A DNA stretch of 57,523 bases from Longimicrobium sp. (GTDB taxonomy: Bacteria; Gemmatimonadota; Gemmatimonadetes; Longimicrobiales; Longimicrobiaceae), in contig DASUYB010000159.1 in assembly GCA_036377595.1 (NCBI GenBank), forward strand, positions 1 through 57,523. Direction: 5' to 3'. The notes beneath the pieces were generated by a model, which did not search any database, was not told the DNA's origin, and saw only the letters and a program-made list of their open reading frames with translations. Positions 1 to 57,523 of the stretch are shown one piece after another (the stretch's first letter is position 1; every line of letters begins with the position of its first letter). The position numbers were made by a program, and so were the translations under genes.

Positions 1-164
1 ACCCCCTTCTCCCGAACTGCAGGAGAAGGGGGAGAACAACAGGTTGGAGCGAGCGTAACCCGTTGTCGCAGTTACCTCTCCCATCGGTTTGGGAGAGGTC
101 GAAAAAGTGAAGGAGGCGAGACGGCAGTTTTGTCTCGCCTCCTTCACTTTTTCGGGTGAGGGCC
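1..164. repeat. Composite dispersed hairpin repeat
   Basis: No gene lies before position 205. The stretch opens with a short palindromic stretch (CCCCCTTCTCC ... GGAGAAGGGGG). At 74-99 follows a hairpin with arms ACCTCTCCC/GGGAGAGGT, then a perfect 23-bp stem (100-122 with 132-154) around a 9-base loop whose complement reads AAAACTGCC, then GGTGAGGGCC. The same order (small hairpin, long hairpin, TGAGGGCC) recurs near 2443-2518 and 15505-15580 with different stem sequences, so this is one member of a dispersed family. Confidence 0.7.
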
Positions 165-204
165 ATCCGGCGGCAGCCTCACCGGTCATTGCTCTACGCG
201 ACCG

Positions 205-2172
205 CTACCGCGTCCAGACGTTGTTGCTGCGGTCGGCGTCGGGGAAGGCCATCTCCGGGTCGATCTCCACCTTCACCACGGGCGAGCCGCCGGCGGGGAG
301 GGAGACCGTGGCCGTGCGCGCGCCGGCGAGCCAGGTCTCCACGGGCACCTCGCGGCGCTCGGTTCGGCCGTCCTGGCGGGTGATCACCAGCCGCGCGGGC
401 ATCGGCGCGTTGCCGCGGTCGGCGATGGTGATCGTCGTCCCCCCATCTCCCGAAGTCACCCCCTGCACCGCCTGGTCCAGCGTCCACGCGTTGTCGTACC
501 AGGCGGACCAGAACCATCCCAGGTCGCGCCCCGCGGCGGTGTTGAAGGCGTTGAAGAAGTCCCACGGCTGGGGATGCTTGAACGCCCAGCCGCGCGCGTA
601 CGCCTGGTAGCCGCGCGTGAACGTGGCCTCGCCGAGGAGGTTGCGCAGCGTCTGCAGCAGCGTGGCGGGCTTGGTGTACGTGGCGAAGCCGCCAGCCAGC
701 GGGGGCGTGATGTAGTCGGTCCAGGTCATCTCGCGCACGTCGACGCCGTTGCGCACGAACGTCAGGTACTGCTGCTGCTCCTCGCGGTGCGCGCCCGGCG
801 CGGCGACGCGGAAGAAGTCGTTGCGCGCCTCGTTCTCGTTGAAGTTGGTGGTCCCCTCGTCCATCCACCCGTGGCGGCGCTCGTCCACCCCGATGACCAT
901 GGGAAACCACATGTGCGCCAGCTCGTGCGAGATCACGCTGTAGACGGCGGTGTCGCTGCGGCCGGTGTACGCGCCGATCAGCGTCATCATCGGGTACTCC
1001 ATCCCCCCGCCGATGATGTTCTCGCCCTCCACCGCGGTCATGTGCGGATAGGGGTACATCACCCCCGTGAACCGCGAGTGGTGGGTGATGGACTGCTGCT
1101 CGAAGCGCACCGCGTTGCGCCAGGCGGGCGCGTTCTGGCGGTAGAAGGCGTTGATGGTGGTGTAGTCCGGCCGCCCGTCGCCGTTGCGGTCGCCCACGGG
1201 GGTGCGCGCGGCGTCCCACAGGCTCTCGCGGGTGACGGAGAAGGCCACGTCGCGCACGCTGTCGGCGCGGAAGGTCCAGCTGACGCGGCCGTTCGTCCCC
1301 GCCGTCGTGGCCTTCCCCGCCCCGAAGTCGGCGGCGGTGAGGACGTGCACGGTGGAATCGCTCTGCATCGCGCGCCGCCAGCGCGCCAGCACCGGCGCGG
1401 GGAGCGCCTGCTCCGCGTTCGCCAGCGTCCCCGTCCCCATCACCACCCACCCGGCGGGCGCGTCGACCGTGTACTCGTAGTTGCCGTAGCCCATGTAGAA
1501 CTCGGCGGTGCCCAGGAACGGGTCGGTGTGCCATCCCCAGACGTCGTCGTACACCGCCATCTGGGGATACCAGTAGGCCATGAAGACGAGGTTGTCGGCG
1601 TCGTACCCCATCCGCCCGCTCGCGCCGGCCTGCGGGATCCTGAAGTTCCAGTCGAGCTCGAGGCGGATCGAGTCGCCCGGCAGGACCGGCGCGCCGGGGC
1701 GGATGACCAGGTTGGTCCCCTGCACCGCGTAGCCGGGCTGGCCGCGCTGCTGCGCCACCGCCAGCGGCTGCCCGCGCGCGGCCACGCGGGTGAGGTTCAC
1801 GCCGCCGGTGGCCTCGTTCTCCTCGTCGCGCGCGGCCTCGGGGCGGTGGATGTTCAACTCCAGCTGCACCACCAGCATGTTCAGCGTGTCGCGCGAGCGG
1901 TTCTGGTAGACGATGCTCTCGCTGCCGGTGACCGTCTTCGCGGCGGGATCGACGCTGGCGCGGATGCGGTAGTTGGCCCACTGCTGCCAGTAGCGCGGGC
2001 CCGGCTGCCCGGTGGTGGTGCGGGTGCCGCGCTCCACGGCGCGCGCGAAGCGGCGCGGCACCTCGACCGGGTTGGGAACCGGGCGCGCGGGCGGCCAGGT
2101 GCGGGCCTCCTGCGCGGGAAGCACCGACGGGAGCGCGAGCAGCGCCAGGAGCGCCGCGGACCAGCGGTTCAT
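205..2172 (-). CDS. Secreted M1-family zinc metallopeptidase
   Basis: Gluzincin aminopeptidase-like protein of 655 aa. Residues 1-20 form a signal peptide (hydrophobic core, cleavage after LPA), so it acts in the periplasm or outside the cell. The exopeptidase-type motif GGGMEYP is at 388-394, the zinc site HELAH at 416-420, and the third zinc ligand Glu439 follows after 18 residues (MDEGTTNF), which is the M1 spacing HExxH-x18-E. The family hydrolyses N-terminal residues from peptides; the GGGMEYP variant of GAMEN means the substrate preference is uncertain. The start is an ATG at 2172. It is on the same strand as the downstream-facing amidohydrolase at 2538, but a repeat-filled 365-bp gap separates them, so co-transcription is doubtful. 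Confidence 0.9.
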   Translation of the reverse strand: MNRWSAALLALLALPSVLPAQEARTWPPARPVPNPVEVPRRFARAVERGTRTTTGQPGPRYWQQWANYRIRASVDPAAKTVTGSESIVYQNRSRDTLNMLVVQLELNIHRPEAARDEENEATGGVNLTRVAARGQPLAVAQQRGQPGYAVQGTNLVIRPGAPVLPGDSIRLELDWNFRIPQAGASGRMGYDADNLVFMAYWYPQMAVYDDVWGWHTDPFLGTAEFYMGYGNYEYTVDAPAGWVVMGTGTLANAEQALPAPVLARWRRAMQSDSTVHVLTAADFGAGKATTAGTNGRVSWTFRADSVRDVAFSVTRESLWDAARTPVGDRNGDGRPDYTTINAFYRQNAPAWRNAVRFEQQSITHHSRFTGVMYPYPHMTAVEGENIIGGGMEYPMMTLIGAYTGRSDTAVYSVISHELAHMWFPMVIGVDERRHGWMDEGTTNFNENEARNDFFRVAAPGAHREEQQQYLTFVRNGVDVREMTWTDYITPPLAGGFATYTKPATLLQTLRNLLGEATFTRGYQAYARGWAFKHPQPWDFFNAFNTAAGRDLGWFWSAWYDNAWTLDQAVQGVTSGDGGTTITIADRGNAPMPARLVITRQDGRTERREVPVETWLAGARTATVSLPAGGSPVVKVEIDPEMAFPDADRSNNVWTR

Positions 2173-2279
2173 CAGACATCCTCCGGAAGACGCGTGTTTC
2201 GTGACGGCAAGCGCGGCAAGCTACGCCGCCCGCGAGACGCGCCGCAAGCAACGGCAGGGGGATGGGGGACGGGGTCGTC

Positions 2280-2520
2280 GGGCGATGAGGGGGCGGTTGA
2301 AACCGCGGCAACGACTACACGATGTCCGCCTTCGCGGACTACAGTCTTCGGTGCCGGCGCAATGCCTGTGCTCGCGACGAGCTTCGCGTCGCGCGCGACC
2401 GGCCGTATCCGCGGTGAGGGGCCGCGAGCGAAGCGAGCCGAGGTCCCTCTCCTGCAGTTCGGGAGAGGGACAGGCTGGACGGGCGCGACGGGTCGCGCCG
2501 TCCAGCCAGGGTGAGGGCCG
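2280..2520. repeat. Dispersed repeat with two stacked hairpins
   Basis: This fills most of the 365-bp gap between the two secreted hydrolases. It has a GCGGCAAC segment with GATGTCCGCC...GGACTAC near 2300-2342, then hairpin GTCCCTCTCC/GGAGAGGGAC (2443-2471) with loop TGCAGTTCG. Immediately after is a second hairpin, GGCTGGACGG...CCGTCCAGCC (2473-2507, one bulged G), then GGGTGAGGGCC. The arrangement matches the composite repeat at the window start although the second stem is unrelated in sequence. No coding potential recognised. Confidence 0.65.
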
Positions 2521-2537
2521 GGCGCCGGCGCGAGGCC

Positions 2538-4046
2538 TTATCCGCCGGCCGCCGGCGCCGCCGCAGCGCTCAGGCGCTCGGCGGCCGCGCGAAGCATCCG
2601 GTCCAGCTCCGCGCGGTCCATCCACCGCCCGCCGGCCGACACCGCCTCGATGCGCTGGGTGTTGCGGATGTCCTGCAGCGGGTTCGCGGAAAGGAGCACC
2701 AGGTCCGCGCGCTTCCCCGGTTCGATCGATCCCCACTCCGCCGACGCGCCCAGGAACTCCGCCGGGTTGCGCGTCGCAGCCGTGAGCGCCTGGTACGGCG
2801 TGAGCCCCGCCCCCACCAGCGCCTGCAGCTCGCGGTGCAGCGCAAAGCCGTACAGGTGGAACCACTCCGGCGTGTCGCTCCCCGCCAGGATCTTGCCGCC
2901 CGAGTCGACAATGGCCTTCACCAGCGCGTTGCGCGTCTGCACGTAGCGGCGGCGGCGGGCCTCGGTGCGCACCGCGGCCGCCGAGTCGGTCCAGTACCGC
3001 GTCCGCGCGCGCAGGTACAGCGACCGCCACTGCGGGGGGAACATGCTCCACTCGGGGCGGGCGCGGATCTCCTCCTCGGGCGGGCCGACCGCGAAGGCGT
3101 CGTTGAACACGTTGAGCGTGGGCGACGTCCACGAGCCCCACCCCGGCGCGCGCGCCGTCAGCCCGGCGATGCGCGCGATCTTCGTGTCGTCCACGTGGTC
3201 CATGCTGGTCCAGTTGTTCAGCCGGAACACGCCGTACTGGGTGAGCCCCGGCCGGCCCGCCGCCGAGTCGGCCATCACCGCCTCGAGGTACGAGTCGAGG
3301 TGCTCGATCTGCTGCCCCGCCTCGAGCGCGCGCGCCACGCCCACCTCCGGCTCCACGTGGCCGACCACGCGGATCCGCCGCTGCGCCGCCTCGTCGACGA
3401 TGGCGTCGTAGACCGGGCGGGTGATGAAGAGCGTCAGCTTCACGAAGTCGTAGCCGGCCGCCGCCACCTCGCGCACGGCCGCGCGCCCCTGCTCGGGGGT
3501 GGCGGCCACGCGCCCGTTCTCCTCCTGCCGCCCGGCGAGCTGCGGGCTGGCCACCCAGAGCTGCGGGCCGGCGATCCGGCCGGCCTCGATCCCGCGCCGC
3601 AGCGCCAGGTGCTCGGGCGTGCCGATCATCAGCCGCGCCGCGGTGACGCCGTTGGCCAGCATCACCCCCAGCTCGTACGGCGCCACCGAGTCGGCCACCT
3701 CGTCGCCGTCGGAGAAGAGGTGCGTGTGCATGTCGGCCAGCCCGGGAACCAGGAACTTCCCGCGCCCGTCGATCTGCCGCGCGCCCGCCGGCACCCGCAC
3801 GCGCGCGGCCGCACCCACCGCGGCGATGCGCCCGTCGCGCACCAGCACCGTCGCGTCCGCCAGCACCGTATCGCGAGTCATCGGCACCACATTGACGTGG
3901 GTGATGGCGAAGGTCCCGCGCGCGAGCGCCCCCCGCGACGCCTGCGCGGCGGACGGTTGCGCGAGGCCGGCCGTGGCGACGATCGCCAGCGCGCAGGCTA
4001 CGACGGCGCGGCGGAAGAGGCCCGGATGGGCGGTCGGATTTCGCAT
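2538..4046 (-). CDS. Secreted amidohydrolase-superfamily protein
   Basis: A 502-aa metal-dependent hydrolase of the imidazolonepropionase/prolidase-like amidohydrolase group. A hydrophobic N-terminus (about 12-34, ending in PSAAQA) indicates export. The strand-1 HxH metal motif is at His107 and His109 (DMHTH). Lys203 (FVKLTLF) is a candidate carboxylated or bridging lysine, His230 (VVGHVEPE) and His249 (IEHLD) are further ligands, and Asp391 (LAGSDTPEW) is the catalytic aspartate. All expected ligands are present, so it should be active; the substrate (dipeptide, lactam or other amide) cannot be read from the sequence. It starts with ATG at 4046. Confidence 0.85.
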   Translation of the reverse strand: MRNPTAHPGLFRRAVVACALAIVATAGLAQPSAAQASRGALARGTFAITHVNVVPMTRDTVLADATVLVRDGRIAAVGAAARVRVPAGARQIDGRGKFLVPGLADMHTHLFSDGDEVADSVAPYELGVMLANGVTAARLMIGTPEHLALRRGIEAGRIAGPQLWVASPQLAGRQEENGRVAATPEQGRAAVREVAAAGYDFVKLTLFITRPVYDAIVDEAAQRRIRVVGHVEPEVGVARALEAGQQIEHLDSYLEAVMADSAAGRPGLTQYGVFRLNNWTSMDHVDDTKIARIAGLTARAPGWGSWTSPTLNVFNDAFAVGPPEEEIRARPEWSMFPPQWRSLYLRARTRYWTDSAAAVRTEARRRRYVQTRNALVKAIVDSGGKILAGSDTPEWFHLYGFALHRELQALVGAGLTPYQALTAATRNPAEFLGASAEWGSIEPGKRADLVLLSANPLQDIRNTQRIEAVSAGGRWMDRAELDRMLRAAAERLSAAAAPAAGG

Positions 4047-4263
4047 CGGCTGCGGGGGGTGGGATGGAGGGACGGCCGGGAGATCCGGAGGAAGGTACGG
4101 CGACGCCCACCCACCGGCACGAATCGCGGTGTGTGAAGCGCAAAGGAGGGTGTGGATGGCGCGGGAAGCGGTACGAGCCGGCCGCCGTTGGCTCCGCGGG
4201 GCCTCCGCGGCGGTGATGCGCGCGGGAGAGCCGGCGCGGCGGCCCGCTCTCCCGCGCCGCCGG

Positions 4264-4509
4264 TCAGCAGTACGGGTCCTTGCAGACCTGGTAGCCGTTC
4301 GTCATGCGGCAGCTCGCCATGCAGGTCAGCGTATCAGCCGGGCATCCCTCCAGGCAGGTGGCGCAGTCCGAGTACTCCGAAGGCGGCGGGCAGCCGGCGA
4401 ACTGGGTGACGTCGTACCCTCGCACCGTACCGGCCTTCTTCTCCCCGCCATCGGCCGTCCTGAACGACTCCACGGCCAGATCGTCGAGGTCGAGGCGAAT
4501 CTTTCGCAT
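4264..4509 (-). CDS. Pinensin-type Cys-rich precursor peptide 1
   Basis: An 81-aa peptide with a leader of the form MRKIRLDLDDLAVESFRT followed by a GTVRGY junction, the pattern of precursors annotated as pinensin-family lanthipeptides. The C-terminal core holds eight cysteines (40, 49, 52, 56, 63, 67, 76, 81) with the string CATCLEGCP and ends in DPYC. It is the last of three tandem same-strand paralogues; spacing to the next is 38 bp. The start ATG at 4509 is chosen because the leader begins there; a longer upstream reading frame runs through the neighbouring gene and is spurious. No modifying enzyme or transporter is adjacent. Family assignment rests on the leader; whether thioethers or disulfides form is unknown. 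Confidence 0.8.
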   Translation of the reverse strand: MRKIRLDLDDLAVESFRTADGGEKKAGTVRGYDVTQFAGCPPPSEYSDCATCLEGCPADTLTCMASCRMTNGYQVCKDPYC

Positions 4510-4547
4510 CGAGCTTGTCTCCAGTTGAAGGGGATGATCGTGCGGGA

Positions 4548-4790
4548 TCAGCAGTACGGATCGATGCAGGCCTGGTAGCCATTCGTCATCCGGCAGCTGG
4601 CGAAGCACGTCATGGTGTCGCGCGGGCATCCCTCCAGGCAGGTGGCGCAATTCGACATCTCGGAGCCAGCGCAACCCGCGAGCTGCGTGATGTCGTACCC
4701 CCGCACCGTGCCGACCTTCGTCTCCCCGCCATCGGCCGTCCGGAACGACTCCACGGCCAGGGTTTCTACGTTCAGGCGGATCTTGCGCAT
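4548..4790 (-). CDS. Pinensin-type Cys-rich precursor peptide 2
   Basis: An 80-aa paralogue of the peptides on each side. The leader MRKIRLNVETLAVESFRT is nearly identical, with GTVRGYD at the leader/core junction. Cysteines are at 40, 48, 51, 55, 62, 66, 75 and 80, with CATCLEGCPRDT and SCRMTNG conserved among the three. Variation is confined mostly to the segment before the second cysteine and to single core positions, as expected of a duplicated precursor array diversifying its product. Start ATG at 4790. Probable role: ribosomally made, post-translationally modified peptide; the product and its activity are unknown. Confidence 0.8.
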   Translation of the reverse strand: MRKIRLNVETLAVESFRTADGGETKVGTVRGYDITQLAGCAGSEMSNCATCLEGCPRDTMTCFASCRMTNGYQACIDPYC

Positions 4791-4834
4791 CGCGTTCGTC
4801 TCCGTGGGGAAGTGAGTGAGTTGCAGATGCCGGT

Positions 4835-5077
4835 TCAGCAGGCAGGGTCGATGCAGGCGACATCGCCGTTCGTCATCCGGCAGCTACCGTAACAGGTCAA
4901 CGTGTTCCGCGGGCAGCCCTCCAGACAGGTGGCGCAGTTGGAGTAGTACGACACGCACCCGTCGAAGTCGGTGCCGGAGTCGTGCGCGCGCACCGTTCCC
5001 ACCTTCTTCTCCGCTCCTTCCGACGTCCGGAACGACTCCACGGCCAGGTCTTCGACACTCAGGCGGATCTTGCGCAT
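4835..5077 (-). CDS. Pinensin-type Cys-rich precursor peptide 3
   Basis: An 80-aa promoter-proximal member of the three-gene array. The leader is MRKIRLSVEDLAVESFRT, and the junction GTVRAHD differs from GTVRGYD in the other two. Cysteines are at 41, 48, 51, 55, 62, 66, 75 and 80, again eight, with the core ending DPAC instead of DPYC. The frame is open upstream to 5170, but the ATG at 5077 is where the conserved leader starts. The gene faces away from precursor 4 across a 358-bp AT-richer gap that probably holds both promoters. Confidence 0.8.
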   Translation of the reverse strand: MRKIRLSVEDLAVESFRTSEGAEKKVGTVRAHDSGTDFDGCVSYYSNCATCLEGCPRNTLTCYGSCRMTNGDVACIDPAC

Positions 5078-5435
5078 CGGGGCTGATCTCCAGCGTGAGG
5101 GGAGCCCATCGCCATCGCACCGCGGATCGATGCGAGCGAGGTTTGCCCTCGTAAGATAGTCGTGGATCACTTATGACGACAGAATCAGTCGAGAATCACT
5201 TATACAGGTGCCTGAGCATTTCGTTTGATTTACTTTATGCATGGCAAGAGGATCGAAGATGCGGTATCGGCTTCCCATCTACATCCAGGGAATAATCAAG
5301 TGAATTAAGATTGCCAAGGCGTGAAAGATGCGTTGCGATCGGCCGCTCACATCCATTCGGCACCCGTCGATCTCACGAACGAGCAGGAGATGGAGATTGG
5401 TGCGTGCCGCTCACCTGTCTCGCAGCGAGGGCCGC
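5078..5435. promoter_or_regulatory. Divergent intergenic region between precursor genes
   Basis: This is a 358-bp gap between divergent precursor genes, clearly AT-richer than its surroundings (for example around 5155-5300). ATCACTTAT occurs twice in direct orientation, near 5166 and 5196. No exact promoter boxes can be assigned with confidence, but position and composition make it the likely shared control region of the two precursor transcription units. No ORF or RNA recognised. Confidence 0.4.
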
Positions 5436-5708
5436 ATGAAGAAGCTGAGGCTGGAGCTGGAAGGGCTGCGGATCGACACGTTCCAGACCGCGCCCGCCGA
5501 TCCCGACGGGAGCACGGTGCGGGGCCACGAAGCGGTGGGCACGTACGGCACGACGGACATCTGCTACTGCGCGTACCCGTCCACCAGCTGCGCGGAAGGG
5601 CAGACGGGGAGCGGCTTCAGCTGCTACTGCATGTATCCCAGGTCGGGCGAGCAGGTGTGCTGCTCGGACATCCAGCGCGGCTGCAGCGCCGCCGGCTCGA
5701 TGTGCTGA
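5436..5708 (+). CDS. Pinensin-type Cys-rich precursor peptide 4
   Basis: A 90-aa peptide with a diverged pinensin-like leader (MKKLRLELEGLRIDTFQT) and a STVRGHE junction. The core is unlike the three-gene array: nine cysteines (43, 45, 52, 63, 65, 75, 76, 83, 90) with two CYC motifs followed by a YP pair (CYCAYP and CYCMYP). The repeated CYCxYP suggests an internal duplication about 20 residues apart. The start ATG at 5436 is chosen at the leader; an upstream in-frame extension to 5328 lacks leader similarity. It is divergent from precursor 3 and convergent with the S12 hydrolase, with a strong hairpin after the stop. Confidence 0.75.
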   Translation: MKKLRLELEGLRIDTFQTAPADPDGSTVRGHEAVGTYGTTDICYCAYPSTSCAEGQTGSGFSCYCMYPRSGEQVCCSDIQRGCSAAGSMC

Positions 5709-5725
5709 GCGACCGCTGATCTCAC

Positions 5726-5767
5726 GCGGGGCGCGGAGAGGCGGAGGCGCATTTCTCCGCGCCCCGC
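5726..5767. terminator. 14-bp perfect hairpin between convergent genes
   Basis: Arms GCGGGGCGCGGAGA and TCTCCGCGCCCCGC pair perfectly around a 14-base loop, sitting between a plus gene ending at 5708 and a minus gene ending at 5785. The left edge reads TCTCACGC, as in other intergenic hairpins at 17151, 23745 and 46256. It has no U-tract, so it could terminate both strands only through another mechanism, or protect 3' ends. Confidence 0.5.
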
Positions 5768-5784
5768 AGCGAATCATCCGGGGG

Positions 5785-7260
5785 TCACGTCCCTCCCCCG
5801 GGCGAGGCGTCGGGCAGCTTCTCGAACGACCAGAACGAGCCGGCATACATCTCCGCCACCCGGCCGGCGGAGTCGGTGCGGAAGGCGATGTATCCCGTGC
5901 CGTCGTGGCGCACGAACAGGAGCGGCGCCACCTCGATCCAGCGGCTCCCGGAGAACAGCAGCGCATCGTCCTGCACGGTCACGTCCAGCACCAGCGATAC
6001 GCGGCGCGGGGTGCAGGTGTGGCACGAGGTCATCCACGCGTAGCGCCCCGCGTACGCCGCCCCGCGCGCGGCGAAGTCCGCCGGCGGCGCCGGCACCGGG
6101 TGCCGCTCGCGCGCCTGGGGAAAGAGGCGCGTCAGGAGCGCCTCGCGCAGGTTGTCGCGCAGGTGGCTCCCCTCGAACTGGGTGGCGACGAAGAAGCCCG
6201 CGTTTTCGGAGGGGACGAGGGTCATCTGCGCGCTGAAGCCCGCCACGTTCCCGCCGTGCTCCACCACCCGCACCCCGCCCACGCGGTCCTCCCACAGCCC
6301 CAGCGTGACGCCGGGGACGAGCGGGTGCGGCGCCACCTGCGTGGTGAGCAGCTGCCGCCCGGCCTCGGCGGAGAGGATGCGCTCCCTCCCCAGCCGCCCC
6401 TCCTGCAGCAGGGCGATCATGTACCGCGCCATGTCGGCCGCGGTGCTGTTGACGGACGACGCCGGCGTGGTGTGATACCACTCCCACGCCTGGGGGATCA
6501 GCGAGTCGCCGCTGAGCTCGTACCCCATCGCCAGGTCGCCGCGCTGCCCCTCCGGCACGGTGATGCTGGTGCGCGCCATCCCCAGCGGCCGCCAGAGGTT
6601 CTCGCGGAGATAGCGCTCGAACGGCATCCCGCCCACCTCCTCCACCAGCTCGCCGGCCAGCGTGATGCCGTAGGTGGAGTAGGCGATGGTCCGTCCCGCG
6701 GGGCGCACGCGCTTCAGCCGGGGGCGCAGGAACTCGGCGAGGGGAAGGACGCCGTCGGCGGTGGCGGCCTGCGTGCCGGGGCGGATCTCGTCCAGCCCCG
6801 CGGTGTGCGTCAGCAGGTCGCGCACGACGACGGGAACCGGGTAGGTGTCGGGAACTTGGACGCGGGTGAGATAGCGGTTCACGTCGCCGCGCAGGTCCAC
6901 CCGCCCGCGGTCGGCCAGCTGCGCCACGGCGGCGGCGGTGAACGTCTTGGAGATGGACCCGATCCGCCAGATCGTCCGCTCCGGGTCCACCGGGCGCCGC
7001 TCGGCCACGTTCGCCCACCCGTATCCCCGCTGGTAGACCACGCGGCCTCCCTGCACCAGCACGAACACCGCGCCGGGCGCCTTCTCGCGCCGCATCTCCG
7101 CCTCCATCACCGAGTCGACGAAGGCGGCCAGCCCCGCCGTGTCCATCCGCACCGGCCCGGCCGGGCGGCGCAGATCCGGCGAGCGTGCGGCGGCCGCGGC
7201 CAGCGAGGGGAGGACGGCCGCGGCGAGGACGAGGGCGATGGGGCGGGTGCGCGCGTGCAT
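5785..7260 (-). CDS. Secreted S12 beta-lactamase-family serine hydrolase
   Basis: A 491-aa class C beta-lactamase / DD-peptidase-like serine hydrolase. The signal peptide spans about residues 1-25. The nucleophile motif SISK is at Ser102-Lys105, the second motif is YST at Tyr194 instead of the usual YxN, and HGG (in VVEHGGNVAG) takes the place of the KTG motif. A C-terminal region of about 110 aa follows the catalytic fold. The family includes esterases, D-aminopeptidases and peptidoglycan enzymes, so the substrate is open. It is divergent from an HTH regulator at 7370; a perfect palindrome between them suggests that regulator controls it. ATG start at 7260. Confidence 0.85.
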   Translation of the reverse strand: MHARTRPIALVLAAAVLPSLAAAAARSPDLRRPAGPVRMDTAGLAAFVDSVMEAEMRREKAPGAVFVLVQGGRVVYQRGYGWANVAERRPVDPERTIWRIGSISKTFTAAAVAQLADRGRVDLRGDVNRYLTRVQVPDTYPVPVVVRDLLTHTAGLDEIRPGTQAATADGVLPLAEFLRPRLKRVRPAGRTIAYSTYGITLAGELVEEVGGMPFERYLRENLWRPLGMARTSITVPEGQRGDLAMGYELSGDSLIPQAWEWYHTTPASSVNSTAADMARYMIALLQEGRLGRERILSAEAGRQLLTTQVAPHPLVPGVTLGLWEDRVGGVRVVEHGGNVAGFSAQMTLVPSENAGFFVATQFEGSHLRDNLREALLTRLFPQARERHPVPAPPADFAARGAAYAGRYAWMTSCHTCTPRRVSLVLDVTVQDDALLFSGSRWIEVAPLLFVRHDGTGYIAFRTDSAGRVAEMYAGSFWSFEKLPDASPGGGT

Positions 7261-7319
7261 GGTCCGGGCAGGGATGGGGGTGATGAAGGAGCAGCGGGGC
7301 TTGCGTCAGGATGCTGTTG

Positions 7320-7347
7320 TTTTGAAAATAATGCAAGATTTTCAAAA
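7320..7347. promoter_or_regulatory. Perfect inverted-repeat operator
   Basis: Arms TTTTGAAAAT (7320-7329) and ATTTTCAAAA (7338-7347) are exact inverted repeats separated by eight bases. The AT-rich palindrome stands out in GC-rich DNA and lies between the divergent S12 hydrolase and HTH regulator starts. This is the expected place for a dimeric winged-helix repressor to control both genes; the binding protein is inferred. Confidence 0.6.
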
Positions 7348-7369
7348 TCACCCGCATCGTGATGCCGCC

Positions 7370-7945
7370 GTGACTTCGCCCCCCGACCTGAAGCAGCTGC
7401 GCGTGCTCGCCTCGCCGATGCGCCAGGCGATCGTCGACGCGCTGGAGGCCATCGGCCCGTGCACGGTGGCGGAGCTGGCCGAGGTGCTGGATCACCCCGC
7501 GGACGGGCTCTACTACCATCTCCGCCTGCTGAAGGCGTGCGGGCTCGTCGCCGGGGAGACGCGTCCCGGCGCCACGCGGCCGCAGGCGGTGTTCGACGTG
7601 GCCGGCCGCCCCACGGAGCTGCGCTACAGTGCTACCGACCGTGCCCAGGTGGCCGCGGTGGTGCGCCTGGTGGGCGGCATGCTGCGCGAGGCGCTGCGCC
7701 TGTTCCGGCGCGGCTTCAGGCCCGGCGCCGTGCTGCAGGGCCCGCGGCGGACGCTGTGGGCGGGGCGGCGGACGGCCTGGCTGTCGGCGGAGGAGCTCGA
7801 GGAGGTGAACGCGCGCATCCAGCAGGTCGTCGGCTACCTCTCCGAGCGGCGGGGGCGGACGCCGGACGGCCGGCTGTACGCCTTCACCTTCGTGGTGTCG
7901 CCGTTCGGCCGCGGCCGCCAGGCGCGCACGGACGATCCGGGGTGA
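7370..7945 (+). CDS. ArsR-like winged-helix transcriptional regulator
   Basis: About 191 aa. The N-terminal 75 residues carry a winged helix-turn-helix of the ArsR/HTH_20 type (LRVLASPMRQAIVDALE, then TVAELAEVL and GLYYHLRLLKACGLV). The C-terminal 110 residues, with LFRRGFRPG and a region rich in Leu and Glu, are probably for dimerisation or ligand sensing. The GTG at 7370 is preferred because the conserved DLKQLRVLASP block starts just after it and because an ATG at 7331 would put the start codon inside the palindrome. The frame is open further upstream, so the start is uncertain. Likely it represses itself and the divergent hydrolase. Confidence 0.75.
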   Translation: MTSPPDLKQLRVLASPMRQAIVDALEAIGPCTVAELAEVLDHPADGLYYHLRLLKACGLVAGETRPGATRPQAVFDVAGRPTELRYSATDRAQVAAVVRLVGGMLREALRLFRRGFRPGAVLQGPRRTLWAGRRTAWLSAEELEEVNARIQQVVGYLSERRGRTPDGRLYAFTFVVSPFGRGRQARTDDPG

Positions 7946-8036
7946 CGCAGGCAGCCGGTGCTTGCAGCAGAGCCGCCTCGCTCGCCACCTTCTCCCGCCG
8001 TCCCCTGTTCCCCGTCCCCTTTCCCTTGCGGCCAGC

Positions 8037-8663
8037 GTGTCGTTCCTGCGGATCCTGGAGATGCTGGGCGTGGCGGTGTTCGCCATCAGCGGCGCGCTGG
8101 CGGCCGGGCGCAAGAGCCTGGACCTGGTCGGCGTGGTGGTGACGGCCACGGTGACGGCCATCGGCGGCGGGACGCTCCGCGACGTGCTGCTGGACCGGCA
8201 CCCGGTGTTCTGGATCGCCGACACCACCAACCTGTACGTGATCTTCGCCGCCGCGCTGGGGACGGTCGTCTACACGCGGCGGTGGCGGCCGCCGGAGCGC
8301 AGCCTGGCGCTGGCCGACGCGCTGGGGCTGGCGCTGTTCACCATCCTCGGCGCGCAGATCGCCCAGGGCGAGGGGCTCGGCGGCGTGGTGGTGGTGATCA
8401 TGGGCACGCTCACGGGCGTGGCCGGCGGCGTGATCCGCGACGTGCTGACCGCCGAGATCCCCATGATCATGCGCCGCGGGCCCATCTACGCCACCGCGTG
8501 CATCGCCGGCGTGGTCGTCTACCTGCTGCTGGAGATGGTGATCCCGCGCGACGTGGCCGCCGTCTTCGGCATGGCGTCCATCGCCGCGCTGCGCCTGGCC
8601 GCGATCCTGTGGGACCTGACGGTGCCGGTGTTCACGCTCCGCGACCCCGCCGGACGGAAATGA
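8037..8663 (+). CDS. TRIC-type cation channel family protein (UPF0126)
   Basis: About 208 aa with two tandem repeats of a three-helix unit. Each repeat has a glycine-rich GGGTLRDVLL or GGVIRDVLT motif (about residues 41-52 and 125-136), which defines the UPF0126/TRIC family of inner-membrane trimeric cation channels. There are about seven transmembrane helices and almost no soluble domain. The GTG at 8037 is chosen because the family begins immediately before the first helix (SFLRILEMLGVAVFAISG); upstream codons are proline-rich and unlike the family. It lies 91 bp after the HTH regulator on the same strand, possibly co-transcribed. Confidence 0.85.
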   Translation: MSFLRILEMLGVAVFAISGALAAGRKSLDLVGVVVTATVTAIGGGTLRDVLLDRHPVFWIADTTNLYVIFAAALGTVVYTRRWRPPERSLALADALGLALFTILGAQIAQGEGLGGVVVVIMGTLTGVAGGVIRDVLTAEIPMIMRRGPIYATACIAGVVVYLLLEMVIPRDVAAVFGMASIAALRLAAILWDLTVPVFTLRDPAGRK

Positions 8664-8755
8664 GGGCCGCACCGGGTGGGATCTTCCATCGCACCGCGGG
8701 TATGATTGCTGGCCGCAACCGATGGAGGTTCAATCCACCCTCACCGGAGGAAGCC

Positions 8756-8980
8756 ATGCGCAAGCTGACGCTCAGAGTGGACGAGCTGGTCGTGGAGACG
8801 TTCGACACGCGCGGCGACCTGGATGCCGATCGGGGCACCGTCCACGCGCACTCCGCGGAGGTGGCGAGCTGCCCGGTGGAGCTCTGCTGGCCGCAAGAGA
8901 CGAACGACCCGCAGCTGCGGCGCTGCGTTACGCCGTACGTGGAGTGCAACACCGACGGCTGGACCTGCGTCTACTGCTGA
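8756..8980 (+). CDS. Pinensin-type Cys-rich precursor peptide 5
   Basis: A 74-aa stand-alone peptide. Its leader MRKLTLRVDELVVETFDT and the RGTVHAHS junction match the pinensin-family leader pattern. The core has six cysteines (39, 44, 57, 64, 71, 74) and ends CVYC. A good ribosome binding site (GGAGG at 8746-8750) precedes the ATG at 8756. It lies between a channel gene and a VOC protein with no modification enzyme in reach, and a GC hairpin follows. Confidence 0.8.
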   Translation: MRKLTLRVDELVVETFDTRGDLDADRGTVHAHSAEVASCPVELCWPQETNDPQLRRCVTPYVECNTDGWTCVYC

Positions 8981-9002
8981 TCCCCTCCGCCACGCAATGC
9001 GT

Positions 9003-9025
9003 ACGGCCCCGGTCTCCGGGGCCGT
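9003..9025. terminator. Intrinsic-type hairpin
   Basis: Arms ACGGCCCCGG and CCGGGGCCGT pair perfectly around loop TCT, 22 bp after precursor 5 and between convergent genes. It has no long U-tract. Probable transcription end for the precursor gene. Confidence 0.5.
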
Positions 9026-9056
9026 CCGTGCTTCCAGGCGTGCGAACGCCCGGTGA

Positions 9057-9437
9057 TCAGCCGGCGAAGTGCGAGAACGTCACCAGGTTGCCGCCGGGCT
9101 CGCGGACGATGATCTCGTCGGCGCCGTAGAAGGTCTTGCGGCGGGGGATGACGTGCTCGACGCCGTCCAGGCGGCGCTCCACGTCGTCCAGGTCGTCGAC
9201 CTCGATGTACATCAGCGTGCCGCCGAGGGGGATGGTCCCGACGGCCGCGCCGACGTCGGCCTGGATGGACGCGGTCGTCTGGTACATCACCTCCACGCCG
9301 CCGCGCTTCAGGATCACGAAGCCGAGCGCGTCTTCGTGGGGTACCTCGGCCGTCTTCTCGAAGCCCAGCCGGTCGATCCAGAAGGGAAGCACGGGCTCGA
9401 TCGCCTCGACGGCGAGCACGGGGGTCAGCTTCTTCAT
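9057..9437 (-). CDS. VOC (glyoxalase/dioxygenase) superfamily protein
   Basis: A 126-aa single-domain vicinal-oxygen-chelate protein, containing the two beta-alpha-beta-beta-beta modules expected (LAVEAIEPVLPFWIDRLGF at 8-26, LMYIEVDDLDDVERRL at about 75-90, and REPGGNLVTFSHF at the C-terminus). A metal-ligand Glu is present near the end of each half, but His ligands are not obvious. Small VOC proteins act in isomerisation, dioxygenation or antibiotic binding; the substrate is not predictable. It lies 69 bp downstream of the AraC-type regulator on the same strand and may be its target or operon partner. ATG at 9437. Confidence 0.8.
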   Translation of the reverse strand: MKKLTPVLAVEAIEPVLPFWIDRLGFEKTAEVPHEDALGFVILKRGGVEVMYQTTASIQADVGAAVGTIPLGGTLMYIEVDDLDDVERRLDGVEHVIPRRKTFYGADEIIVREPGGNLVTFSHFAG

Positions 9438-9506
9438 CTCGTTCCTCGCAGGTTTCGCGGGATCACTCCACGGAAGCGCGCGCCTCCGCCGTTCGCGCGG
9501 GGAAGT

Positions 9507-10319
9507 CTATTCCCCGCCCCGCTCCCGGTCTTGGAAAAATGCGACGTGGCGCGCGTACGTGGCCGGAGGCACGCCCGCGATCTCGCGGAAGTCGCGGTTC
9601 ATGTGCGACTGGTCGTACCACCCGCACTCCAGCGCCAGCCGCGAGAGCGAGGGGACGCGACCGCCCCGCAGCCGCTCCAGCGCGGCCTGCACGCGGGCCA
9701 CGCGGCAGGCGTTCTTGGGCGTGAGCCCCACGCGCTCGAGGTAGATGCGCTCCAGGTGGCGCCGCGTAAGCCCGACCGCCTCGTGCAGCGCCTCGACCCG
9801 CACCGCGCCGCCGGAGCGCTCGATCAGCCCGCTCACGTGCGCGATGCGCGGGTCGGGCCGGGGCGCGCCGCCCGCGCGGCCGAGCAGCGCCTCCTCGACC
9901 ACGCGGATGCGCGCGGCGGGCGGTGTCTCGTGCAGCCGCTCCTCCAGCTCGGGGACGCGCCGCCAGAACTCGCCCAGCGCCACCGCGCGGTCGGTGAGCT
10001 CGCCGGCGGGCGCGGGGACGAACGCCGCCGCGCCGCCCGGGCGGAAGCGGACGCCCAGCATGTCGACCACGCCCGCGCTGCGCACCTCCAGCGGCGAGCG
10101 CATGGCGCCCACGACGTAGCTGCCGAGCGCGTGCTGCGGAGAATCGGGAGCGAGGAGCGGGTCGCCGAGGTTGAAGATCACGTCCATGCAGCCGTCCGGC
10201 AGCACGCGGCTGACGTGCGGCGCAGCGAGCGCGCCGTCCGTGCGGCTGGTCCAATAGCACTGCACCACGTCCGCCAGCGCGGGCGACGGCGCGTGCTCAC
10301 GGTAGACGGGTGGGTGCAT
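9507..10319 (-). CDS. AraC-family transcriptional regulator with DUF6597-like sensor
   Basis: About 270 aa. The N-terminal half has the pattern typical of the DUF6597 sensor (YREHAPSPALADVVQCYW near the start, then VLPDGCMDVIFNLG and GVRFRPGGAAAF). The C-terminal 100 residues form the double-HTH AraC domain, with VEALHEAVGLTRRHLERIY in HTH1 and LALECGWYDQSHMNRDFREIAG in HTH2. The ATG at 10319 (MHPPVYREHAP) is preferred over an in-frame ATG at 10379 because the sensor homology begins there. It probably regulates the downstream VOC gene; the inducer is unknown. Confidence 0.85.
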   Translation of the reverse strand: MHPPVYREHAPSPALADVVQCYWTSRTDGALAAPHVSRVLPDGCMDVIFNLGDPLLAPDSPQHALGSYVVGAMRSPLEVRSAGVVDMLGVRFRPGGAAAFVPAPAGELTDRAVALGEFWRRVPELEERLHETPPAARIRVVEEALLGRAGGAPRPDPRIAHVSGLIERSGGAVRVEALHEAVGLTRRHLERIYLERVGLTPKNACRVARVQAALERLRGGRVPSLSRLALECGWYDQSHMNRDFREIAGVPPATYARHVAFFQDRERGGE

Positions 10320-10409
10320 TGTGTAGGCGCGCGGATACTGCACCGGATCACGACCTTCGGCGATGACGGGTAAGACCAAATCCAGCCTCCGTCAATTCGT
10401 TAGAAAATA

Positions 10410-10437
10410 GGCGAACGCGGGCTCTCCCGCATTCGCC
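10410..10437 (-). terminator. Hairpin terminator after the 10498 gene
   Basis: Arms GGCGAACGCGGG and CCCGCATTCGCC (one mismatch) surround CTCT. Read on the minus strand the stem is followed by TATTTTC, consistent with an intrinsic terminator for the AT-richer membrane-protein gene ending at 10498. Confidence 0.5.
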
Positions 10438-10497
10438 TTTGTGACTCATATCACGATCACATTACAGCCAGATGGTTGCGTTCCAGCTAACATGCCT

Positions 10498-11235
10498 CTA
10501 CCGCGGAGTCGCACCTTTCGGTGATGAGGTGCGGGAAATTCGTTTCTTCAGCCAGTACGCTATTCCGAAAACAGTTGCGGTTATCAGGAGCGCAGCCGCA
10601 CCGCCCTCTATGAAATCGTCACCCGGAAAGAGTAGCATGAGAAATCCCATGAGCACAAATCCCATAGCCCCCAATGTCACAAGCACACCCGGAACCGTGA
10701 GATTGTCCTCCCCTGGGCCGGTAGTTTCAGAAACTATCCTGTCGCCATGAAAGAAGGTGACTTCTGGTAAGCAACCGGAGAGATGATGCTCGACGGTCAG
10801 TTTACACATTGAGTTCGGAAACAACGTTTCCTGTCGAATCCGAAGTCGATGTCCATCGGTTGAATCCGACTCCTCGAGCGTCCAGGCCGTGGCAGTAGCA
10901 TTTGGATCGGTGGGGGTAATCTGGTATCCCACGTATCCGGTTTTCGTCAAAACCTCTAAAACAAGAGCTCTGGCCGAACGCCTACCTGTGTTTCTCCACA
11001 CAATTTCAGTGAGAGCCGTAGCGAGCCCCTGTTCTGAAAGAATTGCTTCCACCCGCTGTTTATGCGCGGGATCGACCGAGTTCACGAGATCCACCGAATG
11101 CGTCGCATATCGAACTTTCGGCCGAAGCAGAAACGCTTTGATCCCCGCAAAGCCTCCTGCACCTGAAACCAAGCCAACGGCGAAAGTAACGATCGCCTGT
11201 GCTGTGATATCGGATACGAATTTAACCATAAGCAT
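10498..11235 (-). CDS. Membrane protein of unknown function
   Basis: A 245-aa protein not assigned to a family. It has an N-terminal transmembrane helix (about 10-32, AIVTFAVGLVSGAGGFAGIKAF) and a roughly 150-residue soluble domain with beta-strand character (VRYATHSVDLVNS... GHRLRIRQETLFPN... CKLTVEHHLSG). Two C-terminal helices follow (about 182-202 and 208-228) and a basic tail. Base composition is visibly lower in GC than both neighbours, and codon choice includes many A/T-ending codons, which suggests recent horizontal acquisition. It is flanked by its own terminator hairpin. ATG at 11235; a second ATG two codons later is equally possible. Confidence 0.7.
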   Translation of the reverse strand: MLMVKFVSDITAQAIVTFAVGLVSGAGGFAGIKAFLLRPKVRYATHSVDLVNSVDPAHKQRVEAILSEQGLATALTEIVWRNTGRRSARALVLEVLTKTGYVGYQITPTDPNATATAWTLEESDSTDGHRLRIRQETLFPNSMCKLTVEHHLSGCLPEVTFFHGDRIVSETTGPGEDNLTVPGVLVTLGAMGFVLMGFLMLLFPGDDFIEGGAAALLITATVFGIAYWLKKRISRTSSPKGATPR

Positions 11236-11275
11236 CGTTCTCGTCCGTCTCAGAAATTATCCGGGCGCGCCGAAC

Positions 11276-12682
11276 TCACGCGCGCGCCGCGCCCTTCCAG
11301 ATCAGGTAGACGGGGATGCCGGCCAGGATCACGCCGAAGCAGATGAGCGTGATGACCGGGTCGCTGATCAGCGCGTTCAACAGCATTCCCACCGAGGCGA
11401 GCAGGAAGACGGCGGGGACGACGGGATAGCCCCAGGTGCGGTACGGGCGCGGGTGGTCGGGGCGGGTGCGGCGCAGGATGTACACGGCGCCCACCGCCAG
11501 CGCGTAGAACGGCCAGATGCCCAGGATGAACGCGTCGGCCAGCTGCTCGAAGGTGCGGAAGGAGACGTACGCGATCCCCAGCGCCACCGCCAGCAGGATG
11601 GCGGCGTACGGCGTCTTGAACCGCGGATGCACCGCGGCGATCTGCGGGAAGAAGTTGCCGTCGTCGGCCATCGCGTAGAAGATGCGCGGGCCCGTCATCA
11701 TCGAGCCGTTCAGCGCGCCGAACGCGGAGAGCATCACCATCGCCGCGACGACGGACGAGCCGACGGCGCCGAACACCTTGGTCGCCGTGTCCGCCGCGAC
11801 CAGCTTCGATCCCACCATCTCCGGCACGGTCAGCACGTACAGGTAGGCGGCGTTCACGGCGATGTAGATGGCCACGATCGCCAGCACGCCGCCGATGATG
11901 GCGCGCGGCAGCGTCCGCGCGGGGTCCTTCACCTCGCCGGAGATGAAGGTGAGGTCCGCCCACCCGTCGTACGCCCACATCACCGACACCAGCGCGAGGC
12001 CGAAGCCCGCCCACGTGATCGGCTGCCAGTCGATCGGCCCGGCGAGCGCCCCCTGCCCCGGCTCGGCCAGCAGGAACGCGGCGACGGCGAGGCCCGCGAT
12101 CGCCAGCACCTTGGCGGCGGTGCTGAGGTCCTGCACCGCGGCCGCCCACTTCACCGAGCGGAGATTCGCGAGTCCCAGCAGGAGGATGGCCCCGGCGGCG
12201 ACGAGCCGCGTCCCCAGGTCGCCGTAGCCGAAGAAGCGGCCGGCGTACTCGGCGAAGAGCACGGCGATGGCGCCCAGCGCGCTGGGGCGGATCACCAGCA
12301 GCTCGGTCCAGCCGAAGAGGAAAGCGGGGAGCGGCCCGTAGCCCTCGCGGATGAAGACGTAGATGCCGCCCGAGCGCGGGAACATGGTCGCGAGCTCGGC
12401 GATGGCCAGCGCGCCCATCAGCGCCACCAGCGCGCCGACGACCCAGAGCAGCGACATGGCGCCCACGGTGCCCACGCGCGCCGCCACGCCGTTCTCGCCG
12501 CCCACGATGCGGAAGATGCCGCTGCCGATGGTGGAGCCGACCAGCACCGCCGCGGCGCTCCACACGCCCAGGCTGCGCGGCAGCCGGTCGGCGCCGGCCT
12601 CGCGCGCGGTCTCGGCGCGCTCGGCGGCGGCACGCTGCTGGTCGATGATCGCGGCGTCGCGCGCGAAGGGGAGTTCCGGCAT
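11276..12682 (-). CDS. APC-superfamily amino acid permease
   Basis: A 468-aa inner-membrane transporter with about 12 helices. Helix 1 carries the APC signature VGSTIGSGIFRIVGG (about 48-62), the unwound-helix substrate site. Further family features are LATMFPRSGGIYVFIREGYG (about 97-116), a VMWAYDGWADLTFISGEVKDP block in helix 6 to 7, and FGALNGSMMTGPRIFYAMADDG. The order and length fit the LAT/CAT branch that moves amino acids by exchange or proton symport. The substrate is not predictable. The protein begins with a soluble tail of about 35 residues. ATG at 12682. Confidence 0.9.
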   Translation of the reverse strand: MPELPFARDAAIIDQQRAAAERAETAREAGADRLPRSLGVWSAAAVLVGSTIGSGIFRIVGGENGVAARVGTVGAMSLLWVVGALVALMGALAIAELATMFPRSGGIYVFIREGYGPLPAFLFGWTELLVIRPSALGAIAVLFAEYAGRFFGYGDLGTRLVAAGAILLLGLANLRSVKWAAAVQDLSTAAKVLAIAGLAVAAFLLAEPGQGALAGPIDWQPITWAGFGLALVSVMWAYDGWADLTFISGEVKDPARTLPRAIIGGVLAIVAIYIAVNAAYLYVLTVPEMVGSKLVAADTATKVFGAVGSSVVAAMVMLSAFGALNGSMMTGPRIFYAMADDGNFFPQIAAVHPRFKTPYAAILLAVALGIAYVSFRTFEQLADAFILGIWPFYALAVGAVYILRRTRPDHPRPYRTWGYPVVPAVFLLASVGMLLNALISDPVITLICFGVILAGIPVYLIWKGAARA

Positions 12683-13202
12683 GCTGGGAGCGTGGGGCGC
12701 GGGTGGGTCGCAGGATGACGCGGGGATCGGCTCCGAAGCTAATCACGGCGCGGCACGGCGGACAAGCGGGCGCGCTGCGGCCCTCATCCCCCCGACCCCC
12801 TTCTCCCAAACTGCGGGAGAAGGGGGAGACCTGACCTCGGGGAGAGGCTGCGGCTCTTGAAGGAGGCATCCTGCCCGCCGCGAGCGGCCCCCTCCCCCGG
12901 CCCTCCCGCGCTGCGCAGGAGAGGGGAGAACTCAGCGCGGAGACTCGCACCGACGCCGACCCGGGGCCTCGCAGCGCACGCGAGCCGCGTCATGCGCCAT
13001 CGGCTGCGGCGGCGCGATCGAAGTTACCCCCTCCCGTTATCGGGAGGGGGTACGCGGCCCCAGCCGCGGGGGGAGGGCCCGCGGGGGGAGGGTCCGCGGG
13101 GGGAGGGAACGCGGGCTGGCGCATCGCCGTACCATGGCGCATGATACCGGCCTTCGCCGACTGACGGTTCCACATTCCATCATCCCCACAGAGGAAACAC
13201 GG
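12683..13202. repeat. Repeat-filled intergenic region
   Basis: This is a 520-bp gene-free stretch between divergent genes. It holds CCCTCATCC followed by hairpin CCCCCTTCTCCC/GGGAGAAGGGGG (12796-12826, loop AAACTGC). Next is a CCCCTCCCCCGG...GGAGAGGGGAGAACTCAGCG segment (about 12888-12938) that recurs at 26320, 28565, 55105 and 56160. A third hairpin, ACCCCCTCCC/GGGAGGGGGT, lies at about 13024-13049, followed by three tandem copies of a CCCGCGGGGGGAGGG-like unit (13066-13108). The last part also recurs inverted near 54945-55015. No gene recognised; the promoter of the S9 peptidase must lie near 13110-13200. Confidence 0.65.
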
Positions 13203-15392
13203 ATGGTGACCATGGCACGCCCGGCCGCGGCCGGGTTCGTGGCTGCGCTCGCGCTGCTGGCCGGGGCGCCCGCGCGCGCCCAGATGGACCAGCTCACCGT
13301 CGAGCGCATCTTCTCGTCCCCCGACTTCCGGCTGCAGTCGCTCCCCGAGTCGCGCTGGATGAACGGCGGGCAGCGCTACTCCTTCATCGCCGACGAGGGC
13401 ATCGTCGCGGAAGACGCGCAGACGGGGACGCGCACCGTGCTCGTCGACGGCCGCCGCCTGGTCCCCCAGGGGCAGACGAAGGCGATCGAGATCGAGGACT
13501 ACGCCTGGAGCGCCGACGAGCGGAAGCTGCTCATCTTCACCAACAGCCAGCCGGTCTGGCGGCAGAACACCAAGGGGCAGTTCTACGTCTACGACCTGGC
13601 CACCCAGCGGCTCACGCCCGTCTCCACCACCGTCGGCTGGCAGCAGTTCGCCAAGCTGTCGCCCGACGGCAGCAAGGTCGGCTTCGTGCGCGACAACGAC
13701 CTGTGGGTGACCGATCTCGCGACGGGCCGCGAGACGCGGCTGACGCACGACGGCAGCGAGACCATCATCAACGGCACCTTCGACTGGGTCTACGAGGAGG
13801 AGCTGGACCTGCGCGACGGGTGGCGCTGGAGCCCCGACGGGCAGCGCATCGCCTTCTGGCGCATCGACGACGGCCCGGTCAAGGCGTTCTACTGGATGCG
13901 CGACACGGGCGACCCGTACGCGCAGCCCATCTCCCTGCGCTACCCCAAGGCCGGCGCGCCGAACCCCACGGCCAAGCTCGGCGTCGTCGCGGTCACCGGC
14001 GGGCCGGTGACGTGGCTGGAGACGGGGACGGACCCGAGCGTCTACCTGGCCCGGATGGAGTGGGCCGAGTCGCCGACGGAGATCCTCGTGCAGCGCCTGA
14101 ACCGCCACCAGAACCGGCTCGACGTGATGCTGGCGGACGCGCGCACGGGAACGACACGCACGCTCTTCACCGAGGCCGACAGCGCGTGGGTGGACGTGGA
14201 CGACGACCTGTCGTTCATCCGCCGAGGGCAGCAGTTCCTGTGGAGCAGCGAGCGCGACGGCTACAACCACCTCTACCTCTACAACCGCGACGGCACGGTG
14301 GCCCGCCAGCTCACCAGGGGGGCGTGGGACGTGACCCAGGTGTTCGGGGTGGACGAGAAGAACGGGTGGGTCTACTTCTCCGCCACCGAGCAGGGGCCGC
14401 AGCAGCGCCACCTCTACCGCGTGCGGCTGGACGGCACCGGCTTCGCGCGGCTGACGCGCGAGCCGGGGACGCACTCGGTGCAGCTGTCGCCCGAGACGCC
14501 GTACTACCTGGACACCTGGTCGCGCGCGGGGTCGCCGCCCACCATCACGCTGCACCGCACCGACGGCAGCGTGGTGCGCTCGCTGGTCGACAACGCGGCG
14601 GTGCGGCAGCGCCTCGCCGGGCTGGCGGTCGCGCAGCCGGAGAGCTTCACCTTCCGCACCAGCGACGGGGTGGAGCTGAACGGGTGGATGATCAAGCCGG
14701 CCAACTTCGACGCGAGCAAGAAGTACCCGGTGCTGATGTACGTCTACGGCGGCCCCGGCTCGCAGACGGTGACCGACAGCTGGGGCGGGAGCCGGTACCT
14801 GTGGCACCAGATGCTCGCGCAGCGCGGCTACATCGTGGTCTCGGTGGACAACCGGGGGACGGGCGGGCGCGGGCGCGACTTCAAGAAGCAGACGTACCTG
14901 AACCTCGGCACGCGCGAGGCGGCCGACCAGATCGAGGCGGCGCGCTGGCTGGCAACCCAGCCGTACGTGGACGCCAGCCGGCTGGGGATCTGGGGATGGA
15001 GCTACGGCGGCTACATGACCGCGTTCACGCTGGAGCAGCCGAACGCGCCGTTCAAGGCCGGCATCTCCGTGGCTCCCGTGGCGGACTGGGGATTGTACGA
15101 CAGCATCTACACCGAGCGCTTCATGCGCACGCCGCAGGAGAACCCGCAGGGCTACGCGCGCAGCTCGGCCATCCGCAACGCCGCGGGGCTGCGGGCCAAG
15201 CTGCTGCTGGTGCACGGCAGCGGCGACGACAACGTGCACTTCCAGAACAGCGTGCAGTTGGTGGACGCGCTGCAGGCCGCGGGGAAGCAGTTCAACTTCA
15301 TGATGTACCCGGACCGCAACCACGCCATCGCCGGCGGCCGCTCGGTGCATCTCTACACGATGATGACGAACTGGATCACGCAGAATCTTTGA
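13203..15392 (+). CDS. Secreted S9 prolyl oligopeptidase (DPP IV-like)
   Basis: A 729-aa serine peptidase. The signal peptide covers residues 1-27 (cleavage after RAQ or ARA). Residues about 30-480 form the beta-propeller of the DPP4 N-terminal type, and 500-729 form the alpha/beta hydrolase. The catalytic triad is Ser600 in GWSYGGYM, Asp675 in GSGDDNVHF and His707 in DRNHAI, all intact, with the YVYGGPGSQ oxyanion-tyrosine region. The propeller Glu pair (YEEELDLRDGW, about 198-208) that binds the substrate N-terminus is present, supporting dipeptidyl-peptidase activity after proline. ATG at 13203 has a GAGGAAA ribosome site; an in-frame upstream ATG at 13134 gives no signal peptide. Confidence 0.93.
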   Translation: MVTMARPAAAGFVAALALLAGAPARAQMDQLTVERIFSSPDFRLQSLPESRWMNGGQRYSFIADEGIVAEDAQTGTRTVLVDGRRLVPQGQTKAIEIEDYAWSADERKLLIFTNSQPVWRQNTKGQFYVYDLATQRLTPVSTTVGWQQFAKLSPDGSKVGFVRDNDLWVTDLATGRETRLTHDGSETIINGTFDWVYEEELDLRDGWRWSPDGQRIAFWRIDDGPVKAFYWMRDTGDPYAQPISLRYPKAGAPNPTAKLGVVAVTGGPVTWLETGTDPSVYLARMEWAESPTEILVQRLNRHQNRLDVMLADARTGTTRTLFTEADSAWVDVDDDLSFIRRGQQFLWSSERDGYNHLYLYNRDGTVARQLTRGAWDVTQVFGVDEKNGWVYFSATEQGPQQRHLYRVRLDGTGFARLTREPGTHSVQLSPETPYYLDTWSRAGSPPTITLHRTDGSVVRSLVDNAAVRQRLAGLAVAQPESFTFRTSDGVELNGWMIKPANFDASKKYPVLMYVYGGPGSQTVTDSWGGSRYLWHQMLAQRGYIVVSVDNRGTGGRGRDFKKQTYLNLGTREAADQIEAARWLATQPYVDASRLGIWGWSYGGYMTAFTLEQPNAPFKAGISVAPVADWGLYDSIYTERFMRTPQENPQGYARSSAIRNAAGLRAKLLLVHGSGDDNVHFQNSVQLVDALQAAGKQFNFMMYPDRNHAIAGGRSVHLYTMMTNWITQNL

Positions 15393-15774
15393 AGTGCTGA
15401 GTGCGTGAGTGCGTGAGTGCGGAGTGCGTGAGTGCGCCGGGGTCGATCGATCCCGGCGCACTTCGCGTTTGATCCACATCCAGCGAGAAGCCGCCGCGCG
15501 AGGGCCCTCATCCGAAAAAGAGCGACGAAAACTGCCTCGTCGCTCTTTTTCGACCTCTCCCAAAACCGACTGGGAGAGGTGACTGCAAAAGCCCAATCTG
15601 TCATTCCGAGCGGCGCCGCTGCACCGAAACTGCGACCACACCGATGTCGGGCGGCGCCCGAGGAATCTGTGACCCGCGTCCGCACAAAGAGCCGGGCAAT
15701 GTGACGGCACGGGATTGGCCGGGGTGGCGGACCCGTTCCCATCGAGGGTTCACCCATGCAGGAGGATCATGGAG
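15393..15774. repeat. Intergenic repeats: GTGAGTGC tandem, composite hairpin, TGTCATTCCGAG half-element
   Basis: A 382-bp gap holding three unrelated repeats. At 15394-15436 is a short tandem of GTGCGTGA/GTGAGTGC units. At 15513-15552 a perfect 15-bp stem (CGAAAAAGAGCGACG with its complement) surrounds AAAACTGCCT, followed at 15551-15580 by hairpin ACCTCTCCC/GGGAGAGGT with loop AAAACCGACT. From about 15599 to 15690 is a partial copy of the TGTCATTCCGAGCGG element seen complete at 41974 and 42202. No gene seen until precursor 6. Confidence 0.65.
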
Positions 15775-15957
15775 ATGAAGAAGATGCGGCTGGACGTCGA
15801 CGAGATCGCGGTCGAGTCGTTCCCGACGGAGCGCGTGGAGGATGACGGCGGGACGGTGCGCGCGTACGTGGGCACGCTCGCGCCGCCGTCGTGCCCCGTG
15901 CAGACCTGCCACACGTACGACGATACCGTCTGCGGGCTGACACAGGCCTGCGAGTAG
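15775..15957 (+). CDS. Pinensin-type Cys-rich precursor peptide 6
   Basis: A 60-aa peptide, the shortest of the six. The leader MKKMRLDVDEIAVESFPT and the GGTVRAYV junction match the others. The core has four cysteines (40, 44, 53, 59) in SCPVQTCHTYDD and GLTQACE. GGAGG at 15761-15765 is nine bases from the ATG at 15775, which also starts the canonical leader; an ATG at 15769 (two codons earlier) is too close to that site. It is isolated from any modifying enzyme and lies 131 bp upstream of a secreted protein. Confidence 0.78.
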   Translation: MKKMRLDVDEIAVESFPTERVEDDGGTVRAYVGTLAPPSCPVQTCHTYDDTVCGLTQACE

Positions 15958-16088
15958 CGGATCGCTGTGGAGACGGGGATGCGGGCGGTCGCGCCGCATC
16001 CCCGTTGCGGTTCGGCAACGGCGGCGGCATGGATGGTGTCGAACGCGTATCCCCTTCCCTCCACCTCCCTCCCTCGAGGCGAGCCGCC

Positions 16089-17132
16089 ATGCATCGCATC
16101 GCCCGTATCTCCATCCCCATTCTCACCCTCTGTCTCGCATCGCCCATTCTCGCGCAGCAGGGGCCGGACACGACGTGGGTGCCGTACGTCGCGCGGCCGG
16201 CGTACCCGGCGGACGGCGGCCCGCGCGTGGGGATCGACGAGGCGCACCTGAACTTCCACACGGTCGAGGGGAACTACCGCCCGTTCGCGGAGCTGCTCCG
16301 GCGCGACGGATACCGCGTGGGCGCCAGCGCGCTCCCCTTCTCCCGCGCGGGGCTGGCGCTGTTCGACGTGCTGGTGATCGCCAACGCACGCGGGGGACAG
16401 GACGCGGAGACCGTTTCCAACTCCGCCTTCACCGCGGAGGAGCGGGCGGCGCTGCGCGAATGGGTGCGCGGCGGCGGCTCGCTGCTGCTGATCGCCGACC
16501 ACGCGCCGTTCGGCGCCGCCGCCGAGGCGCTGGCGATGGAGTTCGGGGTGGGGATGAGCAAGGGCTTCACCTTCGACACCGTCGCGGGACGCAACGCGGG
16601 CAACCCGACCTTCCTCCGCTTCACGCGCGAGAACGGGCTCCTCGGGCGCCACCCGATCCTGGAGGGGCGCGGCGCGGCCGAGCGCGTCTCCGTCGTGCAG
16701 AGCTTCACCGGGCAGTCGCTCTCGGTCCCCGGGGGCTCGGGGGTGCTGCTGCAGCTGTCGCCCACGGCGCAGGACCGCGAGCCGCCCACGCCCGAGGAGA
16801 TGCGCGCGCAGGCCGCCCGCCGCCAGCAGATCGCCGACAGCATCGCGGCCGCGATCCGGGCCGGCGGCGCCCGCGACTCCGCCGTGGCCGTGGCGGCGCA
16901 GCTGCAGGCCCAGGGCGAGCAGCGTTTCGTATCCGCCGCCGGGCGCGCGCAGGGAGTGGCGATGGCGTTCGGAGCGGGCCGCGTGGTCATCCTCGGCGAG
17001 GCGGCCATGCTCAGCGCGCAGAAGGTGGAGATCCCCGGCCGCCCAACCATCCGCATGGGGATGAACGTCCCCGGCCACGACGACCAGCAGTTCGCCCTGA
17101 ACGTGCTGCACTGGCTGTCGCGGCTGAACTGA
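16089..17132 (+). CDS. Secreted protein with DUF4350/GATase-like fold
   Basis: A 347-aa exported protein (signal peptide 1-20, cleavage near LAQ). The region from about 38 to 150 resembles the class I glutamine-amidotransferase-like fold seen in DUF4350 and related domains: VGIDEAHLNFHTVEG, then FDVLVIANARGG, a REWVRGGGSLLLIADHAPFG segment and a later FGAGRVVILGEAAML strand. No catalytic Cys is visible at the expected elbow, so it is more likely a binding domain than an enzyme. An Ala/Gln-rich helix (about 235-280) interrupts the fold. The ATG at 16089 gives a clean signal peptide. The function is unknown. Confidence 0.65.
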   Translation: MHRIARISIPILTLCLASPILAQQGPDTTWVPYVARPAYPADGGPRVGIDEAHLNFHTVEGNYRPFAELLRRDGYRVGASALPFSRAGLALFDVLVIANARGGQDAETVSNSAFTAEERAALREWVRGGGSLLLIADHAPFGAAAEALAMEFGVGMSKGFTFDTVAGRNAGNPTFLRFTRENGLLGRHPILEGRGAAERVSVVQSFTGQSLSVPGGSGVLLQLSPTAQDREPPTPEEMRAQAARRQQIADSIAAAIRAGGARDSAVAVAAQLQAQGEQRFVSAAGRAQGVAMAFGAGRVVILGEAAMLSAQKVEIPGRPTIRMGMNVPGHDDQQFALNVLHWLSRLN

Positions 17133-17150
17133 TCCATCTTCAAAAGAAGT

Positions 17151-17220
17151 CTCACGCAGAGTCAGCAGAGTGAGCAGTTGAACTGCAGTGTCACTGCTGA
17201 CTCTGCTAACCCTGCGTGAG
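17151..17220. terminator. CTCAC/GTGAG-bounded intergenic hairpin
   Basis: Outer arms CTCACGCAG and CTGCGTGAG enclose an imperfect palindrome built from CAGCAGAGT-like units, with AAAAGAA (17142) and TTCTTTT (17225) outside it forming a further pairing. It follows a plus gene and precedes the end of a minus gene. The same edges bound the hairpins at 23745 and 46256. Confidence 0.5.
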
Positions 17221-17237
17221 GCCATTCTTTTCGTGAA

Positions 17238-17273
17238 AACGGCGGCGGGAGCCAATGGGCCCCCGCCGCCGTT
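17238..17273 (-). terminator. Intrinsic terminator of the lysyl oxidase genes
   Basis: Perfect 12-bp arms AACGGCGGCGGG and CCCGCCGCCGTT around a 12-base loop; on the minus strand the stem runs into TTTTC. It lies 26 bp after the stop of the minus-strand gene ending at 17299. Confidence 0.65.
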
Positions 17274-17298
17274 GTCCATCGCCGTCAGGCCGAGCGGA

Positions 17299-18201
17299 TC
17301 AGCTGGTCGGACGGTTCTCGTCGTCGATGCCGTCCTCGGCCGTCTTGATCGAGCCGCCGGTCTTGCCGGTGCGCGCCGGGATGGTGATGGTGATCTGGCC
17401 GACGTTGTCGGTGTAGCTCGACTCGCTGAAGTTGTGGCACAGCCCCGCCGCCGAGTCGAACACCGGGCACGGCTGGCCCGCCACCGGCGCGAAGCCCGGG
17501 TTCACCGTGATGCGCAGGACGTACTGGCCCGGCGGCACCGGCTCGGCCGGGTCGTCCAGCACGAAGTACTGCCCCGCCAGCGCCTTCACGTAGGTGTCCG
17601 CGTACCCCACGCTGATCCCCTGGAAGCCCGCCAGCTCCGGCGTGCCGCAGTTGCGGTACACCCACGGCGTCACGCTGAAGTCGCTGTTGAACGGCGTCGT
17701 GTCGATCATGCAGAAGCCGCGCTTGCGCGCCTTCACCGGCGTGCCCAGCGAGCCGTTGGACAGGATGGGGAACAGCTCGTACTTGGCGTAGTTGCGGAAG
17801 TGGAAGTGGTGGTGGCAGCTGGCGAACTCGAACAGCCCGTCGCTGTCGGAGTAGTTGCCGTCGCCGTTGGGGTCGATGTGCACCCGCGGGTCGCCGATGA
17901 ACACGTCGGCGTCGCCCACGTTGGGCGTGGTGACGGTGAAGCGCAGCAGGTAATGGTCGCCCGGGGGCACGTCGCCCTCGATCACCGAGCAGAGATTGCC
18001 GGCCAGGAACTCGTGCGTGACCACCCACGAGCTGGCCAGCTTGGCGGCGTCGACCACCAGGTTGGGCGTTCCGTCCAGGTCCTGCGCGCGGCCGGCGCGC
18101 GGCGCCGAGGGCGCCGGTGCCGTCAGCTCCGACCTCGCGCCCTCGCACGCGGCCAGCGCCGCGGCGGCGAGAACGACCGCAAGTGCCTTCCTTCCGTTCA
18201 T
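17299..18201 (-). CDS. Lysyl oxidase-like lipoprotein A
   Basis: A 300-aa copper amine oxidase of the lysyl oxidase family. A lipobox (LAAC, Cys19) predicts an outer- or inner-membrane lipoprotein. The copper site CHHHFH is at 129-134 (animal LOX has CHQHYH). Lys160 in ARKRGFCMID and Tyr204 in DTYVK align with the animal residues that cross-link into lysine tyrosylquinone, so an active cofactor is plausible. A Ca-binding-like loop (DPNGDGNYSD, 110-119) precedes the copper site. The family oxidises lysine side chains or other primary amines to aldehydes and H2O2. It is the second gene of a tandem pair, with 114 bp between them. Confidence 0.88.
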   Translation of the reverse strand: MNGRKALAVVLAAAALAACEGARSELTAPAPSAPRAGRAQDLDGTPNLVVDAAKLASSWVVTHEFLAGNLCSVIEGDVPPGDHYLLRFTVTTPNVGDADVFIGDPRVHIDPNGDGNYSDSDGLFEFASCHHHFHFRNYAKYELFPILSNGSLGTPVKARKRGFCMIDTTPFNSDFSVTPWVYRNCGTPELAGFQGISVGYADTYVKALAGQYFVLDDPAEPVPPGQYVLRITVNPGFAPVAGQPCPVFDSAAGLCHNFSESSYTDNVGQITITIPARTGKTGGSIKTAEDGIDDENRPTS

Positions 18202-18315
18202 ACATCCTCCAGGGTGGAGAGGGGACGGTGGCAGCCGCAGCGGACCCTGGGTGGGCGGGGTTGCGCCCCGGCAGGCGGCCGCCGGTCCCTCGGCGGCCGC
18301 CCATGAGGATTCGGC

Positions 18316-19254
18316 TCAGTGGTTCCCGTGAGCCTCGGGGTGATGGTACGCGTCCAGCTCCTCGCCGTTGTAGGTCCCCTGCCCGGGCCCGTAGCCCGTG
18401 CGGCCCACCCGGTCGGGGATCTCGATCTGGACCATGCCGACGTTGTTCGCGTAGTTGGACTCCTTGAACATGTGGCAAAGGCCCTGCGAGTCCTGCACCG
18501 GGCACACCTCGCCGTTCTGCGGCGTGAAGGGCGGGTTGGCGGTGATGCGGATGACGTACTTGCCCGGCGGCACCGGCTCGTTGGGGTCGGTCAGCAGGAA
18601 GAGCTGCCCGGGGAGCTGCTTCACATACTCGTCGCCGAAGCCGGTGCTGATCCCCTGGTTGCCGTGCAGCGTCAGGTTGCCGCAGTTCATGTAGTAGCGG
18701 GCCTTCGGCGGCGAGTTGTCGCTGACGTTGGGCGTGGTGTCGAGCATGCAGAAGCCCCGCTTGCGGGCCTGCACCGGGGTGCCCAGCGAGCCGTCGGCGT
18801 TGATGCGCAGGATCTCGTACTTGGCGTAGTTGCGGAAGTGGAAGTGCGCGTGGCAGCTGGCGAACTCGAACAGCCCGTCCTGGTCGGAGAAGTTGCCGTC
18901 GCCGTTGGGGTCCATGTGCGCCAGCGGGTCGCCCACGTACAGGTCGGCGTCGCCGATGTTGTTGATCAGCACCGAGAAGCGCAGCGACTTGTGCACGCCC
19001 GGAGGAATGTTCCCCTCCTCCACGCTGCACTGCGCCGAGGTGAACGTCTCCTCCAGCACGATCCACGAGCTGCTGAGCACCTTGGTGTCCACCACCAGGT
19101 CGGGCGTGCCGACTAGGTCCTGCTGGGCCGCGGCGCGCGGAGCCGTGGCGGCGACGGGAGCCGTGGGCTGGTTGCCCGCGCGCTCGCACGCCGCGAACAC
19201 GATTCCCGCAGCCGCGGCCGCGAATCCGATCTTTCCTACCGTCTTCAACCGCAT
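18316..19254 (-). CDS. Lysyl oxidase-like lipoprotein B
   Basis: A 312-aa paralogue of the next gene. Lipoprotein signal with Cys23 (FAAC). Copper motif CHAHFH at 134-139, quinone-forming candidates Lys165 (ARKRGFCMLD) and Tyr210 (DEYVK), and an acidic DPNGDGNFSD loop at 115-124. The two proteins are clearly duplicated but have diverged in the N-terminal linker and the C-terminal tail (this one ends in a Gly/Tyr/His-rich tail). The ATG at 19254 gives the lipoprotein signal; longer upstream frames lack it. Possible roles are cross-linking of extracellular protein or amine oxidation. Confidence 0.88.
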   Translation of the reverse strand: MRLKTVGKIGFAAAAAGIVFAACERAGNQPTAPVAATAPRAAAQQDLVGTPDLVVDTKVLSSSWIVLEETFTSAQCSVEEGNIPPGVHKSLRFSVLINNIGDADLYVGDPLAHMDPNGDGNFSDQDGLFEFASCHAHFHFRNYAKYEILRINADGSLGTPVQARKRGFCMLDTTPNVSDNSPPKARYYMNCGNLTLHGNQGISTGFGDEYVKQLPGQLFLLTDPNEPVPPGKYVIRITANPPFTPQNGEVCPVQDSQGLCHMFKESNYANNVGMVQIEIPDRVGRTGYGPGQGTYNGEELDAYHHPEAHGNH

Positions 19255-19672
19255 GAATCCTCCGTGGGTGGGCTGGGATGGGGTGGGCACCCCCTGAATG
19301 CGCCGCCGGAGCGTTCCGAGGCGCCGATACACTTTGGTGCAGCTGAATCGGAATGGTGCGGCCGCCGGCCGCGAATCCGGGGGAAGTTCGTCGCTAAACG
19401 GAAAGGGGTGCGCCCGCGCCGGAAACATCCGGCTGAGGGCGTCCGGGGCTAGGTACGGCGGTCTCAGAAGCGCGTAAGTCCGCGCCCCATCGTGCACTTC
19501 TCCCGCCGGGGCGCTGCGGAAGCGCGTGCACAACAGGTGTTTCCGCGGGACCCGTCCCGAAGGTGCGGGCCGAAGATGCCATCGCTTTGCACCGCTGAGG
19601 ACGCGAAGGATAGTACAACTCCCGTGCCGCGCGCAAGTCCTCTGGGATGGCGCTTAGGGTGCGGGTGACGGA
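19255..19672. other. Intergenic region, nothing recognised
   Basis: About 420 bp upstream of the lysyl oxidase pair, without convincing ORF, RNA or strong palindrome. It should contain the promoter for the minus-strand lipoprotein genes, but no boxes could be assigned. Confidence 0.4.
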
Positions 19673-19740
19673 AAGTCCTAAGTCCTGAGTCCTAAGTGCC
19701 CAGTGCCCAGTGCCCAGTGCCCAGTGCACTCAGCACTCAG
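19673..19740. repeat. AAGTCCTGAGTCCT / CAGTGCC short tandem repeat
   Basis: Tandem AAGTCCTAAGTCCTGAGTCC units run into four copies of CAGTGCC and then CACTCAG twice. A related repeat in both orientations lies at 20588-20692, so these repeats bracket the cupredoxin gene. Confidence 0.6.
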
Positions 19741-19914
19741 AGACGAGGCCATGCGCGGGCGCGTCACCGCGTGTCGCCATCCGAGAGGCAGAAGGCGCCG
19801 ATCCATTGGCGGCGCCTTCGTCCGTTCCTATATTCGTTCCGGTCTCACAGCACCCACCGTGGACGGCCGCTCGCGGCCACCTTCCGCCCTTCAGGACCCT
19901 CCCGGAGGCCGACC

Positions 19915-20583
19915 GTGCCCCGTGCCCGCTCCGCCGCGCTCCTCGCGGCCGCGTTGCTCGTTCCCGCCATCCTGGCCGCGCGCCCGCGCCCCGCGCCCTC
20001 GCTCGCGGGAACGATCGAGGGACGCGTGACCCTGTCTCCCATGGCGCAGCGCCGGGTCGCGAACCGCTACCCCGGCGAGGGCGGCGGCGCGGCGCACCAG
20101 GTGGGCGCCGTCCCGGCGGTGGCCTATCTCGTCGGCCGCGTACCCGGCGGCGGGGGGGCGCGGGGCGAGCGGCCGCGGCTGACGCAGCAGGACACCTCGT
20201 TCCGCCCGCCGGTGCTGGTCGTCCCCGTCGGCACCTCGATCGAGTTCCCCAACCGCGACCCCTTCTTCCACAACGTCTTCTCGTACTCGTCGACCAAGCG
20301 CTTCGACCTGGGCCGCTATCCGCGCGGCGAGTCGCGCACGGTGACGTTCGACCGTCCCGGCGTGGTGAAGGTGTACTGCGAGATCCACCAGTGGATGCGC
20401 TCGGCGGTGATCGTGGTGGAGAACCCGTACCACGCGCAGGTGGCAGCCGACGGGCGCTTCACCATCGACGGGGTGCCGCCGGGGCGCTACCGCCTGGCCG
20501 TGTGGGACTTCGACCGCGGCCAGCGCGTCGTCGACGTCACGATTCCCGCGTCGGGCGCCGCGCGGGTGAACGTGAATCTCTGA
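19915..20583 (+). CDS. Exported cupredoxin-domain protein
   Basis: A 222-aa blue-copper-like protein of the methylamine-utilisation/plastocyanin-like type. The signal peptide spans residues 1-22. The cupredoxin fold at about 95-170 has the type 1 copper ligands His119 (FFHNVFS) and the loop Cys155-x2-His158-x2-Met161 (YCEIHQWM), all present. A short carboxypeptidase-regulatory-like beta-sandwich (about 172-222, FTIDGVPPGRYRLAVWD) ends the protein. The start is the GTG at 19915, six bases after GGAGG; upstream in-frame ATGs lie inside the tandem repeat and give no signal peptide. Probably a periplasmic electron carrier. It precedes the cyclase-barrel gene by 146 bp. Confidence 0.82.
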   Translation: MPRARSAALLAAALLVPAILAARPRPAPSLAGTIEGRVTLSPMAQRRVANRYPGEGGGAAHQVGAVPAVAYLVGRVPGGGGARGERPRLTQQDTSFRPPVLVVPVGTSIEFPNRDPFFHNVFSYSSTKRFDLGRYPRGESRTVTFDRPGVVKVYCEIHQWMRSAVIVVENPYHAQVAADGRFTIDGVPPGRYRLAVWDFDRGQRVVDVTIPASGAARVNVNL

Positions 20584-20587
20584 ACAG

Positions 20588-20692
20588 AAAGTCCTGAGTC
20601 CTAAGTCCTGAGTCCTGAGAAACGGCGAGTCGCCGCGATCGTGGCCCAACCGCACCAACCACTTAGGACTTAGGACTCAGGACTCAGGACTT
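20588..20692. repeat. Inverted AAGTCCTGAGTCCT repeat
   Basis: Left tandem AAGTCCTGAGTCCTAAGTCC (20589 on) and a right block of TTAGGACT/CAGGACT units (20661-20692) are inverted copies and could form a stem of about 30 bp around a 41-base spacer. It lies between the cupredoxin stop and the cyclase start. Confidence 0.6.
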
Positions 20693-20729
20693 ATCGCCCC
20701 ACACTCTTCCCCGCACCGAAATCCATCCC

Positions 20730-23700
20730 GTGTCCCGCCCCTCCGCCCTCGACCGCATCCGCCACTCCTTCGCCGCCAAGCTGCTGCTGGCGCTCGCGGG
20801 GTCGGTGGGCGTGCTGCTGCTGGTGACCGTGATCAGCGTGCGCGTGCAGACGCGGCGGCAGGTGCGGGTGGCGGTGGAGCGCGCGCTCACCCAGTCGCGC
20901 AGCGTGTTCGCGCAGCAGGAGGGCGAGCTGCGGCAGAACCTCGAGGGCACCGCCGGGCGCTGGGTGGGCGGCAACCGCCTGGGCGCCGCGCTCGACGACG
21001 CGCTGCAGTCCGGCTCCACCGACATCCTGTCGCAGACCGCCAGCTACGAGTTCCAGCTGGCCGCCTCGCGCGACACCGTGCTGGCCGGCTTCACCGACGC
21101 GGGCGGGCGGCCCGTGGCCTCGGTGATGAACGACCGGATGCTGGCCGAGCCCGCCGCCGCCATCCCCCTCCCCCTCGTTTCCTGGCTCCTCCCCTCCGAC
21201 AGCGCCGGCGCCTTCGGCTACCACCTGGTCAACGGCCGCCTCTTCGCCGTCTACGTCACCCGCCTCCCCCTCTTCGACAACCTGGTGGGGACGCTGACGC
21301 TGGGGACGATGGTGACGGATTCCGTCGCGCGCGACGCGGGGCTGGCGCTGGGGGCCGAGGTCTGCTTCGTCGCGGGCGGCCGCTGCGTCGCCTCGTCGCG
21401 CGGGGTGCGGGGGGAGATGACGCAGCGGATGGTGGCGATGGCGGGGGTGCGCCAGCCGCGGCGCGTGAGCTGGCACGGGCGCCGCTGGGTGCTGACGGCG
21501 GATCCCGTCTCCACCGGCTCGGGGATGCAGGCGGCGTGGCGGGTGACGGCGTTCCCGCTCGACGGCGTGCTGGGCCCCTTCGAGAGCATCCAGCGCGCGG
21601 AGGTGCTGGCCGGCCTCGCGTCCATCGCGCTCGCGATCCTCGTGGGCCTGGTCCTCTCGCGCCAGTTCGCCCGGCCGGTGCGCGCGCTGGTGGCGGCCAC
21701 GGAGCGGGTGTCGGCGGGGGACTACGACGTGCGCGTGCGGGCCGAGACGCGCGACGAGCTGGGCACGCTGGCCGAGGCGTTCAACGAGATGACGCACGGG
21801 CTGATGCTCAAGGAGCGCTACCGCGGCGTGCTCGACAAGGTCGTCTCGCGCGAGATCGCCGACGAGCTGCTGAAGGGCGACATCACCCTGGGCGGCGAGA
21901 CGCGCTTCGTGGTCACCCTCTTCGCCGACGTGCGCGGGTTCACCGCGATGACGGAGGGGATGGAGCCGCAGCGCGTGATCGGCCTGCTGAACGAGGTGAT
22001 GGAGCGCGCCGCCGGCGCCGTGGAGGCCGAGGGCGGCGTGGTGGACAAGTTCGTGGGCGACGAGGTGATGGCGGTGTTCGGCGCCCCCGTCTCGTACGGC
22101 GACGACGCCGACCGCGCCGTCCGCGCCGCGCTCCGCATCGCCGGGGCGATGGAGGCGCTGAACGCCGAGCGCGCCGCCCGCGGCGAGCCCGTGGCGGGGA
22201 TGGGGATCGGGCTCAACTGCGGCCCCGCCGTCGCGGGGAACATGGGCTCGACGGGGCGGCTCAACTACACCGTGCTGGGCGAGTCCGTCAACATCGCCAG
22301 CCGCCTGTGCGACCAGGCGCGCCCGGGCGAGATCCTCGTGGTCGAGCCCTTCCTGCGCGAGCTGAAGACGCCGGTGGACGCGGTGCCGCTGGGCCCGCGC
22401 TCCTTCAAGGGGATCTCCGTCCCGCTCGAGGTCTATTCGATCCGCGGGATCAAGGGAGATGGCGACGCGCCGGGCGATTCGACCCCCGGCGCCTCCCTCC
22501 CCTCCGCGGCGACGACGATCGCCACGGCGCTGCTCGCGCTCGCGGCGATGGCAGGGCCGCTCCACGCGCAGGATCTCCCCACCCTGCAGGAGCTGGGGAT
22601 CGGGTGGACGTCGCCGGGCGGCTTCCTGCAGGTGACGCCGTCGGGGCGGCTGGAGATCGAGGGCTACGCGCCGGGGGACAACCCCGCGTGGCTGATCTCC
22701 ACCACGCGGCCGTTCGTGGCCCCGCGCGCCTCGCTGCTCGTGGACGTGTTCGCGGGCGCGCGGGTGCTGGGAAGCGTGGAACTGCGCGCCGACCGCGGCG
22801 AGGCGCCCGCCGACCGGCCGCTGCAGGTGCGCGTGGAGCAGGCGTATCTCCGCGTGACGCCCCTCTCCGGCGCGAACCTGTCGGCGCAGGCGGGAAAGTT
22901 CGTCTCGCCGTTCGGCAACTGGCCGCAGCGCCACGCCTCGCCCGCGCAGGAGGCGTTCATCCGCCCTCCCCTTCCCTACGACTACCGCACCATGATCTGC
23001 CCGTGGTTCCTCCCGGCGGGCTCGGCGGGGTTCGTCACCTGGAAGGACGCGCCCGAGCTCTTCCGCGCGATGGGCGCGCCGGTGGTGTGGAACGCGCCGT
23101 ACCAGGTGGGGGCGATGGTGAGCGGGGGATGGAAGGCGCTCGGCTTCCGCGCGGCGGTGATGAACAGCGCGCCGTCGAGCGAGCCGTCGGAGTGGAACAC
23201 CCTCGGCGCGGGCGAGCACGGACCGTCGTACGTCGCCCACGCCAGCGTGCAGGTGATCCCCGAGCTGCGGATCGGCGCGTCGTACGACCGCGGCAGCTAC
23301 CTGCAGGACGAGCTGGGCGGCGCGCCGCTCCCGCCGGGCGAGCCGATCAGCCACTACTTCCAGGAGATCTGGGGATTCGAGGCGTCGTTCGCGCGCGGCC
23401 CCGTGGAGGCGCGCGGCGAGCTGCTGCTGGACACCTGGGACGTGCCGAACGTGACCGACTATCCTCGCGACGTGTCGTTCTACGCCGAGACGAAGGTGAA
23501 GCTCACGCCCGGCCTGTTCGCCGCCGCGCGCTACAGCGGGATCCGCTTCGACCGCATCTCCGACGGCGCGGGGGGCGAGGAGCGGTGGGACTACCCCGTC
23601 GACCGCCTGCAGTTGGCCGCCGGCTACCGCCTCGGCCGCACGACCGAGGTGCGCGCCGAGTACATGCTCAACTCCACCGACGCCCCGCCCGCGGGAAACG

Positions 23701-23738
23701 ACGACCTCTTCGCCGTGCGCTGGAGCTGGCAGTTCTAG
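20730..23738 (+). CDS. Class III nucleotide cyclase fused to an outer-membrane-barrel-like domain
   Basis: A 1002-aa single reading frame. Residues 15-37 are transmembrane helix 1, about 40-285 a periplasmic sensor, 290-310 helix 2, 311-365 HAMP, and 385-570 a class III adenylate/guanylate cyclase. Metal aspartates are Asp400 (FADVRGF) and Asp444 (FVGDE), base-selecting candidates Lys440 and Thr514, and transition-state Asn521/Arg525, so the cyclase looks active. Residues 588-614 then look like a signal peptide (h-region ATTIATALLALAAMAG, site LHA/QD). The last 388 residues read as a porin-like barrel, rich in alternating strands and ending WSWQF. Such a join is unusual. A start in the other frame at 22460 and a single indel would not give two complete genes, since that alternative cyclase frame stays open to 24433. 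Confidence 0.82.
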   Translation: MSRPSALDRIRHSFAAKLLLALAGSVGVLLLVTVISVRVQTRRQVRVAVERALTQSRSVFAQQEGELRQNLEGTAGRWVGGNRLGAALDDALQSGSTDILSQTASYEFQLAASRDTVLAGFTDAGGRPVASVMNDRMLAEPAAAIPLPLVSWLLPSDSAGAFGYHLVNGRLFAVYVTRLPLFDNLVGTLTLGTMVTDSVARDAGLALGAEVCFVAGGRCVASSRGVRGEMTQRMVAMAGVRQPRRVSWHGRRWVLTADPVSTGSGMQAAWRVTAFPLDGVLGPFESIQRAEVLAGLASIALAILVGLVLSRQFARPVRALVAATERVSAGDYDVRVRAETRDELGTLAEAFNEMTHGLMLKERYRGVLDKVVSREIADELLKGDITLGGETRFVVTLFADVRGFTAMTEGMEPQRVIGLLNEVMERAAGAVEAEGGVVDKFVGDEVMAVFGAPVSYGDDADRAVRAALRIAGAMEALNAERAARGEPVAGMGIGLNCGPAVAGNMGSTGRLNYTVLGESVNIASRLCDQARPGEILVVEPFLRELKTPVDAVPLGPRSFKGISVPLEVYSIRGIKGDGDAPGDSTPGASLPSAATTIATALLALAAMAGPLHAQDLPTLQELGIGWTSPGGFLQVTPSGRLEIEGYAPGDNPAWLISTTRPFVAPRASLLVDVFAGARVLGSVELRADRGEAPADRPLQVRVEQAYLRVTPLSGANLSAQAGKFVSPFGNWPQRHASPAQEAFIRPPLPYDYRTMICPWFLPAGSAGFVTWKDAPELFRAMGAPVVWNAPYQVGAMVSGGWKALGFRAAVMNSAPSSEPSEWNTLGAGEHGPSYVAHASVQVIPELRIGASYDRGSYLQDELGGAPLPPGEPISHYFQEIWGFEASFARGPVEARGELLLDTWDVPNVTDYPRDVSFYAETKVKLTPGLFAAARYSGIRFDRISDGAGGEERWDYPVDRLQLAAGYRLGRTTEVRAEYMLNSTDAPPAGNDDLFAVRWSWQF

Positions 23739-23744
23739 GGGATT

Positions 23745-23803
23745 CTCACGCGGAGACGCGGAGCCGCGGAGGGGTTCTCCGCGTCTCCGCGCCTCCGCGT
23801 GAG
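23745..23803. terminator. CTCAC/GTGAG-bounded intergenic hairpin
   Basis: Outer arms CTCACGCGGAG (23745-23755) and CTCCGCGTGAG (23793-23803) pair perfectly; the inside repeats GGAGACGCGGAG-type units in both orientations. It starts six bases after the cyclase-barrel stop and ends 25 bp before the next plus-strand gene, so it could attenuate read-through. Confidence 0.5.
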
Positions 23804-23827
23804 CCACTTCAGTTCTTGGGGAGAGTG

Positions 23828-24433
23828 ATGGGAGAGAAGAAAACGACCGACGCGAAGCCCGTCTTCTTCGCCACGCCGGCGGAGTTCCGCGCGTGGCTGG
23901 AGGCGCACCACGAGACCGAGCCGGAGCTGCTGGTCGGCTTCTGGAAGAAAGGGTCGGGGAAGCCGAGCATCACCTGGCCCGAGTCGGTGGACGAGGCGCT
24001 CAGCTTCGGGTGGATCGACGGCGTGCGGCGCTCGCTGGGCGACGAGGCGTACACCATCCGCTTCACCCCACGGCGGGCGCGCAGCACCTGGAGCGGGGTG
24101 AACGTGCGCCGCATGGGCGAGCTGATCGCCGAGGGCCGCGTGCGCCCCGCGGGGATGAAGGCGTTCGAGGCGCGCAGCGCGGACAAGACCGCCATCTACG
24201 CCTACGAGCAACGCGCGCCCGACCTGACCGAGCCGTACGCCGGCGAGCTGCGCGCGAACGCGGGGGCGTGGGAGTTCTGGCAGAAGCAGGCGCCGTGGTA
24301 CCGCAAGACGGCGAGCTGGTGGATCATAAGCGCCAAGAAGGAGGAGACGCGCCAAAAGCGGCTGGCCACGCTGATCGACGACTGCGCGAACGGCCGGGTG
24401 CTGGCCGGGCTCGACCGCAAGCCGAAGAAGTAG
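23828..24433 (+). CDS. YdeI/OmpD-associated family protein
   Basis: A 201-aa soluble protein. The N-terminal region (FFATPAEFRAWLEAHHETEPELLVGFWKK in part, then ITWPESVDEALSFGWIDG) and the block RFTPRRARSTWSGVN match the YdeI/OmpD-associated family. A Lys/Arg-rich C-terminal helix bundle (AKKEETRQKRLATLIDD) completes it. Members have been linked to peptide or bacteriocin protection, but the biochemical role is not established. The ATG at 23828 follows GGGGAGAG. It is preceded by a hairpin, so it is probably a separate unit from the cyclase gene. Confidence 0.85.
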   Translation: MGEKKTTDAKPVFFATPAEFRAWLEAHHETEPELLVGFWKKGSGKPSITWPESVDEALSFGWIDGVRRSLGDEAYTIRFTPRRARSTWSGVNVRRMGELIAEGRVRPAGMKAFEARSADKTAIYAYEQRAPDLTEPYAGELRANAGAWEFWQKQAPWYRKTASWWIISAKKEETRQKRLATLIDDCANGRVLAGLDRKPKK

Positions 24434-24849
24434 GTCTCGCACGTGGACGCCGAGAACGTCTGCACACCTTCGATCGCTCTTATTGCGATCTAACGAGGTG
24501 ATCTGATTGTATGCAGGCCAATACATAATCCATCTGTTTTCTGATACGTATCTTAAGATTGTCGCAGGTGGACGCGACGACGGATTCCGAGCGGGAGCGA
24601 CTCCACGTAACATTCTCAGGAACGATTTCCCGCCTGAAGCGCGTGCTGTTGCCAGAGACCCGCTCTCGCCGCAGTCAGGGTGATCGATAGATGGCTTGTC
24701 TGCATCAGCGAACGGTAGCACGTGAGTAGAATCTACAGCCATTTTGAAAAAGCACGCTACCGCTAACTTGCGCGACTAACATTTTCAGTACATAATTGCA
24801 GCGCAGCGATTCAGCTGCCCCACCCACCACTCACCTGCCCAGGGGAAAC
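24434..24849. other. AT-richer intergenic region
   Basis: A 416-bp gene-free stretch with markedly lower GC from about 24470 to 24820. It contains no convincing ORF. Apart from a probable promoter at 24768-24796 nothing specific is recognised. Confidence 0.4.
24768..24796 (+). promoter_or_regulatory. Sigma70-like promoter candidate
   Basis: TTGCGC (24768-24773) and CATAAT (24791-24796) are separated by 17 bp, 53 bp before the ATG of the trypsin-like lipoprotein gene, in a locally AT-rich stretch. Confidence 0.35.
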
Positions 24850-26130
24850 ATGAGGTACACGAAACCCGTTTCGGCCGCGGTTGTCGCCCTGCTGTTCACC
24901 GCCGCCTGCGACACGTCGGACCAGCCCGTGAGCCCGCAGCCCGGCAGCCCGTCGCTGAACAACGCGGCGCCGCAGGGGGCGATCCACACCCCGGACGACG
25001 AGTTCGCGCGCGTGTCGCGGGCCGAGGTGCCGGGCTTCGCCGGGTACTACCTGGACACCGACGGCACGCCCGTGATCCGCCTGAAGGACCAGGGCCAGCG
25101 CGGTGCCGCGCAGCGCTACCTGGCGCAGGAGATCGCCGCCGCGCACCGCGGCCGCCTGGCGATGGCCCCCCGGCAGCCGAAGTTCGTGAGCGCGCAGTAC
25201 GACTTCGCGCAGCTGAAGGGGTGGGCGGAGCAGCTCACGCCGCTGATGTCGCAGCGCGGCGACGTGTACCTGGTGGACGTCGACGAGGTGAACAACCGCG
25301 TGCTGCTGGGCGTGGCCGACGCCACCGCCACCGGCGCCGTGCGCGCCGAGGCCACCCGGCTGGGCATCCCCGCGAACGCGGTGGCCACGCAGCACCAGCA
25401 GGCCCCGCAGGCGCGCGCCTCGCTGCGCGACCGGCAGACGGTGCTCGGCGGCGGCATCCAGATCGCGTTCAGCCAGTACCTGTGCACGCTGGGCTTCAAC
25501 GCGCGCCGCAACTCGACCGCCGCCCTCGTCTTCGTCACCAACTCGCACTGCACCGGCACGCAGTACGTGAGCGACGGGATCGCCGAGTACCAGAACCTGG
25601 TCGGCGCGGGGAACCAGATCGGCAACGAGGTGGCCGACCGCGGGATGTGGGCGTGCGCCGGTGTCGGCACCTCGTGCCGCCAGGCCGACGCCGCGTACAT
25701 CAGCAACAACGGCACGCGCTCCATCAGCCGCGGCGGGATCTGGCGGACCAACTTCGCCACGGGGATGAACGCCGGCACCACCATCATCGGCGAGTTCAAC
25801 ATCGTGGGCCGCTACACCGGCTCGCTGCCGGTGAACAGCTACCTCGACAAGACCGGCCGCACCAGCGGGTCCACGTACGGCCTGGTCACCAACTCGTGCG
25901 TGACCATCGGCGTGCTGCGCTGCCAGGACATCTCCAAGGTGTGGTCGGAGGGCGGCGACAGCGGCTCGCCGGTGTACGTGTGGCTGAGCAACAACGACGT
26001 GCAGCTCCACGGCGTGATGTGGGGCGGCCCGGGGAGCGACTTCACCACCACGTACTCGAGCCGCCTGTCCGGCATCGAGGCCGACCTGGGCTCGCTGAGC
26101 GAGGTCTGCCGCGCGGCCTACGGCTGCTGA
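24850..26130 (+). CDS. Trypsin-like (S1) serine protease lipoprotein
   Basis: A 426-aa protein. The lipobox ends at Cys20 (FTAAC), predicting membrane anchoring. Residues 45-190 form a pro-region-like domain (EVPGFAGYYLDTDGTPVI, then QLTPLMSQRGDVYLVDVDEVNNR) like that of streptogrisin/alpha-lytic-type proteases. The protease domain carries His233 (NSHCTG), Asp280 (RQADAAYI) and Ser371 (EGGDSGSPV), a complete triad, with several paired cysteines for an extracellular setting. The ATG at 24850 follows AGGGGAAAC. The combination of a lipid anchor and a long pro-region suggests an autoprocessed surface protease. Confidence 0.87.
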   Translation: MRYTKPVSAAVVALLFTAACDTSDQPVSPQPGSPSLNNAAPQGAIHTPDDEFARVSRAEVPGFAGYYLDTDGTPVIRLKDQGQRGAAQRYLAQEIAAAHRGRLAMAPRQPKFVSAQYDFAQLKGWAEQLTPLMSQRGDVYLVDVDEVNNRVLLGVADATATGAVRAEATRLGIPANAVATQHQQAPQARASLRDRQTVLGGGIQIAFSQYLCTLGFNARRNSTAALVFVTNSHCTGTQYVSDGIAEYQNLVGAGNQIGNEVADRGMWACAGVGTSCRQADAAYISNNGTRSISRGGIWRTNFATGMNAGTTIIGEFNIVGRYTGSLPVNSYLDKTGRTSGSTYGLVTNSCVTIGVLRCQDISKVWSEGGDSGSPVYVWLSNNDVQLHGVMWGGPGSDFTTTYSSRLSGIEADLGSLSEVCRAAYGC

Positions 26131-26156
26131 TGGGCCGAGGCAGGACGCGGTAAACA

Positions 26157-26200
26157 CGGAGAAGCGGAGGGGGACCGAGGTCCTCCTCCGCTTCTTCGTT
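26157..26200 (+). terminator. Intrinsic terminator of the protease gene
   Basis: Stem GAAGCGGAGG (26161-26170) with CCTCCGCTTC (26185-26194), extended by four more pairs with one G-U, followed by GTTTTCC. It starts 27 bp after the stop. Confidence 0.7.
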
Positions 26201-26223
26201 TTCCCAGCCGGTCCAGTGCCCGG

Positions 26224-26463
26224 GCGAATAAATTCGCGGCAACAAGGGCACGAAGTCCCTGCGGGACTGACGCCGCGTATCTGCTCGCTGCGGCAGAGAT
26301 CCTGCCCGCCCGGCCGTGGCCCCCTCCCCCGGCCCCTCCCCCGCTTCGCAGGGGAGGGGAGAACTCAGCGCTGCATCTCGCTTCCTGCGCATCGCCCGAC
26401 GCCGCGGCAGGGTCAGCAGAGAAAAACCGCAGTTCCTCTGCTGACCCTGCTGACTCTGCGTGA
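26224..26463. repeat. Dispersed repeats: GAATTCGCGGCAACAA element, GGGGAGGGG element, GTGAG hairpin
   Basis: Between convergent genes. At 26224 begins GCGAATAAATTCGCGGCAAC, with GAAGTCCCTGCGGGACT. At about 26320-26380 is the CCCCTCCCC...GGGGAGGGGAGAACTCAGCG segment. At 26407-26450 is a perfect 15-bp stem (GCAGGGTCAGCAGAG with its complement), followed by TGACTCTGCGTGAG, half of the CTCAC/GTGAG hairpin family. No gene seen. Confidence 0.6.
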
Positions 26464-26485
26464 GCCCTAATCTTTTATCAGTGCC

Positions 26486-28381
26486 TCACCCCACCACGAC
26501 GCCGCCGCCCGAGGCGCCGCCTGGCTGGGGCGCCTCCGCCGGCGCCTCGCCGCGGACGTGGGCGAGCACCTTGCGCGCGAGGGCGGTGCCGAAGCCGGGG
26601 AGCGCAGCCACCTCCGCCTCGCTCGCGGCGGCCACGGCGCGCATCGAGCCGAAGCGGTCGAGCAGCGCCCGCTGCCGCGCGGGCCCCACGCCGGGGATGG
26701 TCGACAGCTCGGAGCGCACCGTGCGCTTCGTCCTCAGCTTGCGGTTGTAGCTCACGGCGAAGCGGTGCGCCTCGTCGCGCACGCGCTGCAGCAGCCGCAG
26801 CGCCTGGCTCCGCCGCGGGAGGCGGATCGGCTCGCCGCGGCCGGGGACGAACACCTCCTCGTCGCGCTTGGCCAGCGAGATCACCGGCTGCTGCGGGAAG
26901 CCGATCTCCTCCAGCGCCTTCGCCGCCGCGCCCAGCTGCCCCTTCCCCCCGTCGATCACCACCAGGTCGGGCGGCGCCTTCCCCTCTTCCACGCGCCGGT
27001 TGAACCATCGCCCCACCACCTCGTGCATCGAGGCGAAGTCGTCGTTCCCCCACTGGCCGCGGATCTTGAACTTCTTGTACTCGCCCTTGTTCGGCTCGCC
27101 GTTCTCGAAGAACACGCCGCTGGCCACCACCTCGCTCCCCTGCGTGTGCGAGATGTCGAAGCAGAGGATGGTGCGCGGCACGCTCTCCAGCTCCAGCACC
27201 TCCTGCAGCTCGTACAGCGCGTCGGGCGCGCGCCCCGCCGTCGCCTGGGCCACCAGCTTGCGCTCCTCCAGCAGGTGCCGCGCGTTCTGCTCGGCGAGGG
27301 TGACGAGCTGCACCTTCTCGCCGCGCTGGGGCACGTGCAGGCGCACGGCGCGGCCGGCGTGCTCGCGCAGCAGCTCCTGCAGCACGCCGCGGTCGGCGAA
27401 GTCCTCGGGGAAGAAGATCTCCGGCGGGATCGACCCGTCGTCGCGGATCGCCCGGTCGGTGTAGTGGCGGGTGACGAAGGCGTTGAACGCGCTCTCGTCG
27501 CTGTCGTCGCCCGCGTTGGTCAGGAAGGTGACCTCGCGCCCCAGCAGCTTTCCCTCGCGGATCAGCAGCACCACGCCGCACGCCTCCGCCCGGTCGCGCG
27601 CGAAGCCGACCACGTCGCGGTCGCTGCCGGTGACGTCGACCACGCGCTGCCGCCGCTCCAGCGTCTCCAGCTGGGCGATGGCGTCGCGCAGCTCGGCGGC
27701 GCGCTCGAAGTTCATCTCCTGCGCCGCCATCCCCATCTCCCGCTTGAGCCGGTCGGCGACCAGGCGGGTGTGGCCGCCCAGCACCTCCAGGATCTCGTCC
27801 ACCATCCCCCGGTACTCGTCTTCCGTCTGGAACGCCACGCACGGCGCCTTGCAGCGGCCGATGTGGTAGTCCAGGCAGGGGCGCGCGGGGGTCTCGCGCG
27901 GCAGGTCGTAGTGGCAGGAGCGCACGGTGTACAGCTTCTTCACCAGCTCCAGCGACTGCCGCATGCGGCGGACGTCGGTGTACGGCCCGAAGTACCGGCT
28001 CCCGTCCTTCACCAGCCGGCGGGTGACGAACACGCGGGGGAAGCGCTCGTGGACGGTGACCTTGATGTAGGGATAGGTCTTGTCGTCCTTGAGGTTGATG
28101 TTGAAGCGGGGACGGTTCTCCTTGATCAGGTTGTTCTCGAGGATCAGCGCCTCGGCCTCGGTGTTCACCACGATGGTGTCCACGTCGGCCACCCGCCGCA
28201 CCAGCTCCTGCGTCTTGATCCCGTGCTGCGCGCCCGCGGCGAAGTAGCTGCGCACGCGGCTGCGCAGCGACTTGGCCTTCCCCACGTAGATGACCACGCC
28301 CTCGGCGTCCTTCATCAGGTACACGCCGGGGCGGGTGGGAAGGTGGCGGAGCTTGCTTTCGAGCGTGGAGTTCTGCGGCAT
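26486..28381 (-). CDS. uvrC: UvrABC excinuclease subunit C
   Basis: A 631-aa nucleotide-excision-repair endonuclease of normal length. The GIY-YIG nuclease (about 15-95: PGVYLMKDAEGVVIYVGKAK, then NNLIKENRPRFN) makes the 3' cut. A Cys-containing region (PARPCLDYHIGRCKAPCV), the UVR motif (about 205-240) for UvrB contact, the RNase H-like 5' nuclease (CFDISHTQGSEVVASGVFF, and VVIDGGKGQL with catalytic Asp) and a C-terminal double HhH (IPGVGPARQRALLDRFGS, LPGFGTALARKVL) follow in order. All key motifs are intact. The Gly-rich tail is longer than usual. ATG at 28381. Confidence 0.97.
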   Translation of the reverse strand: MPQNSTLESKLRHLPTRPGVYLMKDAEGVVIYVGKAKSLRSRVRSYFAAGAQHGIKTQELVRRVADVDTIVVNTEAEALILENNLIKENRPRFNINLKDDKTYPYIKVTVHERFPRVFVTRRLVKDGSRYFGPYTDVRRMRQSLELVKKLYTVRSCHYDLPRETPARPCLDYHIGRCKAPCVAFQTEDEYRGMVDEILEVLGGHTRLVADRLKREMGMAAQEMNFERAAELRDAIAQLETLERRQRVVDVTGSDRDVVGFARDRAEACGVVLLIREGKLLGREVTFLTNAGDDSDESAFNAFVTRHYTDRAIRDDGSIPPEIFFPEDFADRGVLQELLREHAGRAVRLHVPQRGEKVQLVTLAEQNARHLLEERKLVAQATAGRAPDALYELQEVLELESVPRTILCFDISHTQGSEVVASGVFFENGEPNKGEYKKFKIRGQWGNDDFASMHEVVGRWFNRRVEEGKAPPDLVVIDGGKGQLGAAAKALEEIGFPQQPVISLAKRDEEVFVPGRGEPIRLPRRSQALRLLQRVRDEAHRFAVSYNRKLRTKRTVRSELSTIPGVGPARQRALLDRFGSMRAVAAASEAEVAALPGFGTALARKVLAHVRGEAPAEAPQPGGASGGGVVVG

Positions 28382-28720
28382 CGGGCCAGTCGAGATTCGG
28401 GATCGGGACAGGGGGCTTGATACACCACAGGTGCCGCCGGGGTCGCGGAATCGCGAGCGGTTCGCGGGTGGCGACGGGCGAATGAATTCGCGGCAACAAC
28501 TGCACGAAGTCCCTGCGGGACTGCGGCCGCGGCATCCAGGCGACGAGCCGGCATCCGTGCCGCGCTGAGTTCTCCCCTCCCTGCGCAGCGGGGGAGGGGG
28601 CCAGCCGGGGCGGGCAGGATGTTTCCGGTGCAGAGCGGATCCAGGGCCCCAGTCCCGCAGGGACTTCGTGCGGTGGTTGCCGTGGCTTCAGCCGCCCGGG
28701 CAACCCGGCCCGACCGGCGG
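28382..28720. repeat. GAATTCGCGGCAACAAC-type repeat between uvrC and the permease gene
   Basis: A 339-bp gap. At about 28476 GGGCGAATGAATTCGCGG begins, followed by CAACAAC and GAAGTCCCTGCGGGACTG. The far end has GTCCCGCAGGGACTTCGTGC (28651 on) and GTTGCCGTGGC, the opposite orientation, so the two ends form a long imperfect terminal inverted repeat (28476-28700). The centre carries the GAGTTCTCCCCTCC...GGGGGAGGGGG segment. No gene seen. Confidence 0.6.
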
Positions 28721-29941
28721 TCACATCCCCCGCACCACCGTCCGCCGCTCGGCCTCGTCGCGCATCCCCAGGAACTCGCCGACGGCCGCGAGCGAGCCGA
28801 TGTGGTCGCAGAAGATCTTGAACGTCGCGAGGATGGGCACGGCGATGAACGCGCCCGGGATCCCCCAGATCCAGAACCAGAAGGTGAGGCCGACGAGCAG
28901 CGCGACCGGGTTGAGCGCCAGGCGGTGGCCCACGAACACCGGGCTCACGAAGTTGGCCTGGATCAGGTTGATGCAGAGGAAGGCCGCGGGCACCGCCAGC
29001 ACGCGCCCCGCGTTGTCGAACACCGTCATCGCCACCAGGCCCAGGATGGCCACCATCGCCAGCGCGCCCAGGTAGGGGATGAACTCGAGCACGGCGACGA
29101 GGGCGCCCCAGAGGAGCGGGCTGGGCATCCCCAGCAGCCACATCGCCAGCGCCACCACGGCGCCCTCGGCCAGGTTCACCGCGGCCACGGTCAGCAGGTA
29201 GGTGGAGATGGAGCCCTCGATCATCCGCGCGATCTCCACCGCCTTGCGCTTGTCGCCGGTGTTGGGGAGGACCTTGATCAGCTTCTGCAGGAACAGGTCG
29301 CCCGCGGCCAGCAGGAAGTAGAGGAGGACGATCACCTCCAGCAGCCCCGCCGCGAAGCGCTGCGTGGTCCCGAACACGCGCGCGATCAGGCTGGGCTGCC
29401 GCACCACCACCTCGCGCGGCCGGGCCGCCCCGTCGCCGCCGACGGCCACGGCGCCGGCGGCGCTCTGCACCTGCTCGGCGGTGCGGCTGGCGCGCTCGAG
29501 CGGCCGCAGCAGCTTGCGGAGCTTCGCCTGCGCCGTCGCCAGCGTCTCCGGCGCGTTGGCCGCCCAGCTCTGCACCGGGCCGGCCAGCTCGTATCCCGAC
29601 ACCGCCAGCGCGCCGAGCAGCGCCAGCACCACCAGCCCCGCGCCGGCGGGCGGCGGGATGCGCAGCCGCGCCATCGCGCGCACCACGGGGCTGAACAGGA
29701 AGCTGAGCAGGAGCGCGAACACCAAGGGCAGCAGGAACGGCCGCGCGAAGTAGAGCGTGTACAGCAGCGCCAGCACGGTGAGCGTGGTGACGCCCACCGA
29801 GCGCGTCCGCGGGCTGGCGATGGCGCGCTCGGTCCGCTCCAGGTCCGGCCGCGGCGCGCCCGGCTCCACCGGCGCGGCCTGCGCGGCGGGGTCCACGTCG
29901 GGTTCCAGCGGCGAATCGTCGCGCGGGCGGTCGGCGTCCAT
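28721..29941 (-). CDS. AI-2E family membrane transporter
   Basis: A 406-aa inner-membrane protein of the AI-2 exporter/permease (AI-2E, YdiK/PerM-like) family. After a hydrophilic acidic N-terminus (1-45) come about eight helices, with an internal soluble segment (about 115-190, LERASRTAEQVQSAAG). Family-typical helices include LLEVIVLLYFLLAAGD and GMPSPLLWGALVAVLEFIPYLG, and PVALLVGLTFWFWIWGIPGAF lies near the C-terminus. The ATG at 29941 is chosen; the frame runs open far upstream through another gene's region. The transported compound is not established for most members. Confidence 0.88.
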   Translation of the reverse strand: MDADRPRDDSPLEPDVDPAAQAAPVEPGAPRPDLERTERAIASPRTRSVGVTTLTVLALLYTLYFARPFLLPLVFALLLSFLFSPVVRAMARLRIPPPAGAGLVVLALLGALAVSGYELAGPVQSWAANAPETLATAQAKLRKLLRPLERASRTAEQVQSAAGAVAVGGDGAARPREVVVRQPSLIARVFGTTQRFAAGLLEVIVLLYFLLAAGDLFLQKLIKVLPNTGDKRKAVEIARMIEGSISTYLLTVAAVNLAEGAVVALAMWLLGMPSPLLWGALVAVLEFIPYLGALAMVAILGLVAMTVFDNAGRVLAVPAAFLCINLIQANFVSPVFVGHRLALNPVALLVGLTFWFWIWGIPGAFIAVPILATFKIFCDHIGSLAAVGEFLGMRDEAERRTVVRGM

Positions 29942-30136
29942 GCGTGCCGGGTCGGAGTGGGCGGGCGCAGCTCGTTCGATGCGCGAATGTGCAGAAGTCG
30001 CGCCCCGGCCTGCGGATGCGGCCGGTCGGGATCGTCCCGCGGCTTTGAGATCGGAGGCCGGGGGATTAGACTGCGCGCTCGGCGGCACGCCCGCAACGAG
30101 ATCCCCCGCACCGCCCTCGATCCTCGGAACCCATCC

Positions 30137-30736
30137 ATGAGCGACGAGATCAGCATCGACCACGAGACGTTCGGACGGCTGGCGTGGGACGAAGACTTCT
30201 GGTACGGCCGGGTCACGCTCCCTGGCTGGGCGGGCTTCCGGGTGCGACTCGGAACCGAGGAGGATCTCGAGGACGATGACGGGACGGCGATCCTTTCCAT
30301 CGAGCCCGGGATGGACGAGCCGTCGGCGCCGCCGAGCGAGGCGCAGGCGCGCGCCTTTCTTCACCTCGTGCGGAACGAGGCGGCGGTCACGCACGCGGTG
30401 CAGCGGGCGATCCTGGCCGAATACCCCAAGTTCCGTAAGGCGTACGGCCGCATACCGGAAGCGGCCGCGCGCATGCCGAGGGCGCGCACCATCGCGGACC
30501 TGCAGCCGCTGATCGGGCTCGTCATCGTGCACGTGGTGCGGGCGGAGCGCGACGGAATGGCCTACGTCGGCTTCGAACTGGGGTGCAGCTGGGACGAGGA
30601 GCACGGGGTGGGGGTGATGACGCACGCCGGGCGCATCGTGGAAGTTGGCCACGCCGACATCGGGTTCTCGGTGTTCGAGGATGAGACGGCCCCGATCGCG
30701 CCGCCGGCGAGGTGGTGGGAGTTCTGGAAGACGTGA
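30137..30736 (+). CDS. DUF6985-domain protein
   Basis: A 199-aa soluble, acidic protein. The C-terminal part, VGFELGCSWDEEHGVGVMTH followed by GRIVEVGHADIGF, matches the DUF6985 pattern, and the N-terminal GRLAWDEDFWYGRVTLPGW also fits that family. No enzyme motif is visible and its role is unknown; related proteins turn up next to immunity-type genes, but no toxin partner is evident here. The ATG at 30137 is the first of the leading MSDEISIDHETFG. The stop overlaps the next gene by four bases (GTGA), indicating translational coupling. Confidence 0.75.
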   Translation: MSDEISIDHETFGRLAWDEDFWYGRVTLPGWAGFRVRLGTEEDLEDDDGTAILSIEPGMDEPSAPPSEAQARAFLHLVRNEAAVTHAVQRAILAEYPKFRKAYGRIPEAAARMPRARTIADLQPLIGLVIVHVVRAERDGMAYVGFELGCSWDEEHGVGVMTHAGRIVEVGHADIGFSVFEDETAPIAPPARWWEFWKT

Positions 30737-31410
30737 GCGTCGCCGCGATGGAGAAGCCCACCGCACAGGTCCGGGCCGACTTCGACGGGATCGCGCGGCT
30801 GGAGGAGGCGCACGGCGCGCGCGAGGGACCGTACGTGCGCTGGCTCGCCGACCAGCTCCGCGATGATGTCGGTGAGGCGCTGGAGATCGGCTGCGGCACG
30901 GGCGAGCTGACGCGGCTCCTCGCCGCCCGCGCATCGTACGTGCTGGCGATCGACCTCTCGCCGGAGATGATCCGCGTCGCGCGCGAGCGCTCCCCGTCGT
31001 TCCCGAACGTCGAGTACCGCGTCGCCGATGTCACCGCGTGGGAGATGCCGCGGGGGCGATTCGACTGCGTGGCCTCCGTCGCGACGCTGCACCATCTCCC
31101 GTTCGAGCCGGCGGTCACGGCGATGCGCGACGCGCTGCGGCCCGGCGGGTGGCTGCTGATCCTCGACATCCTCACCCGTCCCGGCCTGCGCCATCTCCCC
31201 CGCAACGCCGCGGCGGCGATCGCCAGCCGGCTGAGGATGCGTCGCGGATCGCGCGCGCTGCGGGCCGCGTACGACGCGCACGGGCGCGGCGAGACGTACC
31301 TGCGCCCGGACGAGCTCCGCGCGCGCTTCGAGCCGCTGCTGCCGGGCGCGGAGATCCGCGAGCACCTGCTCTGGCGCTACTCCGTGGTCTGGCGCAAGCC
31401 GATGGGATGA
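30733..31410 (+). CDS. Class I SAM-dependent methyltransferase
   Basis: About 225 aa. The SAM-binding motif LEIGCGTGEL (motif I) lies at about 50-59, with the acidic end of strand 2 in VLAIDLSPEMI (about 72-82), motif II region VADVTAWEMP and ASVATLHHLP, and post-II RPGGWLLILD. This fits the Methyltransf_11/25 type. The C-terminal segment (about 150-205) is basic and probably substrate specific. The start is the GTG overlapping the previous stop; an ATG at 30748 is the alternative. It is followed after three bases by the transglycosylase gene, so the three genes are likely one operon. Substrate unknown. Confidence 0.85.
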   Translation: MSVAAMEKPTAQVRADFDGIARLEEAHGAREGPYVRWLADQLRDDVGEALEIGCGTGELTRLLAARASYVLAIDLSPEMIRVARERSPSFPNVEYRVADVTAWEMPRGRFDCVASVATLHHLPFEPAVTAMRDALRPGGWLLILDILTRPGLRHLPRNAAAAIASRLRMRRGSRALRAAYDAHGRGETYLRPDELRARFEPLLPGAEIREHLLWRYSVVWRKPMG

Positions 31411-31413
31411 GCG

Positions 31414-32154
31414 ATGTGGTTCCGACGACGCGTGGAGGACGAGGACCGGACGCTGCCGTACGAGCCGGCGGAGGAACCGCCGCCGCGGCGGCGCCGCGTG
31501 GCGCGGGTAGCGATCTGGATCGCGAAGGTGCTTGCCGCCTATTACGTGCTCTGCCTCGTCCTGCTCGTCGCCTACCGCTGGGTGCCGCCGCCGGCCACGG
31601 GCGTGCAGGTGCAGCGCCGGATCGAGGCGTGGACGTCGGATTCTCCCTACCGCCAGCGGCGCGTGTACAAACCGATGTCGGCCATGTCGCGGCATCTCCC
31701 GCGCGCGGTGGTGGCGGCGGAGGACGGGCGTTTCTGGACGCACTTCGGCTTCGACTGGGTGGAGATGCGGCAGGCGAAGCGCGACGCGGAGCAGGGCGGG
31801 CGGATGCGCGGCGCGTCGACCATCACCCAGCAGCTGATGAAGAACCTGTTCGGCTGCGCCTGCCGCAACCCCGTGCGCAAGCTGTACGACCTCGCGCTCA
31901 CCCCCGCGGCGGAGCTGATCCTGGGGAAGCGGCGGATCCTGGAGCTGTACCTGAACAACGTGGAATGGGGCGACGGCGTGTTCGGGGCCGAGGCCGCGGC
32001 GCGGCTGCACTACGGCGTCGGCGCGCGGGAGCTGTCGCGGACGCAGTCCGCCGGGCTGGCGGCGCTCCTTCCCAACCCGCACCGCCGCACCCCGGCGAAC
32101 ACCCGCGGCTACACCCGCGAGATCCTGCGGCGCATGCAGGTGCGCGGATGGTAG
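31414..32154 (+). CDS. mtgA: Monofunctional peptidoglycan transglycosylase
   Basis: A 246-aa GT51 enzyme that polymerises lipid II into glycan strands at the periplasmic face. A cytoplasmic basic tail (1-30) and one transmembrane helix (about 32-55) anchor it. The GT51 motifs are in order: AAEDGRFWTHFGFD with catalytic Glu103, GASTITQQLMKNLF (about 133-146), then RKLYDLALTPAAELILGKRRILELYLNNVEWGDG, holding the second acidic residue and YLNN, and AALLPNPHRRTP. There is no transpeptidase domain, which separates it from PBP1. An unusual CAC cysteine pair (FGCACRN) interrupts motif 2-3. It is tightly spaced after the methyltransferase. Confidence 0.92.
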   Translation: MWFRRRVEDEDRTLPYEPAEEPPPRRRRVARVAIWIAKVLAAYYVLCLVLLVAYRWVPPPATGVQVQRRIEAWTSDSPYRQRRVYKPMSAMSRHLPRAVVAAEDGRFWTHFGFDWVEMRQAKRDAEQGGRMRGASTITQQLMKNLFGCACRNPVRKLYDLALTPAAELILGKRRILELYLNNVEWGDGVFGAEAAARLHYGVGARELSRTQSAGLAALLPNPHRRTPANTRGYTREILRRMQVRGW

Positions 32155-32228
32155 GGCAAACGCGGTACCGCGCGGGCGGCCTGTCGCTTGCCGTCTGCTA
32201 CGGGCTTCCGACGGACGGGAGGAGGAGG

Positions 32229-32678
32229 ATGACGGTCGTCTCAACGGCAGGCACGCGCACGAACCCGCGCCGCGAGTTCATCCGACACACCGCCGACGTG
32301 CCGATCGAGGTGTGCGCGGCCGAGGCCGATGGCGGGCGCACGCAGCAGGGCGTGAACGTGAGCGTCGGCGGGCTGTCGTTCGTCTCCGACCAGGCGCTGG
32401 AGACGGGGAGCACGATCCGCATCCGCATCGCCGAGGTGGACCCTCCGTTCCAGGCGCAGGCGCGCGTCGTCTGGTCGCGGCCCGAGGGCGACGGCTACTG
32501 CGTCGGCGTTCGCTTCCTGGACGCGAGCGACGCCTTCCGCGCGCGGATGGTGGAGCAGGTGTGCTCGATCGAGTCCTACCGGCGCGAGGTGCAGGAGCGC
32601 GAGGGCCGCGTGCTCACCTCGCCCGAGGCCGCCGCGGAGTGGATCGGCAAGTACGCGGGCCGCTTCCCCGGCGACTGA
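32229..32678 (+). CDS. PilZ-domain protein
   Basis: A 149-aa cyclic-di-GMP receptor-type protein. It has the arginine motif RRxxxR (PRREFIRHT, about 12-20) and the NVSVGGLSF element ([D/N]xSxxG, about 45-53), both needed for c-di-GMP binding, followed by the beta-barrel strands (IRIRIAEVDPPFQAQARVVW, CVGVRFLD). A C-terminal helix (about 105-149) is added. The frame is open far upstream, but ATG at 32229 directly follows GGAGGAGG, a strong ribosome site. It is 74 bp after mtgA, perhaps in the same unit. Confidence 0.88.
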   Translation: MTVVSTAGTRTNPRREFIRHTADVPIEVCAAEADGGRTQQGVNVSVGGLSFVSDQALETGSTIRIRIAEVDPPFQAQARVVWSRPEGDGYCVGVRFLDASDAFRARMVEQVCSIESYRREVQEREGRVLTSPEAAAEWIGKYAGRFPGD

Positions 32679-32705
32679 ATCCGGGGAAGTTCGAGTCCAC
32701 GAAAA

Positions 32706-32759
32706 CAGCGGAGGCAGCGGAGACGAGTTCTCCGCTGCCTCCGCTGCTCTGCGTGAGAC
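32706..32759. terminator. 18-bp perfect hairpin with GTGAG edge
   Basis: Arms CAGCGGAGGCAGCGGAGA (32706-32723) and its exact complement (32729-32746) around a 5-base loop, then CTCTGCGTGAG. It lies between convergent genes and belongs to the CTCAC/GTGAG hairpin family. Confidence 0.55.
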
Positions 32760-32766
32760 TCGCGAT

Positions 32767-33231
32767 CTACGGCGCCGGCGCGGCTCCGGCGGTGGGACGT
32801 ATGCGCGGGAGGAGCCCGTCGCGCGTGATGTCGTCGGCCGTGCCGATCAGCCCGTCGGGGCCGGCGGAGCGCAGCTCGAACTCGTCGCCGCGCGGGACGA
32901 AGACCACGCGGTGGCCCCACGGGTCGCAGGTGCTCAGCCACGGCACCTCGGCCACCGAGTCGGCGAACTCGAACAGCCGCAGCGGCCGCTTCTGCTTGTC
33001 GCGCACGAAGCCGGTGAGGCGCTCCGACAGCATGGTCAGACGATACTCGGCGCGCGCTGCGGGCTCCGGCCAGCTCTGCGTCTCCGCCGCCCGCAGCTGC
33101 GCGGGCGTCATCGCCGCGTTGCCGGTGATGGTGTCGGCGCACGCCTCCGCGCGAGGCGGCGACTGCTGCGCAACGGCGGATGACGCGCAGACGGCGAGCG
33201 CGAGCGGCAGGAGCAGATACGTCGGCTTCAT
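32767..33231 (-). CDS. Exported protein with GspG-like C-terminal motif
   Basis: A 154-aa protein with a signal peptide (1-21, AVA/QQ). Two cysteines (31, 102) could form a disulfide. The C-terminal part, DPWGHRVVFVPRGDEFELRS followed by AGPDGLIGTADDI, closely resembles the calcium-site end of the type II secretion major pseudopilin GspG, but the class III pilin N-terminus is absent and a normal signal peptide is present instead. It is therefore a soluble relative, not a pseudopilin. Function unknown. ATG at 33231. Confidence 0.6.
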   Translation of the reverse strand: MKPTYLLLPLALAVCASSAVAQQSPPRAEACADTITGNAAMTPAQLRAAETQSWPEPAARAEYRLTMLSERLTGFVRDKQKRPLRLFEFADSVAEVPWLSTCDPWGHRVVFVPRGDEFELRSAGPDGLIGTADDITRDGLLPRIRPTAGAAPAP

Positions 33232-33395
33232 CGCTGGAAGGATCGGGGTCGGTGGATCGTGGGATGGCCGATGAGGTGGGCACGCCGCAGGAACTTAGCG
33301 AATCCGCCGGGTGATGTGTAGCCTTGCCCGTGCCAGAGGGAGAACCGCGTCTATCCTCCGACCGGCGGACCACACGCCCCGAGCCCGTGAGCGCG

Positions 33396-34613
33396 CTAGG
33401 CGAAATCCTCGGCGTACTCGTCCACGTCGTGGCCCATCTTCGCCAGCTCCTTGCGTCTCCAATCCTCCACCATGTGCCCCGCGAGCTCTGCCTGGGCGTC
33501 GGCGACCTGCCGCATCAGCGCTTCGTTGGCGCGGAGCTCGGCGTCCAGACGCAGCTGGTGCTTGTCGGAATTCAGCTGCTGTTCCGTTTCGAACATGCTG
33601 TCACGGTCGGCCATTTCCAGCTCCGCGTTGGTCTTCAGCTCGTGGCGCTTGACGCGCATGCTCTGCCGGACCTTCTCCACCAGTTCGAACTCCCGCTGCT
33701 CCAGCAGCTCGTCGTAGGGACGGTACGGGCTGAAGGTGGACAGCAGCTTCACCACCACGGGCGCCGTTTCCAGCGAGATGAAGAGCAGGGTGATGAAGAT
33801 GCTGGCCCAGCGGATCGTCTCACTGTCCTTCTTCAACGAGCCGAACGCCTCCATCCGCGCCAGGAACCCGTCCGCCCCGCTCCGCACCGAGTCCGTTCGC
33901 GCGATATTGCGGTCCTGCTGGGCTTCCAGGCGCGCGATGACGCTGTCGTTCCGGCCGATCCGGGGGAGGTTGCTGCTCTTGATCTCCTCCCACTGGCGCA
34001 ACGCCTCCTTCCGCGCCGTGTCCTTCTCGGCGAACACCGGCCCCGCCCCGGGAATCATGGTGCCGCCCGTACCTTCCTTCTCGCGGATCCACTCATCGTT
34101 GCGCCGGTTGTACTCATTCTGCCTGGCGTCGATCTCCGCGCGCATCCGCGCGTTCTCCGCGCGCAGGCTGTCCAGCCGCTCGCCGTCGCCCGCCCGGATG
34201 CGGTCGACGTCGCTGTTCCGGGCCTGGGACTGCATCTGGTCCCAGCGAAGCTGGATCTCCCCCTCGAACAGTCTCAGCTCCAGCGGGCGCGAGATCACCA
34301 CGGCCAGCAGTACGGAGATGACGAACCGCGGCGCCGCGTAAAGAAGGTCGAGCGCGAAGTGCTTCTGCTTGCGCATCCCCGACACGATCACGCGGTCCAG
34401 GTTGAAGATCACCGCGCCCCAGAGCACCCCGAACGCCGCCGCCACCGGGACCAGGCCGAACACGGTGTAGAGCGCGTAGCCGCCGGAGAGGCTGGCCAGG
34501 ATCGCCGTCAGCAGGATGGTGACGCCGATCCCCACGTACTTGGACTCGTCGGTAGGGCATTCCCGCAGGACGTCGGTGTTGGCTCCCGAGCAGAACAGAA
34601 AAAAGCGCTTCAT
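33396..34613 (-). CDS. DUF4407-type membrane coiled-coil protein
   Basis: A 405-aa protein. Three hydrophobic segments lie at about 27-42, 45-72 and 95-110, with the family motif AVIFNLDRVIVSG between the second and third, a feature of DUF4407. A long charged coiled coil follows (about 115-275, rich in Arg/Glu/Asp), then a fourth helix (about 285-305, ASIFITLLFISLETAPVVV), and a second coiled coil to the end. The topology suggests a membrane protein with a large helical domain. Its ATG overlaps the stop of the Ig-like gene (ATGA), so the two are translationally coupled. Function unknown; here it sits divergent from CHAT/SPFH/NTPase-like genes. Confidence 0.8.
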   Translation of the reverse strand: MKRFFLFCSGANTDVLRECPTDESKYVGIGVTILLTAILASLSGGYALYTVFGLVPVAAAFGVLWGAVIFNLDRVIVSGMRKQKHFALDLLYAAPRFVISVLLAVVISRPLELRLFEGEIQLRWDQMQSQARNSDVDRIRAGDGERLDSLRAENARMRAEIDARQNEYNRRNDEWIREKEGTGGTMIPGAGPVFAEKDTARKEALRQWEEIKSSNLPRIGRNDSVIARLEAQQDRNIARTDSVRSGADGFLARMEAFGSLKKDSETIRWASIFITLLFISLETAPVVVKLLSTFSPYRPYDELLEQREFELVEKVRQSMRVKRHELKTNAELEMADRDSMFETEQQLNSDKHQLRLDAELRANEALMRQVADAQAELAGHMVEDWRRKELAKMGHDVDEYAEDFA

Positions 34614-35185
34614 CCCTGGTCTCCTGTCCTGGTGTTCACCTCTGACTTCACGCGCTTGCGAATCTGGTCGAACACGTCTCCGACGCGTGGAATCCGGTCC
34701 GCCGACATCCGTCCAAGCGCGGGTCCGGCCGCCCGGTCCGCGGAAGTGGGGCCCGGAGCGGCCCGCGCGCTCTCCGCCGCGAAGCGCACCGACAGGTCCA
34801 CCTTCAGCGGAACGTGGAAGGAAGGCGCGGACAGGCGGATCGTGGGCGCGGCGAGCCGGATCGACGGCGCCGCCACCTCCACGCCGCGCAGGACGACGGT
34901 GTGCGACAGCCTCGGCGCGGGCACGAACAGCGTGCGGATGAGCGGCATCGGCGACACCCGCACGTGCACCGTCTCGGACAGCCGGTCTCCTTCGGGCGAC
35001 CCCGCCGTGAGCGTGTAGAGGCCGCTGGCGGCCGGGAACACCTCGCAGCGCCCGGCCTCGTCCACCTCGCCCACGCCGCGGTCGATGCTCACCCAGAGCG
35101 CTCCCTCCACGCGCCAGGTGAGCCGCACCGGCCGCCCTTCCAGCGTGGCTTCGGGCTCCGCCTGGAACAGGATGATCTCCAGCAT
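34610..35185 (-). CDS. Ig-like-domain protein coupled to the DUF4407 gene
   Basis: A 191-aa protein with no signal peptide. Residues about 1-85 look like an immunoglobulin/PKD-type beta-sandwich (FQAEPEATLEGRPVRLTW, then GRCEVFPAASGLYTLTAG and DRLSETVHVRV). A middle segment (about 100-135) has a repeated 'APxIRL' pattern (AAPSIRLAAPTIRLSAPSF), and the C-terminus is Ala/Arg-rich. The ATG at 35185 with GGGAG nine bases upstream is preferred over the GTG at 35212. It overlaps the next gene by four bases. It is not a recognised family; it is probably a cytoplasmic partner of the DUF4407 protein. Confidence 0.6.
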   Translation of the reverse strand: MLEIILFQAEPEATLEGRPVRLTWRVEGALWVSIDRGVGEVDEAGRCEVFPAASGLYTLTAGSPEGDRLSETVHVRVSPMPLIRTLFVPAPRLSHTVVLRGVEVAAPSIRLAAPTIRLSAPSFHVPLKVDLSVRFAAESARAAPGPTSADRAAGPALGRMSADRIPRVGDVFDQIRKRVKSEVNTRTGDQG

Positions 35186-35531
35186 CTCGTCGTGCTCCCG
35201 ATAGCGTCCCACCGCGCGGGCTTCCCTCCCCCGCTTTCACCTTGGATTGGCGCGCATCGCCGATTTCCCGGCGTTTCTGTGGAAGCGTGTAAAAGCGGAC
35301 GGCTGCCCGGCACGAGTTCGTGGCCGTGGCAGCCGTTTTCGATGCTGGGGATCAGCTTTGACGTTTCGCCAGCGGTGGTCGCGGCAGGCGGTCGATCGAT
35401 GTCCGCCGTGTGCTGGCGGAGACTGGGTGCGAATCGGGGACCATCGACCCGTCTCACTTCGCGGAGGCGCCGTGCGACGTTACCCCAGGGACGCACGGCC
35501 GAGACGAAAACCCCGAGCGAGCGAGATCCCC
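35186..35531. promoter_or_regulatory. Divergent control region with internal hairpin
   Basis: A 346-bp gap between the divergent Ig-like/DUF4407 pair and the CHAT gene. At 35299-35336 perfect 9-bp arms ACGGCTGCC and GGCAGCCGT enclose 20 bases and are followed on the plus strand by TTTTC. It could be a terminator or attenuator in the CHAT leader; on the minus strand the stem follows GAAA and precedes CCGCTTTT. Exact promoter boxes were not identified. Confidence 0.45.
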
Positions 35532-36287
35532 ATGTCCCCTCCCGTCAAGGTGCTGCTGCTGGCCGCCAACCCCGACGACAACTCGGCGGGGCTCCGGATC
35601 GACCACGAGATCCGCCGGGCGCTCGAGGCCGTCCGGATGGGGAGCGCCGGAGACAGGCTGAAGATCGAGCCGGAGCTGGCGGCCGGCGCGGAAAACCTGC
35701 CCGACGCCCTCCAGCGGCATCACCCGCAGATCGTCCACTTCGCCGGGCACGGCTACGAGAAGGGGATCGAGCTGGACGATGGATCGATCGTGCGCGCGAG
35801 CACCCTCGCAGGGCTGTTCACCACTTTCCGGGAGGTCCGCGTGGTGGTGCTGAACGCGTGTGAGACGCTTCCCGTGGCGAAGCGGATCAGCCAGGTGGTC
35901 GACTACACCGTGGCCATGGAGCTGCCCATCCACGACTCCGCCGCGATCAGGTTCTCGGGTGCGTTCTACGCCGCCCTCGCCTTCGGCCGTACGGTGCGGT
36001 CCGCGTTCGAGGAGGCCGCGGCGTCGCTGAAGGCAAAGTACGGCGAGAGGCACGCGATCCCCCACCTGCTGGTCCGCCCCGGCGCCGATGAAACGCCGCT
36101 CGCTCCGTCCGAGACTTCCGCCGATTTTATCGAGCAGAAGCACAACCTCAGGAAGATCGACGCGGTCGGCAACGTGGAGACGGAAGCCGAAGCCCCTGCG
36201 ACGGCAGCCACCCGGACCTCTCAGCACACCTGCATGGAGGACGTGAAGAGCGGCGGCGATGTAAGGTCCATACAGAGGGTAAGGTGA
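35532..36287 (+). CDS. CHAT-domain (caspase-like) protease
   Basis: A 251-aa protein. The beginning VKVLLLAANPDDNSAGLRID and the pair HFAGHG (catalytic His73) and VVVLNACET (catalytic Cys110) are the hallmarks of CHAT caspase-like peptidases, with AIRFSGAFYAALAFGRTV after them as in effector CHAT domains. There are no TPRs. After the domain (about 185 on) is a flexible acidic linker and a terminal motif MEDVKSGGDVRSIQRV (235-250) that resembles residues 45-60 of the large protein two genes downstream. The ATG at 35532 is chosen because the domain begins there. It likely cleaves a target protein upon activation; the target is unknown. Confidence 0.82.
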   Translation: MSPPVKVLLLAANPDDNSAGLRIDHEIRRALEAVRMGSAGDRLKIEPELAAGAENLPDALQRHHPQIVHFAGHGYEKGIELDDGSIVRASTLAGLFTTFREVRVVVLNACETLPVAKRISQVVDYTVAMELPIHDSAAIRFSGAFYAALAFGRTVRSAFEEAAASLKAKYGERHAIPHLLVRPGADETPLAPSETSADFIEQKHNLRKIDAVGNVETEAEAPATAATRTSQHTCMEDVKSGGDVRSIQRVR

Positions 36288-36348
36288 GTGTCCGACCCAT
36301 CATCGGCCGGCACTCATCCGATCAACGTTGCCAACCACGAGGAATGCG

Positions 36349-37533
36349 ATGGACAACCTGACGCTGAGCGAAAAGCTGATCCGCGAGCACAAGGCCGAGC
36401 CGCTCGAGGGTCACACGGTGGTGGTGCTGGAGCGCGTCGGCGAGTCGGGCGAGAAGTTCCACTCGCTGCTTGAGCCCGGCTCCGACCGGGTCGGCGGCGG
36501 CTGGCTCCGCGCGCTGCTGGGCAGGTCCGACCGCTACTTCGCGTTCGCGGTCGACGCTTCGAAGGCCCGCCCGCTGCGCTTTACGGAGCACGTGGAGATG
36601 GCAGAGCGCGCGCACGACTTCGACCTGCACTTCACCCTGTGGTACCGCGTGTCCGACGCGCAGCTGCTGGTGGCGGCCCGCGACATCGACCCGCTGCTGC
36701 GGGTGCAGACGAAGGTGGCCGAGGTGGTCACCGAGGAGATCGCCCAGCTTCCCTGGGCCGAGGTGTGGCACTCGTTCCGAACCGCCAGCGAGTTCGTGGT
36801 CTCCGGCACCCTCCCCGAGCTCAAGACCTTCGCGCGCGACTACGGCATCACCCTCACCTCGCTGCGGCTCCGGGAGCAGCTGCCGCGCGAAGCCACCGCC
36901 GTCGAGCGCAAGATCCACGAGACGCGCGAGAAGGGGCGATACGTCGACGCGCGCAGGACCGTCGGCCGCGAGTTGAAAAACCGGGAGAGCGACCGGAGGC
37001 GGGAAAACGCGGCACGTGACGGGGAAGACCGCGCCGACGAGGCGCGACGCGAGCGGCAGGACACCGTCACCCGCACGACGACCGAGACAATCGGCAAGCT
37101 CATCGCCACGGCCACCTCCATGGAGGAACTCGCCGAGATACACGCCTCGCTGGGCACCGGCGAGGAGCACACCAGCCCACTCCTTTCTCGCCACCGAAAC
37201 GGGTCTTGCGTGCTTGGCCCTGGCAACCGCGAGAGCCTGGCGGCGCTCCCCGCGGGCAGTAGCGGGCTCCCCGGCGTGCTGTCGGATCTGGTCACGCTCA
37301 CCGACCAGCTCGGTCTCAGGAGCCAGCGCTGCCGAATCCAGGGCGCCCTGCTGCACGTGGTGGCGTCGGTGCTGGCCGAAGACGCGGGGCAGGTGACGGC
37401 CAGACAGGCGGACCATGCCAGGGAGGCCCAGCAAGCGCTGGCCGAGGCGCCGCAGATGGCGCCGGGCCGGTTCGAGGCGCTGCAGGACCTCGCCGACCCG
37501 CAGCAGCTGCGCGCGCGGCTCCATTCGCCGTGA
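36349..37533 (+). CDS. SPFH/Band 7-like protein
   Basis: A 394-aa protein. The region about 20-190 resembles an SPFH/prohibitin fold: the strand FTLWYRVSDAQLLVAAR, DPLLRVQTKVAEVVTEEIAQL, and LKTFARDYGITLTSLRLREQLP, where GI-L-S is the usual end of the fold. A highly charged coiled coil (about 183-240, ERKIHETREK... RRRENAARD) and a helical C-terminus (about 310-394) follow. No transmembrane helix is visible, unlike most flotillins. ATG at 36349 has GAGGAA upstream. It is 61 bp after the CHAT gene in the same direction, so probably co-expressed. Family assignment is moderate. Confidence 0.55.
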   Translation: MDNLTLSEKLIREHKAEPLEGHTVVVLERVGESGEKFHSLLEPGSDRVGGGWLRALLGRSDRYFAFAVDASKARPLRFTEHVEMAERAHDFDLHFTLWYRVSDAQLLVAARDIDPLLRVQTKVAEVVTEEIAQLPWAEVWHSFRTASEFVVSGTLPELKTFARDYGITLTSLRLREQLPREATAVERKIHETREKGRYVDARRTVGRELKNRESDRRRENAARDGEDRADEARRERQDTVTRTTTETIGKLIATATSMEELAEIHASLGTGEEHTSPLLSRHRNGSCVLGPGNRESLAALPAGSSGLPGVLSDLVTLTDQLGLRSQRCRIQGALLHVVASVLAEDAGQVTARQADHAREAQQALAEAPQMAPGRFEALQDLADPQQLRARLHSP

Positions 37534-37620
37534 CGCCCGGCCCGCAGTCGCGGGCAGGCGGGCGGGAAGAAGCCGTGCCGCCGCGTGGGCTGACGCCCCA
37601 CCTTCACCGAGAATCGTCCC

Positions 37621-40065
37621 ATGTCCCTGGAAGAGCCCATGCCCTCCGCGCCCGCTGCCTCGGCGCCGGCGTCCCAGCCGCCGGAGCCCTCTCTCGTCGC
37701 GGCCCCTTCCGATCCCAACACGCCGCCCGGCGGGCAGCAGCAGAGGAGCACTCTCACGGACATCGAGGCCGGCCGCGACGTTTTGGTAGAAAACTCTATC
37801 GACAACTCGGTCGAAACCTCGATCTACAACGGCGACGTCTACTACCAGGTGATGGCGGCGCAGCGCCGCACGGTGCGCCGGTCCACCCTCGCCGACGGGC
37901 AGGAAGTCTCCCGGGTGGAGGAGGAGTGGGCGGTGGAGCACTTCGCCGGGATCGAGGGCGAGGCCGACACGCTGGTGCGGCACCTGGAGGAGCGGCGCGT
38001 GCTGCTCCTCTGCGCGCCGAGCGGGGCGCGCAAGGTGACCGCCGCCACCCACCTGGCCCTTCGGCTGCGGGAGCGCGGCACCTGCACGCAGCCCGCCGCC
38101 GTGTTCGATCCGCCGGAGCGGCACGTCCCGGTGGACCTTCACCAGTTGGCGGCGAAGCACGCCCAGTTCGCGGACCGGCTCGTCGTCTTCCGCAACACCC
38201 TGTCGCGGGGGAACCCCGACCTCCACGACGCGTTCGCCAAGACCGACCGCGCCGGCTGGGCGCAGCTCGCCGACCGGCTGCGCGCGCGCAACGCCTATGT
38301 GGTGTTCACCGCCACCCCGGCGGAGACGGGGCAGTTCCACGACGCGCATGCCCTGCAGGGCCTCCTGCGCTCCCTCGACCCGCATTCTTCCGAGCTGCGG
38401 GCCGCCCGGCTCGACCGGCACCTGGGCGCGCTCCAGCAGCCCGGCGGGACAGCCGCGGAAACGCTCCAGGCCGTGCGCGGCTTCCGCGACCAGCTGCTGG
38501 AGCGGTTCCCCTTCTCCTCGCAGGCGGCTGACTTCGTGGACTTCTTCGTGGACCTGGGCCAGCCGTCGCTGGGGTTCGACGAGGGGCTCGCTCTCTTTCA
38601 GGACGCCAGCCGGCGCCTGCTCTACGACTTCGGCGACGACTTCGACGGGTGGTCGTTCGGCTTCGTCCTGGCGCTGGCGCAGTGCACCCCCGACGCCGCG
38701 GGCGTGGCCTGGGTCGACTTCGACCGCCTGCGGCGCCACCTGCGGCGGTGGCTGCAGCGTGACCTGCAGCTCGCGGACGGCGCGCGAGCCCAGGACGACG
38801 ACGAGCCGAGCGAGGTGAGGCTGGAGTTGTCCGACGACTCGCTGCTGACGCGCAGCCGCGCCACGATCAAGAAAGACCCGTTCACGCTGGCCGACGTGGT
38901 CTCCTTCCGCGACGAAGTGCCGCCGCAGGGGCTCTGGCGGATGCTGCTGGGGCGTCACCGGCGGGTGCTCACCGCCATCCTCCCGCGGCTTCGCGACCTG
39001 GCCGAGCGGCCGGACCAGGACGGGCCCAGCATGAGCGTGCTGGCCGCGCAGATCATCGGCCGCATCGGCGAGATCGACTACCAGCGGGTGGTGGTGCCCA
39101 TGGCGGAGCGCTGGGCCACCTTGGGCAACAAGCGCCACCGAGGGCTCGTTGGAGCAATGTTCGAGGGCGTGCTGGGGAGCAACGAGCCCCAGTTCCGCGC
39201 GCGGTGCCTTCAGTTCCTGAGGTCGATGCACGCTGGCGGGGCCACCGGGCGCGACGGCGACCTGCTGCAGGCCGCGATCACCGCGTACTCGTGGGTGGGC
39301 TACTACGACTTTCCGCGGGCGATGCACGAGCTGTACGGGATCGTCCGCGTCCACCTGGTTCCGATGATTGAAAATGCCTCACGGATGTCGCGGCTGGTGA
39401 GCGGGATCCAGGCCGATATCGAGCGGGCAGCCCAGAAAGGCGACGACATGCTGGTGCGGAAGGCCCGCGAGGTGCTGCGCCGGGTGGTAGACAAGATCTA
39501 CGCCGAGCGCGCCGGCGTCTTCCTGAGCGTGCAGTTCGCGCTGGTGTCGCTCTGCGAGGCGCATGGCGTGGCGCCCGTGCTGCGGGAGCTGCGCGAGTGG
39601 ATCAAGCGGGGCGGGGCGAGCATGGGAGTGCTGATCGCGCTGATGTTCCTGCACGAGCGCGGCATCGCCAACCAGCTACGCGACGACCGCGTGGAGCTTC
39701 CGCGGGGTGACGCGCTCCCCCCAGTGAGCTGCGGTCAGTTCGTCCGGGCGCTGGCGAACGGCGACGAAGACGTGCACCAGGCCGTCCGCTTCCTGGGCGA
39801 TCTGTACGAAAGCGTAACGACCCCGTGGGCGGCCGAAGGCCTGGTGCGTCGGCACTTCCGCGACCAGTTGCAAGGGCACCTGCTGGAGTGGGTGCAGGAC
39901 GCGCTCCCTGTCTCAGAGCTCGCCGAGCCCATGCGCCGCATGGTCGAGCAGCTGTCGCGAACCCACGAGGGAAAGATGCGGGAGATGATCGTGCAGCTGC
40001 TCAACGGCGCCGAGTTCAGGCGCAGGCACGAATTGAGGAGCTTCGCCGCCTCGCTGCAGGTGTGA
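37621..40065 (+). CDS. Large NLR-like protein with degenerate P-loop
   Basis: An 814-aa protein, third gene in the CHAT unit. Residues 1-42 are Pro/Ala/Ser-rich. 45-75 hold LTDIEAGRDVLVENSI and TSIYNGDVYYQV, a short Asn/Val-rich motif resembling the tail of the CHAT protein. A degenerate Walker A-like element is at 130-141 (LCAPSGARKVTA; GxxGxGK is not conserved), followed by an ATPase-like segment with LVVFRNTLSRG and VVFTATP. From about 270 to 814 it is alpha-helical and repeat-like. The architecture suggests a sensor/STAND-derived protein that may no longer hydrolyse NTP. I did not recognise it as a named family. ATG at 37621. Confidence 0.65.
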   Translation: MSLEEPMPSAPAASAPASQPPEPSLVAAPSDPNTPPGGQQQRSTLTDIEAGRDVLVENSIDNSVETSIYNGDVYYQVMAAQRRTVRRSTLADGQEVSRVEEEWAVEHFAGIEGEADTLVRHLEERRVLLLCAPSGARKVTAATHLALRLRERGTCTQPAAVFDPPERHVPVDLHQLAAKHAQFADRLVVFRNTLSRGNPDLHDAFAKTDRAGWAQLADRLRARNAYVVFTATPAETGQFHDAHALQGLLRSLDPHSSELRAARLDRHLGALQQPGGTAAETLQAVRGFRDQLLERFPFSSQAADFVDFFVDLGQPSLGFDEGLALFQDASRRLLYDFGDDFDGWSFGFVLALAQCTPDAAGVAWVDFDRLRRHLRRWLQRDLQLADGARAQDDDEPSEVRLELSDDSLLTRSRATIKKDPFTLADVVSFRDEVPPQGLWRMLLGRHRRVLTAILPRLRDLAERPDQDGPSMSVLAAQIIGRIGEIDYQRVVVPMAERWATLGNKRHRGLVGAMFEGVLGSNEPQFRARCLQFLRSMHAGGATGRDGDLLQAAITAYSWVGYYDFPRAMHELYGIVRVHLVPMIENASRMSRLVSGIQADIERAAQKGDDMLVRKAREVLRRVVDKIYAERAGVFLSVQFALVSLCEAHGVAPVLRELREWIKRGGASMGVLIALMFLHERGIANQLRDDRVELPRGDALPPVSCGQFVRALANGDEDVHQAVRFLGDLYESVTTPWAAEGLVRRHFRDQLQGHLLEWVQDALPVSELAEPMRRMVEQLSRTHEGKMREMIVQLLNGAEFRRRHELRSFAASLQV

Positions 40066-40095
40066 CGGTCGAGCGGCGAGCGAGGATCACCGCGC

Positions 40096-41823
40096 TCAGT
40101 CCCCCGGCACCGGCGCGGCGGCGGCCTCCGCCTCGGGCGCGAACTCGACCTTCATCCCCTCCGCCAGGCGGCGCAGGAGGGCGGGGTCGCGGCCGAGGTA
40201 CTGGAACACCGTCAGCGCGCGCTCCTGCGGGATCCCCATCGGGCGCAGGTGGTTGCGCACGAGCCGCGTATCCCGCTCCAGCGCGGCGCGGCGCTGCTTG
40301 AAGTGGCGCAGGATCGTGCGCTCGCTCTTGGCCGCCTCCAGTAGCGCGCGGTTGCGCCGCGCGCCCACCGCGTCGCGCAGGTTGAAGTCGATCCCCTCGG
40401 CCACGTCGATCACCCGCCCCCACTCCTCCACCAGCGCGCGCCGCAGCCCCTCCAGCCGCGCCCACAGCTCGTCGGGCACGTGCCGCCGCGCCACGGCATC
40501 CCACAGCGCGTGCTCGGGAAGGCGCAGCTCGTCGTCGGTGATCGCCAGCCGCGCGCGCGCCTCGGCCACCTCGTCGGGAACGATGGTGGCGCCGAAGCGG
40601 GGGAAGACGATCGGCGCGCGCATGCCGAACGCGCCGAAGAGCGGCCGCACCTGCCCGAAGTACGCCGTCTCCGCCGGGCCGGCGACGTAGGAGAGCGTGG
40701 GGAAGACGAAGGACTCGACGACGGGGCGGAGGAAGACGTTGGGGCTGAGCGCCCGCGGATCGGCCGCCTGGATGGCGCGGAGGTCGTCGAGGGTGAAGTG
40801 CCGCCGCGCCTCCTGCGCCACGAAGCCGCCGTTCTCGCGGTGCAGCCGCTCGCGCCCGGCGGGGCCGTGCCAGAAGACGTTGGTCGCCCCCTCCACCAGC
40901 GTGACCTGCGAGGTGTACCCGGCCGCCTCGAGCGCCGCCGTCTGCGCCGCGACCAGCCGCTCGTGCTCGGCGGCGTGCTCCAGCTCGGCGAGGATGACCT
41001 GCTGCGAGGCGGCCTTCAGCGCCGGATCCGCCGCGTCGGTGACGAGCAGGTCGAAGTCCGCGAACAGCGCCACCACCGCATCCCGGAACGCCTGCGCCAC
41101 CGTCGCACCGGGGCGGTACGCATCTCGAAGCAAGCTGATACAGAGAGACACATCTCCATCTCCCCCAATCACTTCCGCGAACTCGCGCAACGTCGTTTCC
41201 ACGTCGCCGCCGAGCGGCATCTCGCTCATCGGCACCGCGACGGAGGAGGTGGCGGAGATGGAGACGCGGCGCAGCTCGCCGTCCTCGGCGACGGCGTAGG
41301 CGTGGTTGACCTCGGCGAAGTCGTGGTCTTCCGACGCCGCCCAGAAGACGGGGAGGACGATCACGCCCAGCGCCCGCTCCAGCTCCTCGGCCAGGCGGAT
41401 CGCGGAGAGGATCTTGTGGACGGTGTAGAGCGGGCCGGTGAAGAGGCCGGCCTGCTGGCCGGTGGTGATCATGGCGCCGCCCTCGTCCACGAAGCGGCGC
41501 AGGCGCTCGGCCGCGCGCTCCGACGTGGGGGTGAGCGCGGCGGCGGCGCGCTGGCGCTCGGCGCGGCCGAAGCGGGCGCGGACCTCGGCCAGCTTGGCGC
41601 GCCAGGAGACGAGGTCGCGCGGGTGGCCGTCGTAGAAGAGCGCGGCGGGCGAGCGCCCGGCCAGGAAGTCGTCCACCAGCCGGTTGCCGCGGATCTGCGC
41701 CACGTGCAGGTGTAGGCTGCTGCTCAGCGTCTCCTCCCCGGCGGTGCGGCGCGCGAGCGCGGCGGGGAGGGCCGGCACGCTGGCGTAGTCGCCGCCGATG
41801 ATCTCGTTGCGCTTCTGGACCAC
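40096..41823 (-). CDS. bshC: Bacillithiol biosynthesis cysteine-adding enzyme BshC
   Basis: A 575-aa protein of normal BshC length. The conserved TGQQAGLFTGPLYTVHK block (about 120-136), FWAASEDHDFAEVNH (about 160-175) and the C-terminal coiled coil with LRRALVEEWGRVIDV are characteristic. BshC adds cysteine to GlcN-malate, the last step of bacillithiol synthesis, so the organism probably uses bacillithiol as its low-molecular-weight thiol; BshA and BshB are not in the window. The start is a GTG at 41823. It converges with the NLR-like gene with a 30-bp gap, and repeats occupy its upstream region. Confidence 0.93.
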   Translation of the reverse strand: MVQKRNEIIGGDYASVPALPAALARRTAGEETLSSSLHLHVAQIRGNRLVDDFLAGRSPAALFYDGHPRDLVSWRAKLAEVRARFGRAERQRAAAALTPTSERAAERLRRFVDEGGAMITTGQQAGLFTGPLYTVHKILSAIRLAEELERALGVIVLPVFWAASEDHDFAEVNHAYAVAEDGELRRVSISATSSVAVPMSEMPLGGDVETTLREFAEVIGGDGDVSLCISLLRDAYRPGATVAQAFRDAVVALFADFDLLVTDAADPALKAASQQVILAELEHAAEHERLVAAQTAALEAAGYTSQVTLVEGATNVFWHGPAGRERLHRENGGFVAQEARRHFTLDDLRAIQAADPRALSPNVFLRPVVESFVFPTLSYVAGPAETAYFGQVRPLFGAFGMRAPIVFPRFGATIVPDEVAEARARLAITDDELRLPEHALWDAVARRHVPDELWARLEGLRRALVEEWGRVIDVAEGIDFNLRDAVGARRNRALLEAAKSERTILRHFKQRRAALERDTRLVRNHLRPMGIPQERALTVFQYLGRDPALLRRLAEGMKVEFAPEAEAAAAPVPGD

Positions 41824-41973
41824 TCGTCACCCCCCTCCACCCCGGCAGGTCTGCACGAGCGCCGCCCGACAGGTTACAGGCGGCGTACGACGGCGGGCAA
41901 CCTCACCCGAATCGCCCTGTACACCACAACCGCCGTTCGGTCCCCTTGGCGGTTACACGCAATTGCCGAAGAC

Positions 41974-42158
41974 TGTCATTCCGAGCGGAGCCGCTGCGCC
42001 GAACTCGCGAGTGCGCAAGCGCTTGGCGGCTCCCGAGGAATCTCTGGCCTGCTTTCGCGCGACAAGGCGGCCTGTGGCGCGGACGCCGGCCAAAGATTCC
42101 TCGGGCTGCATCCATCCATGCGGACGCGATTACGGTCTGGCCGCCCTCGGAATGACAG
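41974..42158. repeat. TGTCATTCCGAG-bounded 185-bp element, copy 1
   Basis: Begins TGTCATTCCGAGCGGAG and ends CTCGGAATGACAG, so the ends are inverted. The interior has GAGGAATCT and AGATTCCTC as a second inverted pair. A near-identical copy of the same length lies at 42202. The surrounding 628-bp gap between bshC and rlmH has no other recognisable content. Confidence 0.8.
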
Positions 42159-42201
42159 ATCGGGGACTCTCGTCGTACCGAGCGACCGCACGACGCACCG
42201 C

Positions 42202-42386
42202 TGTCATTCCGAGCGGAGCCGCTGCGCCGAAGTCGCGACTGCGCAAGCGCTTGGCGGCTCCCGAGGAATCTCTGGCCTGCTTCCGCGCGACAAGGTGGCT
42301 TGTGACGCGGACGCCGGCCACAGATTCCTCGGGCTGCAGCCATCCATGCGGACGCGGTTACGGTCTGGCCGCCCTCGGAATGACAG
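42202..42386. repeat. TGTCATTCCGAG-bounded 185-bp element, copy 2
   Basis: Same orientation, length and terminal inverted ends as the 41974 copy, differing at scattered positions. A diverged relative lies at 50085-50276 and a half copy at about 15599. No transposase is nearby, so it behaves like a non-autonomous or structural palindromic element. Confidence 0.8.
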
Positions 42387-42451
42387 ATTTGGGAGATTCG
42401 CGGACGGCGCGGAGGCCGGGTCTCCGGAGCGACGAGGTCGCGCGGTGTGGA

Positions 42452-42928
42452 TCAGTCGCGGCCCTTGTGATACGGCTCGTTGCGGAGGATCGTTCCGGCG
42501 CGGTAGAGCTGCTCGGCCAGGACGAGACGGGCGATCTCGTGCGGCAGCGTCATCGCGGAGAGCGAGAGCTGGTGGCGCGCGCGCGACAGGATCTCGTCCG
42601 ACAGGCCGTAGGCGCCGCCGATCACGAACGCGGCGCCGGGGCTCCCCCGCACCGCCAGCTCCTCGAGCCACTCCGCCAGCCGCTGCGACGTCCACTGCCG
42701 CCCCGCCTCGTGCAGGGCCACGATCTCCGCGCCGGCGGGGACGCGCGCCAGGAGCCGCTTCCCCTCCTCGTCGCGGACGCGCGCGGCGTCGCCGGGGCGG
42801 CGGAACGGCTCCTCCTTCACCTCCCCCGCCTCGAAGGTGAAGTACCGCTTCGCGCGCGCCTCGTACTCGGCGACCAGCTCGGCGGCGGTGCCGCGCGGGC
42901 GGCCGACGGCCAGCAGCGTGATCTTCAT
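42452..42928 (-). CDS. rlmH: 23S rRNA (pseudouridine1915-N3)-methyltransferase
   Basis: A 158-aa SPOUT-class enzyme that methylates pseudouridine 1915 in helix 69 of 23S rRNA in assembled 70S ribosomes. The knot with the SAM site reads AAFVIGGAYGLSDEIL (about 100-115), followed by LSLSAMTLPHEIARLVLAEQLYRA and the C-terminal NEPYHKGRD, the family's near-invariant end. ATG at 42928; a longer upstream frame overlaps the divergent aminotransferase and is rejected. The repeat elements lie just downstream. Confidence 0.95.
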   Translation of the reverse strand: MKITLLAVGRPRGTAAELVAEYEARAKRYFTFEAGEVKEEPFRRPGDAARVRDEEGKRLLARVPAGAEIVALHEAGRQWTSQRLAEWLEELAVRGSPGAAFVIGGAYGLSDEILSRARHQLSLSAMTLPHEIARLVLAEQLYRAGTILRNEPYHKGRD

Positions 42929-43076
42929 CCCCCGTCCTTGAACGTTGTTGGCCCACGTTGGATAAGGCGCCACGGGGCGCGGGTCAACCACGTGCTGCGA
43001 AAGCCGGCCACGGCGTGTATCTTGTGGCGATTCGCGCACCAGCGCCCGACCAACCGCTGCAGATCCAGGAGGGACG

Positions 43077-44366
43077 ATGCGGGACCCGCGTGTGTCGGCC
43101 ATGGCCGACGGGCTGATCGGTTCGGAGATCCTGAGGATCGCGGCCGACGTCCGCGCGATGATGGCGCAGGGCGCGGAGGTGTGCAACCTGACGGTGGGCG
43201 ACTTCGCGCCGAAGGAGTTCCCCGCCCCGCGCGCGCTGGTGGACGGCATCGTCGACATGCTCCGCGCGGGGGAGACGAACTATCCGCCCTCCGACGGCGT
43301 CCCCCAGCTCCGCCAGGCCGTCTCCGCCTTCTACCGCGAGTGGCTGGGGCTGGAGTACGGCGTCGACTCGGTGCTGGTCACCGGCGGCTCGCGGCCGGGG
43401 CTGTACGCGACGTACCTCACCCTCGTGGACCCCGGCGACACCGTCGTCTATCCCGTCCCCTCCTGGAACAACAACCACTACGTCCACCTCTCCGGCGCGC
43501 GCGGGGTTCCCGTGTTCTGCCAGGTGGAAGACGCCTTCCTCCCCACCCGCGCGATGCTGGAGGAGGCGGTGCGCGGCGCGCGGATGCTGGTGCTGAACTC
43601 GCCGCTGAACCCGGCGGGGACGGCCTTCACCGCCGGGCAGCTGGGAGAGATCTGCGACCTGGTGCTGGAGGAGAACGCCCGCCGCGGCCCCGAGGAGCGG
43701 CCGCTGTACCTGCTGTACGACCAGGTCTACTGGATGCTGACCTTCGGTGATACCACGCACGTGGACCCCGTGTCGCTGCGCCCGGCGATGGCGGAGTACA
43801 CGGTGTTCATCGACGGCATCTCCAAGTCGTTCTCGGCCACCGGCGTGCGCGTGGGATGGATCGTCGGCCCGGCGGACCTGGTCAAGCGGATGGCCTCGCT
43901 CGTCGGCCACATGGGCGCGTGGGCGCCGCGCGCCGAGCAGCTGGCGGTGGCGAAGCTGCTGGGCGACCGCGCCGAGATCGAGGGCTACCACGCCACGATG
44001 AAGACGGAGCTCGTCGCCCGGCTCGAGGCGCTGCACCAGGGGCTGGCGGAGCTGCGCGGCCGCTTCCCGGTGGAGGTGGTGCGGCCGATGGGGGCGATCT
44101 ACCTGAGCGCGCGCTTCGAGCTGCACGGCGCCGCGACGCCGCAGGGCGCCACGCTGCGCACCAACGACGACATCCGCCACTACCTGCTGCAGGCCGCGGG
44201 GATGGCGGTGGTCCCCTTCCAGGCGTTCGGGCTGCCGGAGGAGACGGGGTGGTTCCGCCTGTCGGTGGGCGCCGTGTCGCGCGCGGAGATCCCGCCGATG
44301 CTGCAGCGCCTGGAGGCCGCCCTGCGGGCGCTCTCCTACGGCGCGCCCGCCGCCGCCGCGGCGTGA
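43077..44366 (+). CDS. PLP-dependent class I/II aminotransferase
   Basis: A 429-aa fold-type I aminotransferase. The PLP lysine is Lys250 in DGISKSFSATGVRVGW, the aromatic/phosphate region VTGGSRPGLYATYL is near 102-115, NSPLNPAGT (substrate-carboxylate Asn) near 174-182, and YDQVYW near 216-221. The C-terminal FRLSVG carries the carboxylate-binding arginine. The long insertion at about 345-365 and the Ala-rich tail are unusual. Acceptor and donor cannot be fixed; aspartate-type aminotransferases are closest by motif. ATG at 43077 with AGGAGGG upstream. Divergent from rlmH with a 148-bp gap. Confidence 0.9.
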   Translation: MRDPRVSAMADGLIGSEILRIAADVRAMMAQGAEVCNLTVGDFAPKEFPAPRALVDGIVDMLRAGETNYPPSDGVPQLRQAVSAFYREWLGLEYGVDSVLVTGGSRPGLYATYLTLVDPGDTVVYPVPSWNNNHYVHLSGARGVPVFCQVEDAFLPTRAMLEEAVRGARMLVLNSPLNPAGTAFTAGQLGEICDLVLEENARRGPEERPLYLLYDQVYWMLTFGDTTHVDPVSLRPAMAEYTVFIDGISKSFSATGVRVGWIVGPADLVKRMASLVGHMGAWAPRAEQLAVAKLLGDRAEIEGYHATMKTELVARLEALHQGLAELRGRFPVEVVRPMGAIYLSARFELHGAATPQGATLRTNDDIRHYLLQAAGMAVVPFQAFGLPEETGWFRLSVGAVSRAEIPPMLQRLEAALRALSYGAPAAAAA

Positions 44367-44385
44367 CGGCGCGCTGACGCGACAT

Positions 44386-44430
44386 CGACCCCGCGGCGGA
44401 CGCTCATCCGTCCGCGGGGTCGTCTTCTTT
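44386..44430 (+). terminator. Terminator of the aminotransferase gene
   Basis: Arms CGACCCCGCGG (44386-44396) and CCGCGGGGTCG (44412-44422) pair perfectly and are followed by TCTTCTTTC, 20 bp after the stop. Confidence 0.6.
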
Positions 44431-44462
44431 CATCCCCACTTCCGTTTCAGATCCCCTTCTCC

Positions 44463-46175
44463 ATGATCTCCGCCGCCGACCCGCCCGTGCGCTCGCCACG
44501 CCCCGCCGCCACCCGCCGCCCGCGCGCGATGACGGCCGTCCGCGTGACGGGGTGGATCGTGCTGGTGGCGCTCGGCGCGCTGCAGGCGTGGGCCTTCCGC
44601 CACGCGATGAACCCGGACGGGATCTCGTACCTCGACGTGGCGGACAGCTATGCGCGCGACGGGCTGCGGGCGTGGGTCAACGGCTACTGGAGCCCGCTCT
44701 ATCCGTGGGTGCTGGCGGGCGCGTTCGGCGTCCTCCGTCCCTCCCCCGCGACGGAGTTCGCGGCGGCCCACGCGGTCAACTTCGCCCTCTATCTCCTCTC
44801 CCTCGCCGGCTTCGAGCTGTTCCTGCGCGAGCTGCTCCGCTGGCGGCGCGAGCGGCACGGCGACGCGCTGGAGACGCCGCTCGCGGCGCTGGGCTACGCT
44901 GCCTTCGCCTGGGGCGTCCCGCGGCTGGTGACGCTCGAGCTGGTGACGCCGGACCTGATCGTGGCGGCGCTGACGTTCGCCTGCGCGGCGCTGCTCCTGC
45001 GCGCGTCGCGCGACGGCGGGCGCCCGCTCACCCTGGGTATGCTGGGCGCCGCGGCGGGCGTGGCGTATCTCGCCAAGGCGGCCATGTTCCCGGTGGGCTT
45101 CGTCACCGTGGCCGCGGGCGGGGCGATCGTCGCGCGGGGGCGGGGACGGCGGGTGGGGGTGCGGGGCGCGGCGATGGCGCTCGCCGCGTTCCTGCTGGTG
45201 AGCGCGCCGCTCTTCGTCTCACTCTCCATCTCCAAACACCGCCCCACCTTCGGCGACGTGGGGACGCTGGCGTACGCGTGGTACGTGGACAATCTCCCGC
45301 AAATGGGGCGATGGGAGGGCGGCGGCGGCACCGGCACCCCCGCGCACGCGCCGCGCGTGGTGTACCCATCGCCGCGGGTGTACGCGTTCGCCGCGCCCGT
45401 GCCGGGGACGTATCCGCTCTGGTACGACGCGTCGTACTGGTACGAGGGGATCCGGCCGCCGGTGAATCTCCCCCTCCAGGCCAAGGTGGTCGGCTCGGCG
45501 CTGTACCACGTGTGGTACCCGATCGGGATCGCGTTCTTCCCCCTGGTGGTGCTGGCCGGCGCGCTGGTCGCCACTGGGCTGCTGCGGGCGCCGGACCGGA
45601 GTGCGTGGCTGGTGGCGCTGCCGTCGCTGGCCACCTTCGCGGCGTACTCGATGGTGCACATCGAGATGCGCTTCATCGGGGCGCAGCTGTGCGTGGTCCT
45701 GCTCCTGTTCCTGGCCACGCTCGCCCCGGCGGAAGAGGGAGACTGGCGGCTCCCCGCGGCGGTGCTGGCCGCGGCGGTGCTTCCGCTGGCGATGGACCTG
45801 GCCAGATCGGGCGGCCGGATGGCCGTGAACGCGATGCAGGCCGGACCGGAGAACGCGGCGTGGGCCCAGGCGCGGGCGCTGCACGCCGCCGACGTGCCGC
45901 GGGGTGCCCGGGTTGGGCTGATCACGACGTGGCAGATCGAGGACGGCGCGCGCTCGTTCTGGGCGCGCGCAGGGCGGATGCGGATTGTCGCGGAGACGTG
46001 GGACGCGCGGGAGTTCTGGTCCGCCCCGCCGGCGGTGCAGCAGGCCGTGCTCGACGCGATGGAGCGCGCGGGCGCGACCGTGGTGGTCGCCGCGCACGCG
46101 CCGTCGTGCCCGCCCGAGCGCGGCTGGCGCGCGGCGACGCCCGAGCTGTGCGTCCTCACCCCACCAACGCGCTGA
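44463..46175 (+). CDS. GT-C-like membrane glycosyltransferase
   Basis: A 570-aa polytopic protein with about ten transmembrane helices. The first periplasmic loop has MNPDGISYLDVADSYARDGL followed by NGYWSPLYPW, the pattern of ArnT/dolichyl-phosphate-mannosyltransferase-like GT-C enzymes, with an acidic Asp after the first helix as catalytic candidate. The C-terminal about 120 residues (about 455-570) form a soluble domain (VPRGARVGLITTWQIEDGARS). It would transfer a sugar from a polyprenyl-phosphate donor at the periplasmic side; substrate unknown. ATG at 44463. It follows the aminotransferase terminator and converges with the M56 gene. Confidence 0.7.
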   Translation: MISAADPPVRSPRPAATRRPRAMTAVRVTGWIVLVALGALQAWAFRHAMNPDGISYLDVADSYARDGLRAWVNGYWSPLYPWVLAGAFGVLRPSPATEFAAAHAVNFALYLLSLAGFELFLRELLRWRRERHGDALETPLAALGYAAFAWGVPRLVTLELVTPDLIVAALTFACAALLLRASRDGGRPLTLGMLGAAAGVAYLAKAAMFPVGFVTVAAGGAIVARGRGRRVGVRGAAMALAAFLLVSAPLFVSLSISKHRPTFGDVGTLAYAWYVDNLPQMGRWEGGGGTGTPAHAPRVVYPSPRVYAFAAPVPGTYPLWYDASYWYEGIRPPVNLPLQAKVVGSALYHVWYPIGIAFFPLVVLAGALVATGLLRAPDRSAWLVALPSLATFAAYSMVHIEMRFIGAQLCVVLLLFLATLAPAEEGDWRLPAAVLAAAVLPLAMDLARSGGRMAVNAMQAGPENAAWAQARALHAADVPRGARVGLITTWQIEDGARSFWARAGRMRIVAETWDAREFWSAPPAVQQAVLDAMERAGATVVVAAHAPSCPPERGWRAATPELCVLTPPTR

Positions 46176-46255
46176 GCGGCGGACACGCCTCTCCCGCCCG
46201 GTCATACCGGATTGAGCGAATGGCTGTGCATTCGATTGGATCTGACGAGAACAAT

Positions 46256-46323
46256 CTCACACGGAGGGAACGGAGGAAACGGAGGATTTGCTCATCATCC
46301 CTCCGTTTCCTCCTCCGTGTGAG
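46256..46323. terminator. CTCAC/GTGAG-bounded intergenic hairpin
   Basis: Outer arms CTCACACGGAGG and CCTCCGTGTGAG pair perfectly; the core has GGAGGAAACGGAGG with its complement, and a loop of about 10 bases. It is between convergent genes. Confidence 0.55.
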
Positions 46324-46361
46324 TCATTCTGTTGGGTCTGATTGCACAATCAATCCGCGTA

Positions 46362-47798
46362 TCAGTACGGGAAGAAGCAGTCGTCCAGCCTGTGCCCCGG
46401 CCGTGACAGCTCGCGGCGCTCGCACGCGGCCACCCGTCCCATGTTCCGCTCGACCTCGGCGCGCGTGGGCGGCGGGCCGATGACGAGCCGGAGGTTCCGC
46501 TCCGCGCCGGCGCGGCGGATCCGCACCGTGTACGCCGTGCCGGGAGCGCGGCTGCCGAAGAGCCACGGCTCGCGCGCGTCGCGCCCGTTCACCGACACCA
46601 GCACGTCGCCCGCGCGCACGCCAGCCGCCTCGGCCGGGAAGCCCGGCGTCACCGAGGTCACCGTGGGCAGCACCGTGGGCGGCGGCGAGTTGCGGGTGCG
46701 CGGCTCGTCGCCGTAGCGCCAGCCCAGCCCCAGCTTGCCCCTCGCCGGGTCCGGAGCGTTGACCACGAGCCTCCGGGTGTCGTCGAGCGGGAAATCCCCG
46801 TACAGGCGGCCTTCGTGGTACCCGAACAACGGCGCGGCGTCGGGCCGCATGTCGATCGGCTCGGGGGCGTCCGGCCCGCCGCGCGACGCCGCGCCGCACG
46901 CGGCCGCAACGAGCGCCAGGGCGATGCCGGCGAGCGGCACCGCCCGTCCGAGCCGGTTCCGGGGTGGCTTCATGGTCATGGCCAGGATCCTCCATTCGAG
47001 GTGAGACGAGCGGCTGCCCCACGCCACGGCGCCGGCCATCAGGAAGCTTCCGCGGCCGGCGGTGCGCAGCAGCACGCGGCCGTACCGCTCGATGCTCTCG
47101 CCCCGCGCCAGCACGCGCGCGTCGCAGTCCGTCTCCACCGCCAGCCGCAGCCGGCGATGCTGCCACCAGAGCGCCGGGCTCCACGGCATCGCCGCCACCG
47201 CCAGCGCGGAAAGGACGAGGAGCCAGGGATCGCCCGCGCGCACGTGCTCGCGCTCGTGGCGCACGATCAGCCGCAGCTCGTCCTCCGGCCCGTCCACCGC
47301 CCAGCGCGGGAGCACGATCCTCGGCTCGATCACCCCCAGCACCATGGGCCCCGCGTGCCCGGAGACAAAGACGGGCTCGCGGTCCACGCGCCGCGGCTCC
47401 AGCGCGCCGCATGCCGCCCGCAGCCGCCGCTGCGTCATCCCCAGCGCGGCGACGATCGCCAGCGACGCCGCCAGCCATCCCGCCAGCACCCCCGCGGGGA
47501 GGGACCGCGGCGCCACGTCCGGCGCGGTTTCCTGTGGGGCGGAAGGAAGCGCTGCTACCGGGCCGGCCGCCTGCGGCTGCGGATCGCCGGACGGGGGTGC
47601 GGAGGGGAGATGGAACTGCGGCAGCACGCCGGGCGCGGCGAGCGCGACGAGGGGAAGAAGGAGCGAGGCGCCCAGCGCCGCCGCCCAGGCCCAGCGCCGC
47701 GGCAGCTGGAACCACGCGGCGATGCGCTCCGCCGCGAGGCCCGCGAGCGACAGGAGCACGCCAGCCGCGGCGGCGCCGAGCATCCATGCGATCGTCAT
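46362..47798 (-). CDS. BlaR1-like M56 metallopeptidase with PDZ domain
   Basis: A 478-aa membrane metalloprotease. Helices lie at about 5-22 and 36-58 and further ones at about 105-120 and 195-210; the zinc motif HEREH is at His181-Glu182-His185, intact. After the last helix (about 290-305) comes a periplasmic region and a PDZ domain (about 375-445: VTSVTPGFPAEAAGVRAGDVLVSVNG in part). The penicillin-binding sensor of true BlaR1 is absent and is replaced by the PDZ module, so the signal may be a misfolded or envelope protein instead of a beta-lactam. It is the last gene of a BlaI operon. ATG at 47798. Confidence 0.87.
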   Translation of the reverse strand: MTIAWMLGAAAAGVLLSLAGLAAERIAAWFQLPRRWAWAAALGASLLLPLVALAAPGVLPQFHLPSAPPSGDPQPQAAGPVAALPSAPQETAPDVAPRSLPAGVLAGWLAASLAIVAALGMTQRRLRAACGALEPRRVDREPVFVSGHAGPMVLGVIEPRIVLPRWAVDGPEDELRLIVRHEREHVRAGDPWLLVLSALAVAAMPWSPALWWQHRRLRLAVETDCDARVLARGESIERYGRVLLRTAGRGSFLMAGAVAWGSRSSHLEWRILAMTMKPPRNRLGRAVPLAGIALALVAAACGAASRGGPDAPEPIDMRPDAAPLFGYHEGRLYGDFPLDDTRRLVVNAPDPARGKLGLGWRYGDEPRTRNSPPPTVLPTVTSVTPGFPAEAAGVRAGDVLVSVNGRDAREPWLFGSRAPGTAYTVRIRRAGAERNLRLVIGPPPTRAEVERNMGRVAACERRELSRPGHRLDDCFFPY

Positions 47799-47870
47799 CT
47801 GCTTCTCCGTTCGGGTGGGTTCATCGCGAAAATCGACTTCGATTCCGTCGGTGTTTCCTGCTCCCCGCTC

Positions 47871-48050
47871 CTAACGCTCGGCGAGGATGCCGGGCGGCTG
47901 CGGGGGGCCGAGCACCAGGTGAACGTCGAACACCTCGTTGCCGCGGCGGACGCGGAAGTCGTAGGCGGCGCCCGTCCGCTCCACCGCCAGCGCGGCCGTC
48001 CCCAGCAGCGCGCCCGCGGCCGCGGCGCCCAGGATCCACGTCGCCGTCAT
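47871..48050 (-). CDS. Small membrane protein in the BlaI operon
   Basis: A 59-aa peptide with one N-terminal helix (about 5-25, WILGAAAAGALLGTAALAVE) resembling the first helix of the M56 protein, and a short soluble tail (DFRVRRGNEVFDVHLVLG). The ATG overlaps the blaI-like stop by four bases (ATGA), supporting translation. It could be a small regulator or membrane anchor, or a remnant of a truncated M56 duplicate; the MTATWILGAAAAGALL start parallels MTIAWMLGAAAAGVLL of the next gene. Confidence 0.6.
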   Translation of the reverse strand: MTATWILGAAAAGALLGTAALAVERTGAAYDFRVRRGNEVFDVHLVLGPPQPPGILAER

Positions 48051-48433
48051 GCGTCCTCCTCTCCTGCCAGGCGGCGGTCCAGAAGCTCCCGCATCCGCTG
48101 CAGCTCCTCGGGCGGCAGGTCGCGCTCGCTGACCAGCTGCGCCAGGAGCATGGCCGCCGAGCCGTGGAAGACCTTGTCCACCAGCCGGTTGAGCGCGCTC
48201 CCGCCCGCCGTCTCCTGCTGCACCACGGGATAGTAGCGGTACGCGCGGCCCTCCTTCTCGTGGCGCACGTGCCCCTTCTCCTCCAGCGTCTGCAGCGCCC
48301 AGAGCACCGTGGTGTACGCCAGCCGGTCCGCCAGCGCCTTGCGCACCTCCGCCACGGTCCCTGACTCCGTGCGCCACAGAATGCTCATCACGTCCAGCTC
48401 GCGGTCGGTCAGCTTGGTATCGTCGGGTGGCAT
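48047..48433 (-). CDS. BlaI/MecI/CopY-family repressor
   Basis: A 128-aa winged-helix repressor. The N-terminal HTH is LTDRELDVMSILWRTESGTVAEVRKAL with recognition helix AYTTVLWALQTLEEKGHV (about 40-57), followed by the wing and the C-terminal dimerisation/cleavage segment (SALNRLVDKVFHG). In this family, proteolysis by the M56 partner (46362) inactivates the repressor. Two palindromic operators (48447 and 48489) sit directly upstream, in agreement with autoregulation. ATG at 48433. Confidence 0.92.
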   Translation of the reverse strand: MPPDDTKLTDRELDVMSILWRTESGTVAEVRKALADRLAYTTVLWALQTLEEKGHVRHEKEGRAYRYYPVVQQETAGGSALNRLVDKVFHGSAAMLLAQLVSERDLPPEELQRMRELLDRRLAGEEDA

Positions 48434-48446
48434 CGACTCCTCTCCG

Positions 48447-48464
48447 CTACGGGTTCTCCCGTAG
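48447..48464. promoter_or_regulatory. BlaI-type operator 1
   Basis: CTACGGGTTCTCCCGTAG is a perfect palindrome with 7-bp arms and a 4-bp spacer, 13 bp upstream of the repressor ATG. It is the TAC...GTA type expected for BlaI/MecI repressors. Confidence 0.75.
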
Positions 48465-48488
48465 ATTAATCACCCGCCCCTCCGCTGT

Positions 48489-48506
48489 CAACGGGTTTCC
48501 CCGTAG
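48489..48506. promoter_or_regulatory. BlaI-type operator 2
   Basis: CAACGGGTTTCCCCGTAG matches operator 1 with one arm mismatch and lies 42 bp away (four helix turns), so two repressor dimers could bind one face of the DNA. Confidence 0.7.
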
Positions 48507-48734
48507 ATGAGGGGGGTCATCATCGCCGACTGCCCCGACGGGGCGGCTGAAGCCGCGGCTGGAACATTGGAAAGCCTCGCAAACTGCGCGAGGCTTCAAC
48601 AGCTTGCCGACGCGGCGGCGGCGTGGGGGTTGCCTGTCGGGTGATCGCCGGACCAACAGCCTGCGCGGCAGGAGCGAGCGCCGCGAACATCCACCGCATC
48701 CTCATCCCTCATCTCCCCGTGTAGTCGTCCATGG
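48507..48734. other. Intergenic region with short palindromes
   Basis: Holds a GCCCCGACGGGGC palindrome at about 48530 and AAAGCCTCGC/GCGAGGCTT arms near 48569-48595, the latter a clean hairpin. No gene or promoter is clear. Confidence 0.4.
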
Positions 48735-49169
48735 CTACAGCGCGCGGCGGAAGGTCACGAGCTCGGCCGTTTTCTCGAACCCCAGCGCCAGGTGCGCCGC
48801 GATGCTGGCCGCGTTGTCCGCGAGCGTGTCGCTGGCGATCTCGTTGAACCCCGCGGCGCGCGCCCACTCCATCGCCGCGCCGATCAGCGCACGGCCCACG
48901 CCGGTACGCCGCGCGTCCTCGTCCACCCACCACCCCTCGACGTACGGCACGGGCGACGTCAGGCAGTCCTCCGCGTAGCCGCGCGTATCGACCTCCACGA
49001 ACCCCGCCAGCCCGCCCTCCGGCCGCGCCGCCACGAGCGTCGCCACGTCCTTGCGCGCCGCGGCGAAGAAGGCGTCGACCTCCTCCGCGTGGCCGCCGCC
49101 GGGCCACAGCAGCTCGCGCATCCGCACCAGCTCGGCGCTGTCGGAGACGATGGCGGGGCGGATGTTCAT
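48735..49169 (-). CDS. GNAT acetyltransferase, AAC(6')-I-like
   Basis: A 144-aa GNAT fold. Motif A WWVDEDARRTGVGRALIGAA (about 81-100) has the R/Q-x-x-G-x-G/A CoA loop. The region VDTRGYAEDCLTSPVPYVEG (about 60-79) resembles the SSPVxxLEG block of aminoglycoside 6'-N-acetyltransferases of the AAC(6')-I type, and ASDTLADNAASIAAHLALGF is the C-terminal motif B. Substrate specificity towards aminoglycosides is suggested but not proven by sequence. ATG at 49169. An AAC(3)-like gene is 65 bp upstream on the same strand. Confidence 0.8.
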   Translation of the reverse strand: MNIRPAIVSDSAELVRMRELLWPGGGHAEEVDAFFAAARKDVATLVAARPEGGLAGFVEVDTRGYAEDCLTSPVPYVEGWWVDEDARRTGVGRALIGAAMEWARAAGFNEIASDTLADNAASIAAHLALGFEKTAELVTFRRAL

Positions 49170-49233
49170 GGACCGGTTTCTTCGATGATCCGAGAGAGCG
49201 GGTGATCCAAGATGAGGATAGCCGGATCGGCCG

Positions 49234-50052
49234 CTACCCGTCCAGCAGCGGCCCGCCGCGGACGGCATCGTTGCAGCGCTCGCACGCCGGATCGCCGCAG
49301 TGGGTGATGGCGGGGTCGGCGCGGATGGCATCCGCAGCAGCGTCGAGCGCCTCGGCGGCGGGGAAGATGCGCCACCGGCTCGCTCCCACCATCGCCTCCA
49401 CGCCGATCGGAGCCAGCACCGCCGCGAGCCTCGGGAATCCCTCCGAGCATCCCCCCACGCGCACGCGGACGATCTCGCCCGCGGGACCAGCGGCCCAGCG
49501 CACGAACATCGCCCGGCCGGCGCGGTGCTCGGCCAGGTGGAGCAGCGTCATCCGCTCGAGGCCCACGCCCATCAGCACCACCGCTCCGCCCGCCGCGGCC
49601 AGCGCCTCCAGCGGCGCGTGCGGGTGATGCGCATCCTGTCCGGCCACCAGTGCATGCGCCAGCGGGCCAATGGCCGCGAACGAGTCGAGCGGATGCGCGC
49701 CGCGCACGCGTCCCGGCGTCGCCAGCACGGCGGCGGGGATCGCGCCCATGTCCGCGTCGATGTCGTTGATGTCGGGAGTGAAGATCCGCGTCGGGACGGG
49801 CCTGGGGGAGGCAGGATTCGCGGGCGGCCAGCCATTGCGCTCGATCACGTCCGGCGGATCGGGCCAGACCTCGAACGCGGCGCCGGAGAAGGTGGGCACC
49901 AGCAGCGTACATCCCTCGGCCAGGAACGCATCGACCACGCTGCGCGCGCTGCCCTCGACCCGGCCGAACGAGCGCAGCGACGCGTGCACGCACACCGGTC
50001 GCCCGGCCAGTCCGAGCCGACGGATTGCATTCCGCAGCTCTGCTTCCGTCAT
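49234..50052 (-). CDS. Aminoglycoside N(3)-acetyltransferase-like protein
   Basis: A 272-aa Antibiotic_NAT family enzyme. The features VHASLRSFGRVEG (about 21-33, with the catalytic-region His), LLVPTFSG (about 50-57), RGAHPLDSFAAIGP (about 116-129, the HPxxSFxAxG signature) and LMGVGLERMTLLHLAEHRAG (about 160-179) are in family order. The C-terminus carries CGDPACERC. The family acetylates the 3-amino group of 2-deoxystreptamine aminoglycosides; many environmental homologues have other or unknown substrates. ATG at 50052. Confidence 0.88.
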   Translation of the reverse strand: MTEAELRNAIRRLGLAGRPVCVHASLRSFGRVEGSARSVVDAFLAEGCTLLVPTFSGAAFEVWPDPPDVIERNGWPPANPASPRPVPTRIFTPDINDIDADMGAIPAAVLATPGRVRGAHPLDSFAAIGPLAHALVAGQDAHHPHAPLEALAAAGGAVVLMGVGLERMTLLHLAEHRAGRAMFVRWAAGPAGEIVRVRVGGCSEGFPRLAAVLAPIGVEAMVGASRWRIFPAAEALDAAADAIRADPAITHCGDPACERCNDAVRGGPLLDG

Positions 50053-50084
50053 CGGCTTATCCAGATTTCCAGCCACCCACCGGG

Positions 50085-50276
50085 CTGTCATCCTGAGGGC
50101 GCGGAGCACCGTAGTCGCGTTCGCACGGAAGCCTGCGCGCCCGAAGGATCTAACCTGGGTGGGCTGGATATCTGCCGTGACGAACCGGCATCTCCGTGGG
50201 GGCGAGTAGATCCTTCGGTCGGCGCCAAGCGCCTGTGCGGACGAGAGTTCGGTGCGGCGCCTCCCTCAGGATGACA
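50085..50276. repeat. TGTCATCCTGAG-bounded element
   Basis: Begins CTGTCATCCTGAGGG and ends CCCTCAGGATGACA, 192 bp, with GAAGGATCTA...TAGATCCTTC as an internal inverted pair. It is a relative of the 41974/42202 family with C in place of T at the ends. Confidence 0.7.
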
Positions 50277-50315
50277 CTGGAAGGTGTTCCGGGAGTGCTG
50301 ATCTACAACCTCTCC

Positions 50316-51203
50316 TCACGTGAGGTGCTTCTCGAACCAGTGCTGTGCGTACGGGTCGTCGTTGAACGGCGGCACCTCGACGTAGCCGGAGCTCTGGTAC
50401 AGGCGGATGGCTTCCGTGAGCGCGCCGTTCGTCTCCAGCCGCAGCGTGGCGAGGCCGAGCTCGCGCGCCTGGTCCTCAAGCGCCAGCAGCATCCGCCGCC
50501 CGAACCCCATCCCCCGCACCGAGCCGGACACCCACATCCGCTTGACCGACCCCATCGCGTCGCCGATGACCTTTACCGCGCCGCACGCCACCGGCTCGCC
50601 GTCGATGCCGGCGACGAGGAACGCGCCGTGGGGCGGCCGCATCTCGCCTTCGTCCGCGGGGATGCTCCGGGCCGGATCGAACCCCGCCTCGAAGCGCGCC
50701 GCCAGCTCGGCGAAGTACTGCGCGACGCACCACCGCGCCGCCTCGCTCGCGGGGTCCACCCGCTCGATGCGCGCGCCCGCGGCCCGCAGCAGCGCGTGCA
50801 CCTCCGCCATCGCCGCGACCAGCCGCTCGCGCTGCACCTCGGATAGCGGCGCGAGGACGGCCTCGGCGGCCTGGTCGGAGCGCACGTCCATCTCCGCCAC
50901 CTCCGCGCGCCCCGCGGGCGTGAGCCGGGCGCGGCGCACGCGCTCGTCGCCGGGATCGGGCGCCAGCTCGACCAGCCCCTTCGCCGCGAGCGACTGGACG
51001 AGGCGGCTGAGGTACCCGGAATCGAGCCCCAGCCGCGCCCGCACGTCGCGGAGATCGGCGCCGCGCTCGCTGATCTCGTACAGCACGCGCGACTCGCCGA
51101 GCGGCCGGTCGCGCCCGAGGAAGTGGTCGTCCAGCGCTCCCGCCCGCTGCGTCACCAGCCGGTTGAAGCGCCGAACTTGCGAGATGTGCTCCGACGTGAT
51201 CAT
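50316..51203 (-). CDS. MarR-GNAT fusion regulator/acetyltransferase
   Basis: A 295-aa bifunctional protein. Residues about 1-140 are a MarR winged helix (QRAGALDDHFLGRDRPLGES, then RARLGLDSGYLSRLVQSLAAKGLV, VRRARLTPAGRAEV). About 150-295 are a GNAT N-acetyltransferase (VAGIDGEPVACGAVKV, then MWVSGSVRGMGFGRRMLLALE with the CoA loop, and LYQSSGYVEVPPF). The architecture is known as a regulator that also acetylates a metabolite. A perfect palindrome lies 3 bp upstream of the ATG and probably is its own operator. ATG at 51203. Confidence 0.92.
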   Translation of the reverse strand: MITSEHISQVRRFNRLVTQRAGALDDHFLGRDRPLGESRVLYEISERGADLRDVRARLGLDSGYLSRLVQSLAAKGLVELAPDPGDERVRRARLTPAGRAEVAEMDVRSDQAAEAVLAPLSEVQRERLVAAMAEVHALLRAAGARIERVDPASEAARWCVAQYFAELAARFEAGFDPARSIPADEGEMRPPHGAFLVAGIDGEPVACGAVKVIGDAMGSVKRMWVSGSVRGMGFGRRMLLALEDQARELGLATLRLETNGALTEAIRLYQSSGYVEVPPFNDDPYAQHWFEKHLT

Positions 51204-51205
51204 TC

Positions 51206-51221
51206 TCTGACTTTAGTCAGA
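51206..51221. promoter_or_regulatory. Palindromic MarR operator candidate
   Basis: TCTGACTTTAGTCAGA has exact 6-bp arms TCTGAC/GTCAGA around TTTA, starting 3 bp upstream of the MarR-GNAT start codon; probable autoregulatory site. Confidence 0.6.
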
Positions 51222-51339
51222 TAATGACCACACGTCAACGATCTTGATTACGCCCGGCTCGCGAGCGGCGCATTCGCTCCAGGATGGCAATCGCAGGCGA
51301 GCGCGTCAGCGAAGCGAGCGGAACAAGCGCCCATCAGTC

Positions 51340-51780
51340 ACCTGAATTATCGTGCGCAGGAATTGGCAATGCGAAAGCAGCTGAAATCATCGCGTGCAGA
51401 AAATTGCGTTGCGAAGCAGCCGAATTAATCCACGTGCAGAAATCGCGTTGCGAAAGCAGCTGAATTATCGCGGTGCAGAAAATCGCATTGCGAAACCAGT
51501 TGAATTTATCGCGTGCAAGAATCGCGTTGCGGACCAGCTGAATTATCGCGTGCAGGAAATCGTGTTGCGAGACCAGTTGAATTATCGCGTCCAAGAAATC
51601 GCATTGTGAGACCAGCTGAATTAATCGCGCGTGCAGAAATCGCGTTACCAGACCAGCTGAATTATCGCATGTGCAGGAATCGCGTTGCGAGACCAGCTGA
51701 ATTAATCGCGTTCAGAAATCGCGTTACGAATGCAACTGAATCATCGTGTGCAGGAATCCGTTGCGAAGCAGCTGAATTAC
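51340..51780. repeat. Degenerate about 38-bp tandem repeat, about 11 copies
   Basis: Units of about 35-41 bp with the consensus pieces GCGTGCAGAAATCGCGTTGCG and ACCAGCTGAATTATC follow each other without spacers. Identity between units is imperfect and their lengths vary, so neither frame is conserved as protein. The array lies upstream of a promoter-like sequence and the structured RNA candidate. Confidence 0.85.
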
Positions 51781-51790
51781 GATCTGTCAC

Positions 51791-51818
51791 TTGACGAAGA
51801 GTCTGAGAATGGTATTAT
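51791..51818 (+). promoter_or_regulatory. Sigma70-like promoter for the structured RNA
   Basis: TTGACG (51791-51796) and TATTAT (51813-51818) are separated by 16 bp, close to the consensus; a palindrome GCGTTTAAACGC follows at 51825-51836 near the expected start. No protein-coding gene follows on the plus strand. Confidence 0.55.
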
Positions 51819-51824
51819 ATAGAA

Positions 51825-51978
51825 GCGTTTAAACGCGTTCGCATAAAGAAAGTACGGCGAGGACGAGTGGGGTTTGGACGCCACTCTCAGTCACGTTCCC
51901 GAGCTCCCTCGGCGGGTTTGGACCCCCGTCTCGAGGTTCCCGGCGGGAGAACGGACTGCCTCGCCGTACTTCCTTTTT
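51825..51978 (+). ncRNA. Candidate structured non-coding RNA
   Basis: A perfect 13-bp terminal helix (51850-51862 AAGTACGGCGAGG with 51959-51971 CCTCGCCGTACTT) closes a domain of about 120 nt. Inside are hairpin GAGTGG/CCACTC with loop GGTTTGGACG, helix CAGT..CGTTC/GAACG..ACTG, and hairpin CTCGGCGGG/CCCCGTCTCGAG around TTTGGA. Both small hairpins expose GGTTTGGAC. TTCCTTTTTCC follows the closing helix. A sigma70-like promoter lies just upstream. It does not match an RNA family I recognise (6S, SRP and tmRNA were considered). The plus-strand direction is inferred from the promoter and U-tract. Confidence 0.5.
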
Positions 51979-52070
51979 CCCAAAAAACATACGTCGAATA
52001 CAGCCGAGTTATTACCTCCAGTGTAATAGATCGGCATTCAACCGTCAACTCTCATCATTGCACCCCGCGC

Positions 52071-53645
52071 TTACCGCACCACGATCGTGTCCCGCAGCCA
52101 GTGCTCGTTGTCGCGGTACGCGTAGTCGGCGGTGAAGTGGAGGCCGCGGGACTCCTTGCGGCGCAGCGCGCAGCGGACCACCAGGTGCGCGCACTGCACC
52201 ACGTTGCGCAGCTCCACCAGCTCGGGCGTGGGGCGGCTCGCGGCCCACCATCCGCCCACGCGCTCGGTGATCGCACGCAGCCGCGCATCCGCCTCGCCCA
52301 GGCGCTCGTCGGAGCGCACGATCCCCACCAGGTCCCACATCAAGCCGCGGATCTCCTCGCGCTCCGCCTCGATCCGCGCCGCGTCCGCATCTTCATCCCC
52401 CGACGCGGTTTGCGGAAGCGGCGCGGGCTCCAGCATCCGCGTGGCCGCCAGCTGCGGGCCGATGCGCTCGGCGGCGCGGTGCGCGAAGACGATGGCCTCG
52501 AGCAGCGAGTTCGACGCCAGGCGGTTGGCGCCGTGGACGCCGGTGCACGCCGTCTCGCCCGCGGCGTACAGGCCGGGGACCGAGGTGCGGCCGTCGGTGT
52601 CGGTCAGCACGCCGCCGCACAGGTAGTGCGCCGCGGGGACCACCGGCAGCGGCTCGCGCAGCATGTCGATCCCCCGCTCCGCCGTCTCGCGCAGGATGTT
52701 GGGAAAGCGCTCGCGGATCTCGGCCTGGGGGATGGCCGAGCAGTCCAGCAGCACGTGCGGCGCGCCGGTCGCCTTCATCTCCGCGTCGATGGCGCGCGCC
52801 ACCACGTCGCGCGGCGCCAGCGACGCCAGCGGGTGGTAGGCGTCCATGAAGGCGGTGCCGTCCAGCCGCCGCAACACCGCGCCCTCGCCGCGCACCGCCT
52901 CGCTGATCAGGAAGGTGCGCTCGCGCGCGGGATAGAGCGCCGTGGGGTGGAACTGGATGAACTCCATGTTCGCCACCTTCGCCCCCGCGCGGTACGCCAT
53001 CGCCACCCCGTCGCCCGTGGCGATCGACGGGTTGGTGGTGTGGCGATAGACCTGGCCGCAGCCGCCCGTCGCCAACATCACCGCCTTCGCCAGGATCGGC
53101 GTGGCCGCGCCCGTATCCGCGTCCAGCACCAGCACGCCGCAGCAGCGCTCGCCCAGCGTCCCCGGGTCCGTCGCGGTGAGCAGGTCGACCGCCGCGGTGT
53201 TCTCGTGGATGGTGATGTTTTCGGCGGACGCGACCGCGGCGAGCAGCCCGCGCTCGATCTCGCGCCCGGTGAGGTCGGCCGCGCGCACGATGCGGCGGCG
53301 CGAGTGCCCGCCCTCGCGCCCCAGCGAGAGCCCGCCCTCGGCCGACTCGCTGAAGCGCACGCCCAGCTCGATCAGCTTGCGCACGCGCGCCGGCCCCTCG
53401 CGCACCAGCACGTCCACCGCGTCGGGATGGCAGAGCCCGGCACCGGCGACCAGCGTGTCCTCGCGGTGCAGCGCCGGCGAGTCGTCGGCCCCGAACGCGG
53501 CGGCGATCCCGCCCTGCGCCCAGTTGGTCGACGACTCCGGCCGGCTCTTCTTGGTGACGAGGGCGACGGAGCCATACCGCGACGCCTTCAGCGCGAAGAA
53601 CAGCCCCGCGATCCCGCTCCCCACCACCACCACGTCCGCGCGCAT
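52071..53645 (-). CDS. nadB: L-aspartate oxidase
   Basis: A 524-aa FAD enzyme that oxidises L-aspartate to iminoaspartate in de novo NAD synthesis. The N-terminal dinucleotide motif is VVVVGSGIAGLFFALKAS (GxGxxG at about 9-14), with NWAQGGIAAAFG (about 40-51), GCGQVYRHTTNP, the substrate region EFIQFHPTALYP (about 225-236) and the active-site segment AAHYLCGGVLTDTDGRTSVPGLYAAGE. The C-terminal helical domain carries the LRNVVQCAHLVVRCAL motif. nadA and nadC are not in the window. ATG at 53645; it is downstream of lpxK across a repeat element. Confidence 0.96.
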   Translation of the reverse strand: MRADVVVVGSGIAGLFFALKASRYGSVALVTKKSRPESSTNWAQGGIAAAFGADDSPALHREDTLVAGAGLCHPDAVDVLVREGPARVRKLIELGVRFSESAEGGLSLGREGGHSRRRIVRAADLTGREIERGLLAAVASAENITIHENTAAVDLLTATDPGTLGERCCGVLVLDADTGAATPILAKAVMLATGGCGQVYRHTTNPSIATGDGVAMAYRAGAKVANMEFIQFHPTALYPARERTFLISEAVRGEGAVLRRLDGTAFMDAYHPLASLAPRDVVARAIDAEMKATGAPHVLLDCSAIPQAEIRERFPNILRETAERGIDMLREPLPVVPAAHYLCGGVLTDTDGRTSVPGLYAAGETACTGVHGANRLASNSLLEAIVFAHRAAERIGPQLAATRMLEPAPLPQTASGDEDADAARIEAEREEIRGLMWDLVGIVRSDERLGEADARLRAITERVGGWWAASRPTPELVELRNVVQCAHLVVRCALRRKESRGLHFTADYAYRDNEHWLRDTIVVR

Positions 53646-53700
53646 CAACGGCCGCTCCGCCGCAGGTGATCGGATGTCCGCCGCAGGGAGGGGAGGGATG

Positions 53701-53912
53701 GGGCGAATGAATTCGCGGCAACAACCACACGAAGTCCCCCTGCGGGGACTACCGGCTTCGGAGTGGCCGATGCCCCGGTGCACGAGAACGAGCTTCGATC
53801 CGCGAATCGCGGCGAAGCCCGTCGCGCGCTCCGAGCTCGGGGCTGAGCCGAAGCCTGTAGTCCGCGCAGGCGGACTTCGTGTCGTTGTTGCCGCGAATTC
53901 ATCATTCGCCCC
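53701..53912. repeat. 212-bp element with GAATTCGCGGCAACAAC terminal inverted repeats
   Basis: Left end GGGCGAATGAATTCGCGGCA plus ACAAC, then GAAGTCCCC; right end is the inverse with a 3-bp insertion (GTTGTTGCCGCGAATTCATC then ATTCGCCC). Inner arms GAAGTCC/GGACTTC also pair. The right end overlaps the last codons and stop of lpxK. Relatives occur at 26224, 28476 and near 2293. Confidence 0.75.
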
Positions 53913-54933
53913 TTTCCATCTTCGACGCCAGCGCCCGCCGCAGCGCCGCGTCCAGCACCTCGCCGCCGGCCTCGATGCGCACCGCCTGCTCCAGCACCAG
54001 CACGCTGGCGGGCGGGGAGACGAGGCCGCGCAACTTCACGGCGTCCTTGCGGGTGATGACGATCGGCCGCCCCATCGCGCGCGACACGATGCGCAGCGCG
54101 TCGGCCGCCGTGAAGGGGTGGTGATCGGGATACGGCGCCTCGTCGACCTCCGCGCCGGCCTCGCGCAACGCGTCGAAGAACGGCCCGGGCAGCGCCAGCG
54201 CCGCCACGGCGAGCACGCCCCGCCCGGCGAGCGAGTCGAGCGGCCGGGGATCGCCGCCGTGCAGCGGCACCAGCCCGTCCGCGGCCAGGTGGCAGACGGC
54301 GACCGGCTTCCCCGGCGCGACGAGCGACACCTCGGCGGCGACCTCCTGCGCGCGCGCGGCGCGGGCGGACTTGCGGGTGAGCACGATCACGTCCGCGCGC
54401 GCAAGCGCCGTCACGTCCTCGCGCCAGGGCCCGCGCGGGAGGAGGCGCGGCGCGCGATCCCACGTCTCCACCGCGACGAGGACGACGTCCAGGTCGCGCT
54501 TCAGCCGCCGGTGCTGGAACGCGTCGTCGAGCACGACGACGTCGCACCCCGCCGCCGCCAGCTCGCGCGCCGCCTCCACGCGCCTCGCCGCCGTCGCGAC
54601 GGGTACACCGGGGTTCAGCTCGCGGTGCAGGACGGTTTCGTCGCCGCCGTAGCCGCGCAGCGCGATGCCGGGCGTGCGCCCCCATCCTCGCAGCCGTGCG
54701 ACGAGCCACGCCGCGAACGGCGTCTTCCCCGCCCCGCCGACGCCCACGTTGCCGACGCTGATCACCGGCACGCCGGCCGACTCCACCCCGACGCCGCGGT
54801 CGAACCGGCGGTTGCGCGCCGCCACGATCCCGCGAAATGCCCACTCCGCCGGCGCCAGCGCCACGTCGAGCGCCTTCCCTGCCGCGCCGGCCTCTCCCGC
54901 CCACCAGCGGGTGACGAAGGAGCGGAGGCTCAT
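53902..54933 (-). CDS. lpxK: Tetraacyldisaccharide 4'-kinase
   Basis: A 343-aa lipid A biosynthesis kinase that phosphorylates the 4' position of the tetraacyldisaccharide at the inner membrane. The P-loop-like VISVGNVGVGGAGKTPFAAWL (about 52-72) and the family block LRGYGGDE (about 87-94), plus DAFQHRRLKRDLDVVLV (about 137-152) with the catalytic Asp, are all present. An N-terminal hydrophobic segment (about 25-40) anchors it. ATG at 54933. Its last residues and TGA lie inside the terminal repeat of the 53701 element. Confidence 0.95.
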   Translation of the reverse strand: MSLRSFVTRWWAGEAGAAGKALDVALAPAEWAFRGIVAARNRRFDRGVGVESAGVPVISVGNVGVGGAGKTPFAAWLVARLRGWGRTPGIALRGYGGDETVLHRELNPGVPVATAARRVEAARELAAAGCDVVVLDDAFQHRRLKRDLDVVLVAVETWDRAPRLLPRGPWREDVTALARADVIVLTRKSARAARAQEVAAEVSLVAPGKPVAVCHLAADGLVPLHGGDPRPLDSLAGRGVLAVAALALPGPFFDALREAGAEVDEAPYPDHHPFTAADALRIVSRAMGRPIVITRKDAVKLRGLVSPPASVLVLEQAVRIEAGGEVLDAALRRALASKMERGE

Positions 54934-55378
54934 CGCTGGAGACCCTCCCCCCGGAGACCCTCCCCCCGCGCCTTAGGGCGCGTACCCCCTCCCGATAACG
55001 GGAGGGGGTAACTTCGAGCGCGGCACGCAGGCGACGTCGCGCGGCTTGATTTCGGTGCGACGCGAAGGCCAAGGCTGAATCCCCGCGCCGAGCCCAACCC
55101 CGTGCTGAGTTCCCCCCTCCCCTGCGCAGCGGGGGAGGGGCCGGGGGAGGGGGCCCCCTGCGGCCGCACGAGCGTCCACGCATCACGACGCAGCAGACCC
55201 CACGCCGAGGTCTCCCCCTCCCCCAGTCGGTTTTGGGGGAGGGGGCCGGGGGGAGAGGGCCACCGCGCGGCGGCCGCTCCGGTCGCTTGGACCCGCGCCG
55301 CAGCCTCTCCCCGCGCCGAGGTCTCCCCCTTCTCCTGCAGTTCGGGAGAAGGGGGTCGGGGGGATGAGGGGCAGGCCG
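54934..55378. repeat. Repeat cluster inside the lipid A gene group
   Basis: A 445-bp gap on the lipid A strand. It contains two GGAGACCCTCCCCCC units, hairpin ACCCCCTCCC/GGGAGGGGGT (about 54986-55011), the GAGTTCCCCCCTCCCC...GGGGGAGGGG segment (about 55105-55155), CCCTCCCCCAGTCGG with a TTTTGGGGGAGGG arm (55216-55246) and CTTCTCCTGCAGTTCGGGAGAAG (55328-55350). These are members of the same families as at 12796, 13024 and 2443. No gene seen. Confidence 0.65.
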
Positions 55379-56080
55379 TCACGCCCACGGCCGGTCCACG
55401 CGCGCCATCAGCCCGCCCAGGCGCCGCTGCACGTCGTCCATGATGGACTGGATCTCGTCCTCCGTCGCGCGGCGGGGGACGAACACGGGCTCGCCGTACG
55501 AGATGCGGAGACGGGCGAAGGGATGGGGGATCATGAAGCGGTCCCATCCCCCCACGTACGACGCGCGGCTGGCGCCGGAGACCACGGGGATGATGGGCGC
55601 GCCCGTGCGCTGGGCGATGAGGACGGGGCCGGGCTTCATCTTCTCGCGCGGCCCCTTTGGTCCGTCGGGGGTGATGGCCAGCGAGCGGCCGGCGCGCACG
55701 TGCTGGATCAGCTCGCGGAGCGCGTCCAGCCCGCCGCGCGTGGTGGAGCCACGCACCGCGGTGAACCCCCAGCGCCGCACCACGCGGGTGATGTACTCGC
55801 CGTCGCGATGCTGGCTGATGAGCGTGACCACGCCGTTGTGCCGGTGATAGTGCGTGCACGGCAGCAGCCGCCCGTGCCAGAGCGTGAAGATCACCGGCTT
55901 CCCCGCGCGCCAGAACCGGTCGTAGTTCTCCACCCCCTCGCGCTCGTACCGGCACGTCGCCATCAGCGCGTCGAGCGCCGCCCCGCCCAGGCTGGCGATG
56001 GCGCGCTCGTGAAGGCGCAGCTCCGTCGTCTGCTCCGACGGGCGGACCTTGGCGGACGCGGTCGGGGGATCGGGGGTCAT
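55379..56080 (-). CDS. Lysophospholipid acyltransferase family protein (DUF374)
   Basis: A 233-aa membrane-associated acyltransferase. FTLWHGRLLPCTHYHRHNG (about 70-88), with the HxxxxD-like WHGRLL motif, TLISQHRDGEYITRVVRRWGF and SLAITPDGPKGPREKMKPG (about 130-148) match the DUF374 LPLAT-like family often found beside lpx genes. It probably attaches an acyl chain to a lipid A or Kdo-lipid A precursor, but the specific acyl acceptor is not established. ATG at 56080 at MTPDPPT; the upstream open frame lies in repeat DNA. Confidence 0.88.
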   Translation of the reverse strand: MTPDPPTASAKVRPSEQTTELRLHERAIASLGGAALDALMATCRYEREGVENYDRFWRAGKPVIFTLWHGRLLPCTHYHRHNGVVTLISQHRDGEYITRVVRRWGFTAVRGSTTRGGLDALRELIQHVRAGRSLAITPDGPKGPREKMKPGPVLIAQRTGAPIIPVVSGASRASYVGGWDRFMIPHPFARLRISYGEPVFVPRRATEDEIQSIMDDVQRRLGGLMARVDRPWA

Positions 56081-56297
56081 CGCGGGGAGCCCGCGGCGGT
56101 CCGGGCGCGGCCGCCGGCCCCCCCCACCCCCGGCCCCTCCCCCACGAGGGGGGAGGGATGGGGGAGGGGAGAACTCAGCGCACTTTTCGACCTCTGCTCG
56201 AGACACCGATGCTTGGGCCCGGAGTCCGCGAAGGCGGACTTCTTGATGTTCCAGCCCCGGGTTTCAACCCGGGGGAGAATGGCGGACACGGGGAGAT
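56081..56297. repeat. Repeat-filled gap between the acyltransferase and lpxB
   Basis: Contains CCCCGGCCCCTCCCCCACGA with GGGGGGAGGG (about 56126-56158), GGGGAGGGGAGAACTCAGCG (56160 on), AGTCCGCGAAGGCGGACTTC (56223-56242) and a CCCGGGTTTCAACCCGGG palindrome (about 56257-56274). No coding potential. Confidence 0.6.
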
Positions 56298-57452
56298 TCA
56301 TCGCCCGCGCTCCGGACGGCTGAGCAGCTCCCCCGCGATCTCCGCCACGCGCGCGCTGGCGCCCGGGCCGCCCAGCTTGCCGCGGATCGCGGACAGCCCC
56401 TCAACCATCTCCCTGCGCTCGGGCGAGTCGCAGTCGAGCAGCGGCAGGAGCGCGCCGGCGAGCGCGGGCGGCGTTGCCGCGTCCTGCACGAACTCGGGGG
56501 CCACGCGCCGCTCCGCGATCAGGTTGGCCAGCGCGATGTGCGGCACCTTCACCACGCGCCGGGCCAGCATGTAGCTCAGTGGCGCCATCCGGTAGACCAC
56601 CACCATCGGCGTCGCCGCGATGCCGGCCTCGAGCGTGGTCGTCCCGCTCTTCACCAGCGCGGCGGTCGCGTACTGCAGCAGCATCCCCCCCGTGCTCTCC
56701 ACCAGCGGCCAGAGCGCGCCCTCGTACGCCTCGCGCCCGATCCCCCGCGGCACCCCGATCACCGGCTGCACGCGGGGATTCTTTTCGACGACGAGCGCGG
56801 CGGCGTGCGAGAACAGCTCCAGGTGCCGCCGCACCTCCTGCGCGCGCGAGCCGGGGAAGAGGCCGAGGATCGGCCGCGCGGGATCGAGCCCGTTCTTCCG
56901 CGCCCACGCGTCGCGCGGGAGCTCGGGCGGGGCGCGGTCGAGCAGAGGGTGGCCGACGAACTTCGCGTTCACGCCGTGGGTGCGCAGGAACGCCTCCTCG
57001 AAGGGGAGCACCACCGCCACCTCGTCGGCGTCGCGGGCCAGGTCGCGCACCCGGCTCTTGTGCCACGCCCACACCTGCGGCGCGATGTAGTACAGCACGG
57101 GCGTCCCGCGGCCGCGCGCGTGTTTCGCAAGCCGCAGGTTGAAGCCGGGATAGTCGATGGGGATGACGAGGTCGACGCGCTCCGTCTCCAGCGCGGCGTG
57201 GACGCGCTTCGTCAGGTCGCGGAAGAAGGGGAGATGGCGGATCACTTCGACGAAGCCCATCACCGCCAGCTGCTCCAGGCGCGCGAGCAGCTCCACCCCC
57301 TCGCGCTCCATCCGCGCGCCGCCCAGGCCGATCAGCCGGGCCGACGGGAAGCGCTGACGGAGAGCGCGGGCCAGCGCGGCGCCGTGCAGGTCGCCGCTCT
57401 CCTCGCCCGCGGAGATGAAGATCACGGGCGAACGCAGAGAGGGCGCGCTCAC
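56298..57452 (-). CDS. lpxB: Lipid-A-disaccharide synthase
   Basis: A 384-aa GT19 enzyme that joins UDP-2,3-diacylglucosamine and lipid X to make the lipid A disaccharide. Family motifs: ISAGEESGDLHGAALARAL (about 13-31), IGLGGARMEREGVELL (about 41-56), PIDYPGFNLRLAKHAR (about 98-113), YYIAPQVWAWHKSRV (about 121-135), and KFVGHPLLDR plus LGLFPGSRAQEVRRHLELF. The start is a GTG at 57452 that overlaps the upstream stop as GTGA, indicating translational coupling to the partial gene before it. Confidence 0.95.
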   Translation of the reverse strand: MSAPSLRSPVIFISAGEESGDLHGAALARALRQRFPSARLIGLGGARMEREGVELLARLEQLAVMGFVEVIRHLPFFRDLTKRVHAALETERVDLVIPIDYPGFNLRLAKHARGRGTPVLYYIAPQVWAWHKSRVRDLARDADEVAVVLPFEEAFLRTHGVNAKFVGHPLLDRAPPELPRDAWARKNGLDPARPILGLFPGSRAQEVRRHLELFSHAAALVVEKNPRVQPVIGVPRGIGREAYEGALWPLVESTGGMLLQYATAALVKSGTTTLEAGIAATPMVVVYRMAPLSYMLARRVVKVPHIALANLIAERRVAPEFVQDAATPPALAGALLPLLDCDSPERREMVEGLSAIRGKLGGPGASARVAEIAGELLSRPERGR

Positions 57453-57523
57453 CGGCCCGCCTGCGACGTGCGCAGGAGCCAGTAGATCGCGCCCAGGATC
57501 ACCAGCAGCAGCAGCACCAGGCG
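57449..57523 (-). CDS. C-terminal end of a membrane protein (partial)
   Basis: The last 24 residues of a gene that runs off the window edge on the minus strand: RLVLLLLVILGAIYWLLRTS then QAGR and stop. One hydrophobic helix is visible. The TGA stop overlaps the GTG start of lpxB, so it is in the same lipid A operon. The identity cannot be determined from this fragment. Confidence 0.6.
   Translation of the reverse strand, partial: RLVLLLLVILGAIYWLLRTSQAGR

Follow-up and report, generated by a model that had tools for sequence, protein, structure and literature searches.

The closest precedent for the gene described here is, as far as we know, the cytochrome b/c1 polyprotein (fbcH) from Bradyrhizobium japonicum, in which an internal signal leads to export of the C-terminal part of the chain and the cut is made by signal peptidase. 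Bacterial polyproteins that are cut by signal peptidase are, to our knowledge, rare. Our gene, from a Longimicrobium genome, resembles fbcH in joining an inner-membrane N-terminal part, an internal signal and an exported C-terminal part, its cleavage being inferred. Whilst the two fbcH products are respiratory subunits that both remain in the inner membrane, the products here would be a receptor enzyme and a predicted outer-membrane porin. Two sequence features of an fbcH-type protein are present, namely a single frame in 14 genomes and an internal hydrophobic core followed by a cut-like site (A/G↓Q, with the arrow marking the predicted cut), though the -3 position of this site is Leu (L611) in our protein.

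Each half also has described counterparts. Like HAMP-linked transmembrane class III adenylyl cyclases, the N-terminal part runs from a transmembrane (TM) segment through a sensor region and a second TM segment to HAMP and a cyclase with intact residues, but unlike them the protein continues into a third hydrophobic segment and a predicted exported barrel. The barrel has a 16-strand fold in common with OprP and OprO, the phosphate and pyrophosphate porins of Pseudomonas, at only 17-18% identity; OprP and OprO are made alone, whereas this porin is fused. A Streptomyces Rieske protein with an internal Tat signal, mentioned in a review (PMC13186574), is likewise a membrane protein whose C-terminal domain relies on an internal signal peptide for export; it differs in using the Tat route, in remaining one functional protein and in not involving the outer membrane. 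Our literature search found no report of a receptor-porin polyprotein.

The window analysed is a stretch of 57,523 nucleotides, contig 159 of a 7.2 Mb draft genome in 208 contigs. The features of the locus are collected in Table 1. The preliminary description of this DNA had noted one open frame throughout the gene, and this was borne out: the frame is continuous and stop-free from a GTG start, third-position GC is 0.92-1.00 on either side of the junction and through it, and a codon-usage gene caller picks the fused ORF as a single gene. Since a long open frame alone proves little in a genome of 71% GC, the case for fusion rests on conservation in other genomes. The same conservation decides whether two genes have merely been joined by a lost stop codon or an indel in sequencing or assembly, a concern that the fragmented state of the draft genome does raise. 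The fusion recurs in 13 other genomes, as the preliminary description had proposed to check, and codon usage is continuous; a frame error, including an indel near 22480, is refuted, and an artefact can for practical purposes be discounted. The frame open to 24433, first described as an alternative cyclase frame, is non-coding and merely runs into a separate OmdA/YdeI-like gene (23825-24433).

Table 1. Coordinates of the features of the fused gene, its neighbour and the second fusion family
Feature	Position	Strand	Basis or remark
Fused gene: TM receptor, HAMP, class III cyclase, internal signal-peptide-like segment, porin; 1002 aa	20730..23738	+	
TM1, residues 14-41	20769..20852	+	hydrophobicity peak 2.63
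Periplasmic sensor region, residues 42-289	20853..21596	+	position between TM1 and TM2
TM2, residues 290-314	21597..21671	+	hydrophobicity peak 2.83
HAMP, residues 308-358	21651..21803	+	PF00672 E 2e-15
Class III cyclase catalytic domain, residues 394-561	21909..22412	+	PF00211 E 1.6e-18; alignment
Variable linker, residues 571-591	22440..22502	+	length and sequence vary across relatives
Internal signal-peptide-like segment, residues 592-614; core 597-609; predicted cut LHA613↓Q614	22503..22571	+	hydrophobicity and motif
Porin domain, residues 615-1002, then stop; 388 residues; C-terminal Phe F1002	22572..23738	+	AlphaFold2, structure match
Upstream cupredoxin-like gene (likely start 19915)	19696..20583	+	Pfam Copper-bind; CarboxypepD_reg; conserved neighbour
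CHASE2-cyclase fusion	L044 5795-8578	-	contig 136 of the window genome; also L042, L043, L046

The N-terminal part has the layout of a HAMP-linked membrane receptor, with two TM segments around an extracytoplasmic region followed by HAMP. That the cyclase has TM, HAMP and all catalytic residues, as first described, is supported by the Pfam matches (67.4 bits for PF00211, Guanylate_cyc, against a cut-off of 21.9) and by an alignment in which D400, K440, D444, T514, N521 and R525 are invariant in five homologues. From knowledge of the family we take D400 and D444 to be the metal aspartates, K440 and T514 to serve the substrate, and N521 and R525 the transition state; the invariant K440/T514 pair fits an adenylyl rather than a guanylyl cyclase. 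The catalytic residue set of a class III adenylyl cyclase is thus present, with cAMP as the product an inference. The sensor region of the window protein has no match to dCache_3 (PF14827), which scores above cut-off only in one distant homologue (L109, E 7.7e-12); weak matches are confined to homologues having a kinase output. Between G000 and G003, dN/dS is 0.24-0.36 in the sensor, cyclase and porin domains.

The porin domain is placed by structure only. Searches of Pfam, NCBIfam and PDB sequences gave no match to it, a plasmid search for the porin returned nothing, and Pfam Porin_O_P is absent from the window and found in only one of 19 homologues, at E 0.07. An AlphaFold2 model built with 19 homologues is a 16-strand barrel (pLDDT 87.2, pTM 0.86), the pLDDT being 63 when only five homologues were supplied. 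Structure comparison with Foldseek and VIA-align matches this model to OprP (Z 28.1, 3.0 Å over 309 residues), OprO (27.6) and DcaP (24.7), with general porins lower at Z of about 24. The model agrees with the porin-like barrel and the aromatic C-terminal Phe of the preliminary description. Stand-alone porins of the family (L100, L101, L102, L104, L059) have a haem-c motif, CxxCH, close to their N-terminus; the fused porins lack it.

The stretch between cyclase and porin ranges from ~30 to more than 100 residues in relatives and is also strongly variable in sequence. All 16 fused proteins examined nevertheless contain a single short hydrophobic core and, after it, the cut-like site, which is A↓Q, in the form small-x-A↓Q, except for one G↓Q, as V-E-G↓Q, and the signal segments of stand-alone porins mostly end in A↓Q too. 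An internal signal-peptide-like segment with a cleavage-like LHA↓QD site had been recognized before, and both hold, the hydrophobic stretch covering residues 592-613; only the mature porin start needs correction, from residue 615 to Q614, one residue earlier. Other hydrophobic peaks in the 14 fused proteins scanned lack a cut-like motif, with the exception of TM1 of G003. Amongst 295 distinct genes at the collected loci, internal segments of this kind are restricted to two fusion families, bar three motif matches in unrelated proteins. Basic residues are less supportive: with 11 of the 16 fused proteins covered, no Lys or Arg was found within 15 residues before the core in the window protein, G003 and G412, which is weak for a signal peptide. 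Across linker and signal, dN/dS between G000 and G003 is about 1.4 over 42 poorly alignable codons, so that, as far as this comparison goes, residue identity there shows no purifying selection. In the G015 gene (L041 8665-12834 (-)) cyclase and signal segment are separated by a long linker rich in Asp, Ser and Ala (TDSADSADSADCADCAASADAPES...); elsewhere in that locus, at 4593-5561, another gene contains a similar Ser/Asp/Gly repeat.

We propose, with a probability of about 0.7, that the gene encodes a single polyprotein: the internal signal would drive export, and signal peptidase I would separate an anchored cyclase from a released porin, translocation and cleavage both being inferred. The N-terminal part would be an inner-membrane receptor in which TM1, the periplasmic sensor, TM2 and HAMP lead to a cytoplasmic class III adenylyl cyclase. 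The third hydrophobic segment would serve as an internal Sec signal that passes the C-terminal porin on to the periplasm. Cleavage at the predicted site by signal peptidase I would leave the cyclase with a stub of the signal, which anchors its C-terminus in the membrane, and would free the porin to insert into the outer membrane as an OprP/OprO-like pore. The adjoining gene would supply a periplasmic cupredoxin. No experiment stands behind the translocation, the cleavage or the localisation of the products; what the data do establish is the single-frame fusion and its retention in relatives, the domain make-up, the fold of the barrel, and the preservation of signal and cut-like site.

The absence of any proof of cleavage leaves room for a chain that stays in one piece and tethers the inner to the outer membrane. 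However, the first long strand begins at residue 19 of the model, leaving ~20 residues between cut-like site and barrel; judged by the known dimensions of the Gram-negative periplasm this linker is too short, and an uncut chain could not reach the outer membrane. With the cut-like motif conserved in all fused proteins as well, we consider such a tether very improbable. The porin might alternatively be made, additionally or mainly, from an internal translation start, in which case continuity of the frame would matter little; an in-frame ATG, GTG or TTG does lie shortly before the core in G002, G015, G271, G407 and G274. Between cyclase domain and core there is, however, no such in-frame codon in the window, G003 or G043, the nearest possible upstream starts in the window being GTG codons within the cyclase region, and for these junctions it is therefore unlikely that a porin complete with signal is translated separately. 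With no stop codon in the way, translation yields the fused chain regardless, and we regard an internal start as an unlikely main or additional source of the porin.

To follow the fusion through relatives, a porin profile was searched against the order (154 genomes) and the phylum (395), and the neighbourhoods of the matches were read, with a cyclase search in addition. By sequence search the same fusion is found in G003 (82% identity), G002 (51%), G043 (50%) and G015 (47-52%). The order yielded 18 full-length cyclase orthologues, and 14 of these are fused in frame, in three families and down to about 50% identity (G000, G003, G002, G015, G043, G412, G168, G420, G421, G271, G423, G323, G213 and G304). 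This count includes G420, whose contig ends just past the junction but whose frame passes through the signal into the porin, and G421, which has one stop within the cyclase domain. A single wider contig scan gave one match, an unrelated one in Paenibacillus, and the reach of the fusion beyond this phylum is thus not covered.

The four unfused orthologues are confined to two genera. In G422 and G425 the cyclase has a convergent porin directly downstream, in G426 the cyclase is unfused and its short contig holds no porin, and in G339 the cyclase is broken by stops and the porin lies elsewhere. Relatives with two separate genes had been named in the preliminary description as grounds for rejecting the fusion; they exist only as this minority, two of them with a porin next door. 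Since these four orthologues are unfused, the fusion is not essential.

The gene upstream of the fusion encodes a predicted secreted, cupredoxin-like protein with a type-1 copper motif (HN...CEIHQWM); its Copper-bind match is above cut-off (E 5.1e-5) and its CarboxypepD_reg match just under (2e-7). A homologue adjoins the module nearly everywhere, in 21 loci, with CxxHxxM in 21/21, and this conserved neighbour makes a redox or copper theme possible. What the module as a whole detects probably comes in by way of its own pore, or depends on that pore, the response being cAMP or, in relatives, a phosphorelay; functional coupling of the parts is likewise inferred. Directly upstream of the cupredoxin and cyclase-porin genes of G412 lies a hybrid histidine kinase that shares the sensor region (L093 783-3026 (+)), placing cyclase and kinase outputs side by side. 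In G411 (L094 3-1635 (+)) the cupredoxin gene is followed directly by a porin, and the cyclase is missing.

The second fusion family consists of CHASE2, a class III cyclase, a signal-like segment (A↓Q or G↓Q) and a predicted exported domain of 235 residues that belongs to no known family. It occurs in 4 of the 154 genomes (G000, G003, G015 and G043), all of which hold the porin fusion; the chance of this is about 4e-5 if genomes are independent, which they are not. The 235-residue domain is found only in fused form in the 154 genomes, bar one weak partial match. The gene adjoins an M48 peptidase gene in L044 and L042.

In distant members the same sensor feeds not a cyclase but a histidine kinase (G393, G407, G192, G063) or a hybrid kinase (G274). 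The kinases of G407 and G274 are also fused, through a signal-like segment, to a porin of this family. In the nearest relatives, G192 and G170 respectively, the two genes are separate, and for this reason the kinase-porin fusions apparently arose independently and fusion has probably occurred at least three times. Each kinase fusion rests on one genome, and both have a possible internal start. In the porin tree the cyclase fusions require three changes, for example one gain and two losses. The unfused cyclases of G422 and G425 are sisters of the fused cyclases of G423 and G323, but their porins fall in a different clade carrying the CxxCH motif. This phylogenetic mismatch suggests that the fused porin was lost and that another porin of the same family was kept or acquired beside the cyclase.

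A wider reading is that receptor and pore have repeatedly been made as one inner-/outer-membrane polyprotein. It would comprise at least three origins (cyclase, histidine kinase and hybrid kinase), synthesis fixed at 1:1 and the stub as a new C-terminal anchor on the enzyme, with the CHASE2-cyclase family in some of the same genomes using the same device for another exported domain. We put this forward tentatively, at somewhat less than an even chance, and the 1:1 coupling within it is inferred only. A serious possibility, if not one we would back, is that the fusion is real and cut but that a single gene adds nothing: the signal peptide makes the junction harmless, and translationally coupled neighbours in a stop-poor, GC-rich genome can lose the intervening stop without penalty. 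In the unfused relatives G192 and G393 the stop of the kinase gene already overlaps the porin start as ATGA, comparison of G274 with G170 shows a fusion in which the end of the kinase and the beginning of the porin gene have disappeared, unfused states exist, and linker identity is unconstrained. Such neutrality sits less easily with retention of the cyclase-lineage fusion across three families at about 50% identity, with unfused forms being restricted to four orthologues from two genera, in which such porins as were found belong to the distinct CxxCH type, and with the lack of unrelated internal-signal fusions among the 295 sampled genes. Whether 1:1 synthesis has been selected or fusion merely tolerated is undecided.

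Annotation pipelines may label genes of this kind merely as cyclases or kinases. If export and cleavage of the polyprotein are as we propose, the two products of one chain are predicted for different membranes, with a signalling enzyme joined to a porin. Such genes would illustrate how fused genes can come to be tolerated by means of a signal peptide, and would give a direct test of whether a receptor and its pore need to be made in equal amounts.
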